A stretch of DNA of 64,000 bases, taken from Zygnema cylindricum. Its lineage: Eukaryota; Streptophyta; Zygnematophyceae; Zygnematales; Zygnemataceae. The translations under genes and the position numbers were made by a program. Positions within the stretch are counted from its first letter, which is position 1; every line of letters begins with the position of its first letter. Below, one piece after another: positions 1-64,000 of this stretch. The DNA lies in contig JBBHKE010001856.1 in NCBI GenBank assembly GCA_037447655.1, forward strand, positions 68,428 through 132,427. Direction: 5' to 3'. The notes below the pieces were generated by a model. The model saw only the letters and a program-made list of their open reading frames with translations, had not been told where the DNA came from and did not search any database.

Positions 1-2560
1 TTATTTGTTGGGGTGTAAAAGCGATTACTTACAGGCCGTCTCCAGCGTTTGCCAGTTGCCTTTGGCACTGGCTGGCAATTGGCTGGCGGGTGCGGCCTAG
101 GCTTTGTACGATGCCCAAAGAGTACAAAGTACAAGAATGTTGGATTATAGGGACAGTACAAAATTTTCATTTTTTTTGGTTTTTTGGTTGACCGACCGTA
201 ACCGACCGTTTTTTTTTCCCCTGGTGAATCAACCGACCGTAACCGACCGTTTTTTTTTCCCCTGGTGAATCAACCGACCGTAACCGCCCGACCCCCAAAA
301 TTTAACCGAATTTGTTTCGGATCCGGCGTGGGCGGTCGGTTAACGGTCGGTCACGGTTTCCGTTGACCGTTTGCGACCTCTGCCGGACATTCATTAGCGA
401 AAATGTGGGGTTGTTTATTGAAGGCCGTATTGTTTCGTATAAGTTCAAACCACATTTCATTTTCTTCAGGAAAAACATATTTATTGAAGAATCTCCAAGG
501 TTATGAGCGCATAATTTGACCGTCAGATGCAGTGCTTTTTTAATCCGAGTCGCAACGCCATAACCCTTTAGTGTGTGGCGAATGTCTCCAAGGAGGGCAC
601 TTTGCACACACTGAAAGTGTAAAATTGGGGCCGCGTAGAAAAGAGAAAAAAATCCCACGATTAACTCGTGATTACGTGCCTACACGTCGTACAAGCCACG
701 TGCCATCCGCCAGGGTGGATGCGAGTCCACCAAAATTATCCCGTCACACACCCACCATTAAATTTTGCCGCCAAATTTTTGTCATTTCGTTTGACATTTC
801 AAATAATGTATAATAATGCACACAGTGCGAGTCATTAACTACCTTCACTAATACATATATTATGTTCAGACTTTGCCTTCCAAGATTTGTTGTAGATTTT
901 CAACATCGAATATTAACCTACGTGCTAACAACCATCATGAGCCACGCAAATAAAAAGTGGTTTACTAACTGACCTAATAGAAGACAATGCAACCCGTAAC
1001 GTATTCTTACATTTACTGAAATCGCTAATGAAAATCTGAGCTTATTTGTAGGTAAATGTGGAAAAAACGACAAAAGAGTAAAGGTAAACCTCCATGAGAC
1101 GAAAAATAAGGTTGTTGACCAAAAAAATTGCACTTACATACAAGGTCGTAATGTTTTTTTTTTTTTTGAAAAACATGTTCCTTGTACATTCAATAAGATT
1201 CTCCAAAATTTTGGGCGACAACATCAACCATCCGATTTGGTGTTTTAAAAGCAAACGCGCATTATATCCAATGTTTGGCTAGTCTCCTACCATTTAAAAT
1301 AGGAGACTACCCACACCCCAATTTGTACAATCTCCACACTTAAAATATACTACATGTTGTTGTCTTGAGTCTTTTGATCCACAAACACCTCATGCCACAC
1401 CACATTCATACTTTACCTTATAATGTATGTAGATGAGTTTTAGAGTTGAAGTATCACCTCTCCAGACATAGGGAAACCACTTCGCACGTTTTAAATGATT
1501 TTGGTTGACAAAGATAATTAAACCATTATTTTTTTTGGTTTGTTTGCATCTAATGTGGATTTTCTTTTGTTAGGGTGTGAAGATCTCAGTGTCATTTAAT
1601 GAAGACTAGATAGAAGTTGCAACAACTTCTTCAACTATGAACAACACATGGCTGAAGGTTGAATGTCTACCGTGTCACAAAAAGACATGCGACATCATAA
1701 GAAATTTCAATAAATATTGTGCGACAACACAAAGTTTAAAACGTCGACAATCGTGATAGCATTGTCGACATACACAATCCTCACAAACTTAAGTATTGAT
1801 CATAATTAAGAAAAGTACGATCCAAATATGTAAGATTTTTTAGAGTTTTTGTGAGGGTGAACTCAAGTAAAAAACATGGTCTTTACCGTGATCTTATTAT
1901 AATATGTGACCTCCATTGGCCCATAGAATGTCCAACTTATATGAAGCCTCTAGGATAATATTTGCCCGTTTGACTTTCCCACTGAATAAGTGTCACCTTG
2001 GCACACAAATTTTTTGACCAGTTTCACCTTTGTGAAGGCCCGACTCACTTGAGTCGAACGCAAAAATAATCACTAAATTTGCTCCCTTGAGCATTAAGTT
2101 ACGGCTGGCCAAAGATGGCATATAAATACAAAAGGTCTCTCAAAAAGAGGCGCCTCAAAAATTGTCTAAGTCCTAAATCCTTCTTTGAATCTCCTACTAC
2201 AACTATAATCATAAGACTGTAAGGTATAAGAAGGTACAAAGGTACCAATGTCGCTGTACTTCTTGTACGGCCATGGTACGGCATGGCCGTCTCCCTAACG
2301 CCTGTTAGTTCTTGAGCCATTGTCGCTCTCCCCGTAATGTTTGTCGTCCTTTCATGCCTTGCCACGTGTCATCCGCCGACATTTAGCTCACAAACGACAA
2401 ATGTCCACTCTGGTGTGTCGGCTCTAATGTGAGCCGTCCGATCGGAAACGGCAATAGATCTCGTACATTCAAATTTTCGTTAGGTAATTGGTTTAATGAA
2501 GTATGGTAATTGTTTCAATGTTTCAATGTTTCAATAATAAGTACGCCCCACGTACGTAAC
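1..2560. other. Intergenic DNA without a recognisable gene
   Basis: No coding region, RNA gene or complete mobile element can be supported here. The stretch is AT-rich, with short homopolymers (a T run near 1148-1166) and a 41-bp tandem repeat listed separately. Short open frames exist on both strands, but none shows a domain, a plausible splice structure or biased composition. It could contain unrecognised, diverged transposon relics. Confidence 0.6.
191..293. repeat. 41-bp tandem repeat, about 2.5 copies
   Basis: The motif beginning ACCGACCGTAACCGACCG recurs at 191, 232 and 273, giving a 41-bp period. The first two units share a T tract and a following CCCCTGGTGAATCA; the third diverges after ACCGACCGTAACCG. 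Related GGTCGGT words continue to about 350. Function unknown. Confidence 0.85.
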
Positions 2561-2561
2561 G

Positions 2562-2645
2562 CTTCAACAAAACTTAACGGATAAGGCGTACGGCTACGCC
2601 GAACGGTTGTTATCCCGTAGGTCTTAGGATTAAATCCTGGTCTTG
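2562..2645 (+). other. Decayed tRNA-like sequence (tRNA-Arg-like D arm)
   Basis: A segment reading TTAACGGATAAGGCG resembles the D-arm/A-box of plant tRNA-Arg genes. About 50 bases later TTAGGATTAAATCCTGG forms a T-arm-like hairpin in the B-box position. The acceptor stem is poor and the middle is longer than normal, so this is at most a tRNA pseudogene or the head of a tRNA-derived SINE. Seen: the two boxes and the hairpin. Inferred: the tRNA origin. Confidence 0.3.
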
Positions 2646-2818
2646 GCGGCTAAGTTTTACAACGAGGTATGCTTCCTACTCCCTTAGTGTGTCTCCCTGA
2701 CTGCTTAAGGCATCCATGATTGTCGTTGAGTCCTCGGTGACTACGACAAGTGTGAGGACTTAAGAACCTTCATAGATAGACTGATAAAAGAAAAAAGTAG
2801 AAAATACCTTTATCAACA

Positions 2819-3892
2819 CTCCCTTTATTTTCTAATCTATATTTTGTTTTAGTCCACACTTCTCCCTAAAATTTACCAATTTGGGAGAAGGCACAGGTTT
2901 GGTCCTCATATCTACTACCATCTCCCCACCTGGTTCATATTCGAAACTAATTAAACTCCCTACGATCTATCTATAGGGAATGTGTTTTATAAACTCTCTT
3001 GCTTCTTCATCCATCTGATCTAGGATTACCATTCCTCCATCTTACTCCCTTTAGACGTCTTCTTTAAGTCCATTGGAGTAGAGCAATTGTTGGCTTTCTC
3101 CATCTAATACCTTTTTCAATATGTTTCCTATTTCTTCTTTTTGAGTCTGTTTTATCATTCTCTTTTCTCTATCTCTTTCCATTTGAATTCCTATATCTAG
3201 CTACTCCTAGATCCTTCATATCAAACTGACTCCTCAAATCCTTCTTCAACTTATTGATATTTTCAATTAACTTACTCAAGACTAATCGATCATCAACATA
3301 AATAGCAACAAAAATTACACCATTATCATCTTCAAACAAATAGATAGAATGGTCAGAACTAATTCAAATGTATCCAAGGTGATTCCTTGACTTGACGTTC
3401 CATTGTTGTTGCGCGTGTTTAAGTCCATACAAAAACTTGATCAATTTGCACACCATACTCTCTTGTCCATTCTCCACAAAACCTTTTGGTTGCTTCATGA
3501 AGATTTCTTCTTGTTGAACCTCCATTTTTTCTGCTGCTACCAGACTATGAGAATTCCAACTACCGGAGCGAAGGTCTCCTTATAGTCTTTCCCTTTTTTA
3601 TATGTGTAACCCTTTGCTTGTATTAACGATATCCTCCGATTCTTTTTTGGATGCTCCTCGGCTCCTCTATCCATGGAGACCGCTTCAATTGTTATTTTCA
3701 CCTTGTATTTTCTAATCTGCTAGATGTTATTTCTAAATTGTTCCACTATTTCTAAATAGTTCCACCCTTATACAAGGTTTTTTACGATACCCAAAGAAAC
3801 CTCTCTCTTCAAGGGCTGCTTCACCCTGGCATCTCCAAAGTTGGTAATTCGTGCCTTCGAACTTATCGAGATTGGAGTGGGGGCCCTTAACC
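2819..3892 (-). pseudogene. Truncated Ty1/copia internal region (gag, RT, RNase H tail)
   Basis: Reading the minus strand, 3892-3877 is a primer-binding-site-like sequence (GGTTAAGGGCCC...). It is followed by a gag start (LDKFEGTNYQLWRCQGEAAL, about 3870-3780). About 3600-3190 is reverse transcriptase, including QQWN and an IYVDD catalytic motif near 3291-3305. Further on comes a degraded RNase H tail with a MVVDMRTKPVPSPKL-like sequence. It ends in a polypurine run at 2819-2830, right before TGTTGATAAAGG at 2818, which should be the start of a 3' LTR. Protease and integrase are missing between gag and RT, and stops and frameshifts are frequent. This is a dead, internally deleted element. Confidence 0.75.
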
Positions 3893-4438
3893 TCAAAAAC
3901 TGGAGTCGACCATTTCGGGTAACTAAGAAAAGACTCGGGACCACGGACGTCCAATCCAGCAAAGAAAACTGAGATCCAAACTCAGATTCGTTACGAAATG
4001 CAGCAAATTAGGAAATATAAGAGACGGAGAGAGGAATAGGCTTTCATATGTAAAACAAGGTAGAAGAGGCTTTAAGAAATCTATTACAGAAATAGGATGA
4101 ATACAAATTGTTAATCTGAACTAAATATTCCCTATCTTTAAAGCCTTGTCTTTTTCCTTGCCTCTGTGAATGATAGCTCTTCGTTTGCAAGAAACGAACT
4201 ACTTAAGCCTTAGAGCAAGGAAAGAATCTAAGTGGCAGTCAAACGACTAAATGCCACGTGTCTAATCTGACAAGCATACAATAATGTTCCTGCAGAGGCA
4301 TTGACACACAAACCCACCTGAAATAGTATTCCCTAAATATTGCGGGTCAATGTAGGAACGATTCGATTTTGCGTGAGGCCGAATTGGCTCACTACTGAAT
4401 CGAAATAATTGTCCAGAGTCGCACCAAAAAAATCAACA
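3893..4438 (-). repeat. Probable 5' LTR of the copia fragment
   Basis: On the minus strand this begins TGTTGATTTTTTTGG at 4438 and ends directly before the primer-binding site at 3892, the expected place for a 5' LTR. Its start coincides exactly with the break in the left arm of the subtilase inverted duplication, so it appears to have truncated that pseudogene. No matching copy was recognised downstream: the LTR start at 2818 is different in sequence. The fragment may therefore be a recombinant of two elements. Confidence 0.5.
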
Positions 4439-6668
4439 AAGAGGTAGGTAGGAATGGAAAAAAAATAGGTGCAAATGGGTAGTGTTGAAGTATTTTATGT
4501 GAAGTTTTGCGTTGAAAATATACTTAGATGAAAAAGATACTTGTTGCAATTAGTTTTTTTCCATTTTTGACAAGTCTTACATGTTTTGTTAAATTTTGTA
4601 AGACGAAAAGGCATTCCGACGACACTAACACTCCATTGTTTAGGCCAGATTCCTAAAGTCGTTCAAACAAAAAAGTAGCTTTCTGATACATTTTTAACCC
4701 GTAAAGGTCTTTCTTTTTGGCAGCTACAAAAAAAGTCACTCAATTTGGACTCATCTTGACGTCTACAATGTGATAATCAAGCGCACTATAATTGACGGAG
4801 AAAGAAGAAGCAAACTCGGAATTTTTTCGTTTTTTTTCCTTCTTTTGCAAATTTTAGTGGTTTGGTTTCAATTATCATACCGGTATCCAAAATACTGATA
4901 ATCATACACATTACATTTGTTTTTAAGTAAAGCCCAGGAAAATAATTAGTTTTTGGATTTTGCAAATCCAAATAAGTTGGGGTATATGTAGTTAAAGGCT
5001 TAAATCTGTTCTCCGGTTTCACATATACCACGTCATCTATTCCTCTAAACCCAAAAAGACCCCAAAACATTATTGTAAGACATTGAAATTCAAAAACGTT
5101 TTACAGTTGTTAACGTTTTGCAATGATTTCCAAGCATTTGCCATGAGAAGTCGATGTTCAACACCGTTTACATATGGCTAGGTGATGGTATAAGTCTTAC
5201 GATAATTAAAGCGAAAAGAGAGATGGGGAAAAACATTAGCTCTACTGAAGATACCTATGTTTTTTTGTGACTAAAAATTCAGTTTTTTGGAATCTTATCT
5301 TATTTATGTAATATATTCGCTGTTTGTAAAAATTTAATGTAATGGATGCAAGAAATTACAAATTAAAGTTAGGACGAGAAAGGATGTTGGATAGTGGATG
5401 GGTAATTTGTTCCCTCTACCGAGGTTTTGACTTAAAGTTTTAATAAAAAATGAAGACTATCTAAAAAAAAAAAAACAAATTTGGGCTAAGTCTTCATTTA
5501 GGGATACAACACAGCGAATAGTGAGGTCAAAAAAAGAAAAGGATAGAAGTGCACCTTGAAGCGCTTTCACTTGCTCGGGTGAAAGAATGGCCACAAACCC
5601 ATTTAATGAATTTATGTAAAAGTACAAGCGGAATTTTGGCCTGTTATGATGCAAACAGCGGACTTATTTCTTCCGTAAAACCAAAGTACAAAGTTTGCCA
5701 AAAATGGTTTTAAATCACGCTCAGGGCAATTGATATCACATTTTAAACATTTGCAGTGTAGGATTTTCAGTAGTAAAGCATCTATGTCTTGATGCACTTC
5801 ATTCATTGCTCATATATTTACCATGAAAATACGTCAAATGTTTAAGTCCATTTTGCAATTTTGAATGTTTAATGTCCTATTCCCAATGTCATTTTTTTGT
5901 TTTTCAATGACCATTTTATTTGTTTAAATGTTTAACATCCAATGTTCGTTTCAACGTCCTATAACCAACCTCCAAACAAGAAAGAGAATGTGCAGCATTG
6001 AGATCATCAGATAAACATTTAGATCAAGCATTATGAAGAATGAGGCATCATTATTTCACTTTTCAACAAGTAAAACTGAACATGCTCAAAAAATGAAATT
6101 TCAATGAGTTAAAATTTCTTACGAATGTCGATAATTCCAACCTTCAACATTTTATGTCAAAATGTTGAATGTTCGATGTTCAATGTCTGGCGTTGTGCGA
6201 TTATCAATCCAAAGAGAGCGAATTTGAAGCCACTCACTGTACATCGATGCGCTCCAAAACTTTCTTTTGGCGTGAAACCATAGCGGCGGTGACTGCGGCC
6301 TCTGATTGGCGGAGAGCTGAGTGCAGCCTCTGATTGGTGGAGAGCTGGATTCAGCTGTACGGCCAATGGCAGAGCCGGGCCAGCCAGTTGTACGATGTAC
6401 GGCAGATCCTCGACGGCCGCATGGAATCCGACGGCGATTAGGAGTATCGTGAGAAGGGAAGGTAGGAAAGCGACAAGCAAGTTTGTTGGACTGGAGTGGT
6501 AGGAAGAAGGGAATGTTTTGTCGAGTCGAGTGGCAAGAGTGGCGAAAGAAGTCGGCTTTGTACGATTCAAAACGTTTTCTCGATCTTGTTTTGTACGGCA
6601 AGATCTTGTTGTATGCGAGGTGTCCGGGAATGAGGCCAGCGACAAGAGGAATGTATAGCCACGTGCTT
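4439..6668 (-). repeat. Left arm of a large inverted duplication (with 9690-12363)
   Basis: The minus strand of this interval matches the plus strand of 9690-12363 over coding and intron sequence alike, including the first four exons of a subtilase gene. The match ends on one side near a CGTGGCTA word upstream of exon 1. On the other side it ends at CTACCTACCTCTTT, where a copia LTR abuts. The right arm is about 440 bp longer because of intron differences. Substitutions are frequent, so the duplication is not recent. Confidence 0.9.
4541..6480 (-). pseudogene. Subtilase 5' fragment, pseudogene (exons 1-4 only)
   Basis: This is the minus-strand paralogue of the subtilase at 9832-20511. Exons map to 6480-6238, 5640-5555, 5042-4881 and 4652-4541. 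Exons 2-4 keep exactly the lengths of the intact gene (86, 162 and 112 nt) with usable splice sites, and the catalytic-Asp motif ILDTG is kept in exon 3. Three lesions argue against function. The initiator ATG before the signal peptide reads TTG at 6480-6478. Exon 1 is 19 nt longer because a CAGCTCTCC.CCAATCAGAGGC unit is tandemly duplicated (about 6298-6350), shifting the frame. Finally, everything after exon 4 (His, Asn and Ser catalytic residues) is absent, cut off by a copia LTR at 4438. The GSG before the Asp motif is also altered. Confidence 0.88.
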
Positions 6669-6913
6669 GAAACTGCTAGATCGAAGGAGAATTGGCGTAC
6701 CCGAACGCAATGAGATGCGACAAATGGAAATATATTTCTGCCATAATCGTAGAAAACATTAAATATGCTACGGAAAGAAGAATCCAGATATGCCACCAGT
6801 ACAATATTGAAGCACTTGAAATTGCTAAGCTAAATAATAATAATTACAAAAAAAAAAAACTGCCCAAAACCATTATAATTTCGTTATGGATATACGCCCT
6901 AAATCTTGTGAAC
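6669..6913. other. Spacer between the inverted arm and the MITE cluster
   Basis: AT-rich sequence with no recognisable gene. In orientation it lies upstream of the subtilase pseudogene and could hold remnants of its promoter, but no specific element was identified. Confidence 0.5.
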
Positions 6914-6915
6914 TA

Positions 6916-7132
6916 CACCGCCAATTGCTATTAGCGCAGAAGCTTTTTTAGCGTTAATGAATAATTACCGTTATTAACGCTTTTTGGGAATTTGAAAATT
7001 TTCAAAGAAATCGTTTACTCTAATTAGAAATTATGGTTTTTTTTAAATAGTATGGATAATTCTATTTGAGAATTTGAGAAAAAAAAAACGGGATCGAATT
7101 AGCGTTCAATACGCTAATAGCGATTGGTGGTG
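6916..7132. mobile_element. MITE family A, copy 1 (217 bp)
   Basis: Terminal inverted repeats CACCGCCAATTGCTATTAGCG and CGCTAATAGCGATTGGTGGTG are flanked on both sides by TA (6914-6915 and 7133-7134), the target duplication expected of Tc1/mariner-derived (Stowaway-like) MITEs. The length equals copy 3 (21024-21240), to which it is related in the opposite orientation. There is no coding capacity. It lies at the axis of the inverted subtilase duplication. Confidence 0.85.
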
Positions 7133-7137
7133 TACTA

Positions 7138-7673
7138 CACCGCAAATCGTTATTAGTGTCAATAACTCTAATTTGGGTTCTTGAAATTTTGATGTTTTTT
7201 TTCAAATAGGATACTGATTTTAGTATTTTCTTGATGTTAATTAAGGTACCGTACATAATAACGTAAAGCCCGAAAGTACAATAAAATCTAAATAGTGTGG
7301 TACGGTCGATGTCAGACCGTACATAAATGTACCTATTCAAGCAAAAATTTACAAAAATGAATTAAGTTAGACGCGCAAGCATAGGAACGTGCACAAAATA
7401 AAACGGGATGAGTCTGACACTTAAATTAGTATGGCATGTACGGATATTTTAAATTAGCAACGGGGTACGATTTCTAATATTTTGTACGGATACATATATT
7501 AATGTATATAGTAGTACGACGAATACTCCATTTTTGCTGTTCCCAAATTAGCGTTAACGCCGAAATTAGAATACACCTTGTTTTTGAAAAAATTCAAATT
7601 CTTAATTAGCATCAAGTACGGTAAATTTTCTTCAACATTATTTAAACTTTGACACTAATAACGATTCGCGGTG
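7138..7673. mobile_element. MITE-like element D (536 bp)
   Basis: Ends CACCGCAAATCGTTATTAGTG and CACTAATAACGATTCGCGGTG form terminal inverted repeats related to family A. TA flanks both sides (7136-7137 and 7674-7675). Only three bases separate its left TA from that of family A copy 1. The interior is AT-rich, with no open frame of note. Longer than the A copies, it is either a distinct family or a composite. Confidence 0.7.
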
Positions 7674-7989
7674 TACACAACCAATACTGTCTGGCGTAAG
7701 AGCATTTTTCAAAAATTTAGCAGGATTCACGTCGATATAGTCATTACAATCTAGTACATTTACATATTCCCGACGGGGAAAACTGCAAACCCTTATCGGC
7801 GGCGCATGGTACTGTACTGTGGTGGAAAGGAAAAGTGGGAAGATTCCCTGACATTTACGCGGCAGTACGGATGTACTATACAGCTGTATCGGACTTAACA
7901 TGACTTCAGTGGATCCACTACAGCATAGTGGCGATACTGCCATTTTTCCCACCCAAGGTCGGCGCTCAATAAAGCTTTTTGACCAGATA

Positions 7990-8208
7990 CACCGTGAATC
8001 GCTATTAACGTCAATGTTTTTTTCGCCACTAAAAACATCTTTTCTCCGTACACATTTGTCGGATCGTGAATCTGACGGCTGCGATTGAAAGGTATCATTC
8101 TCAACTTCCGATTGGCGCTCTCAAACTGAAAATCCGACATGTGTACGGAGAAAATATGTTTTAAGTGACGAAAAAAACCTTGACGCTAATAACGATTCGC
8201 GGTTGTGC
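7990..8208. mobile_element. MITE family B, copy 1 (about 219 bp)
   Basis: It begins CACCGTGAATCGCTATTAACG after a TA at 7988-7989 and ends GCTAATAACGATTCGCGGTTGTG. The right TA is lost. The interior carries an inner inverted repeat (CATCTTTTCTCCGTACAC near the left, GTGTACGGAGAAAATATG near the right), and it aligns along its length with copy 2 at 8572-8778. Confidence 0.75.
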
Positions 8209-8353
8209 TTTTCGGGCGTTTGTCTGTAGAGCCGGTTCTTGATAGGGGCCACGTCATCTGAACCATGAGAACCAACTGTGACATAGCACTGTACGGCAGG
8301 CACTAATTTAGGACTTGGGCGCGAAAACATTCGGCCACTGGTTCAGTACAGTA

Positions 8354-8564
8354 CACCGCCAATCGCTATTAGCGTTGTGTACGCTAATCCGTCCTGCTTT
8401 TTTTTTTAGTTTATTCCAAAATAGAATAATCCACACTATTTAAAAAAACCTAATTCCTAATTAGAGTAATCGATTTCTTAAAATTTCCAAATTTAATTAG
8501 CGTACACCACGCTAAATAATAGTATACGCTAATCAAACCTACTCGCTAATAGCGATTGGCGGTG
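8354..8564. mobile_element. MITE family A, copy 2 (211 bp)
   Basis: Ends CACCGCCAATCGCTATTAGCG and CGCTAATAGCGATTGGCGGTG are perfect mutual inverted repeats, flanked by TA at 8352-8353 and 8565-8566. The interior is closely similar to copy 3 at 21024-21240, including CCACACTATTTAAAAAAA and CCTAATTCCTAATTAGAG. Confidence 0.88.
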
Positions 8565-8571
8565 TACTGTA

Positions 8572-8778
8572 AACCGTGAATCGCTATTACGGTTAAAAAA
8601 CATAAACATCTTTTATCCGTACACTCTTGTCCAATTTTCAATTTAAGACAGTCAATCGCAAGCTGAGAATCTTACCTTTCGATCGCAACCGTCCGATCTG
8701 AAAACCGACACGCTTGCACGGAGAAAAGACGTTTAAAGAGACGAAAAAAGCATATGCTGTAATAGCGATTCACGGTGG
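8572..8778. mobile_element. MITE family B, copy 2 (207 bp)
   Basis: The left end ACCGTGAATCGCTATTA follows TA at 8570-8571. The right end TAATAGCGATTCACGGTGG precedes TA at 8779-8780. It aligns with family B copy 1. The right TA is shared with the next element, so the two are exactly abutted. Confidence 0.78.
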
Positions 8779-8780
8779 TA

Positions 8781-9254
8781 CACCGTGAATCGCTATTAGC
8801 GTAATAAAAAATATAGCGTAATGAAACAATTAGCGTACTTTACGGTAAATTGTGTTTTTTCGGGTACATATGATACTAATTTATCATGTATAATTTGTAA
8901 AATGCTTTGTAAAAATTTCGGCACATAATGTCACTCAAAACATGTAGATGTACGAAATTGTTCAAATCGTACGCCGTCGCGTTTTGACATCTGCGTATGC
9001 CGGAAAATATTTACGCAATTATATATTATTATATTTTCTGTATTTTAAATTTAAAAATATGCGGAATATTACAAATCTGGCAGTCCGTATACCACACTAT
9101 TTAAAGGGCACTAAACTACAGTTATGAACCGTATTGGGCAAAATTTTCAAATAACGTGCAAAAACATTTAGCGTACTTTATTCTATTTGAGAATTTGCCC
9201 CAAAAAAAGGGGTACCCCAATTAGCGTCATGTACGTTAATAGCGATTCACGGTG
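8781..9254. mobile_element. MITE-like element C (474 bp)
   Basis: Ends CACCGTGAATCGCTATTAGCG and GTTAATAGCGATTCACGGTG, with TA on both sides (8779-8780 shared with the previous element, and 9255-9256). The interior is AT-rich with several TAGCGTA words and no coding capacity. Its right end lies about 575 bp upstream of the subtilase start codon, so it may sit in or near the promoter region. Confidence 0.75.
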
Positions 9255-9689
9255 TAGTTGTCCTCGCGACCTATTCGCGTCAACAATTTTCACTCAACAA
9301 CCAAAACACCAAACACGGGAAACGATTTTCGGAGTATCGACAGCTGACGTAATCGCTTTCGCCCAACCAAAATGACGGCGCCGTCGCTCATACCAAGAGC
9401 CAATCGTACGGACAAGTCGTTCCTAAATACCTGGTCAAAGGCCGTGTTGACCACAGTCCCGTAGGCGTGTCGCGTCTTCTCTGTCGTTTAGTGGATCCAC
9501 CTGAATTCATGCGAAGTCGCATGCAGCTGTCACAGCCCATCTGTAATGCCGCGTACATATTTACAGAATCTTCGCACTTTATAATTGTCACTATTCATGC
9601 GAGATAAGATTTTACACTTCTGCCGTTGGGATCCACGTTGTTTGTCGCTTACGTAGTGGCCAGGCATTGTAGATCTACCGTATTTTAAA

Positions 9690-12363
9690 CCGCGTGGCTA
9701 CAAGATCCCCTTGCCGTACAAATCAAGATCGAGACAACGTTTTGAATCGTACAAAGCCGACTTCTTCCGCCACTCTTGCCATTCAACTCGACAAAACATT
9801 CACTTCTTCCTACCACTCCAGTCCAACAAACATGCTTGTCGCTTTCCTACCTTCGCTTCTCACGATACTCCTAATCGCCGTCGGATTCCATGCGGCCGTC
9901 GCGGATCTGCCGTACATCGTACAACTAGCTGGCCCGGCTCTGCCATTGGCCGTACAGCTGAATCCAGCTCTCCGCCAATCGGAGGCCGCAGTGCAGTCCT
10001 TCACCGCCGCTATGGTTTCACGCCAAAAGAAAGTTTTGGAGCGCATCGATGTACAGTGAGTGGCTTGAAATTCGCTCTCTTTGGATTGATAATCGCACAA
10101 CGCCAGACATTGAACATCGAACATGCAACATTGTGACATGAAATGTTGAAGGTTGAAATACTCGACATTTGTAAGAAATTTAAACTCACAATTAAGCATT
10201 AAAATTTTATTTTTTGAGCATGTTCGGTTTTACTTGTTAAAAACTGGAACATTGATGCCTCATTCTTCATAATGCTTGATCCAAATGTTTATCTCATGAT
10301 TTCAATGCTACAATTTTTTTTCCAAGTTTGGAGATTGGCTATAGGACGTTGAAACGAGCTTTGAGTGTTGCACATTCAAAAAAATAAAATAGATTTTGAA
10401 AATCAAAATTCGACATTGTAAAAACATGACAATGGGAATAGGACATTGAACATTTAAAATTGCAAAATGGACTTACAAAGTCGACGTACTTTCACTGGAA
10501 ATATCCGAGCAATAAATGAAGTGCATAGAGACATAATTGCCATCCTATAATGCCAATGTCTAAAATGTGATAATAATTGCCCTGAGGGTGATTCAAAACC
10601 AGAAAAAGGACACAGCTAAATCTCTTCCAAAAATGGAACGTTGAGAAATGAAGTTTCAGATAACAACAGATTTAAAAGGATGGATGGAACTGGATATGGC
10701 GATGATGACAATAGTGCAATGATGTCATTATGATTGAACATATTTTTTGGAAAAAGATGAAGTATTGAACATGAAATATGACAAAACAAAAAAGAACAGA
10801 ATAGACAGAAAGGGAACAGGTAGAATTAGTTGGAATTTGACATTGCCATTGATTATTGGAACCTGGGAACAAGACCATCTGTTTTTTATTCAAGGTTTGC
10901 GATTAAGTCGGAGTTGAAATGTGAGAGCTAATTGTCCGTTTAATAAGATTGCATCGAGGTGTTTTTGGTATATTTTGTTTTTTTGTAACTTTGTACATTT
11001 GTTTAACGGAAGGAAGAAGTCCAATGTTTCCATGACCACAGGCCAAAATTTCGTTTGTACCATTACGTAAATTCATTAAATGGGTTTGCGGCCATTCTTT
11101 CACCCGAGCAAGTGAAAGCGCTTCAAGGTGCATTTCTATCCTTTGATTTTGTTGACTTCACGATTCGGTATTTGTTGTATAAAAAAATAAATCACTTATC
11201 CCAATTTTTTTTTTTTTTTTTCTTTTCAAATTTTCTGTATGACATAAGTATTAACTGTTGAAATCACTAAATCAGTCCTTAAGTCCCACTTTGTACGTAT
11301 ATATCAGTTTTACTTGTGACATAGTCTTCACTATTTATCGAAGCTTTAAACGCTTTCTATGTCAAAATACCTCAATATACTTTAAGTCAAGACCTCGGTA
11401 GAGGGATCAAACTACCCACCCACTATCCAGCATCATTTTCTGTTCTGATTTTAATTTGTACTTTCTTGCATCCTTTCAATTTTTTGAACAGCAAATATAT
11501 TTACATAAATAAGATTAGGTTTCAAAAAACTTCATTTACAAGTCCAAAAAAATTATAGTCATTTGAGTAAAGCTAATATTTTTTCCCCATCTCTCTTTTC
11601 GCTGTAAACATCCTTGGACTTTTAACATCACCTAGCCATATGTAAACGGTGTGGAACATCGATTTCTCATGGGTAAGTGAAATCATTATAAAATCATTGG
11701 AAATCATTATAAAACTAAAATTCTCTTAACAACTGTAAAACCTTTGTCAAATTTCAATGTCTCACAAGTATTTTTTTGGAGCTGTTGGTTTACAGGAATG
11801 GATGACGTGGTTTCCGTAAAACGGGAGAACAGATATAAGCCTTTAACTACATATACCCCAAATTATTTGGGTTTGAACAATCCAAAAACTGATAATCCTC
11901 CAGGGCTTTACTCAAAAACAAATGGTTCGGGCATGATTATCGGCATTTTGGATACCGGTATGATAGTCAAAACTAAACCACTAAAAGTTGCGAACGAAGA
12001 AAAAAAAACAAAAAATTTCCAAGTTTGCTTCTTATTTCTTCGTTGATTGTGGTGCGCTTGATTATCATATTTTAGAGGTCCAGATGAGTCCAAATTGAGT
12101 GACATTTTTTTCGGTTTCGTTTTATCTGAAAGCTACTTTTTTGTTTTGAACGACCTCAGGAATCTGGCCCGAACATCGGAGTTTTAGTGATGTGGGAATG
12201 CCTTCGCGTCCGACAAAATTTAACGGAACATGTCAGACTGGTCAAAAATGGAAAAAAACTAATTGCAATAAGTAAGTATCTTTTTCAGCGCAAAACTTCA
12301 CATAAAAAAGTTCAATTCTACCCATCTCTACCTCCCTTTTTTACATCCCTACCTACCTCTTTG
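9690..12363 (+). repeat. Right arm of the large inverted duplication
   Basis: Partner of 4439-6668. It covers the region upstream of the subtilase start, exons 1-4 and part of intron 4. Exon boundaries are conserved between the arms; introns 1 and 2 differ by insertions and deletions. Confidence 0.9.
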
Positions 12364-15300
12364 TCAGTTCTCTATCTTTCTCTCCACAGGGTTGCAGACA
12401 ATCACTTTCCTTTAGTACAAGTGTGTTGCATTCTACTAATCTAGTTTTGCACTCTTTTTTAATGAAATAGATTTGAATTCGGGTCACTACATTGGCAACC
12501 AGATACTCGTCTATTGAGTGAAGAAGAGACCTCTATTGAGAGTGGCTGCTGTAGGTCATGTCCTTTTGCGCCTTCGGCCCCCCACGTTAAAAAGTTGTAT
12601 GCTAATATTTGCTACGGCTATTTATGTTTTGTCTAGATATTTAATTGTTAGAAGTACATTCCCTTTGTATGAAGTGATGATCTAGTGTGTGCCCAATGTT
12701 TAAGTGTGCTCAACAACTGTCCTTTTCCCTGTTGCGCTGTACAGCTCTGCCTAGAACATTTGTGTGCAGTTGACCTTTTTGGTGTGAAACCCCTATCTCA
12801 CCACCTCGCTTTTCAATTCCACTCTACCTCACCTTTTTCTCCATTTGTATCTCTCTCGTCTCTCCATCCCTTTTCCTCAACTTTACACCTCCCTTGTTCT
12901 TTTCCTCCACTGACCCGCTTTTTTTTTTGTATTTCTCGTCCCTACCATTTTTTGTCCACATCACCAACTCTACCTTTCCCCTCTCTCTACCTCGTCTATT
13001 TCACTTTAGCTACTTATCTCTTTACCCATCTCAACCTCTCCTTGTTCTCCATCTCGGCCTCGTCTTTTCCGGGCTTCACCTCTTTTTTCCCGGCTTCACC
13101 TCTCTTTGCCCGGCTTCACTTCTCTTTTCCCATCTCCACTCTCTATTTTCCCAACCCGCACTTCGCTCTCTTCCTCTCTTCCTCCTCCTCTCCCCCACAC
13201 TCAAAAGCCCAATGTGTATCCATCTTTTCCATTCCCATGAAATTATGAAATCCACCTTATTCTTACCTATTAATGTTGTTGGATCCAAATTGTTTTGCAG
13301 TAAAATTATCGGCGCTCGCTATTTTTATAAGGGTTTAGGAGATGACAATTGGCCTCCCGATGAATATCTCTCTGCTCGTGATGCTGACGGACATGGAACT
13401 CACACAGCCTCCACAGCCGCAGGATCTATAGTAAAAAACGTGACTCTGTCGGGATTGAATATAGGTCAAGCTCAAGGAATTGCTTATGGAGCTCATTTAT
13501 CCATCTATAAGGTAAGCACACTGTCAGAAATTCTGAAAAGCTATTTAACTAAGATGACAAAAATCGTAAACCAAATGACCAAAAACTGGTTTATAATGGC
13601 ATTCTTACATGGTTGAGCATGCATATACAAAAGTATACAATAATTATACAGTGTTCACATAAAATGAAGTATATAAAAACGAATATGCTATATATATATT
13701 TGTGGATACATAAATATCCGTGTATTCATATAAATATCCATTTGTAACATAGCGCATATATGAATATTTATATGTTTTTATATCCCTATATGTACATTTA
13801 TACATGTATATATACATGTATTTTCAAATATGCGCATATGTATTTATTTGAAGTTGAAGAACGCTTTTTCTGTTTACATACATTTTTTTTTCTTTATGAA
13901 GTTTTCTCAAAGTTTTTGGATCAGGAAATCGATTTACAAGGATACAGTTTTGATTAGTGAGCTTCTTTCTGTTTCCAAATAATTGGAGGTTTTTCATAAT
14001 CAAAGTAGTGTTTTTTAGCAAATAGAATACAAATTTTGATTCTTCTCGTCTTCTTTCCGTTTAATTTTTTTTTGCTTAACTTTTCCTTTTCCTTTTTCCT
14101 TTCCTATTCCATTGCTTTTTCCTTTCTTGTTCCTTTTCCAAAACTTGCTCCATTTATGTTCCTGGTATTTTCCTTCTTCTTTTCTTTTCCCATTATCTTT
14201 TCCTTCGATTACTTTTTCCTCGTATTTTTTTTTTGGTTTTCTCTCTTTTCATTTTTTTTTCTTTTCACTTTTGCTCTTCATTGATCGGAACCTTTTATTC
14301 CGTTACTTTTTCTTTCTCTTCCGTCCTTCTCCATCCCATTATCCTTATCCTTTGACCTTTACATCCCTTTCCTTTCCCTATTCTCCCCTTTTCTTTTGAT
14401 ATTTTTTTTCCTGGTTTGTTCGGTCGCCTTTCCTTGTCCTTTTCAATTCCTTTGCTTCCACTCCTTTTTTTGGACTTTTTTGTCATATTGTTTTTTAGGG
14501 TTTCACAAGGCTTTTGAAATTTCTCCATCTCCTTCCCTTTCTCACCCCCCTTCTCCTTCCCCTTCCCTTAACCTTTCCGCTTCCCCGTCACCTTTCCATT
14601 CCTTTTCTTTTCATCCCTTTTTTTTATTTTCAACTCGTTAATTAGAAAATTCCCTTTTTTTGCAGATTTGTTGGAGTATTGGATGCTCAGGATCTGACAT
14701 TTTGGCAGGCTTAGATGCTGCAATTAGCGACGGAGTTGATGTTATTTCGATGTCTTTGGGGCCATTTTTCGCACTTTACCCCTTTGATTCTGAAATTGAT
14801 CAAGGCACTTTGAACGCCGCGATTGCCGGAATTCCAAGTTCTCTTGCCGCCGGAAATTCCGGACCCTATTTGACATCTGTTTCGAATATATCTCCGTGGT
14901 ACATGTCAGTTGCGGCTAGCAGTTTGCCACGTCGGTTTATCAGTAAAACGAACTTGGGGAGTGGTTCCGAATTCAAAGTTAGTTTTCCCTTCACCTAAAA
15001 CCCCTTTTTTGTTTCCAGGGTTTATTTGTCATGGCAATGGAATGATAATTTTTTTACAGCATAAAAAACCCTTTCAATGTTTTGTCTGTTTAGAAAGTAT
15101 TCCAACTATTTCTTATATTATAACATTTGCTTAATATACCTATGATAAACATTTGGGGGAGCTCGAGGAAGGAAAGAGGGTGAAAGAGAGGGCGGGAGAC
15201 AGGGAGATTTAGATAGATAGTGAGAGGGAGAGAGGGAAGGAAAGAGTGAGAGAGCGAGAAAGAGTGGAGAGGATGAAAGAGAAGAGAAGGGAAAGGGGAA

Positions 15301-18300
15301 GAATGGAGGAGATGGTGGCAAAAAAGGGGAGAGAGAGGGGAAAGAGAGAGTGGGGAGTGAGGGTGGAAGAGAGGGAGAGAGTGAAAGAGATAGGGAGTTA
15401 ATAGAAGTAGAGCCAGAGGAAGCAGGAAAGAAAAAGAGAGGGGTGGAGAGGAAGGAGGGAGAGCAAGAGATAGAAACGGAGGGAGAGAGGGAGAAAAGAG
15501 AGTGAACAAAAAGAGGAAGAGAGAGAGGGGTAAAGAGGGAATTTATCATCAAATACCTTAAGACGTTATCAGATTAAAACTATACATTCATGTTGACATC
15601 TGATTTGTAAGATATCTTTGTAGAACAGGAAAGTCTGATACGGGAACACTTAAAAATACTCATTTTGCTCAGAACTTGCTTCAGAAAAATGAACGAAGTG
15701 TGCACATGTCACATCACGCCTCGCTTGTCATGTCACTCTTCGACAAAAATTTCATAGCCTTAAACTCAAATCCTTGAACTTTGACGTTGTATTATCGGCC
15801 CGAAATGTTGGAAATGAAAATGTCGAAAAATACATATGGTTCGAAACCTCTTAAATCATAGAGCTTGTTAACTTATATTGAAAAAAAGCTCTTCCGAAAA
15901 CCCCAAAAACCCCTTATATCATTAACAAAGTTTCTGTCATTTATTTGCCCAGGGTCTTGGATTGACCAACGGGACAGTGCCAGCTGGCACCAAAACACCG
16001 TTTATCCCGCTAATTTACGCGGGAAATGCGGCGTTAAAAAGCATTTCAGATAATGATCGAGCTAAGTAAGTAACATCAACAAACATTTTATAAAGTTTCA
16101 GATTATTCGTATATTTTGTGTTTATCAAAAGAGAAAAGACACGCGGTCATTGCAAAAAGAACTAGCGGAAAAAACATGGCATTGTCCCAAAAGGTTACTG
16201 CTGTAATTTTTTATATTATAAAAAACAAGAAACGGCCTTATTTACAATTTTTTCATGTCCTAGCATAAGAAGAAATTCTAATGTGACAAATATTTCAGTC
16301 GGTTTCTCTCTCTCCCTCACCCACTCCCTCTTTTCTTGTTGGATTGGCACGTGAAGCCGGTCCAATACGGGGTAGAATATGGAAATATCCATACTCGAGC
16401 CGCCCGTAATAAATGGGTACGGACCCGCCAGTCTCAACATCGAGCTGGTGGCACAGTGGTAGTGCGTTCGCAGCTGAAGTGAAAGGTCCCAGGTTCGAAC
16501 CCTGGCCGGCTCAATTTTCCCAAGTGTGGGACATGCCGAATCCCGGATTTCTAGGAAATCTAACATGGTATCGGAGCCAGCGGGATTGCGGATGGTTTGA
16601 CCGGCTTTCCCGTGAGGGGGGGTGTTGGATTGGCACGTGAAGCCGGTCCAATACGGGGTAGAATATGGAAATATCCATACTCGAGCCGCCCGTAATAAAT
16701 GGGTACGGACCCGCCAGTCTCAACATCGAGCTGGTGGCACAGTGGTAGTGCGTCGCAGCTGAAGTGAAAGGTCCCAGGTTCGAACCCTGGCCGGCTCAAT
16801 TTTCCCAAGTGTGGGACATGCCGAATCCCGGATTTCTAGGAAATCTAACATTTCTCTCTCTCCCTCTCTCTCTCCCTCTCTCACTCTCTCCCTCCCTCTC
16901 ACCGTCCCTCTCCTTCTCCCTCTCTCACTGTCCAACTTTCTCTCTCTCTCGCCCTCTACTTTTTTTTGTGTCTAAACATTGTTTCCTATATTTTTGCTCG
17001 GTGCAATTTCTCGACAAACTCCCTTTTTTGACCTCTTCTCAACTTTCTAATTAACTAATTGTTTTGTTGAATATGGGTCTGGTAGAGAATGCTTGGGAAA
17101 AACTCTCAACAAAACTATGGTTCAAGGAAAAATCGTCATTTGTGAGAATGCCGATGTGTATCAAGCCGAAATCTATGTGAAAAAATTGGGAGCTGCGGGA
17201 GTGATTTTTCGAGAAAGTTATCCTTCTGATACACATTCGACAGAGATACATGATTTACCGGCAAGTCATGTTGGTTTTTCGGACGGAAAGAAAATTTTAT
17301 CTTATGCAACTACAACAAAGTAAGTTTTCCATTTCTTTTTTCGCAGTTTTTTCTTTTTTGAACGAACTTTCTATCGAATTGTTTGTTTTGCATTTTAATT
17401 ATTGACCATCCCCTAGTTCACCAGATTACTTTCTCATAATTGTTTTGTTTCTTCGGATTTTTTTTGTTGTTGTCCTTTTTTTTGTGCATTTTTTTTATTT
17501 TTTTGGCAGAAACCCTAGAGCTTCAATTTCTAGTACGGTTACTACTTATAACGCAACTTCTCTAGTCGCCGATTTCTCCTCGAGGGGCCCAAATCCCTAT
17601 GCGGACATTATGAAGGTGAAAAACAAATATTGTGAAAGAGGTTTTACATTTGTAATTTATTTCTATCTGCATGTTTATTTAACTTTTCTGATTCAGCTGT
17701 CATTATTTGGCTTTTGTCTATCGTAAATGTCAGTTAGTTGAAATTAATTTCCATGTCTGAATTTCGCATATTTCCAACTTAGCGTTTATTGTTTTTCTTT
17801 TATCATTTCATAAACGCCGTATTCAAACCACCCAAACTTTGCGTCGTCGTTGGAGGTCTTAATTATGCAAGAAAATATTTAATGTTTTATCTTTCCTCTG
17901 CTTTTCTCGCGTTGAAATATCATACTACTGCTACTCATTCTACCACAACTAACACTACTAATAATAGCAACAATGACGATAATGGTGATATAACGATAAT
18001 AATGATAGAAGTTACAATTATAGTACTCATATAAGAAACCCTCCTTCCCTCTCCACCCCTCCCTCTCTTCCTCTCCCTCTCCCCTCGCCACCTTTTTTCA
18101 GCCTGATATTATTGCGCCCGGAGATTATATTTTGGCCGCCTTTCCCCCCAATGCGCCCTATCACATCCCAAAATCTGAGTTTGAAATACTAAGTGGAACT
18201 TCCATGGCCACTCCGCATGTGGCAGGAGTTTTAGCCCTTTTAAGATCCGGAAAGCCTAGTTGGAGTCCCGGAAGATTGTATTCTGCCATTGCAACTACGG

Positions 18301-20511
18301 GTATGCGAAACGAATAAAAATCAAAAAAATGAAAACATCACTATTTTCTTATTATTATTATTATTATTATTCACAATTATTAAATTGTTGGCATTATTAT
18401 GATTATTCGCGTTCTTTTTATTTTTGCAGTAGATGTATTTTTAGGGGACTATATTTCTTGCACTTGGAACAGTGGGTACGTAGTAAAAAAAAATTTTACA
18501 TTCTTGGTAGTTTATATTTATATTTTTTTTGTTCTAGAATGATATTAATGATGCCATTTAAGATGTGATATAACTCACTAGATATTTAAAATGATATTAA
18601 AATGGAACTTGAATAAATTTAAACATAAACTCTAATAAATCAAGGAGACGGGTAAATAATCGCTAGTCGCAGTGATAAATACTAAACAATTCATTGATAT
18701 TTGATATTTTTGGCATGCAAGAATTCTCTCGAGAATTAACAAGCGTCAACTTTATGAAAAGCTTGATGTCTCACAAAACTTGTATGTTAGAGAAAAAAAG
18801 TATGGACTTTTACATTTGTAGAAAGTTAATTCACTTCTACCAACTTCAACTTCCATATTGATTCATTCCATTTCCTTTCTTTTGATTCATTTCTTTTTTT
18901 TTCGTTTACTATTTTGTTGCAGCCTCACCTTTATCAGCAGGGAATGCCTTAGATTTTGGAAATGGTCTTTTAAGACCTAACTTTGCACTAGATCCGGGTC
19001 TTGTTTACGACACCGGAATACATGGATACATTCTTTACCTCTGTAATTTTCTTACAGCTTCATCAATCAAAAAGAAATTCGGTATGTCTTGCCCAAAATA
19101 TAAAAGCACCTTCCATTATAATTCACCCTCTCTTATGATGACTGAAGTGAAAGGAGTCGGTTTCACGACGACTCGAAAAGTCACAAATATGGGTCCAGCG
19201 AATTCTACCTATGTGGTTGAACTACAACAACCGAAAGGAGCAAATGTTACTATTTATCCAACTACTTTGGTATTCACAAAAGAAAAGCAATCGTTGACCT
19301 TTACAATCAAAGTTGTGGGAACGGCCATCACACAAAATGGAAAAACTGGTGAGTTTATATTGGGGTATTTATAGGCTGTTTGAGTATTATGGTCACAGAA
19401 AAACACAAGTGAAGTAACTTACCTGTTTATTATGGTCGCAGATAAAAGGAGCATATATATTTTCTCTAGTGTGGTATAGGTGGTTTGATAATTTTCGTCA
19501 CGTTAAACACAAATTATTGGTAGGTTTTTGAGAGTGTATATGGTTAATTCTTTCTGTCACAAAATGAGAGCGTAAATGTGATTTAAAATTTATTTCGCGC
19601 AATGTTGAGTGATTATATAATCTTTTTGGAAAGACGATTCACCAAAGGTAAGTTTCTCTGTTTTGGCAGTTTTTTCTTATTAGGAAAAGATCAAAAGGGC
19701 ATGTCACGGGGTGCATTTGGCAGTTAAGTCACAATTTATTTATTTTTCAATCAAAGCCAATTAAGTGAAGATGTTCAAAACAATTTAAATGGGTTATTCA
19801 TATTTTCGCGTATTATTTCCATCCAAAATCACAGTGAACAAAGAACCTAACAACCTTATCTGGAAAATATAATTGGATTAAGTTATGACTAACGGATAGG
19901 AAAAAAAAACAAAAAATGTTTGTCTTAAAATGATTATACTGAAAGCAGAATAGTTAAAAATAAATGTAACGGACCTTATACAATTTTTTTTAGCTAATTA
20001 CTGAAAAGTATGGCGTTTTCCGTCTTTATTGTTTTCAAAAATGTACAGTTGGTTTCTTTGCTTCACCGAACAAAATAGTTATATGATATATAATACCAAT
20101 TTAGAAAAGAAATAGAAAAACCGTAGAGCACCTTTTCTTTTGTAATTTTATTATAAATAAGATATTCACTTGGCCAGAGTAGAGGAATTCATGGACAGCC
20201 GTATGATAATTTGCAATTTGTTTAAAGGGATCTAATAAGAATATCGTCTGAGAAGTCTCTATAAATAAAATTACATTTAAAATAAGGAAAGACCATCAAG
20301 AAAGGAGAAACCCTTCATTTCAAGATCCAATTCTCAAGACTAACAAGATATTGTATTACCAAATAGAAATTAACTTTCAAGACAATTTTTTTTTTTTTTT
20401 TTGTACCTTTCAGGTAACTATGCTTTTGGGAGGTGGATATGGAAATCAACGGATGGAAAGTACAGCATACCGAGTCCTATAATGGTGAACATTGTTGGGG
20501 TTCCCAAATAA
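9832..20511 (+). CDS. Plant-type secreted subtilisin-like serine protease (subtilase, S8A), multi-exon
   Basis: Exons: 9832-10055, 11042-11127, 11796-11957, 12160-12271, 13301-13511, 14666-14977, 15953-16065, 17086-17319, 17510-17615, 18102-18300, 18923-19348, 20414-20511. All introns are GT-AG, phases match throughout, and there is no stop before TAA at 20509. The product has 760 residues, normal for the family. Domain order: signal peptide (about 1-24, MLVAFLPSLLTILLIAVGF), inhibitor I9 propeptide (to about 110, with NGFAAILSPEQVKAL), catalytic domain, protease-associated insert (about 370-480), and a C-terminal fibronectin-III-like domain ending in a SPIMV motif. Catalytic residues: Asp156 in ILDTG (11951), His226 in GHGTHTASTAAG (13392), Asn329 in AAGNSGP (14855), Ser554 in GTSMATPHVAG (18201). 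The start was chosen at the signal peptide; an in-frame ATG at 9694 would bury it. Likely a secreted, cell-wall or apoplastic protease; the substrate is unknown. Confidence 0.95.
12822..13200 (+). repeat. Pyrimidine-rich tract in subtilase intron 4
   Basis: A C/T-rich stretch contains degenerate tandem units such as CCCGGCTTCACCTCT near 13068-13130. The long open frames over it are composition artefacts. It precedes the exon 5 acceptor at 13300. Confidence 0.8.
14036..14640 (+). repeat. About 600-bp polypyrimidine tract in subtilase intron 5
   Basis: An almost purine-poor run of TTTTCC-type words fills the second half of the intron, ending just before the exon 6 acceptor at 14661-14665. It encodes nothing recognisable. 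Such tracts can form triplex structures; whether it affects splicing is not shown. Confidence 0.85.
15165..15541 (+). repeat. About 380-bp polypurine tract in subtilase intron 6
   Basis: A nearly uninterrupted G/A run (GAGAGAGGGAGA-type words) on the transcribed sense strand, the reverse polarity to the tract in intron 5. The Ser/Leu/Pro-rich open frames on the other strand are artefacts of this composition. Confidence 0.85.
16442..16513 (+). ncRNA. tRNA-like cloverleaf inside the TRIM 5' LTR
   Basis: The 72-nt segment folds as a full tRNA. The acceptor stem GAGCTGG/CCGGCTC is 7 bp with one G-U. The D arm is GCAC/GTGC with loop AGTGGTA. The anticodon stem TTCGC/GTGAA is 5 bp with one G-U, and the T arm CCAGG/CCTGG is a perfect 5 bp with loop TTCGAAC; A is at the discriminator position. 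Box A TGGCACAGTGG and box B GGTTCGAACCC match the Pol III consensus. The anticodon loop (AGCTGAA) lacks the universal U33, so it is probably not a working translational tRNA. It is better read as a tRNA-derived internal promoter. Confidence 0.8.
16728..16798 (+). ncRNA. tRNA-like sequence inside the TRIM 3' LTR
   Basis: Copy of the sequence at 16442-16513, with one T deleted at the D-arm/anticodon-arm junction (GCGTTCGC to GCGTCGC). Box A and box B are unchanged. Confidence 0.75.
16851..16960 (+). repeat. CT-rich microsatellite in subtilase intron 7
   Basis: TCTCTCTCCCTC-type repeats directly follow the TRIM. Similar CT sequence precedes it at about 16304-16336, so the TRIM inserted into a CT tract. 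Confidence 0.85.
18430..18471 (+). other. Possible 42-nt cassette exon of the subtilase
   Basis: Between exons ending at 18300 and starting at 18923, this segment has an acceptor (TTTTTGCAG) and a possible donor (GTGGGT). It is open in the phase of the gene and a multiple of three long. Including it adds 14 residues (VDVFLGDYISCTWN-like) between the catalytic Ser region and the SPLSAGNALDFG segment, giving 774 residues. Skipping it leaves the gene equally open. Many plant subtilases have a short variable stretch at this place, so both forms are plausible. Confidence 0.45.
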
Positions 20512-21021
20512 TGTTCCGCATTTTTTTTCTTTTGTATTCTTTTTTATTATTTTTTACCAAAATTTTGAGGCCCCACATGAATCCACAAAATCCACAAGGC
20601 CTGTTTAGGGAGCTCTTTGTATCTCCACAAGCAAATATCAAAGGAGAATTTTCAATGTTAACTTTCCGAGAAATCTGGGTTTTAAATATTTAGAACTGAA
20701 AAAGATCAATGTATCGAGACATGGTTAACGGATTAATTTCCACTATATGAAAAATAAATAAAAATGTTATTTTTTTGCACTATTTTTGTTATTCCGTTAA
20801 GTTATATACATAGCTTGAGGTGCTCCATGTTAGGTTTTTGCGTTGTGAGAATTTGTGTTAGCGTCGGGTGTCAATTTTGCAATCGTGTTTCCCTTAGCTT
20901 AATTGATTATTTTTTCCGTCGGTGTAATTTGTGTCCTGTCCCATTTAAGTGTTTGTAAGGCGGGTCATGGTTACTGTACGGTTTTGTGTCGTAGTGAACG
21001 ATGTGGTCTTTTTTTTTGCGG
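20512..21021 (+). other. Subtilase 3' flank
   Basis: Downstream of the stop codon the sequence is AT-rich. An AATAAATAAAAATG cluster at about 20751-20764 could be a polyadenylation signal. No other gene was recognised before the MITE at 21024. Confidence 0.5.
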
Positions 21022-21023
21022 TA

Positions 21024-21240
21024 CACCGCCAATCGCTATTAGCGTTGTGTACTTTAATCCCGTCCCGTTTTTTTTTTCTTTTATTCTCAAATAGAATTAT
21101 CCACACTATTTAAAAAAAGCCCTAATTCCTAATTAGAGTAATCGATTTCTTCGAAAATTTCCAAATTCCCAATCAGCGTAAACCACGCTAATTATTCGTA
21201 TACGCTAAAGAAACTTCTACTCTAATAGCGATTGGCGGTG
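21024..21240. mobile_element. MITE family A, copy 3 (217 bp)
   Basis: Ends CACCGCCAATCGCTATTAGCG and TAATAGCGATTGGCGGTG are flanked by TA at 21022-21023 and 21241-21242. The interior aligns with copy 2 at 8354-8564 over its length. It lies about 500 bp downstream of the subtilase stop. Confidence 0.9.
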
Positions 21241-21242
21241 TA

Positions 21243-21783
21243 GTGTTCCGTCATGGTACTTTGCAGTTGGCGCGCTTTGCGCGCGCCGCGGCTGATTGGT
21301 TTATTTGTACTTAGATACTTGTTGGTTCACTTGAGGTCTTGTGACGTTACATTGTAGAATCGGGCGTCGGCGGGAATTGACAATGTTTCGCATCGCGACG
21401 CACGATTCTATTTCGCGTCGGTGTGGAGATTTGTCCTGGAGTTTTGGTTGACGTTACAGGACGTACCTTTTGATTGTGTACGGACATCTATGATGTTTCG
21501 AAAAGACTACGTACTTTATTCCTTGTACGGTTGTGATTCTTTGTATGTTTGTTGTTTGGCTCCGGACCGTTAAAGGGTCCGAAGCCACCCGGGTGGTTTT
21601 TTTTCAAAACGAGCCACCCGGTGGCCTTTTCCTTTTCAGCGAATGTTCCCGCCGATCCATCCGCTTTTGGTAGAACTTCCTTTAGTGAAATGTGCTGACG
21701 TAAATTATCGACACTCGATTCGGATGACTTCCGTAAATTACTATTTTCGGCCTCCCGGTATAATGAAAAAAAGACCCACCCGG
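21243..21783. other. Intergenic stretch with clustered palindromes
   Basis: No gene recognised. It contains a GCGCGC-rich patch near 21280-21296, a CGGACC/GGTCCG hairpin near 21564-21581, the 12-bp palindrome CCACCCGGGTGG at 21585-21596, and the related GCCACCCGGTGGC at 21613-21625. Confidence 0.6.
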
Positions 21784-22168
21784 GACGCTATTTTTCTGGC
21801 TGGAGTCGCGGAATTTGCTTCTTCGCCGCCGCTGTCCAGATTTTGCCGTGTGACAGCTCGTTGCGTATATTTCCAAATCCTCTTCATGGGAAAATTAACG
21901 GTGCACGATTCCGGTGGCTTCGTTGCAAAGATACGCCCGGAATACGGCTCGGTACCCCGAAGAGAGACTTGGGGCAGACGCTATTTTTCAGGCTGGAGTC
22001 GTGGAATTGTTTCTCCGCCTTCACTTGTCGGATTTTGACGTGTGATAGCTCGTTGCGTAGCTGTTGAAGTCCTATTCGTGGAAAAATTAACGTTGCGCGC
22101 TTCCGATGTTTCGTTGGAAATATATCATCGGAATAATGCTCGGTATCCAAAAAGAAACCTTGGGGCAA
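21784..22168. repeat. Tandem repeat, about 193-bp units
   Basis: Two units begin GACGCTATTTTTC.GGCTGGAGTCG at 21784 and 21977. They share GTGTGA.AGCTCGTTGCGTA, GGAAAATTAACG and ACTTGGGGCA-type words. A further unit lies beyond the LTR element at about 27963-28125, so the retrotransposon at 22273-27895 inserted within or beside this array. Confidence 0.8.
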
Positions 22169-23105
22169 ATGTTGCCATCTTTGGTAACACACGCTTCCTT
22201 GCTTGGGGCAAACGCTTTCCATTCATTTTTTCTTCTTTTCACACTGTATAAAAAATGGCATACCCGCGGAGGTGTTGCTTTTGGGAAACCATCTGAGCGA
22301 TCGGAGGAATCCCCCGCAGCCACAGATAGATTTGTCCTAGCGCAGGCAATCACTAGAGGGACACTGAGATAGATCACAAAGGTATAGATAGGATATTGAG
22401 AGAGGAATAGAGAGGATACAATCACATCAACATTAGAATAGACAAGATAGTTGCAATTCAGCTTATGATAGAAGAACTAGTCAAGGGGTCACTTAGCGAA
22501 AGCTAAGGTGATCCCCCAAAGAGATTACAATGAAGTTCAGACACTTGTAATCCCTAATCTCAACTGAGACTAAAGCTGAGTTCTTAACTACTCTCTAATC
22601 TAATCTGTACACTGAATGTAATGATATGAAATGTCTTTGGAAGTCTACACTCTTGCACTCACTAAATGATGTATGACAAAGTGTTATCTTCTGAAAGCTT
22701 CTCCTGTGCATCATAAGCCCTATGCTTTGATTCCTTAAGCCTTAATGAGATGCTTGCCTTACATGCCCATTTATCCTTTCTGAATGCATCTGTGGTGATG
22801 TGCTTAATGGAGTGGTGGATTGTGGTCCAATGGATGAATGGCATGTGTCTTGGTGTACTCCAAAAGTGTGTCCAATGAGAACACTCGGTTTTGTCCTCTG
22901 GTGATTTCCCGTTGGAAATTGTCACATGTGACGTCCTGTCACATATCGGTACTGTAGTCCCGATTTTGGTGTATACTTGGTCAAATATCGGTTTGCTAAC
23001 AATATCGCCGAAGCCAATATATCGCTGATGGTACTGCTGTCCCATATCGCCTCGAATCGTCCGTCTCGGCATAAATTGGTATCGCGTGAAGTCGTACTTT
23101 TCAAC

Positions 23106-23408
23106 ACTCCCACTCGAATTCAGTGCGGTACCGATTTCACTTGATGTTTTAGATTTGAAACGTCGTTTCGCTTTCCAAAGGGTCTTTGTCGTGCTGTCCT
23201 TTTCATTATGGAAGTAGTTTGTACCTTCGTCACCATTTCGAATATGCGTGACGTCGCGGTCAGACTTCCTGTAAACTTCCTGGAATTTAACAAGCGACAA
23301 TTCGATTGGACCACGTTGTGTCACGTTGAATTGCGTCGATGGCGGACTGACACCTGTGACTGTACCAGTCGACCGAACCTGTACTTGCCTTGCTGTAATG
23401 GTTATCAT
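23106..23408 (-). CDS. Small downstream ORF overlapping the Gag-like ORF stop
   Basis: The stop of the long ORF and a following ATG overlap as TGATG (23410-23406), the arrangement used for termination-reinitiation in some elements. The downstream frame (MITITARQVQVRSTGTVTG...) stays open to the 3' LTR and continues through it to 22662, about 248 codons in total. Only about the first 100 codons are internal to the element. No homology was recognised; it could be chance. Confidence 0.3.
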
Positions 23409-26400
23409 CACCTCGTCCGTCGGATTTTTTGGATTACATTTGATCGAGCGCCTCTGCCGCGCTGCTGGATCGTACCCTCGAAAGACGATGTTGTACCCTT
23501 GGAAATTGCCGAACCTTGTTCTGAACCTTCTCCAGCTGTACTTAGGTTAGCTCCTTCAAGCCTCCTCTTATCTTGTATTTTGTCACCTGTGGGACAAAAA
23601 TTGTTAGTTTTCTCCTTCTCTGCTTTTTCTTTTCTTGCAGATTTCCTTCTTGCAGACTCCTCTTTCTTTGCTGAGTCCTTCTGTGAGTGATTAAACATAG
23701 AAGTCCTTCCATTCTCTTTCGAATTGGACTCGCCTCCACCTGTTTTAATCAATATCTTCTCTTTATCCAGAAATTCTGTACGCAGAATTTCACCTGTGTG
23801 AATGCTCCCACTCCCTGCTTCCGCTGCCATGTCTGGGTGTTGCTCTTTGTCCTTCGGCTCTGGAAGACTTTCTTTGGTGGCCGGATTTTGAAAGCATTGA
23901 GGTAAGTTCCCTTGAGTTTGCTCCTCGTATTTGTTCTCAAGCATGTTCATCGCTGCATTTTTCCCACTGAAATCCGCTAGCAATGCATCCTTAAATGTCC
24001 TAAATTTCGTTTTCCCGCCTTTTTCCTGCTCTTCCTTCACCAATGTTTCTGACATCCTGATATTGTGTGCAGACTGAGTTGATGTGGTCAGCTGATTGAC
24101 GGATTTCGGAGTGATGGACTTCGCTTCTCCCACTATCTTTGTGCTCTCTTGCTTGATATGGTAAGTTTTGATCTGTCCCCTCCCTTTATCCTTGACATTT
24201 GCAGAAATTGGGTTGCATTGCTGTTTTGTGACTTCTATTGGAAGAGTTTCAGAATTCCTCCTTCCACTTTTCTCCATCTTACAAAATCTGATTGTTTGTA
24301 AGGACTCTCTATTGTGCAGAAAATGCCTCTTGTCTGGACCATTTTCTACCATGGATGAATTCTGTCCATCCGGATTCTCAATCTGCTCCTTCCTTGCTTG
24401 AAGTGTGGAGCCTTGAGTTTCAGTCGCCTCCTTGAGACCTTCTCCATCCTCTAAATATTTTTCTGGTCTCCTTGGTAAGTTCACCTCTCCCTTTTCTATC
24501 GAAACACTGGTGTTTTCCCTTTCCCTAAGTGAGTTTCTGAGTATTCTACCAGCTGCATTTTTGTCACATTTGCAGTTGTCTTTCTGTCTCCTCTCAAGTC
24601 TTTGATGTGTCTTTGGGGAGTCTTTTGCTAGCTTGCTAGCTACACCATGATTGCTAATCATTTTCTGTGTTTTGATTTCTTGCAGGTTTTGTGAATTCCT
24701 AGGTTTTGAGACGTGATTGTGGGATGTTTGTGGATACATGTGTGGAGAGGGGAAATGAGGGATGCCATTGACTTTTGTGAAACTCTTGCTACTCCTTGCA
24801 TGTTTCTTTTGTGGTAAGTCATTGTGACAATCCTCTATCTCTTTGTCTACTCTCCCACTATCTTGCATCGCTTTCAGTTTGAGTTCTCTATCATTTTGGT
24901 TGACCTTAACTCCTGCTGTTTCTGATGCATCACCATTACTCTTTTGTGATACCCATCCACCTATTACGTGTCCACTACTACTTCCGCTGCATGATAGTTG
25001 TGTGTTGGCCTCTAGAAGTGGGTTTTGTTTTTCTGACACCTGATTATTACTCTGATCATTTCCGTGGACTTTGCCTTTCTGTTGTGGCAGGTGCACAACC
25101 TTTGGGGAGATTTTGAGAGGGTCCTTGTCGGAGGTTTCGTCTGGAGTTTGGTACTTTTGATCGTCTCGTGTGGATACAACAATGTAACCCTCGTTGACCG
25201 ATTTCAGGTTCACGCCTTTTGGTGAGCACCTTATGCTCCCCTTTGGGTCGCTTCGACTCCTCCCACTGAATTGTGACTCCGTGAACTTAGTTCCATTGCT
25301 CCTTTCTTTCTGTTCCCAGCAAGTCCCAAAAATTGTCTTACCGTGTAAAGCGGTGTTAGTATGTTTTTCTGCTCTTGTAGCCATGCTTCTGCTTGCATTG
25401 CAAATTCTCTCCTTACTGTCATTACAGATTTTGTCCATGCTCTCGTTGCAGATTCTGACTTTGGAATAGGAATGTTTCCCAGCCAGCTGGTTTCTAATGT
25501 CCACAAGTTTTCTTGCCATTTTCAGATTGGCGTTCCGTGAACCCAGCTGTCCTCTTTGTTGTGGAAGATCTTCCTTGTTGAGTTTTGCATTCCTGTCCTT
25601 CCAACTTCCATTGCCCTGGTGAGTTGCCTCTATCTTAGAGTCTACTGTGTTGCCCTTGTTTGCTGTTGAGCTGGCTATGGGTTCTCCTTTGATCTCTAGC
25701 CTGACAACTATTTCTGGTGATCTCTGAGCCGTCCTAGTTGAGTGGATGCCCTGATCTCTCTTGTTGTGACTATTGGTCCTTTGTGGTTGCTCGTGCCTTT
25801 GTGACTTATCTGACTCATCTTTCTGCCCTGTTTGACCTATTGTTACATGCAGATCATGAGTGAAGATCTGTGGGGAGGTGCCCGTTGTTGCATCAGAGTT
25901 TGTCAAAACTCCATCTCTTTGTGGCCCCCTTTCGTCATCTGTTGCACCTGCACCTACACAATGGTGAGTCTTAACCTGAGTGTCTTGTTTATCTGCTCCT
26001 CTGAGGGGCAGATTCTCCTTGCACCTGTTGTTGACTGCTTCCCATGTGTCCTTTGCTGCTGATTTGAAGCTCTGTCTGCACTTTGCTGACTCCTTCATTT
26101 TCCTGCAGCTTTTGTAAGTAATATCAATTACTTTCGATGTGGCAGGGACCTTGATTCTCTGTGATCTGTCCTCACCATCTTTTGCTTGGTCGTTTTTGAC
26201 ATTCTCCTTCTCGTTGCTGTTTGCAGGATTTGCGACCTTTGTCGCGCACCTCGCATTGCTGGTTGGTTGAGGGCATGTTGACTTCTTGAGGATCTTGAGA
26301 CGGTATAGTCTGTCGCCTCTTCTCTCTCCTTCCGCCAGTAGCAAACCGTTTCTGGTAAGCTCTACTTTCCCGTTTTCCCAATTAGAAGAGATGCCAATGG

Positions 26401-27052
26401 TTTCGGCTTGACAAATAGAATATATGTTATGGAGTGAGTCTGGAACAAAATGGACGTTTGTGAGGGTTCTCTCTAGCTTTTTCCCTTTTACTACGACGTC
26501 TATGGTGATGTTGCCTATGCCTTGAGCTAGGAGGGTCCTACCATCTACCATCAATGCTCGTTTGGGTGATATGCTTTTGAAAGATGTAAAGTGTTCTCTC
26601 GTGAATGTTATGTGTGTTGGGGTAGTAAGGTCTATGATCCAGTCATGATCTAGAGGTTTTGTGTTGGAAACTGTCATTGTGTTTAACATTTCTCTCCCTC
26701 TCTCTGTGGCTGTTTCCCTATCCCCTTCCGCTCGTTTGTGGCGTGAGGCCAGTGCCTCCCACACAATCCATGAGTTTCTCAACCTCACCATTTCTGCCAG
26801 TTCGGGATCCGCTCGATGATCTTTGAATTGGCTTATGATTATCCACTTTGCTTGAATCTCTCTTAGATCCCAGATCTCCATTGAATCATTCTCATCTTTT
26901 GTCTCTGTTCCCTTTGATCCAGGAACAGTCCGCAGCTCCTCTCGGGTGACAATTCCCAAGAGGCTTCTCTCCTCGAGCAATCTGGTCACTCGTATTCTCC
27001 ACTCTTCGAAGTCCCGTACCTTGAACCTATCTAATGGCCCAAGTGGGCCCAT
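23408..27052 (-). CDS. Long Gag-like ORF of the nonautonomous LTR element (about 1,214 aa)
   Basis: The ORF is uninterrupted. Starting at the ATG inside the primer-binding site gives about 1,214 residues; the frame stays open 27 codons further into the LTR (to 27133). Residues about 1-120 look like a copia Gag N-terminus (RDFEEWRIRVTRLL, then an IVWEALASRH-like block). A copia protease-like region follows (WIIDLTTPTHIT), where the catalytic D-S/T-G reads D-L-T, so protease activity is unlikely. The remaining 900 or so residues are hydrophilic, rich in Lys, Ser, Asn, Gln and Glu, with few hydrophobic segments. They look disordered and match nothing I recognise. The C-terminus has KKEESARRKSARKEKAEKEK-type charged sequence. 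It may be structural or RNA-binding. Confidence 0.75.
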   Translation of the reverse strand: MGPLGPLDRFKVRDFEEWRIRVTRLLEERSLLGIVTREELRTVPGSKGTETKDENDSMEIWDLREIQAKWIIISQFKDHRADPELAEMVRLRNSWIVWEALASRHKRAEGDRETATERGREMLNTMTVSNTKPLDHDWIIDLTTPTHITFTREHFTSFKSISPKRALMVDGRTLLAQGIGNITIDVVVKGKKLERTLTNVHFVPDSLHNIYSICQAETIGISSNWENGKVELTRNGLLLAEGERRGDRLYRLKILKKSTCPQPTSNARCATKVANPANSNEKENVKNDQAKDGEDRSQRIKVPATSKVIDITYKSCRKMKESAKCRQSFKSAAKDTWEAVNNRCKENLPLRGADKQDTQVKTHHCVGAGATDDERGPQRDGVLTNSDATTGTSPQIFTHDLHVTIGQTGQKDESDKSQRHEQPQRTNSHNKRDQGIHSTRTAQRSPEIVVRLEIKGEPIASSTANKGNTVDSKIEATHQGNGSWKDRNAKLNKEDLPQQRGQLGSRNANLKMARKLVDIRNQLAGKHSYSKVRICNESMDKICNDSKERICNASRSMATRAEKHTNTALHGKTIFGTCWEQKERSNGTKFTESQFSGRSRSDPKGSIRCSPKGVNLKSVNEGYIVVSTRDDQKYQTPDETSDKDPLKISPKVVHLPQQKGKVHGNDQSNNQVSEKQNPLLEANTQLSCSGSSSGHVIGGWVSQKSNGDASETAGVKVNQNDRELKLKAMQDSGRVDKEIEDCHNDLPQKKHARSSKSFTKVNGIPHFPSPHMYPQTSHNHVSKPRNSQNLQEIKTQKMISNHGVASKLAKDSPKTHQRLERRQKDNCKCDKNAAGRILRNSLRERENTSVSIEKGEVNLPRRPEKYLEDGEGLKEATETQGSTLQARKEQIENPDGQNSSMVENGPDKRHFLHNRESLQTIRFCKMEKSGRRNSETLPIEVTKQQCNPISANVKDKGRGQIKTYHIKQESTKIVGEAKSITPKSVNQLTTSTQSAHNIRMSETLVKEEQEKGGKTKFRTFKDALLADFSGKNAAMNMLENKYEEQTQGNLPQCFQNPATKESLPEPKDKEQHPDMAAEAGSGSIHTGEILRTEFLDKEKILIKTGGGESNSKENGRTSMFNHSQKDSAKKEESARRKSARKEKAEKEKTNNFCPTGDKIQDKRRLEGANLSTAGEGSEQGSAISKGTTSSFEGTIQQRGRGARSNVIQKIRRTR

Positions 27053-27962
27053 AACCTGTTGCTTTTGGGAAACCATCTGAGCGATCGGAGGAATCCCCCG
27101 CAGCCACAGATAGATTTGTCCTAGCGCAGGCAATCACTAGAGGGACACTGAGATAGATCACAAAGGTATAGATAGGATATTGAGAGAGGAATAGAGAGGA
27201 TACAATCACATCAACATTAGAATAGACAAGATAGTTGCAATTCAGCTTATGATAGAAGAACTAGTCAAGGGGTCACTTAGCGAAAGCTAAGGTGATCCCC
27301 CAAAGAGATTACAATGAAGTTCAGACACTTGTAATCCCTAATCTCAACTGAGACTAAAGCTGAGTTCTTAACTACTCTCTAATCTAATCTGTACACTGAA
27401 TGTAATGATATGAAATGTCTTTGGAAGTCTACACTCTTGCACTCACTAAATGATGTATGACAAAGTGTTATCTTCTGAAAGCTTCTCCTGTGCATCATAA
27501 GCCCTATGCTTTGATTCCTTAAGCCTTAATGAGATGCTTGCCTTACATGCCCATTTATCCCTTTCTGAATGCATCTGTGGTGATGTGCTTAATGGAGTGG
27601 TGGATTGTGGTCCAATGGATGAATGGCATGTGTCTTGGTGTACTCCAAAAGTGTGTCCAATGAGAACACTCGGTTTTGTCCTTTGTCAGATGATTTCCCG
27701 TTGGAAATCGTCACATGTGACGTCCTGTCACATATCGGTACTGTAGTCCCGATTTTGGTGTATACTTGGTCAAATATCGGTTTGCTAACAATATCGCCAA
27801 AGCCAATATATCGCTGATGGTACTGCTGTCCCATATTGCCTCGAATCGTCCGTCTCGGCATAAATTGGTATCGCGTGAAGTCGTACTTTTCAACAGGAGG
27901 ATCGCAAATTGACAGGACAAAAAGAAATACCGTCACAAAGCTAAATTTCAAGGTCTTGGTTG

Positions 27963-28125
27963 TACGTCCCGGAATTGTTTCTCCGCCGTCGCTTACCGGA
28001 TTTTAAAGTGTGATAGCTCGTTACGTAGCTTTTGAAGTCCTCTTGAAGTGAAAATTAACGGTGTGTGATTCCGATGTCTCGTAAAAACGATATGCCCGAA
28101 ATACCGCTCAGTACCTTCATCATAA
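27963..28125. repeat. Third unit of the 193-bp repeat family
   Basis: Carries GGAATTGTTTCTCCGCCGTCGC, GTGTGATAGCTCGTTACGTAGC and GTGAAAATTAACGGTG, matching the units at 21784-22168 on the other side of the inserted LTR element. Confidence 0.7.
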
Positions 28126-28798
28126 GGGAACACTAATATCAAAAGTGACGCCAACTGGCTTCACTTTTGAAATAGGACACATACTCGATTCCTGAGAACC
28201 CTAATCTAACACTATAGCATACATGGAGGCCGGTAGCTTCAAAAATGCATAAGCATGATTCGTTGCGCAAGGTCCTCCCCCCCACATTTAAGTTATTAGT
28301 ATACTATGAGCCTGGAGAGATCGATTTTTTTTGGGTTTACAGGAGGAAAAGTCGATGGAAATAAAATAAAAGTGGAGGTTTTTGGCATCATAAGTGATTC
28401 TACGTGGCGTCATATTTGCATAAGCATGACTCGTCGGGAGAGTATCCCCCTACAACATATATTTCTAACTACCAGATATAACTATTAAGAAACTCTTCTT
28501 GTGATTTCCATGTTAAAACATATTTGACATTGAAAAGCTTATCAAGAGTCAAAAAAAATTAGAAAAATTGGGAATATGGTACTCGTTTTCATAAAATTGA
28601 AAAGATTAACGAGAACTTCACAAAAAACAATACAAAGGCTAATAAAAGCATTAAATTTCCAAATTAAAGTGGACTCGAGCTGATTAAAGTTTTATTTTCG
28701 CAAATTGTAACTTTAGACTTGTAAAATAAGCTTTACGAAGACCCTTCAACTTGTGAAAAGTCAAGCACACAACGTTGTTTTTTTATTTCGAAGTGTAC
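28126..28798. other. Intergenic stretch
   Basis: AT-rich, nothing recognised. Two short similar blocks (GCATAAGCATGA.TCGT near 28247 and 28418) suggest another degraded repeat. Confidence 0.5.
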
Positions 28799-28985
28799 TG
28801 TGGTCGGTTCATACTGGAAAAACCCAAAATAATTGGATAAGGACTCACCATGCTCAACATCGAGTTGGTGACACACTCGTTCGCCCATTCAGAGTAAATG
28901 AAATGTCCCAAGTTCAAGCCCTTGCCGATTCAATTTTCCCTAGTATGGGACATGCGGAATTCAAGATTCTGCAAAATTTCCAACA
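28799..28985 (+). repeat. Degenerate solo LTR of the TRIM family
   Basis: From GGTCGGTTCATACTGG to TTTCCAACA it aligns with the TRIM LTR from position about 18 to its end. That includes the CATCGAGTTGGTGACACA acceptor/box A region, GTCCCAAGTTCAAGCCCTTG (degraded T arm/box B) and TAGTATGGGACATGC. The first bases and any partner LTR are missing. Substitutions are frequent, so it is old. Confidence 0.75.
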
Positions 28986-31900
28986 ATTTCTCGAAAAAAT
29001 TGGACTCTCAACAATAACATATTTTAAAAAATCTAATGAAACTACGAATTTAAGCACAATTTCGGTATGGTCATTTTTTTTTCCGGATCAAAATCGTAGA
29101 CAAAAATTGTCAAGATGTTAACACATTGAAAGAAAACAATCCAATTGTAAAATTAGTAAGTTGAAGATAAAAACATGTAAGCGAAGGGACGAGAGGGAGG
29201 GAGGGAGTTCGGGAGATGGGGGAATGGAGGGAAGTGAAAGTGTCAAACACCACAACAAGGTAAATCAAGTGAAAACACTCACAAAAATTCACTCACATCA
29301 CATAATGAGAGAAGAAATTATTTAATATTAATCTATTCAACGTAATTTTTAAAATGCTCTCCCTCTCTCTTTCCCTCTCTCCCTCACATCATCCAAACGA
29401 TACATTCGCTACTCGACTATAAAACATTTAAGAACCACAAAAGATGTTATGGAACGTGCAAACCTGCCTTTCGGATTACTCCAAAATGAGAACACATTGA
29501 GATCTAAAATAGTATAATTCGAAACAAAGATAAAATAAAAACAACAAAAATCAACCTTACGCCAAAATAAACAACTAAATTAAACTTAAGCTTAATAGGA
29601 CTCATATAAATAAATTAATTCGTAAAAAACGTGGACCAAAACATGAGATTAAAACAAAACATATTGATACAATGGGTTGATCTTGTAAATGTGACATAAC
29701 ATTCCCTCATGATAGGAATAAGAGTCAATCGGAATGCGCTCACAAATACTTTTATATCTCAATGCGGAAGCGATATTAAAATGAAATCAAACATTACAAC
29801 ACATCAAAAGCGCATAATCCAAGATAGAGAGAAATTAAATACTCAATAACATAAACTCATATTAACTCAATTCTTAAACATTACACTTCTCTTAATTTAT
29901 TCCTCCTTAATTGACTCTTGATTGATTCCTAATTGTTATACAATCTAACTCACACAATGGCTTTATAACTTAGCCGTAGAAACAATCTAGAACACTAACT
30001 CTAGAAGTGTCTAAATGTACTTAGACGTAAATGTGGTACAAAACAAAATGAAACTGCTAGAAACCAAACTGACAAATTCTTGTACGACAAACATTAACTT
30101 ACGCGAAACGAAACTACTAGACGTACGTCGCGCGAAACGAAACTTCTCGACGTACAATACTAAAACTTAAACGAAACAAAAATAAATCAAATCTAATCGT
30201 GTACGTGTGAAAAGTACACGCACGAAATAATACATCAAACGAAACAAAACCGAATTCGCAAACCGACGCACGGAGTACAAAAATGAAACCAAACTAAATA
30301 CGCGAAGTGACGCGAGACCAAAACTAAACCACACTAACTACGAACCAACATTCCATAGACGTAGATTCAACAATTGTAAATCGTAACACCTCACTCATTC
30401 GTAAAATGGCCGCCGCTCAAAGTGATCCTCGCTTGGCGCGCCCTCTAACAATGACAGCGTGAAGTGTTGCCTTTGTTAACTTATCGCTAGCCTCCTCCCA
30501 TATAGATATAAAATTCGAGATATATTTACGAAAATTTTCCAGTAATGGATAGATAAACACAGACACGATAATGAAAAGTAAGCCAGAGCAAGATACAAAG
30601 CACACAAGAGAGAGCGAGACAACATATTCCATAAACAAATTCTTCTTCAAAATCAGTAGCTTTTGGTTCTAGTTACCTCATTGTTAAAACACGTCTAACT
30701 CTACGCTACAAACCGTAAATTCAATACGCATTAACAAAGAGGGCCTATCACAAGGTGTAAACAAGTGAAACACAAAAGTACTACATGTAGAATGCACGAT
30801 TACATTGACCAAAAAATCAACAAGTTATAAAATTCAAACTACGACTAAACGAAAACCCCAAATAGACGGACGCTTCACAATGCGCAACAACGCTTAACAA
30901 ACGATTTCAGATTGTACTTACCATTCCACCTTGCAATGTGTGAATCATCAACCATATCTCATGAACTCGAACTCATGTCTTTTGAGTTGCAACAAGTAGT
31001 ATATTGGCGCTTCTGTAGGCATATTTGGGCCACCACCAATGTAGACATGTGTACATCTTCGATCTCTTTTAAATCAACCAAGGCACGAATAAAATGGCAT
31101 TTTTTGCAACATCTTTTGCCCTTTTGTGGAACTTAAGATTTTTCACAACCGCCATCAAACTCATTCGGTCAGCGTATACCTTCAAACAAACAATAGAAGT
31201 CCTCTACCCACTAAGCGTTTCCTTGATCTGAATGGAATCCTCAAACGTATGCCACGAAGCCATGTATTATATTTTTATAGGTTGTGGACGTAATCACCCG
31301 CTCCTCGAGAAGCAATAGTAAAATGTAATATTCACTTTTGTTACTCAAAGTTGTTATCCCAACCTGCATCACATCTTTCCATGAAATGCAAAGATTATGA
31401 ACCGGATTAAAAGAAGAATTTGATCTCAATAGTCAATATGAGATATTGTACGAGTCATTTTAATACCTCCCAACTCATATTTTTTGCAGCATGACAACAA
31501 CACTCAAGACCGAATCCTTTGCTTAAATATTTGGCCTATTAGCGACGCTCAAAAATAAAAGGATGTCGATCACTTCCCAATATGACATGTGCACCGTCTG
31601 CAACTCATATTTTTTATACTGCGTCATATCGAATACTATTTCAGATCTTGACTGTCTAATCCTCTTTATATTTCTTATACTACTCTAAATTACTCTACGT
31701 AGATTTAATGCGTTTTCGAATCCAATATAGCAAAAATTAGTTTCATGTTCAACATAGATAGTTTTGTTAACACCTACATACAATTATGTTTTCCCCCCAA
31801 CTCCAAGATTGTTTTTTATGTGCAATTTTGAACAATATCATGTATCGACAATCTTGCATGGCCACAATCACATTGTGTTAAAGAACATAAGGATCGACTC

Positions 31901-34900
31901 ACTTCACAATAATCAACCAAGATGATGTTCAACGAAAGATTATGCATAAATAGATCTCAATCACCTCATGACATATCACATTGACAAAATACACATGTAT
32001 TAAGCAAAGGCTTTTTCAAAACAATCTCTCACACTTACCTATCTAACTCACTCAGATTTCTAACTCTCATTTATCACTTAGGGTAACATTCCATCAAGAG
32101 AAAATTAGGGAAGTTAACAGAAATCCGCAACTCTTCGTACCAAATTGCGCCGTTTATTTTGTTTTTATACAAAAAACGACATTATAGCGAATTTTGTCAA
32201 TACTCTTTGAAAGTCTTAGAGGTAATATTGACCGTCGAATATTCATCTGCGACGAGTTTGCTTTATTTTTTTATGTAACTATCAACCCACCTCAAGGAGG
32301 TGGGTTGGCAAATATAGAAAAAAAATCGTGACACGCATGACCATTAAGCTACGTGTCATGTTGTTAAACCAAAAAAAAATCTTAAGATTTGCAGATGACA
32401 CGCGCTTTCCAAAATACAACCAAAAATAAAAACGAAATTTTGTAGCATTCCTTCGTCACGCTATTTGCGGTAACTTTTGTTCGTCACACTATTTCTCTCA
32501 AAGGACTTCCGTTATGTTCGAAAACACAAACCCTGAAAAATGAGCTGGCGTACAGACTTCCGTTTGCAAAAAGTACAAAAGTTATGTCGTATTATGATTT
32601 CGTACGCAAGTACATGGTACGCAAATGAAGATTTGAAGTTAAGTTTGTCGGTGTTAAAAAATATGAAAGATATTCACTACCGGATCGTAGCTTGCATGGC
32701 GCCTGTCAATTTAGAACACGTGGTGTACAAACTCTTTGTGATGGAACATTAAATCAGGGCAACCTTCCATCAGGTGTTCCCAATAATTGCACGGTCACGT
32801 TTACTGGCAGTAAAATTTGTAACATCCTTCCACCAGTTTGTGCCAGTGAAGCCAAAATTGTTGACTTGTTATATTATTATTGGTACCACGTAGATATTTG
32901 TTGAACCGCCCGAGACTGTGTATGTGTACGGATAGACGCCGATTAAAATATCTTAGTAGCGTCACGCTAATGTACAATCTGAACGTTCTTAGGGTTGTCA
33001 TCGTACCAACGGCCACGAAAACTGTTGCAAAATCAAAGTTTGTACGAATGTCGAATAATGCATCATTTTGTATGTGAATGGATTATCACTGTACCAACTT
33101 CATTGTGCACATTTATGAAGGAGGCGTGACAGGATGTCCTACAACCAAGATTTTTTTGTCAAACAGGTTGGCTATGATGTTAGACGGTACACGCCATTTC
33201 CCACATGTAAGTTTAAAGCTTCACGTCTCTCGTAGATCGACTTTGATTTTACAAATGGACCAATACACGCATCCAGTAAGCGTTAAGTGTCTTTTTGAGG
33301 ACAGCCGGAGGAGACTCGCCAGCAACTGGATTAAAGGGAAGTTTGCGTCGAGAATTCAAAATCAGACGGTGGGATTTTTTGCCAAAAAGTCTAGAGAATC
33401 TTAACAATTTTTTTTGGAAACATCTTTTCAAAAAAGTACGGCCTAGTACGGAATTGTACTTTCTCCAATAGCAACCCCACTTTTCGCGTGATGGAAGGTT
33501 ACCCTCAATCGACCAGGTCTATAGAGTTGGCCGTACGATTACAAAAACGTATGATGGAACTTCACCCTTATTCTCACTCACACTAAACACATTTTTATGA
33601 TATGCTTCCGAACTCTATTCACTTTCTAAAAACTCACTACAAAGATAAAGAACAAGTACAATTGAAAACAATACATTGCAAACTGTCCCTAAACATAACG
33701 ACCAGATGCACGTTGAGTGCGCTTGCCATAGCCTGCACCACCAAGCTAACTCAATTCTGACAAATCTGCTCTTTGTAAACTCAAACAAAATGTGGCATGA
33801 TCGTTGCAAAATTGTAGCATGATCGGCCGTACAAAGATATTGTCACTTCGTCGTACGAATAAAATTTTCCCGCGGACAAAAAGATCGAGTAACACTTCGC
33901 GAACATGTAATATTTCAAGGACGCCAAATCACGTTTCGCAAACCAACATTTCGTCAAAACGTCCAACGCCCGTACAGAGAAATAATGATCACACCGAACC
34001 GTCACAAAAGTACCACACAATTCGAAACATCATCGTCGCACTTAAACGAATCAAACATTTCGTGGCGCGATTTTGGCCTACGCTGATTTGACCAATATCC
34101 TAACACATTATGGAATGCAAGTATTGTACCAACAAACGTCAAAAACCTCGACAACGTAGAGGTGTAGGATATGCAACCATGTAGTTACAACTCTACTTTT
34201 CATGTGATAAGTATGCGTAAATAAGATTTCATTGGATCAGATTAGAGGTGGGTTTTGGGGACAATCATAACATAAGAGTACAAAAGCTCTCACAATAGGC
34301 AGAATTCATATACCCTTATCCATCATTTCCAAACAACAAATTAAACATTTAGATAGTCATAATAATATAATAAAATTGCCTTTATTATAGAGTCAAATAA
34401 TTTGACACATTTTTTAAATGACTATTAATGGAAGTTACAAAATTTTCTTGAATGCTATTTTTCTTTCGTCTACTACTGTTATTTCTACATCTCTCTCGCA
34501 TAACTCTATATCGTTTCTATCACTATACACTTCTTATGGTTCCTGAAATCACTTATTATTTGTTGATTCGTCGGAAGTCCATTTGTCTGTGATTAAATAA
34601 ATTTTTCTCGTTGGCCAAAATGAGTGCCTCAACTTGAAATGTTATGGGCCCTCTTTCTTGGTCCTTGAAGAAGTTATCAATTCTGCAAGAGGAGAGATGT
34701 AACCATCCTGAATTGGTATTTATTAGTGGAGAACAATCGGAGATCTCTACATTGAAAATAACAATATGATTTACAGCACATCAAATTCGAAAATTGGATG
34801 GGAATGAAGTGGGAGCTTTGGAAATTCCATTTCAAGGGCTCAAAAGGGAAAATTGAGCGTGGATTACATTATAGAGATTAGCTATGGCAGCCAAAATCAA

Positions 34901-37427
34901 ACAACTTGCGTAACTCACACACCTAACAAGGAAATAATATTACTCACAAAGCATATTTCCCAATTTTCAAAATGACTAACATGCGGAATCAACATGTCTA
35001 TACCTTTCCAAAGATACATAAGTTTATCCCGTCATTACCTCATAAGTTCTTGTCGATTATTATCTTGGTGGAGGGCCACAACAAGAAGGCGTGGATGTGG
35101 GAGGAGATTAAAGAGATTTTGATTGAAATCAAAGGCTCCACCGAGGTGATAATGCTTAAGAAGGCCTCCAAGAGCGAGCTTGGCATCAAAGAGAGAAGCG
35201 CTCATGATTTTGGCCGATCAAGGGACAAGTTAGAGACAAAAAGAAATTGTCCGACACGCCCAATTCATACAAATTATGTCTGCCAAACAAAATTTCAGAT
35301 GGCGAAAAACCATGAAAGTAACGACAAACAAAGCAGAGTGGAGACGAAGCTTCATGACGATAGAGGAGCAAAACAAACAAAAGAATGAAAACTCAAAGAT
35401 TGCGGTCATAACTGTGACAAAAGAGCCATACTCCAAACCATTTGGTTTACACATTTCTTTCGCGAGCATCATTTAAAAAAAGAGATCTAAGATGATGATT
35501 AAAACGAGGGAAAAAAATACTCACCAAGGTGGGGGGTACAATTTAGGAGAACCGTTCAAAAAGTCGATCGGGACAACATGACACTATCTCTGTCGACAAT
35601 TTTTTCACGGAGTTGCCAATATGGACTCGCCAAAACATACGGCTAAAAGTTCCATTCATGAATATGAAATGACGAAGTCAATGACTTTAGTCGATGGGAT
35701 GCCATTTAGTCCAAGATGGAAAGAAGAAGCGGAAATAGAGAAGAGAAAGAGTTTTGATATCACACAAAGAGGACCAAATTAAAAATTGCATTCACGGCAA
35801 TGTTTACTTTGAGTTGCTTTAAACATCAACAACAACAAATAACAAGATTAGCTTAACTAAGATGAGTACTAATATCTCAAAGTAGAGCATTTGAATAAAA
35901 AAAAACCCCAAAATAGAGAAACTCTCACCTCAAGAGGAGACAACACAAATTAGTCAAAATAAAGCAAGTGTCTCATAACGACACAAGTGAGCATCATCGC
36001 CATAGAAAACAAGAAACCGCATGAGGAGAGGAAAACTGCAAAGACAACGTCGAAAGTGATCAATGCTAATAGATTACACACTTTGAGCATACCATCATCT
36101 GTAATTCGTAAAGAGGACGAGGTCAAAGTTAAACAAGTCGAAACAAATAACGCCATAATGAAAGTCATTACAACAAATTTATCAAAGACTGAACGCCCAT
36201 TCAACATGAATATTGATACCAAAAAGTAAAGGATATTGGAACACAAAACCAAAAGGCAGACATTTGCAAGTGTGTCAAACATAATTTCAGCAAAATTATG
36301 GAAGAAACTGTATGGCAAAAAAGAGATAAAAGATTCAAAACCAAACTTGAAAATTTTTATAAACTTTAAAGGTAATCCCAAGCAAGATGACAAGAGAGGT
36401 GGCGGTGAAGAAAATAATGGTTACATTCGATTTTTTATCAATGAGGAAACGGACTGCACAAAAAGAATCCAACAGAACTATATCACGAACAACATTGTCT
36501 AACACTCGCACAATGAGGAAGAAATCAGAAATTAAATTCCTGTTAACAGAAACAACAAATAAAAACTATATGTGGCAAAAAGACCCAACGGCAACAAGCC
36601 AAATGCAAAATCTCATAAAGAAACCAACATTCTAGGAGATTTAGGTTTCCGAAGCTTTAATGAGCAAGGGGTCATGACAAGATAGAGCAAGAAAGGAGAA
36701 AATAACACAAAAAATGAGATGCAAATGAGTGTGAGAAAGGAGAAAGAAATATACATTAGAGAAAGTGATTTTACGATTTGATGGGAGGCCATCACTGTTT
36801 CACAACTGAGTGCGGTTAACGAAAGTGGCAAGAAACACCACCACCAATTTCCAACATCTATTTCCATCAATGGGAGGAAGATTATTTTGGCATCCAAAAC
36901 ATGTCAAAGCGGAGATAAAATAAAAAGTGAAAAGGACATGTTGGCATCAATCATGATGCAACAGCCAAAGAAGATATATTGGCAAACAACTAAGAAAACC
37001 GGATAAGACAAAGTCGAGATGAACAAATTAGAGAATCTCCAATCAAACGGAGAGAGGAGTGTGTAAAAAGCTTTAAATGATGTCATACCACATGCGCGAA
37101 AGACATGGTCAAAAGAACTAAAGAGCGCCAAAAGGAAATCTACATCCTAAATGCCTCATTCTTAAGAGATATAAGAAAAAGACTTGCACAAAGAAGTCCA
37201 TAAGTGCCATTAGAGGTCAAATTTGAGAGACCAAAAAATATGCCACAACTCATTCAAGTGGAGAGGATTTAAGAGCACAAGGTAAAAGTGCAAATCAAGA
37301 AAACTAGTTTAATAATTTGGTGAAAAATGGCCAAAAAAAGTCCATGGAGAGAAATAGTTAAAAAATTATCTTACATTTTGGTGAAATTGGGAGATCTTTG
37401 ATCTCGTTTACTACGTACTCCACGTTA
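28986..37427. other. Gene-poor 8.4-kb stretch
   Basis: No gene, RNA or complete element was recognised. It contains a G-run cluster at 29194-29223 (GGGAGGGAGGGAG...), CT repeats near 29356-29386, and a perfect 11-bp hairpin at 32284-32308. From 34.9 to 37.3 kb the plus strand is purine-rich, with one 138-codon Lys-rich open frame (34972-35388) of unknown nature and no domain. A small Cys-containing frame at 32692-32904 is likewise unrecognised. Old, unidentifiable transposon sequence is the likeliest content. Confidence 0.5.
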
Positions 37428-38020
37428 TGTTGGATTAGCATGTAAATGCCGGTTCAATTCCGTGTGTAATGTTGTACACACACTATCGAAGCCGCCCGAA
37501 ATAGATAGGTACGGACCCGCCAGGCTCTACATCGAACTGGTGGCACAGTGGAGCTGGTGGAACAGTGGTTAGTAGATTGACAAATTAAGTCAAAGGTCCC
37601 AGATATGATCCCTGGCCGGGTCTATTTTCCTAGAGTAGAACATGCGAAATCTTGGATTTCACTAAAGTCTATCATGGTATCGGAGCCAGCGGGATTGCAG
37701 ATGGATTGACCAGCCTAATCAGCCTCCCCGCGACGGGGGGGTGTTGAATTGGCACTTGAATTCCGGTTCAAAATGGGGTGTTATCACGTACGCCACACTC
37801 GAAGCAACCCAAAATAAACGGGTACGGACCCGCGTGGCTCTACATCAAGCCGGTGGCACAATGTGGTACGCCCACAATCGAAGTCGCCCAAAATAAATGT
37901 GTATGAACACGCCTGGCTCTACATTGAGTTGGAGCACGGTAGAAAGTGCGTTGATTTCTTAAGTCAAAAGTCTTACCAGTGGAACATGCCAAATCCCAGA
38001 TTTCACGGAAATCAAAAGCA
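37428..38020 (+). mobile_element. Old, rearranged TRIM, copy 2
   Basis: The 5' LTR (37428-37674) starts TGTTGGATTAGC. It is followed by primer-binding site TGGTATCGGAGCCAGC at 37675, a 67-bp interior and a polypurine tract GCGACGGGGGGG. The 3' LTR starts TGTTGAATTGGC at 37742 and runs to about 38020. Both LTRs have internal duplications: an 18-bp repeat of the box A region (GTGGCACAGTGGAGCTGGTGGAACAGTGG) in the 5' copy, and a ~75-bp repeat in the 3' copy. The tRNA-like part is degraded. No target duplication was identified. Confidence 0.82.
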
Positions 38021-39647
38021 TAAATCCGTCGTGTCCACAATCAAATTAGCGAGTGAGGAAGAATAAATATGAGAAATGGTGAAAGATGACGAATGAGTGT
38101 TAAAGTTCAAAATATTTAGAGTTGCGTTGCTCGGGAAAAGCCGTGAACGAGATGTAGTTAAGCAAGCTGTCTATGAAGGAAAAAGTTTTCATCACCTTTA
38201 TCAATAAGAAATTCAGAAGACTAAATCTCATCCACCTCAAAGTCTAAGCACCGAGCAGGTGCAAATGCGGTGTATAGTTATGGAGGGTTCAACAGAATGC
38301 GTAGAAGACCAATCAATAACATCCAAACCCTAATTCCTTACGCTAACTCAATGTCTATAACTAACTTGCTGCCCAACAAGAAAAGATTGTACATCTGGCA
38401 GCAAGTTCAAAGAGAAGCAAAAAAAGAGAAAGAAAACAGGCGGTTTTATAAAGGAATCTCAGAGAAAAGAGGAAGGCACAAAAAGAAGGGTTTAGGGGAG
38501 AAACAAAGCTTAGAGAAGAGGAGTGGAGTGTACATATTGCTCTCCTTGGAAATGAACCAAACTTTCAAAAATTTGGCCTAGGCTAGTGAGGAGATACGTT
38601 CACTTGCTTACACCTCACTATAGATTCTCTAAGTGAATTAAGCGACGCACGCGAAATGGAGTGGACCTTACAGTCTCAAGTGGACAAACTATCACCGTTG
38701 GTACAACTAGTAGTGTTTCTTTAAACTTACTCATGAGGGACCGCTATAGAAATGAATCTATATCGGAAGCAAGATTCTTGAATATCTATTAAATTTTGGG
38801 CGGTTTAGTAACTCTACTTACTTTACTGTAAATCCAACGCAATAGTGGCAACAAAATCGCTCAGGCGATTCCTTGATTTTGCATGTATGGAGTGGAGGGC
38901 AAATTAAACCGCAAAAGCGAAGTCACCCATTCGATGCACAATTGACTTTTATGTAGGAGGTAGAGGAAAAATGCTCCACCATGAACATTCTACATCAAAT
39001 CTTGAAACTAAAAGGAGATTTGGCATTATGATATCGAATGTGTCATACAACTAAGGATAATTTGGGGAGGAATGTCAAAACGACACGCGTAAAGGGATTC
39101 AACCTTAAAACAAACCGAAAAGTGAATGGATGTGATAGATGTAGTCAAATTCGACAAATTCGGAAACATCATCCAACAAACGATGTGAAATTTAGCCCAA
39201 CATCCACCGAGCTTTATGAATAAAAAAAAATCAAAACTCCACCTCATCCAACTCCGAGACCAAGCACCACCTGGTGCACATGCGGCATCCACTTATAGAG
39301 GGTGCAGCGGATCGGTGGAAGAGGAACCTATGAACATCCATACCCTTAATCCTAACCCTATTTCAATGTCCATAATAAACGGGCATATGTCACATTGTGT
39401 GCCATTAATTTGAGTTAAATGCAGCAAAATTGTGGCACATGTACGACGATAGACATATGTATTATAATCTATTCAATATCCACAGCACTTAGTAGCTTAT
39501 GAAATTAGATTAAATTAGAGGCTGTAATTATTTTTTTTCAAGAGAATGTATACCACTTGATTCTTCTCCAAGCTGAATCAAACAAAGTTTTTTTGCAAAG
39601 TTTCATGAATGATTGATAAAATAAGGGAAAAAAATAACAATGAAACT
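38021..39647. other. Intergenic stretch with a diverged repeat pair
   Basis: No gene recognised. About 38246-38365 and 39262-39378 are related: both carry CA(C/A)(C/A)TGGTGCA/AGGTGCAAATGCGG, a TTATAGAGGGT/TTATGGAGGGT block and ACCCTAATTCC/CCTTAATCC followed by TCAATGTC.ATAA. They lie about 1 kb apart in the same direction, as would old LTRs or tandem units, but no internal retroelement sequence was recognised between them. Confidence 0.45.
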
Positions 39648-40619
39648 GATATGCGGGGTCAGCAACTACAAAGGACAAAGATAAATTTGAGCGCCACAAA
39701 CTTCCGACTTTGGAGCAGAATAACACAAGGCTCAGGTAGGACATGCTACCAGGCAATTTAATCAGAATTTAGAGTGGGTAGAGATAAGACAAACACAGAG
39801 TAGCTTCAAACAGATTTGTTACTTCCCATTATAAGATATAGAAGTACAATTGATGTAAAACAAAAGTGGACTAATTGTCCCAAAAATTAAAACTAGATTC
39901 TTATTGTGTCTTTGCTTTCCTGTGAATGGTGATTGTCTACTCCTATACACACAACTAAATAGCCTAACGCTAACACACTCACTAAGTGGCGGTCCGATTA
40001 TAATCTGCCACGTGTAAAATGTCCACCACACAATAAGATGTGGGGGACAACAACATGTTCTCATAAAAAAAACTACAAACTGAAAAGCAGACAAAATCTG
40101 GCTACGACTCCCCTCCCGAAAATATCGCCTATACTAAGAAAACCGATTCACCTATAAAAAACCAATAATACAAAGCAAATTGGTGTATCGGAGAATCGCC
40201 TGGAATCACAACAAAAACGAACACTTACACTCAATTTTGCGGTGATTTATGTACTTACAAACATCAGTTGACCACAAACCTTCCTTGAAATATCACGCAA
40301 TCACTTTCGGCAAATTCTGATTACGTAATTAAAATCAAACCGTAGATTCGGCGAAATTGTATATGTACGTTCCACAGAATGGTCCTTACAAGATTGTTAC
40401 ACAAAAATGAACAGACGTCGCGCCACCAGGAAGTGATACAAGACCATGTAACTTGTAATCGTACTTTTGCCAATTTAAAGTCAACATTTTTGAGTTATTA
40501 AGGGCGGCGCACTCCAGCGTATATATGTTCGTGAATCGCAAAGGTTCGGTACTCCAATCGCCAATAGCATTCTTTCAAACCATTTTGATCGTGCGGAGGG
40601 GACATGTTTGAAATAGTAC

Positions 40620-40841
40620 TTTGAGAGAACATTAGTTGGACTTTTGGAGGGAATCACTCATCTTTCGTTTCTTGATCTCCCTAATGAAAGTGATATCCTT
40701 AAGTTCCTCCTCATATTTCTTTGTACCTACTTTGAGAGAACATTAGTTGGACTTTTGGAGGGAATCACTCATCTTTCGTTTCTTGATCTCCCTAGTGAAA
40801 GTGATATCCTTAAGTTCCTCCTCATATTTCTTTGTACCTTT
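40620..40841. repeat. 111-bp tandem duplication
   Basis: TTTGAGAGAACATTAGTTGG recurs at about 40620 and 40731 with nearly identical following sequence (single differences such as CTAATGAAAG/CTAGTGAAAG). The unit is a multiple of three. On the minus strand it reads as a repeated charged peptide (KYEEELKDI-type) downstream of RNase H of the copia element. Confidence 0.9.
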
Positions 40842-40864
40842 TTCTGTACCTACAAGAAAATTAG

Positions 40865-41220
40865 TCAGACCTGTTTTTCTTGCGCTAGACTCAACTTATC
40901 TCTTCTTAGAGCCTTAGTATGCATATCAACAACATTCTCCATATCATGACTGTATTTAAACTCCACTGCTTCCGCTGCAATTTGATTTTTAACAAAGTGA
41001 TACCTCGTAGAAATGTGTTTAGACTTAGGATGGTTTACAAGATTCTTAATTAGTGCTAAGCAACTCGGACTTTCTGTAAAAATTTTAGTCCTCTCAGTCT
41101 GCAAAAAACCTATCTCATTTAGGAATGCTCTCATCCAAAAGAATTTTTTTACAATGGCGGCTGTGGCTATGTATTTCACCACCATGGTGGAGAGTGCCAC
41201 TATTTTGTGGAGCTTGCTCA
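40865..41220 (-). pseudogene. Copia RNase H C-terminal part, cut by a TRIM
   Basis: The minus-strand frame contains SKLHKIVALSTM, then a region with KFFWMRAFLNEIGF and HISTRYHFVKNQI, ending with ENVVDMHTKAL. This is the typical copia RNase H to C-terminus order. It begins exactly at the TRIM insertion; the upstream half of the domain lies beyond 41733. The Glu of the usual STMEAEY motif is not retained. Confidence 0.8.
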
Positions 41221-41271
41221 TGTTGATTTCCGAGAAATTTGGGATTCTGTATATCCAAAACTAGGGAAATG

Positions 41272-41344
41272 TGAGCCGGCCAGGGCTTGAACCTGGGACC
41301 TGTGACTTGAGCTATCAGCGCACTAACCACAGTGCCACCTGCTC
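41272..41344 (-). ncRNA. tRNA-like sequence in TRIM copy 3 (3' LTR)
   Basis: 73 nt. The acceptor stem GAGCAGG/CCGGCTC has one mismatch. The D arm GCAC/GTGC and T arm CCAGG/CCTGG are intact, with loop TTCAAGC. The anticodon arm is weaker than in copy 1. Box B is close to consensus; box A has A to T at one position. Confidence 0.65.
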
Positions 41345-41557
41345 GATGCAGAGCCGGGCTAGTCTGTACATATTTCTTTTAGGCGGGTTCAAGTGTGACG
41401 TATCACATTCTACCCCGTATTGAATCGGCATACACGTGCCAATCCAACACCCCCCCTCACGCAAAGGCCGGTCACACCATCCGCAACCCTGCTGGCTCTG
41501 ATACCATGTTGATTTCCGAGAAATTCGGGATTTGGTATGTCCCAAACTAGGGAAATG

Positions 41558-41630
41558 TGAGCCAGCCAGGGCTCAAACCTGGGACCTCTGACTTGAGCTA
41601 TCAGAGCACAAACCACTGTGTCGCCAGCTC
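41558..41630 (-). ncRNA. tRNA-like sequence in TRIM copy 3 (5' LTR)
   Basis: The same 73-nt unit in the other LTR. Acceptor GAGCTGG/CTGGCTC and T arm CCAGG/CCTGG are retained, with box B GGTTTGAGCCC. The D arm is altered (GACACAGTGGTTTGTGC). Conservation of stems despite LTR divergence suggests, but does not prove, selection. Confidence 0.6.
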
Positions 41631-41733
41631 GATGCAGAGCCGTGTGTCCGTACCTATTTCTTTTAGGCGGGTTCAAATGTGACGTTTCACATTCTATCCC
41701 GTATTGAGCCGGCATTCACGTGCCAATCCAACA

Positions 41734-42890
41734 GCTCACCCAACTCACGCTTCCATCTTCAATCTTCCACAAATAACTTGTTGTGGACTTCCTTGTGGTA
41801 AGGTCGCCTCCCCAATTGACATTGCTGTAGGCATGGATGTTAACGCTTTCCTGTTCTCCTCCCAGTGTGAATGTGCAATTTTTGGTTCTTTTAAGTACTT
41901 CAATACCCTTTTAACCGCCATCCAATGTTGCTTGCTTGGCCTCTAAAGAAATCGGCTTAAGATGCTGACGGCGGTGGCAATGTCAGGACGCGTACAGTTC
42001 ATTGCATAGATGAGGGTTCCTATTCCTTCGCGGTAGGGGGCGTCCACTGGTTCTTCTTGCCCTTCTTCGGATTCCACAATCAGTTTTTCTCCAAGTTCCA
42101 GTGGGGTGCTGACTCCCCTTCCATCTTCTAAGTTAAATCTGGTGAGTAACACACCAGTATATTTTCTTTGAGTTAGATGGATTTTTCTATTGAGTCTATC
42201 TCTGATGAGATCTACGCCTAAAACATATTTGAGTTCTCCTAATCGTTCATCTCGAATTGACTTATTAACATGCCTTTTATTTTGGCTGTATCCTTTTTGG
42301 TTTCGCGAAGGATAATCAAGTCATCTACAAATATAGCAATGATAATGTTCATTTCAACATTTTAATAAACAGAGTGATCGACCTATTTCTTTTCACAAAA
42401 CCCTTGACTTTGTAGGTACTCATCGATATTGATGCTCCAAAGTCGTGGGGGTTGCTTCTGTCAGTACAGGGCCTTGGACAGTTTACAAACTTTGTTCAGA
42501 TTCATAGGGTCTTTGAACCCTTCAGGTTAGTTTATATACAATTCCTCATCTAGTTCGCCCATGCAAGAACGTCGTCTTTACTTCCTTTTGCTCAATTTCC
42601 AAGTCGAGTATGGCGTCCAAAAAGAGTAAGGTACGGATAGAATAATACTTTAAAATTAGAGCGAATGTTTCTTTGTAATCAATGCCTTCCTTTCGAGTGC
42701 AACCTTTAACCAATTGACTTGCTTTGTCGCAATCGATGGTTCCATCTGCATTTCTTTTTGATACGAAAGGTCCTCTTGCTGCCGATTGGTTTTCTTCCTT
42801 GCGGCAAGTCTTCAAATGTCCACGTTTTGTTTTGCAAAATGGGCCCCATTTCTTCATTAACTCCGACCTTCCACTTTTCCCCATCCTCAC
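41734..42890 (-). pseudogene. Copia reverse transcriptase and start of RNase H (minus)
   Basis: Reading down the minus strand: EGIDYKETFALILKYYSIRTLL and EVKTTFLHG (palm start, about 42690-42550), then a FVDD catalytic box at 42331-42320, then IGTLIYAMNCTRPDIATAVS near 42030-41960, then a sequence resembling the first half of RNase H up to the TRIM at 41733. Frames shift at least twice, between 42550 and 42340 and near 41940. The catalytic FVDD is intact, but the whole is not translatable as one protein. Confidence 0.8.
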
Positions 42891-42918
42891 TATTGAGAGT
42901 TTAGTGAAGAGTTAAAGG

Positions 42919-44200
42919 CTATTCGGCTTGAGCCATCCTGGCAAACTTCTTCCTTGGGGCACTTCTTGTATTGTACCACTCTCCAAACTTTGTTGCGAGT
43001 TTTCTGGTATTGCTGCTAGCCTTTCTCGGGGGCACTGAGGTTGGTTTTCCCACTACGACCTTTTTTTTAGTTTCTTTTGTTTTAGGTACGATCTCTTTTT
43101 CCATTTCTTCAAATGTGACGACTTCTTTCTCTTTGATTTGACTCTTACTGTTTGATACTTGTGCATGTGGTGAATCTTTGAATTCAATTTCAAGAACGTT
43201 AGATTCACCAAGGGATTCGTTTGATTTAGTTGCCTCCTCTTTGGCAGACTCATCATTGCTTAGTGACCAATCATCAAACAAATAGGAGTAATTTTCCCCT
43301 ACTCTTCTCCCACTATTGCCATGAACCTTGTTCCTTACAAGTGTTTCTCTTACAAATTTCACATTTTTGCTTATCATGATGATTCGAGATTCAATGTTGA
43401 AGATTCTGTAAGCTCTTTTGCTTTCTTCGTAACTTACAAATATTCATTCTTTTGCTTTTGGGGACAATTTTCCTCCTTTGTTTGCATGGTCATGGACGTA
43501 TGTTCGGCTTCCAAAGACTTTCACGTGGGAAATGGTTGGTTGGAATCCATGCCATTTCTTGAACGGAGTTGCATTCTTTACCCCAGATATTGGACATCTG
43601 TTGCGCTGGTACACTGTTGTACACATCGCCTTTCCTCAAAATTCGGAGCTTGTTGAAGCGTGGCCAGCATGTTGAGCGTCATTTCGTTAAGTGTGCGATT
43701 CACACATTTGGCGACACCGTTCTATTGTGGTGTGCTTGGAGCTGTCAGTTGATGTTGGATTCTTTTAGAGGTAAGGAAACTTTTAAACTCAAAGGATAAG
43801 TACTTCCCACCATTATCTCTTCTCAGTCCAATGATAGACTTTCCACGTTTTTTTTTAGCCATAGCCTTGTATTACTGAAAGCATTCGAATACCTCACTCT
43901 TTTGCTAGTGTAGGTAAATGTGGGTCATTCTTAAGTAGTCGTAAATGAAAGTAGCAACAAATCTCTTTCCACTGCAGGATTTGACATTCGTTGGTTTCTA
44001 CTTATGTGAGTGGTTAAGTTCAAGTTGCTGAGTAGCTCCTCTTCCTCCGTCTTAGGGAAAAGGAAGACGGTGCGATTTTCTAAATTTGCACCCACAACAT
44101 GGATTAGGTGAGTCGTTCCCATTGTTGAGTCCTAGTTCGTGAACAAGTTGTCCTTTGACTAGTTTTCTCATGCCTTTGGAATACAAGTGTCATAGTTTGC
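42919..44200 (-). pseudogene. Copia integrase region (degraded)
   Basis: Minus-strand frames contain ATPFKKWHGFQPTISHVKVF and a GSRTYVHDHANKGGKLSPKAKE segment (43626-43444), typical of the integrase C-terminal region. Downstream is a Lys/Glu-rich linker (43377-42919) like the variable stretch before RT. The catalytic core before 43640 is broken by frameshifts; GGKYLSFEFKS-like remnants occur around 43790. Confidence 0.65.
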
Positions 44201-44328
44201 GATGACACAACATTTGATTGTAGCTAGGTATTTTGGATTTACGTTCAGGTTTGAGTAGCATTTTTGACTTCTCAACTAACAATTCTTGTTTATGTCCATT
44301 TGCTAATCGTATATTAGGAGGATTATCC

Positions 44329-45593
44329 TCACTTGATTTTGGGAGAACTGCGCTTGCAGCAAGTGCAAGGCCTCTGGGTTTTGGACTGCACTTCAAACGG
44401 TAGGTTCTGTCTACCATTCGTTCGCCTTCTGCAACTGTGACACCATTTCGCAGTGAGTTTGATATTTGCGTGCTTCTGCCACGCTGGTGTGATGCTATTG
44501 TTTTCGGCTTGAGGAATAGAATATAATTTTATTTTGAAGGGGGGAACATAGAGCACATTCTTCATGGTTCGTGATTGGATTCGGCCATCCACTAACGCCT
44601 CTATTTCGATGTCTCTTTTTCTTGTGGGATGTGCGTTGTGGTTGTCTCCCATGAAGATTTGTGAAGGAGCGATTTCACGAAAGTTGGAGAGCAAATCTCC
44701 CCTGAAACACATGTGCTCTGATGCACATGTGTCCACCATCCAGTGGTCATTGTTACCCCCTATGGAGGAAGCCATCATTGCTTGTGAGGTGACGATCTCC
44801 TTCTCTTTTCTATTTCCTTTTTTCAATTTAGTCTTGTCTACTTTCCCATGTAATTTGTCAAAGGAGTATTTTTGGCAGATCAAGATCAATTGACCCGCCT
44901 TATCGGAATAAAAACACTTTTGTTGTGTTTCTCTGTCGCGATTTTGATCTTCCTTTCCTTTTTGCGCGTACGCGGAGCTTTCGGCAATGGACTCACGGCT
45001 CGTCATAATTTTGGTGAACTCATCATTGAGGAGCACCTCAACAACCTCATTTCGCTTCCATGAGTTTTCATCTTTCTGATCCAGCCAGGTGAGAATGGGT
45101 TTGTATTCCACCGAGAGGGGAAGCATGAAGAGGGTAATTTTTGTATCATTGGGAAGGGTTAAGCCAACAGCATCAGCTTCGGCTAGCAGATTGGCATAAA
45201 TGGAGGTATAATCCTCCATCGACATTCCATCTTCATAGATGGTTGTCATTAACGTCTTCCCCAACTTGACGCGTGTTGTCATTCTCAAAAGCTTGTGTGT
45301 AGTTTCGAGGGATGACAATATTTCAGCTGATGTTTCCAGTCTTGTGACATTTCTCAGTTGGTTGTCCGCTAATCCCCTTATCAAAATATTATTGCCACAG
45401 ATTTCTCTCATGTCCCAATCAATGATTTTATTTTTCTGCTAGGTTTGCAGCATCTGCCGCAGTGGGACGTATGTCAATTCCGAGTACAATTGCAAGACAA
45501 TTTCTCCTCTCTAGAGCGGCCTCCGCTCTACACCTCCATAACTTATAGTTGGCGCCTTCAAACTTGTCAAATAAGCCAGGTGGGCCGATAACC
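44329..45593 (-). pseudogene. Copia gag and protease region (minus)
   Basis: The gag start after the primer-binding site (GPPGLFDKFEGANYKLWR, 45588-45530) runs to a stop near 45437. The frame then continues at 45411-44329. It contains LADNQLRNVTRLETSAEIL, a degraded zinc knuckle (KCFYSDKAGQLILICQK) and a protease-like WMVDTCASEHM, where D-S-G is D-T-C. A 360-codon frame survives, but a frameshift after the gag start and the altered protease box make it non-functional. Confidence 0.78.
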
Positions 45594-46019
45594 TAATACC
45601 CGGGGTTGGCGATTAAGAGCGACAAAGATAAATCTGAGCGCCACACACTTCCGATTCCGGAGCATAATAACACAAGGCTCAAATAGGACAAGCTACTAGG
45701 CAGGTTAATTAGAGTTTAGAGTGGGTAGAGATAAGACAAACACAGAGTAGCATCAGACAGATTTTGTTACTTCCCATTATAAGAAATAGAATAACAGTTG
45801 ATGTAAAACAAAAGTGGACAAATTGTCCTCAATAATAAAGTTGGATTCCTGTTATGACTTTGCTTTCCTGTAAATGGTGATTTTCTACTATTATGCACAC
45901 AACTAAATAGACTAATACTACCACACTCACAAAGTGGCGGTACAATCATAATCTGCCACGTGTAAAATGTCCACTGCACAATAAGACGTGGAGGACAACA
46001 GCATGTTCTCACAAAAAAA

Positions 46020-46123
46020 CTGGGTGGTAGTTATTCTTGTTGAAACACAAATGGGTAAGGGATATCCTAGAGGCTTTTTGCAAGCTTTCCATTATGAGGA
46101 CCTATGGAGGTCTCAAAGTTTCA
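46020..46123 (+). repeat. Fragment of the host-element LTR end
   Basis: Matches the last ~100 bases of the LTR ending at 63108 (GGCAGTTATTCTTG.GAAACACAAA, CTCAAAGTTTCA). It directly abuts the right LTR of the minus-strand copia at 46012. Confidence 0.75.
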
Positions 46124-46879
46124 ATACCTTCCACGATACGAAGTGTACAAAGTAAAATTTTGTTTTTTAGTATGGACAATATAGTATTGTGGTAAAACAT
46201 ACCCACGAAACCTTTAATTTTTTTCGTTTTTTGCTTACCCGACCAACACGATTTTTTTTTTTTTACCTCGATTAGGTGCCCCAAAATTTCTATTTGTTAG
46301 GACGATTAATTAGCCTCTAAGTTTGGTTCGAGTACCCGTTGTGGCGTTGTTATGTATTGATTTTGATTGATCGATAGATTATGTTTGATATACCTATTAT
46401 CAACATGTAGAGGCTTGACACTTTAAAACGAACATATTGTCTCCAGATAAATTTGAAAAAAATGGTGTTAAGATAATTTTAATACGGTGCATAACATAAG
46501 AATACTTGAAAATCAATTATATATTGCCTATATCTTTATATTGATATTCATATATTGATCGATTTATCAATATGTTACAGAATTAGCCCTAAACATCCTT
46601 AAAAAATATATAAAAGTATGACAAATATAATAAAACAAAATAATACAAAAAGTGTAACTACAAATCTTAAAAAAACAAATCTAAGGCGTTTTCTATAATA
46701 TAATGGGAACATAGGAGAATGTAACCTAATAATCCTAAGCACCTTTAATTAGTAAAATAACCTAAAAGTAAATCCAAAGATGTTATCATTAAGCGATAGA
46801 AAATGTAGCGATGTTCTTTTATGTCAGGAATCCGAATGTACTTAAAACCCTTGAATAAATAATCCTAAAAATTATGGAA
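46124..46879. other. AT-rich spacer
   Basis: No gene or element recognised. Very AT-rich, with TTTATTGATATTCATATATTG-like low-complexity words. It ends at the AAATA target duplication (46880-46884) of the nested copia complex. Confidence 0.55.
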
Positions 46880-47552
46880 AAATATGTAGAAATTAATGGT
46901 TATTTTTAGTATTTTCTAGATCTAAAATGAAATAAAGTTCTATGCATTAAACATCTAGCCCTCTCTTAATCACACATGTAGCATTGGGAATTGAAAAGGG
47001 GCTGACCCACACGCCTATGTTGATTAGAGATGGGGTTATGGGTGTTAGATTTTGGTAGATTTACCAAAATGAAGTGACGGATCCAAGATTTCAACCTAGT
47101 ACCAGCTCTCCATCAGGGTAGTTGATAGCCGTCCATCAAGGTAGTTAATAGCCGGTAGCCTTAGCCAATTAGTCTAAGAGCAAAGTTGAAGACATTGTTG
47201 ATTTTGGAAAGCTTTAAGTCTCAACAAATTGATAGGACAACGGAAAAATATATCTATAGAGGCACGTGTCGTCACTTGAAACACAATGCAGGTTTTGAAT
47301 GGTACCGTCACTAGCATTGGATAAACGCAGCAGATGCAACAAATGCAGCTGCGATTATTTTTGATATGGTTTGTAAGGACGAACACAGCCTATGACGCAA
47401 TAGGACAAACGCAATTGCGGATATTTTTGTATAGTACAAAACGCAGTTGCTACGCAACAAGACAAAAGCAGCTGCGGCTGTTTTTGGTAATGGAGATAGC
47501 AACAACTACGAAACTGTAGATATTTGAATGTGATCAGGAATTGGACTGTCCT

Positions 47553-47694
47553 GCTACGGTTGATATGAATCAGGTCAACGGAAAAGATTCATAAGAGAAT
47601 AATTAACTCACTCGCTAACAAATGCTACGGTTGATATGAATCAGGTCAACTGAAAAGATTCATAAGAGAATAATTAACTCACTCGCTAACAAAT
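47553..47694. repeat. 71-bp tandem duplication in the 5' LTR only
   Basis: GCTACGGTTGATATGAATCA recurs at 47553 and 47624 with almost identical continuation. The 3' LTR has a single copy near 52780, so the duplication arose after insertion. Confidence 0.9.
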
Positions 47695-48197
47695 GTTCTG
47701 CAGTAGCCGGAAGGACGTACCTAAGCAATTGTCACTAAGCCAAGCGAGAAGTATTTGAACTAATCTCTTGTATAGGATTCTCAGTAATATTGATTGTAAA
47801 GTGATAGATTTAATTTTAGCGTGATTAGAAGCACTTGGACCTTAGTAACAGTTTAGTTCTTGTGGACGTATCTTTTAGGAACACTTGTATTGGCGATATA
47901 TCACTATGTAGTAGGACAACTGAGTGAAGGGTATAAGACATAGGAGGTAGAACAATTTATGTATCCAGACTTCCAGATTGTGTAATCTGCAGACTGTTTT
48001 TGGAAAAGTTCTGAGTTGCATATCTAGGAGTATAGGGAGTATGTTCGATCAATTGTGTTGAAACTTTGGGAGTTGTCAGACTTTGAGATACGTTATTTGT
48101 GGTATAATTTGAAGCAGTCTCGATCCTTGTGTCAACTTTACTGAGCTGTAGATAGCAGCTGTTTGATAGGATTCTTGGTAAGCTTCTGTGGTGAATT

Positions 48198-49150
48198 ATG
48201 TCTACTTCTACTACTACTATTGCTCCTCCACTTGCTCTAGTGGTCGTAAAACAACACGTTATGGGCCTGCCATCAAGAATTCCTATTTTATCGCGAGTAA
48301 AATACGTTTATTTGGCGGATATGGTGGAGACACATTTCGAAAATGTTAACCTTTTGGATATTTTGGATGGTTCTCTGGCGGAAATGGATCCGTCTTGGTC
48401 AAAGAAAAATTCGCAATCGGGGGTGATTTTAAAATTTTGTATCTGGAGACACATTTCGAAAATGTTAACCTTTTGGATATTTTAGATGGTTCTCTGGCGG
48501 AAACGGATCCGTCTTGGTCAAAGAAAAATTCGCAATCGGGGGTGATTTTGAAATTTTGTATCTCGAAAGAATTGGCTATGTCACAGATAAAAATGAAAAA
48601 GGCGATCGATATTTGGAAATCTCTCAAGGATGATTTTGAAAAGGCTAATGTTTAGGAAGAACTATTTTTGGCTGGACGAATTTGGGACTACAAATACACG
48701 CGTGGTACAATAGCACAATATTGTAACAAATTTCAAATACTAATATATTCTCATGCTTGTGCAGGTGGATCTTTACCTCAGTTTCAGCAGGCTGCTTTGC
48801 TAATGAGAGGTCTTCCGAGTACTATGAAAGCATCGTCTCATATGTTGAAACAGAAAGATGAAAATAGTTGGACACAACAGTTAGCTATTAATTTGATAAT
48901 AGACGAAGAAACAGACTCTAAAATTCTTAATTGTGAGAACTTAGTAGAGGCATTTAGCATAGAATTTGACAGAAAAGATCAATTTAATCAAGAGAGAAAT
49001 CAGTTTAATCAGAATCAGTCTAGACAGTTAAATCAAAGAGGAAATAGACAATCTTTTAATGCTTATTTTTATTGTCATGAAAAAGGTCATGGATATAAAT
49101 TCTATCCTAAGCTTAAGAAAGCTAATGAAATAGGTTTGTATAGGCTTTGA
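48198..49150 (+). pseudogene. Copia-3 gag
   Basis: It starts at an ATG inside the LTR (MSTSTTTIAPPLALVVVKQ) and reads through the LTR/primer-site junction. A 119-bp tandem duplication (48327 and 48446, repeating ETHFENVNLLDILDGSLAE) shifts the frame. Gag continues with WKSLKDDFEKANV, a stop, GRIWDYKYTRGTIAQYCNKF, LLMRGLPSTMKASSHML, and a degraded zinc knuckle (YCHEKGHGYKFYPK). Non-functional. Confidence 0.8.
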
Positions 49151-49282
49151 TGGTAGCAAAGTCAATTTCATCAAGGAACCACGGGATCATCACAACGAGG
49201 AAATGCACTCTTCTCGGCATCCTCGTCTCATCGGGACAAGTCTTTTTCAATCTTTGTCAAGGAGGATGATGATTTATTTGCT

Positions 49283-50372
49283 ATGGCAGCAGCAATGGAG
49301 GGCGCGAAAGACAATGGATGGATAATGGATACGAGAGCGTCGGCCCACATATGGTGGAACAAAACAATTTTCAAAAATCTGAAATCAACACCGGAGAACA
49401 AAATTTACTATGCATGTGGAATGAGCGTGCAGACGCGGGCTGTAGGTGATGTCTCTTTGCTAGTTGATGTAGAGGGCAAGGCAATTGAGAGAACTCTTCA
49501 TAATGTTCTCTATGTCCCATATTTTAAGAAAAAATTGTTTTCAACTTCTTTGGTAGAAAGTAAAGGGTTTGAGATAAATCTAAAACATGGCAGAAAAGTT
49601 GCTAGCAAAAATGGAAAGATTGCGGTTACACGAACTAGAGATGCCAGCAAAATGTATCAAATTGATATGCATGATAATAAATAAATTGATGTTTTGTATT
49701 CCAGTGCATTATCCTCAGATGAGCTATGGCATAAATGATTAGGCCATGTGAATTACGAAAGTATGAAAAAGATGGTTAATGCTGACAAAAACGACGAAGT
49801 CACTCTGTCAATCAGTCACATAAAACGTGTGATGGTTGAGCAGTAGGAAAAATACAAAAATTATTGTTTCCTCAAGAGTCTGAACATAAATCTACTAAAT
49901 TTATGTAATTCATTCATTTTGATGCTTTCGGCCGTGGAAAGGTACCATCTGCCGAGGGCTGAAATATATGGTTACGTTTACAAAATGTTTTATGGAGGTT
50001 TACTAAGGTCTACTTCATCAAGGCTAAGAGTGAAGTCTTCACTCATTTTCAACACTACAAAGCATGGGAGGAGAAACTACACGGTTTACCAATTCTGGAG
50101 CTCAGATCGAACAATAGAGGGGAATTTACACCAAAAGAATTTGAAATCTTCTTACTCAAGGAAGGTTTAAGTCACACACTAATTGTTCCATACTCTCCGG
50201 AACAAAATAGAGTCTCACAAAGACTAAATAGGACTCTCACAAAAAGTTATAGGTCCACATTTGCGGATAAAGACGTGGATCCAAAATTCCGGGCTGAAGC
50301 ATCAAATTGTGCAGCTTATATCAAAAATAAGATAGGTTCAAGATCGGTAGAAAACACTCCTTACAAGATATA
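49283..50372 (+). pseudogene. Copia-3 protease and integrase remains
   Basis: The protease box reads WIMDTRASAHI (D-S-G to D-T-R), followed by a normal-looking LHNVLYVPYFKKKLFS segment to a stop at 49684. The pre-integrase LWHK.LGHVNYESMKKM has a stop. Integrase pieces include a VPYSPEQNRVSQRLNRTL segment (about 50187-50240), the region of the catalytic Glu, but the core is broken by several stops. Confidence 0.75.
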
Positions 50373-50633
50373 AAGAGATGATAGAGCAGCAGAAGCAGCA
50401 AAAAGTACAAGAATATGTCATTTTACATAGCGTCCATAATATTATCCCACAGACGCAAAATTCACAAGTGGTAACACAGGAGTTGGAAAATAATGGGTTT
50501 CCCAACAAATTCATTTTGAAGCGGAGCATGAGTAGTCACTGCCTACATATCGCAACAAGCGCAACAAGCACAACGCACGGGATCAGACAAGTTCAGCCTC
50601 AAAATTTCCAGGGGAAGAAGATCTAGTAGCCGT

Positions 50634-52251
50634 TTGCAAGCAAGTTCTCACTTCGCCTACTCGGCAGCCTCAGAGGAGCCTCTGACCATCCGAGAAGCCT
50701 TCTCATCATTGGAGCGGAATCACTGGATCGAGGCGGTAAACGATGAAATGAAGTTGATCATGGAGGCTCAGAAATGGGAGCTTGTGGACCTTCCTCCGGA
50801 TCGAAAAGCGATCGGTAGCAAATGGGTATTTAAGGTGAAGTTAAATCTAGATAATTCCATTGAACGGTATAAGGCTAAACTTGTGGCAAAGGGATATAAT
50901 AAAAAGGAAGGAATCAATTTTGAAAAAAAAAATTCTCCTGTTGTAAGATTTCCGACATTTAAGATTTTGCTATTTATAGCTGCTGTAGAAGATATGGAAA
51001 TACGTCAGATGGATGTAAAGACGACATTTTTGCATGGAAAACTAGAGGATACTATTTACATGCAGTAGCCTGAATTGTATGCAGAACCAAGAAAAAAACA
51101 CTTAGTATGCAAATTGCTAAAATCTTTCCACGGCCTAAAACAGGCCACTAGGCAATGGAATATAAAGCTTGATGAATTCTTAACTAGCCTATGATTTAAA
51201 AAGATATGTTCTAATTACTCCGTCTATGTTTTAAAAGGTGAGGATGGAATAGTGTACATAGCGGTGTATGTCGTTGATTTACTATGCATAAACAAATCAA
51301 TGGCTGAAATTAACAAAATTAAAAATGCTTTAAACTCACGGTTCGAGGTGAAAGTGCTTGGTGAGGCAAGATATATTTTGGGTATTTTGGTAAAGAAGGA
51401 CAAGAAAAACAGATTAATAAAATTAACTCAAAAAGAGGCTGTTGGAAACATGTTTGATGAATATGGAATGCGGGGGGCAAAAGGATGTGGAACACCAATG
51501 GCATTTCGGCATAAGTTGGAGGGGGGAGAAACAAAACCGGGTGTTATTGTCAGTGAAACTTTTGAGTTACAAGAGGATGATCATATGACACTGATACCTT
51601 ACACATAGATCGTGGGAAGTATAATATAATCATGAACTGTACTCGTTCGAATATTGCTGCAGCAGTTGGGGTACTGAGCAGAAGTCTAGAGAATATGAGG
51701 AAATCCGAGCGTGATGCAACAAGAAGAGTTTTAAGATACTTCGCAGGAACCAAAAACCTCAAACTTACACTAGGCGGAGGAGACATGAAGCTGTACACAT
51801 GGAGTGATGTAAGCTATGGCGATTTGCAAGCCGAAAATCCACCACATGATTTGTTATGAAAATTGGGAACGAGACTTGTTGTTGGAGCAGCAAACTTCAA
51901 AAGGTCACGGCACAATGAGCGATGGAGTCAAAATATATGGCAGCGAGCTCGGCCCTCAAAGAACTCTTATGGGTTAAATCCATGTTGCAAGAATTGGAAT
52001 ACATGCAGGTTGGTCCACAGGTGATCTTGTGTGATAACCAGGCTGCCAATGCCATTGCTTCTAACTCGAGTCACCATTTCAAAATCAAGCACATGAATGT
52101 AAGATTACACTTTGTAAGAGAAAAAGTGTTCTTGAGAATAATTAAATTATGTTATCTGCCAGATGGTAAAATGATTGCCGATATGCTCACTAAAGCTAAT
52201 CTTGCTCCCAAGTTGAAGTATTGTAGGGATGTTGTGGGATTAAGTGAATAG
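50634..52251 (+). pseudogene. Copia-3 reverse transcriptase and RNase H
   Basis: The RT start (EEPLTIREAFSSLERNHWIEA, WELVDLPPDRKAIGSKWVF) runs open to a stop at 51068, where the context MQ*P shows a nonsense change. Next comes TRQWNIKLDEFL in another frame. The catalytic box reads YVVD (51267-51278) instead of YVDD, so the first Asp is lost. RNase H pieces follow (MNCTRSNIAAAVG, MAASSALKELLWVKSMLQEL, CDNQAANAIASN, ADMLTKA). Dead. Confidence 0.85.
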
Positions 52252-53402
52252 CTCAATTGCTGCACTGCTATAGTGCCATGCTGCGCTAGTTGAATGACGG
52301 GGATGTAGTGGGACTACGTGACTTGCTAAATTGCTAGGTTGCAATGCTGCGATGCTGCGCTAGTTTAACATCATAGCTGCGCGTACATACTGAGTCTAAA
52401 GCTTTAGGGAATTGATTTTTTAGAAAGATTTAAGTCTCAGAAACTATATATGACGGCGGAAAAATATATATATATATAGGGACACGCGTTGTCACTTGAA
52501 GCACAACGCACGTTTTGAAAGGTACTAACACTAGCATTGGAACAACGCAGCTGCGACGCAGATGGAACAAGCGCAGCTGCGATTTTTTTTGATTTGGTGT
52601 GTACGGACGAATGCAGCCTGCGACACAACGAGAAAAACGCAATTGCGGATATTTTGGCACATGACAACGCAGTTGCTACGCAACAAAACAAAAGCAGCTG
52701 CGGCTGTTTTTGGTATCGGACAGCGCAGCTACTACGAAGTTGCTGATATTTGAATGTGATCAAAAATTGGACTGTGCTGCTACGGTTGATATTAATCAAG
52801 TCAACGGACAATATTCATAAGAGAATAATTAACTGACTCGCTAACAAATGTTCTGCAATAGCCGGATTGACGTACCCAAACAATTGTCAGTAAGCTAAGC
52901 GAGAAGTATTTGAACAAATCACCTGTATAGGATTCTCAGTAATATTGATTGTACAATGATAGATTAGTTTTAGTGTGATTAGCAGCACTTAGACCTTAGT
53001 GGCAGTTTAGTTCATTTGGACATATCTTTTAAGAATACTTGTATTGGCGGTACCGCACTATGTAGTAGGACAACTGAGTGAAGAGTATAAGACTTAGGAC
53101 GTAGAACATTTTATGTATCCCGACTTCCAGACTGTGTAATCTGCATATTGTTTTTGAAAAACTTTTGAGTTGCATATCTTGGTATATGTTGGATAAATTG
53201 TGCTAAAACTCTACGAGTTGTCAGACTTTGTGATACATTAAATTATGGTATAATTTCACACAGTTATGTTCCTTGTGTCATTTTTAATGAGTTGTAGATA
53301 ACAATTGTTTGATAGGATTCTTTGTAAGCTTCTGTGGTGAATTATGTCTACTTCTACTACTACTGTTGCTCCTCCATCTTCTCCAGTAGTCGTAGAACAA
53401 CA

Positions 53403-54137
53403 CACATTGCGTTTGATAGCTACTTAAATGTTAACACGTATGCTATTTCATTTAACGCGATATTTAGGTATATATACAGTTTGTAATGTACGGCGTACGG
53501 AACATCCGAAACGGATACCATGCATTTTGTTCAGAATAAGAAACAAATATTGCGTAAGTATTTATGACAACCACAAATGTAATCAGGCTTAATCGGAAGG
53601 CCATGAAGCATTCCCAGATCGCGGAATAGGTTTTCGGCAGATTGCGGTCAACTTCACATCATTTGCCACGTGGCACAATCACGTTTGATTACAGCATCTC
53701 CAAGGATTCTAAGAACGATTCCAAAAATGACATGTGTTGACTTGTTGGCCATGTCGTACAATGGTCGTACAGAAAGTACATCGGCACTTGTACTTTTATT
53801 TACGATACACTATTATGATTGGTGGCGCACTTTAAAAAATAGAGTTTAAGAGAGAGATGGGACTTAGAAAAATTTGATAGATTGGACCCTCTCTCCTAGA
53901 GAGCTTCTTTACAAAAGGCCAACTTTGACCCTTCATAGCTTACTGCTCAGGGGAGCAAATTTATATATTCTTTTTGCTATAGACTCAAGGGAGTCTTATA
54001 TTCACAGGGGTTATGGTTGTCAGAGTTTTTATCATTCAAGGTGGCAGTTATTCTTGTGGAAACACAAAGGGGTCAGGGTTATCTTAGGGGCTTCGCGTGA
54101 GCTGCCTACACTGAGGGCCAATGACAGTGGTTCTATG
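53403..54137 (+). repeat. Second half of the host-element 5' LTR
   Basis: Aligns with 62373-63088 over its length (GCTACTTAAATGTTAACACGTA, CCGAAACGGATACC, GGGCTT.G.GTGAGCTGCCTAC). Together with 46885-47195 it reconstitutes one LTR interrupted by copia-3. The last ~16 bases seen at the end of the 3' LTR are not matched here. Confidence 0.85.
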
Positions 54138-56040
54138 TGAGCAGAGGTATTGGGGGATATGAAGCGGACGAGTGAGAAATCCATGGAATTGAGCCATTCC
54201 TCTTGGGTTTGAGGGAAGCATATTAACTAGAATAGAAGATCCAACTCCACCGGAGGATTTGGAGGACGAGGATAGCATTGTAATGGCAAAAGGGAAAGAC
54301 AGAGAGACAGTTACACCGATTACAACACCTATCGTACAATTCAGCGTTCATGTCACCTATTCCGAGGAATGAGGAGAAAGATGTTGATACTTAGGACTAC
54401 ATCAATATTGCGGCAAAACACTTCATTCTCCGTAATCTTACCCAAGGACTTGCATCTCCTCATTTCCAGGTGGAAAGGGCATCAGATCTATGGATTGCCC
54501 TTACAAAGATGTAATGGAGTGGTATTATGCAGCATGAAGAATTGGCTGATCAAAAGATAGATGCATATGTATTCAAAGGGGGGAAAATGCTATACTTTTC
54601 TAATGAGCTTGCCACCCTTTTCATTAAACTAGAGAGTGCTGGTCAAGTAAAAACATAAAAGTTGAAGGTGAACTGTCTGCTCATGAAGTTACCCGATGAC
54701 TATGAAAACATAGGTTACCATGTGCAAGATTTTCCGGATTCCAGGAGGATCTGGAATTTTGTGGTAGGGATGATTCTCGTCCAAGAGAATACAATTGAGA
54801 TCCGAAAGGGAGGGAAGAGTGGACAAGCTTTAGCAACAAGAACTGATTGGAGGAGCAAGGATCCCATAAAATTAGAAGGAAACTATGAAGGAGGAGGACA
54901 AAATACCTAGTCCGATGAATCTGGACCGAGGGTCTCCAAAGTGGTGTGTCACTTTTGGAAGAAACCAGCACACTATATGGCAAAGTGTACTAAGCTAACC
55001 AAGCTTTGGTTAAAGGAGGGGGCAGACCGGTGGGTCCCCGAGAGGAAAGAAAAATGCCATTTTCCAACAGGTACATGAGGCGGAATTCGAGGACGAGGAC
55101 GATGAGCTCCTATTGGGTGAGGAGTTGAAGGCGCAAAACGAGGTCGAAATTCCACGAAAGCAGAAATGTGCTTTCGGTGGATTCAAAGGTGAAGCGGGCT
55201 TGATTGTATATTCACGTGCCTCCATGCAAATATGTAGGCATAAACACTTGTTTACTAAGATAATGAAGATTCCTACCGTAGAGATAGAGTTGAGGGATGG
55301 GAGGATAGTCACTACTACTCTTGTAGGGTTGGTAGATCTGAAAGTGTTAGTAGAAGGAAAGACATCCATTGTTAGATTCTCTGATGTATTGTTTGTTCCG
55401 GAGCTGAACTAAAACCTCATCTCTACATTTGTATTTGATGACAAGGGTTTTGATACTAACAGTAGGAAAGGAGTATTTACTGCAAGCTTTGAGGAGGAAG
55501 TGTATTTCACTACTGAAAAAGGCAGTCAAGGGATGTTTACGTTGAGTTTAAGCAATGAGAAGAAGAAACTTTATTATGCTGGTGTTCATGATATAATGTT
55601 GTGGCATAAGAGGCTTGGGCATGTGAATCCAGATATGTTAAAAAAGATGAAAAAGATGGGAGTGGTGGAAGGGATTAAGTTCAGTGAGAATGATAATAGA
55701 AGTGATTGTAGTGGATGTGCTCAAGGTAAAACACATAGATTACCTTTTCCTAAAATAGCCACCTATAAGGGAGAAAAAATTCTAGATCTAGTACACATGG
55801 ATATTTGGGGACCGGCTAAAGTGCCCTCACCGTGGGGGAAGAGATTAATGATGACTATCACCGATGATTGGTCTCGATATCCAGGGTGTATTTTTTGAAA
55901 AATCAGTCAGAGGCACAGGAATGTTTTAGAGAGTATAAAGCATGGAGTGAAAACTCCGTGAAACCCCAATCAAGAGAGTTAGGAGTGACAATGGTGGAGA
56001 GTATACCTCTAACCAGTTTGAGGATTTTATTAGGGAAGAT
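54138..56040 (+). pseudogene. Host copia gag, protease and integrase fragment
   Basis: Gag pieces (HFILRNLTQGLASPHFQVER, then LKVNCLLMKLPDDYENI) are separated by stops. A degraded zinc knuckle (CHFWKKPAHYMAKC) follows. The protease box is ruined (LIVYSRASMQI). The pre-integrase LWHKRLGHVNPDMLKKM and finger DCSGCAQGKTHRLPF are well kept, then integrase LVHMDIWGPAKVPS (first catalytic Asp) and, after a frameshift, SDNGGEYTSNQFEDFI (second catalytic Asp). The sequence breaks off at the LTR junction near 56041. Confidence 0.8.
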
Positions 56041-56627
56041 GGAGTCAAGCTTAGTTGAGTTCGTTGACAAAGTACATATTTACTTGAGGGACCAAATTTA
56101 CACTTGGAGGTTCAACTTCGGTGATTAATGAATGTGCGGACGGTTGACGGATTCAGTGTTATATTTGGAAGAGAAATATTGACCGAGTTCTCATTTCAAC
56201 CGACGAACTTTGACTGTGTACTTTAGCGGCGGCTAAGGTTAATTATTAATGTAAATACTTGTACGGTAGACGGTGGGGTTTAGTTTGATGAATGTTTACG
56301 TGTACTGGCAGACCACAATAATTGTGGTACGGTGTAGATCAGCTGTAGGTTCACTTGCATATGTAGGACTTAGATTATTTTTGGGAAGTTAAGAATTCCT
56401 TGTTTGGAAAAATTGCAAAGCAGTTTTTGGGAATTTTGAATTGTAAGATAATTCTGATCTTTTGGCAAATTGTTGTGAAACTCTGCATGTTGTTTCTTTG
56501 GTTTGTTTTCTTTGTTGTGGAAAATTTGCAGACATAGTGTGTGTCGGGTTTGCTATGGGCTTTATTGTGAAGTCGGTCATTTGTGGGTATTCGTTAGAGT
56601 TTCCTCTCTTGTATTTTGATTGTGATT

Positions 56628-57430
56628 ATGGCAACTGCTGCTGCTTCTTCTTCTTTTTCAAGGGCACCAGCTGCCTCAAATCAACAGGTCACGGGCCCGC
56701 CCTCATGGATCCCGGTGTTTAATGGAGAAAAATATATGCATTGGGTTGATTTGACTAAATCTTACCTTAAGCAAGTAAAACTGTTTGATGTGGTTTCTGA
56801 TGTTCTCTGGATACGGACCCTTAATTTGGAAAAAAAAATGAGGATGCATTACATGTTTTCAAATTTATTTTGTCCGAAGACTTAAATACGACATATATCC
56901 ATATCACTACGGCTTTTGAATTATGGAAGAGTTTGAGAGAATCTCATGTCATAGCTACTAAGCAGAATGAGGTTGTAACTGCTGGAAAAATTTGGGATTA
57001 TAAATATATCGAGGGTGATATGAAATCATATTGTAGTGGTTTGAAACTTCTATTGTCTGAAAATGCATGCTCCGGGGGGAATTTTCCTCCCTATCATCAA
57101 GTAATGATTTTAATGAGAGGGCTTCCTACCGAATATAAAGGAGCCTCGGACCAGTTAAAGAAGTTAGAGAAGAGTAAATGAATATAGTTGTAGCCAAAGC
57201 TTACATTCTAGAGGAAGAGGGAAATCACATAGCATTAAATGGAGGACATTTAGTAGTAGCTTACAATGCTCAGACATATAGGCCGGCTGGATTTTCAAGA
57301 AATAGGAATATTACTCTTAATCTGAATTATAAACAATATGATAGATTTGTCTATTTTTTTGGTTAAGGTCATGTTTTCCGGTTGTGTGCGGCATTCGTAA
57401 AAGCATTTGAAACATGAACTTATCGTGCGG
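56628..57430 (+). pseudogene. Copia-4 gag
   Basis: It begins inside the LTR (MATAAASSSFSRAPAASNQQ) and crosses the primer site into VTGPPSWIPVFNGEKYMHW. A frameshift near 56835 is followed by LNTTYIHITTAFELWKSL, GKIWDYKYIEGDMKSYCSG, ILMRGLPTEYKGASDQL and a stop near 57180. A zinc-knuckle relic (FFG*GHVFRLC) follows. The start ATG lies 59 nt upstream of the LTR end, exactly as in copia-3. Confidence 0.8.
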
Positions 57431-57555
57431 GATGGAAGGTCCGATCGGAAGATTCATCATCAAAATTTCCAGCATCAAAACTGCTGGTTAAAAATGCGGC
57501 TTTCTTTGCAATCGACGAGATAGAACAAGATAATCGGGCGGAAGAAAAGGACGAT

Positions 57556-58923
57556 GTGGTCACATTTCTGCAATCGGATGACGATGAATTCTTTGCTCTT
57601 ACGAAAGATCTCATGGAGGGACCTCAAGAGAACAGGTGGATTATGGATTCCGGGTGCTCTTCCCACATGTGCGGCAACCGGGCTTACTTCAAAACCCTTA
57701 CTCTAATTCCCACTCGTCGGATTTATTACGTGGATGACAGCGGTGTGGAGGCTACGACAAAGGGAAGGGTGGAGTTAGCATGTGACATCAATGGTCAGAT
57801 TATAAAGAGAACCTTACATGATGTTCTCTATATTCAATAATTTAAGAAAAAATTATTTTCCACTTCGGTGGCTGAAATGAAAGGATTTGAAATTTTGCAT
57901 AAGAATGGGAAAAAGGTAGTAAGCAAAGATGGGAGAGTAGCCTTGGTAGGAACTAGAGGCCCAAACTTGTTATATCGGATGGACTTGGCTAATGAAATTG
58001 ACTTTGCATACTTAAGTGTCCTTCCGGAAAATGTTTTGTGGCATAAGAGGCTCGGTCATTTTTATCATGAAAGGCTTGATAAAATGGTAAAGCAAAATAT
58101 GATAGATGGTGTCAAATTAGTACAAAAAAAATCTCATTTATGTGATGGTTGTGCGTTGGGCAAGCTTCACAAGCTGCCCCTTCCTCAAACAGCAGATAAC
58201 CGGGCCACGGATTTGCTGCAAGTAATTCATTTGGATGTGTGGGGACCGTCAAAAGTTCCTTCCCTTAGTGGCAGCCGGTTTTTGGTTACTTTTACGGATG
58301 ATATCTCCTGATACACCAAATTTTATTTTATGAAGGAGAAGAGTGAAGTGTTTACTCACTTCAAGCACTTTTGGCTCTGGGCGGAAAAACTTAATGGGAA
58401 GCAGATTCTCTCCCATCGGTCCAACAACGGAGGAGACTATATTTCTAATGCATTTTCTGATTATTTTAAAGAAAATGGCATTTCTCGTCAATTTACATTT
58501 CCCTATACTCCGGAGCAAAATGGAGTATCGGAAAGACTTAACCAGACTTTAACCGAGAGTGCAAAATCTATGATGTTAGATAAAGGGATAGAATTTAAAA
58601 TTTGGGGTGAAGCTTTCTCTTGTGCATTTTATATTAGGAATATAATAGAAAATACAGCTGTAAAAGGTAAAACACCCTATGAAGTGTGGACTGAAAGGAA
58701 ACCCAATGTGAGTCACTTCCAGGTTTTTGGTAGCAAGCGTTTTATTTTAGATAATCTTCCTCTTTCTAAGCTTCATCCAAAATCTGTTCCCGGAATTTTT
58801 ATGGGATATGATGATGATTTCGTAGGCTATAGAGTATACAATATGGACAGAAAAACTCTTCAAGTTGCCATAAGAATATTCAAGTTAAGGAAGAGAGTCA
58901 CTCGGTTGATGTTTTTGGCATGA
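57556..58923 (+). pseudogene. Copia-4 protease and integrase (two in-frame stops)
   Basis: Protease has an intact D-S-G (57646-57654, WIMDSGCSSHM), then LHDVLYIQ and a stop at 57838. Pre-integrase LWHKRLGHFYHERL and the finger CDGCALGKLHKLPLP follow. Integrase: first Asp in IHLDVWGPSKVPS, a stop at 58309, second Asp replaced by Asn (RSNNGGDYIS), then catalytic Glu region PEQNGVSERLNQT kept, and the C-terminal part up to about 58890. Apart from these lesions the frame is continuous. The Asp to Asn change should abolish integration. Confidence 0.85.
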
Positions 58924-59214
58924 CAGATTTTGAGAAAAATGCCAAAATTCATGAATATGTAATTTTTAAAAATGTTCCTCTTCAATCTGCGACAAGTTCT
59001 TCCTCATCTGTCGGCGGAGGATCGTCTCCGTACATTTTGGTGATTCAGCCGGTAGGACCTACTCGGTCACCTCCTCCTCCTCCTCCTCCTCCTCCTTGGC
59101 GGACACGGTTGGCTCCAAGAGTTCCAGCCTCAGATTTTCCGGGGGGAAGAAGGCAAAGCAGCAGGCTGCGGAACTGCGAAGCTGCTCTATTTTCTGTCAG
59201 CACGCTGGATCCAG

Positions 59215-59325
59215 ATGAAAACTGTGAAACTGCGAAGCTGCGAAGCGACTACGACGCTGCGAAGCTGCGATGTTGCTAAGACGCTGCGAAGCTGCGATGC
59301 TGCGAAGTTGCGAAGTGAACAGGTG
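59215..59325 (+). repeat. CTGCGAAG-type microsatellite between integrase and RT
   Basis: Imperfect repeats of CTGCGAAG and CTGCGATG. Upstream, at about 59078-59097, is a (CCT)n run encoding polyproline. Both expand the variable linker of the polyprotein. Confidence 0.8.
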
Positions 59326-60910
59326 GAGCATGCTTTATTTTGTGCCATTACGATGGAGCCGGTCACCATACAGGAAGCCTTTTCAGCCTGGGAAAAAGAT
59401 CAATGGATTTCTGAGGCGAATGATGAAATGAGATCGATTATGGAGGCTCATTCCACCGGATCGGAAAGCCATCGGGTGTAAGTGGGTTTTTAAAGTTAAG
59501 CTGATCTCTGGATAACTCAATTGAAAGATATAAGGCTAGGCTTGTTGCAAAAGGCTATGGTCAAAAGAAAGGAATTGAATATGAAGAGACTTTCTCACCG
59601 GTTGTCCGATTTCCAACTGTTAGAATTTTGTTGTCTTTAGCAGCCATTGAGAATATGGAATTACATCAAATGGATGTTAAGACAGCCTTTTTGCATGGAG
59701 ATTTAGAGGAAGTGATCTATATGAAACAGCCTAAAATGTATGCACAGACTGGAAAAGAAAATCTGGTCTGTAAGCTGTTGAAATCCTTGTAAACTGAAGC
59801 AGGCTCCACGTCAGTGGAATCTGAAACTAGATGAGTTTCTAACTAGTCTCGGCTTTGTGAGGATTAGTTCGGATCACTCAGTCTATGTTATGGAAGGGGA
59901 AGATGGGATTATTTACATTGCGGTGTATGTAGATGATTTGCTGCTACTAAGTAATTCATTAAATGAGATTAACAAAATAAAGGCAGCCTTGAATTCCAGA
60001 TTTGAGATGAAAGATTTAGGGGAGGCAAAGTACATTCTTGGAATTCAAGTAGAAAAAGATAGACAACGGAGAATGATTTATCTAACGCAGCGGGAAGCGA
60101 TTGGGAACATGCTTGAAAAGTTTGGCATGGCAGAGGCAAAGGGAAGTGCCACTCCCATGGAATTTAAGCAAAAGGTGGAAGGCACGGAGATCGATGGAGG
60201 AGTCATTTTTGATGACACCTTGGAATCAGGGGAGGCAGATTTTATAACTGCCATTCTATATCGTCAAATTAACGGCAGTCTAATCTACTTCATGAATTGC
60301 ACACGTCCGGATATTGCGGCAGCAGTCGGTGCTTTAAACCGGAGTTTACAAAATGGAAGGAGATCGGATTGGGAGGCAGCAAAGAGGGTTCTGCGGTATC
60401 TTGCAGGGACACGGAATTTGCGACTTGCTCTCGGTGGAGGTGAAGTAAAAATTCAGACTAGGAGCGATGCGAGTAACGGAGAGATGCCAAGTCGCGGCTC
60501 CACTACCGGATTCATTCTAAAGATTGGAAGTGGAACATGCTGCTGGAGCAGCAAGCTTCAAAAAGTCACAGCTCAGTCTACAATGGAGGCTGAATACATG
60601 GCAGCTAGTTCAGCTGTCAAGGAGTTACTTTGGGTAAAGTCTCTCCTTCAAGAACTTCATTTCATGCAATGTAGACCTCAAATAGTGTGGTGTGACAACT
60701 AGGAAGTTATAGCATTGGCATCTAACCCTTGTTATCACTTTAAAATCAAGCACATTGATATCAAGCTACATTTTGTAAGAGAGAAGGTGATGAATTGAAT
60801 TTTGAAACTTAGTAAATTGCTGGATCAGATGATGGTAGCAAATATGATGACTAAGCCTTTACCTGCACCTAAATTGAAATTTTGTAGAGAGGCATGTGAA
60901 ATTAGTGGCT
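59326..60910 (+). pseudogene. Copia-4 reverse transcriptase and RNase H
   Basis: RT starts EPVTIQEAFSAWEKDQW, with frameshifts near 59450-59515. The frame is then good ([34 protein letters not shown]) until a frameshift near 59790. From 59857 a 281-codon frame carries the intact catalytic YVDD (59926-59937), MNCTRPDIAAAVGALN, RNase H TAQSTMEAEYMAASSAVKEL, and CDN followed by a stop at 60700. The tail (ADMMTKP-like, here ANMMTKPLPAPKLKFC) follows. Inactive, but the most recognisable RT in the window. Confidence 0.88.
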
Positions 60911-61779
60911 GAGAGAGTCTAAAGGTCTAGAGGAGTGTTGGTTTTGGAAACCTTTTGTCTTGTCTATATTTCGTGTGTGAGACAGAGAATCTAGACTTAG
61001 TCAGTTTTCTGTACAAATTGAGTTGACATAGACAAGATTTGGTGTGGTATATAACTCCAAAAGGAGTTCACAAATTTGGTACACTCCATGTACACGTGCT
61101 GGTCTGTGGGGAAGTCAAGCTTAGTTGAGTTGGTTGACAAAGTACAGATTTACTTGAGGAACCAAATTTACACCTGAGGTTCATCTTCGGTGATGAATGA
61201 ATGCCCGGACGGCGGATGTAGTTTGCCGTCATTTTAAGAAGTGAAATATTGACCGAGCCGTCATTTCAACAGAGGAACTTCAACTGCGTACTTTAGCGGC
61301 GGCTAGGGTTAAGGATTGGTGTAAATACTTGTACGGTAGACGGCGGGGTTTAGTTTGATTAATGTTTAAGTCTACTGGCAGATCACGATAACTGTGGTAC
61401 GGTGTAGATTAGCTTTAGGTTCACATGTGTATGTAGGACTTAGATTATTTTTGGGAAGTTAAGAATTCCTTGTATGGAAAAACTGCAAAGCAGTTGTTGG
61501 GAATTTTGAATTGTAAGATCCTTGTGATCTTTTGGCATATTGTTGTGAAATTTTGCATGTGGTTTATTTAGTTTGTTTTCTTTTTTGTGGCAAATTTGCA
61601 GACATAACGTGTCTCTGGTTTTTTAGGGGTTTCATTGTGAAGTCGGTCATTTGTGGGTATTCGTGAGAGTTTCCTCTCTTGTATTTTGATTGTGATTATT
61701 GAAACTTCTGCTGCTTCTTCTTCTTTTTATGGGGCACCAGCTGCCTCAAATCAACATAAAAGAATTGATGTTGGTTAAC

Positions 61780-62067
61780 TCTTTTTTTGGTGAGCTTGGT
61801 CACCTTTAGAGTGGTGTGCATATTATATTTTGTGATAATCAGGCAGCAATCGCTATTGTTGCCAATCCTAAACATCATTTTAAAGCAAAACACATGGACA
61901 GTAGACTCAGCTTTGTTAGAGAGAAGGTGGAAAACCAAATAATTAGTTTAGAGTACAAACGAGATAGCGAGATGGTAGCAGATATGATGACCAAAACTCC
62001 TTGTGAAACTATTTTATGCTGGGAGAAGTGTGGTCTAATATTAAAGAGTGACAAGAAAATAAAGGGA
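61780..62067 (+). pseudogene. Host copia RNase H tail
   Basis: FCDNQAAIAIVANPKHHFKA, LSFVREKVENQIISLEY and MVADMMTKTPCETIL show the C-terminal half of copia RNase H, followed by the polypurine tract at about 62059-62067 and the host 3' LTR. It begins abruptly after the 3' LTR of copia-4. Confidence 0.85.
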
Positions 62068-63108
62068 GTGTATAAATTAATGGTTATTTTTAGTATTTTC
62101 TAGATCTAAAATGAAATACAGAAAAGAAGCCGAGGTAGCCTGCCTCTAACTTCTCTCTTCGGCTCCCACACTTGTCACTGTCACTGAAGGTTCAAGACGG
62201 AGCTAGAGCCATGGCTGCCTATGCTGATTAGAGATAAAGTTACGGGTGTTAGATTTTGGTAGATTTACCAAAATAGAAGTTGACGGTCCCAAGATTGATC
62301 GTGGTATGTGCCGTCCGTCACGGTTGTCGATAGCAAGTAGCCTTATCCAATTAGTCTAAGATCAAAGTTGAGGATATTAGGTTTTATACCTACTTAAATG
62401 TTAACACGTAGGCTATTTCATTTAACAAGATATTTAGACATAGATACTGCTTGTAATGTACGACATACAGATCATCCGAAACGGATACCGCGCATTTTGT
62501 TTCGAAGATGAAATAATATTGCGCAAGTATTTATGACTGCCACGATTGTAATTTGGCTCAATTGGACGGCCACGAAGCATGCTGAGATTGCGGAATAGGA
62601 TTTTGGCGGTTTGCGGTTGACGTCACATAATTTTCCACGTGGCACAATCACATTTGATTACAGCATCTTTGAGGATTTTAGGAACGAATCAAAAAATGAC
62701 ATGTGTCGACTTGTTGGCCATGTCGTACAATGGCTATACACAAAGTACATCGGCATATGTACCTTTATGTATAATACACTATTACGATTGGTGTTGTGCT
62801 TTAGAAGATAGAGTTTTACAAAGAGATAGGACTTAGAAAATTTTGACACCTTGGACCCTCTTCCCAGAGAGCTTGTGTACAAAAGGTCAACTTTGACCCT
62901 TCCTAACTTACTTCTCAGGGGAACAAATTCAGAGATTCTTTTTGCTATAGACTAAGGGGATTCTTGTCTTCATAGGGGTGAATTTGGACAGAGTTTTTAT
63001 CTGTCAAGGCGGCAGTTATTCTTGCGAAAACACAAAGGGGTTAGGGTTATCCTAGGGGCTTTGAGTGAGCTGCCTACTCTGAGGGCCAATGGAGGACTCA
63101 AAGTTTCA
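62068..63108 (+). repeat. 3' LTR of the host copia element
   Basis: Intact 1,041-bp LTR starting TGTATAAATT and ending AGTTTCA, followed by the AAATA target duplication. It contains the uninterrupted sequence (about 62355-62400) corresponding to the copia-3 insertion site in the 5' LTR. Confidence 0.88.
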
Positions 63109-63113
63109 AAATA

Positions 63114-64000
63114 TGTTTGATGTACGCTTCACTGCACATTTTTATAAGTATTAAAGAAAATTAGTGAAAATGCGAAATTATAATTAACATTACTAATTTA
63201 GTGCAAGGTGATATGGTAGAATTTGTTTCGTTTCCATAAATAATGTTGTTAACTCTATTTTGAAATTTTTGGCCAAAACAAGTCTCGCACGAATTAGTGT
63301 TATTAACACATAATGATGGGCGGTGTAGTTTGCGAAAATGTAAGTCATTTGTACTAAAGTATACGGAATGTACAGAAATTTACCCCAAAAAAATATAAAT
63401 CCCTCTTAACTAGCCCTAAGAAGTAAATTATATTCACATACTATGCAAATATGTACGTTTGTAAGATAACATACGAATTTCAGTAACTTTCAAAATTGTG
63501 TAACATGCATAATACCGAGTATTTGTTAGTTTACTCCATGCGTTTTATACGTGTAAGACATCTATGAATAATATATAGGATGAGTGTGCGATCGGGTGGC
63601 TACATGCCGTATATGCCTTGGATAGGGTGGATGCGAGGCCACAAAAAGCGCATGAAAATATTTGACCGAGGATATTATTTCACGCTCTTTTTCCCATCCA
63701 CTAACCACCCCAACATTTTCGTACTCTTTTACAAATCTTAAGTTTCCTTTGCCCCTGTAAATTAAATTCAATACCTTTTACGAGTTTCTTTACATGGTAC
63801 CACCTCGAATTCGCCACCCAAATAGAATATCGGTTACTGACCCGACACATTGGAACAAGGCATTTACTAAATGTATCTATATATTTATTGAGACCGCCAA
63901 CTAAAACATAGGCCTTAGAAATGATTTGTCCCAGTTGGCTCTACTTACGGTTCAAAGACCCCATCATTCTGGTTGGGTACGCAATTATATCAACTATTGA
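63114..64000. other. Terminal intergenic stretch
   Basis: AT-rich, no gene recognised. A GGGCGGTGTAG at about 63317-63327 resembles one end of the MITE family, but no partner end was found. Confidence 0.5.

Follow-up and report, generated by a model that had tools for sequence, protein, structure and literature searches.

A complete TRIM retrotransposon with a tRNA-like unit in each LTR, a new family of the Helenus kind

A short retrotransposon at positions 16337–16850 of the window (the whole stretch of DNA analysed, 64,000 nt) raises the question of what a tRNA-like unit is doing inside each of its LTRs, and whether an element of this build belongs to a kind already described. The element is a complete TRIM with two LTRs and no coding capacity; it measures 514 bp in total, within the limit of 1000 bp below which TRIMs fall, and a primer binding site (PBS) and a polypurine tract (PPT) bound its interior at the two ends. 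Its parts are the following.

16332..16336, no strand: left target site duplication, TTTCT (sequence)
16337..16565, + strand: 5′ LTR, 229 bp, TGTTGG...CTAACA (LTR comparison)
16566..16580, + strand: primer binding site TGGTATCGGAGCCAG, complementary at 14/15 positions to the plant initiator-Met tRNA 3′ end
16614..16622, + strand: polypurine tract GAGGGGGGG, a G-run that adjoins the 3′ LTR (sequence)
16623..16850, + strand: 3′ LTR, 228 bp (LTR comparison)
16851..16855, no strand: right target site duplication, TTTCT (sequence)

The preliminary description had called the element complete, and the TTTCT duplication, the LTRs that differ by a one-base deletion, the PPT and the 57-bp interior (16566–16622) were all confirmed to the base; the sole difference between the 229-bp and the 228-bp LTR is one T missing from the tRNA unit of the latter. 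Its primer site was upheld as one of initiator-Met type: TGGTATCGGAGCCAG agrees at 14 of 15 positions with the complement of the 3′ end of the plant initiator-Met tRNA, and the LTR's own tRNA fits this site worse by eye. An initiator-Met-type PBS is also found in ordinary plant TRIMs/SMARTs. The LTR ends of the family (TG...CA) and its short duplication of fixed length are of the LTR-retrotransposon type.

The region 11000–19400 contains an intron-rich, plant-type subtilase gene with T/C-rich introns. Since the TRIM at 16337 lies between stretches that read as subtilase exons, it is probably intronic. The best 120 listed relatives of the subtilase protein were 33–39% identical and spread over many plants, with no close relative among them; a further protein search yielded short matches in plants, bacteria and unnamed entries.

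The unit inside the LTRs was called tRNA-Gln(CTG) by ARAGORN at 16442–16513 and at 16728–16798. Its features, with their retention in the LTRs of the two subfamilies (A and B) that are described below, are listed here.

16407..16414, + strand: A/T-rich stretch TAATAAAT at −35 to −28 relative to the tRNA unit, possibly TATA-like or poly(A)-signal-like in role; kept in 86/87 close-copy LTRs (sequence)
16435..16437, + strand: CAA at −7 to −5, where Pol III may initiate, as on plant tRNA genes; leader in 78/87 subfamily-A LTRs, TAC in subfamily B
16442..16513, + strand: tRNA-like unit of the 5′ LTR, folding as a cloverleaf and identified as Gln(CTG), with G at the expected U33 (ARAGORN, Rfam)
16449..16459, + strand: A box TGGCACAGTGG, by eye; strict 12-mer unmatched
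16467..16483, + strand: anticodon arm, its stem with compensatory differences between subfamilies A and B (subfamily comparison)
16492..16502, + strand: B box GGTTCGAACCC (sequence); core in 84/87 LTRs
16515..16518, + strand: TTTT right after the tRNA unit, a possible Pol III terminator; kept in 82/87 (A) and 37/42 (B) LTRs
16728..16798, + strand: tRNA-like unit of the 3′ LTR, with an anticodon stem that has lost one T (ARAGORN, Rfam)
16800..16803, + strand: TTTT after the tRNA unit of the 3′ LTR, where a Pol III genomic RNA may end (sequence)

The cloverleaf first noticed in each LTR was recovered in both by ARAGORN and by Rfam, where the covariance model RF00005 gave 53.6 bits for the 5′ LTR and 46.3 bits for the 3′ LTR, well above the gathering score of 29 and not at background level. 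No Rfam family other than tRNA reached threshold anywhere in the window. A chance match was rejected: ARAGORN called no tRNA in any of 20,000 dinucleotide-shuffled versions of the 5′ LTR. The acceptor and T stems had both been described as perfect; this is true of the T stem, while the acceptor stem is fully paired but includes one G-U pair and is not perfectly Watson–Crick. The isolated 5′ unit adopts the cloverleaf at its minimum free energy (−26.1 kcal/mol), and its T arm may resemble that of initiator-Met tRNA.

The promoter boxes differ in how closely they follow a strict pattern. The B-box core GWTCRANNC is present in 84/87 subfamily-A and 42/42 subfamily-B LTRs, and the strict A-box 12-mer TRGYNNARNNGG is present in 0/87 and 0/42, respectively; by eye, the LTRs fit an 11-mer form whose D loop is shorter by one base. 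Among plant tRNA genes, a run of at least four T downstream is given for 67–73%, and a CAA within 10 nt upstream for 36–45%, in the available part of PMC11700998.

High tRNA scores and the adjoining TTTT could suggest that the LTR carries a working tRNA gene of the host, which the element disperses and which adds to the supply of tRNA-Gln/Glu. We consider this very improbable. The anticodon loop is non-canonical, position 33 being G where U is near-universal and position 32 being A, and the anticodon is CTG in subfamily A but CTC in subfamily B, so that the LTR unit has neither the U33 loop nor the stable isotype of a functional tRNA gene. Moreover, in a genome-wide tRNA search for which 63 matches are listed (63 of 24,620 candidates scored), 55 of these 63 have at least 64.8 bits and the best has 73.9, against 47.2–56.9 bits for the LTR units that passed the Rfam threshold in a set of ten TRIM loci. 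Because the loop lacks U33 and the anticodon differs between the subfamilies, the unit appears to have no translational role.

We searched the assembly (352.8 Mb, 2689 contigs) for further copies. The first copy as a query gave at least 51 matches (40 of 969 first-look candidates scored), and most of the matches listed were full-length and 98–100% identical. The loci most like the query were taken as a sample of subfamily A, comprising 39 close-copy loci with 87 full LTRs. Perfect 5-bp duplications flank 29 of these loci; two have 4/5 matching positions, seven have fewer, and one (L018) is an array without both outer ends. Six two-LTR copies of subfamily A have identical LTR pairs, and two-LTR copies of both subfamilies measure 508–519 bp. 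ARAGORN identified a tRNA in 84/87 LTRs (82 Gln, 1 Ser and 1 His). The family is recently active. The idea that the TRIM is an annotation artefact, with tRNA genes or a SINE flanking or nested in an unrelated repeat, has practically no chance of being right: the same tRNA unit occupies the same place of the LTR in dozens of copies, each with its own duplication.

Six of the 39 loci (L012, L015, L018, L021, L039 and L046) are tandem arrays in which three to five LTRs recur every ~286 bp. A perfect duplication flanks the whole array in five of the six; two of the four LTRs of L018 are partial. The arrays look as if they had been inserted whole, or had grown by unequal exchange or template switching. 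No TRIM match was found in 200 kb of sampled sequence, taken from long contigs already known to bear copies; viral contigs had no exact match to two LTR patterns, and plasmid records had no LTR match.

The window itself contains three further, older TRIM copies.

41221..41733, − strand: second copy, full-length, 79% identical to the first and nearest to subfamily B, duplication TGAGC (Rfam tRNA in one LTR)
37428..38023, + strand: third copy, old and rearranged, with PBS at 37675 and a duplication inside the tRNA unit (sequence comparison)
28810..28968, + strand: fourth copy, an LTR fragment (sequence comparison)

The tRNA match of the second copy scores 39.7 bits and lies in one of its two LTRs (41272–41344). 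The third copy has the 5′ part of its tRNA unit partially duplicated at 37551–37623. ARAGORN called no tRNA in the second or third copy, and Rfam gave no tRNA match in the third copy or in the LTR fragment 28810–28968.

Using 41221–41733 as a query against the genome, we obtained at least 44 matches (40 of 809 candidates scored), from which 20 loci with 42 LTRs represent subfamily B. Duplications are perfect at 11 loci, match at 4/5 positions at two and at fewer in seven, and three copies have identical LTR pairs; with these duplications and identical LTRs, subfamily B is young too. The primer site takes the form TGGTATCNGAGC in 17/20 loci. ARAGORN found a tRNA in 39/42 LTRs, 38 of them Glu(CTC) and one Gln, and the leader CAA of subfamily A is replaced by TAC. 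Of 23 LTRs in ten loci, drawn from both subfamilies, 20 passed the Rfam threshold (47.2–56.9 bits); those below it were both LTRs of L095 and one of the five in L021.

The comparison of the two subfamilies bears directly on the tRNA fold. Their commonest units differ by seven substitutions and one indel. Five of the substitutions fall in stems, all of them in the anticodon stem, and pairing is preserved at every one, with two pairs changed on both sides (T-A to C-G, C-G to G-C and G-U to A-U are the pair changes between the subfamilies). Under a simple model, five randomly placed stem changes retain all 21 pairs with a probability of 0.0034 over all stems, or 0.018 if confined to the anticodon stem. 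Pooling 64 distinct units, after one truncated unit of 53 nt had been dropped, gave pairing in 1274/1338 cells, against 324–491 of about as many when the partners were slid by one or two positions. Compensatory changes in the stems across genomic copies, a point raised in the preliminary description, were thus found between subfamilies A and B, in a comparison that consists of two subfamilies and not of a broad phylogeny. Since the anticodon stem lies outside the A and B boxes, this suggests either retention of the fold in its own right or wholesale renewal of the unit from a tRNA-like sequence; the tRNA fold seems to be retained beyond the promoter boxes. To our knowledge, there has been no earlier sign of an LTR tRNA fold kept through compensatory change.

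Such a fold could also be of use to the RNA. Besides or instead of being a promoter, the unit may act as a structural mimic in the R region that aids stability, export or packaging in the particle of a partner element, a role that we regard as possible if doubtful. The LTR folds better than its shuffles (z −4.17), as does the predicted RNA 16435–16803 (z −4.15), and this strong folding speaks for a structural role, whereas the subfamily comparison has only two members and the five units of the window give modest support, their 3 pairs with double changes being reached by 36 of 500 shuffles. For these five units, RNAalifold preferred a rod over the cloverleaf; for the subfamily-B unit, a rod lies 0.2 kcal/mol below the cloverleaf.

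Three hairpins beyond the tRNA appear in the predicted LTR fold, at 16337–16367, 16378–16393 and 16545–16561 (LTR positions 1–31, 42–57 and 209–225). The middle hairpin has TATGGA/TCCATA in subfamily A, where subfamily B has TGTGA/TCACA, and the last one has changes in the loop with the stem kept. RNAalifold on the five window rows predicted the first hairpin and not the middle one.

Alternatively, the element might be an ordinary TRIM transcribed by Pol II, with the tRNA unit as a passenger that arrived by insertion of a SINE or a tRNA gene and was copied without function. The TG...CA ends and 5-bp duplications are ordinary, the AATAAA at 16409–16414 could equally be a Pol II poly(A) signal, and the CAA at −7 is missing from subfamily B; the latter two points, together with the complete lack of the strict A box, also count against a Pol III promoter. 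Within subfamily A, the tRNA unit has a substitution rate no lower than its surroundings (0.0085 per site, against an alike 0.0075–0.0082 in the rest of the LTR), and the highest rate of all parts measured is that of the T arm, where the B box lies (0.0135, against 0.0075–0.0085 in larger regions). However, these copies were picked for similarity and therefore show activity and not selection, which makes the rate comparison no fair test of selection; the substitution rates of the subfamily-A close copies give no indication that selection acted after insertion. Decay is what one would expect of a passenger; instead, the two young subfamilies preserve the fold by compensatory changes, and nearly all of the LTRs examined retain the B-box core and the TTTT. 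We therefore find the passenger reading unlikely.

The preliminary description had known of no TRIM with a tRNA in its LTRs. This novelty does not hold: such elements were named Helenus in 2024, with one plant family in Selaginella moellendorffii (PMC10886601). According to the part of that paper available to us, TRIMs with tRNA-derived LTR sequence are Helenus, TRIMs with a Pol III promoter are TRIMp3, and the sole plant family listed is Helenus-1_SMo, with an LTR of 120 bp and an interior of 85 bp (Kojima 2024, PMC10886601). The same part gives 5-bp duplications for Helenus of plants and fungi, tandem arrays for one fish family and an anticodon-loop primer site for most fungal Helenus; it states that Helenus inflates tRNA annotations and judges most Helenus unable to encode a tRNA, with 7 bivalve and 15 fungal families as exceptions; and it calls Pol III use by Helenus unproven and argues for multiple origins (PMC10886601). 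Within a mostly open-access literature of published, non-preprint papers, Helenus was found, among the papers listed, in this one only, as was TRIMp3 in this sense (PMC10886601), and a search of the same kind of literature for TRIMs with tRNA or Pol III features listed no other paper recognisable by title or abstract as describing a tRNA-bearing TRIM.

The present family shares much with Helenus: it is a non-coding LTR element under 1 kb with a tRNA-derived unit in both LTRs, a PBS and a PPT, it has 5-bp duplications like the Helenus of plants and fungi, it forms tandem arrays, and it inflates tRNA gene predictions. It differs from Helenus-1_SMo in its dimensions (an LTR of 229 bp instead of 120 bp and an interior of 57 bp instead of 85 bp), from most Helenus in its intact cloverleaf with compensatory changes, although the anticodon loop is non-canonical, and from most fungal Helenus in a PBS of the tRNA 3′-end type. 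With tRNA-derived LTR sequence and a 5-bp duplication, it is best read as a new plant-type Helenus family, a placement made by definition and described features. The subtilase of the window and its Selaginella moellendorffii match are 36% identical, and the plant-type host is probably, on protein similarity, other than Selaginella moellendorffii, the source of the sole published plant Helenus.

Several other elements come close to it in single respects. Cassandra likewise has a Pol III gene unit in each LTR of a TRIM and forms arrays sharing one LTR per unit, in the available parts of PMC7215508 and PMC10853983, but its unit is 5S rRNA where the present one is tRNA. A hidden 5S unit of this type was rejected, as the Rfam search of the window gave tRNA only at threshold and no 5S match. 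Ajax, the nemertean TRIMs treated in the same part of PMC10886601, shares a presumed Pol III promoter in the LTR, but this is a 5S fragment and the host is an animal. The tRNA-derived SINEs are short, non-autonomous elements with an internal tRNA-type Pol III promoter as well; unlike them, the present element has LTRs, a PBS, a PPT and 5-bp duplications. Ordinary plant TRIMs/SMARTs agree with it in size, LTR layout and tandem arrays; the latter are common in plant TRIMs according to the available part of a survey, in which no word begins with 'tRNA' (PMC4717578).

The element is real, complete and recently active, and it is a new, unusually well-preserved family of the kind named in 2024. Helenus has so far been known from sequence comparison, with a single plant family and with Pol III use unproven; what is added here is a plant-type host, two young subfamilies and a sign that the fold is kept by compensatory change. 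Two young subfamilies in one genome, with compensatory changes in their tRNA units, allow a direct test of whether Pol III drives the element and whether the fold matters beyond the boxes. Such elements also fill tRNA annotations with false genes, here predicted as Gln(CTG) and Glu(CTC).

Having weighed the alternatives, we think it rather likely that the element is a Helenus-type TRIM ('TRIMp3'), a non-coding element of 0.5 kb with a tRNA gene-like Pol III unit as its LTR promoter. Transcription by Pol III, already proposed when the element was first noticed, has gained from the TTTT, the kept B box and the compensatory stem changes across many copies, and the LTR tRNA is probably, as far as sequence can tell, transcribed in this way. 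In the 5′ LTR, the A and B boxes would recruit TFIIIC and TFIIIB, and Pol III would start just 5′ of the tRNA unit, at about 16435. The TTTT directly after the 5′ LTR tRNA should stop some or most of the polymerases, and a full-length RNA therefore needs read-through; this weak TTTT would be passed in part of the rounds, and Pol III would stop at the TTTT of the 3′ LTR (16800–16803). The predicted RNA would be ~370 nt long (369 nt for 16435–16803), with ~84 nt repeated at its ends and a tRNA-like unit at both. In the LTR, U3 would then be the first 98 bp, R the tRNA and U5 the last 47 bp. Initiator-Met tRNA would prime at 16566, the first strand would jump via R, and the G tract would prime the second strand. 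The integrase of a putative autonomous LTR retrotransposon would finally insert the copy with a 5-bp duplication.

The autonomous partner in this Pol III scheme would be an LTR retrotransposon with the PBS TGGTATCRGAGC and 5-bp duplications. No such partner was found in the window, where all three matches to a TGGTATC-type PBS belong to TRIM copies. Among the six candidate LTR repeat pairs of the window, inspected by eye, the LTR is followed by GGTTATGGGCCC in one and by near variants in three, and the remaining two are unreadable; the TGGTATC PBS is absent from all six, with this limit for the two unreadable pairs. Across 36 loci (256 kb), one PBS-like match lies outside TRIM copies (L048); no LTR end adjoins this match, which looks fortuitous. 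As the primer sites that could be read in LTR pairs of other window elements are of an anticodon type or close to it, the helper probably belongs to another lineage.

Several Copia elements, apparently nested, occupy 22273–27895 and 39643–63091 of the window (Pfam RVT_2, Pol_BBD and gag domains). In the first of them GGTTATGGGCCC follows the LTR, and near variants occur in three further pairs. GGTTATGGGCCC looks complementary to the anticodon arm of initiator-Met tRNA and would form a half-tRNA primer site and not one of the 3′-end type. The GGTTATGGGCCC motif occurs 9 times in the 256 kb of genomic loci.
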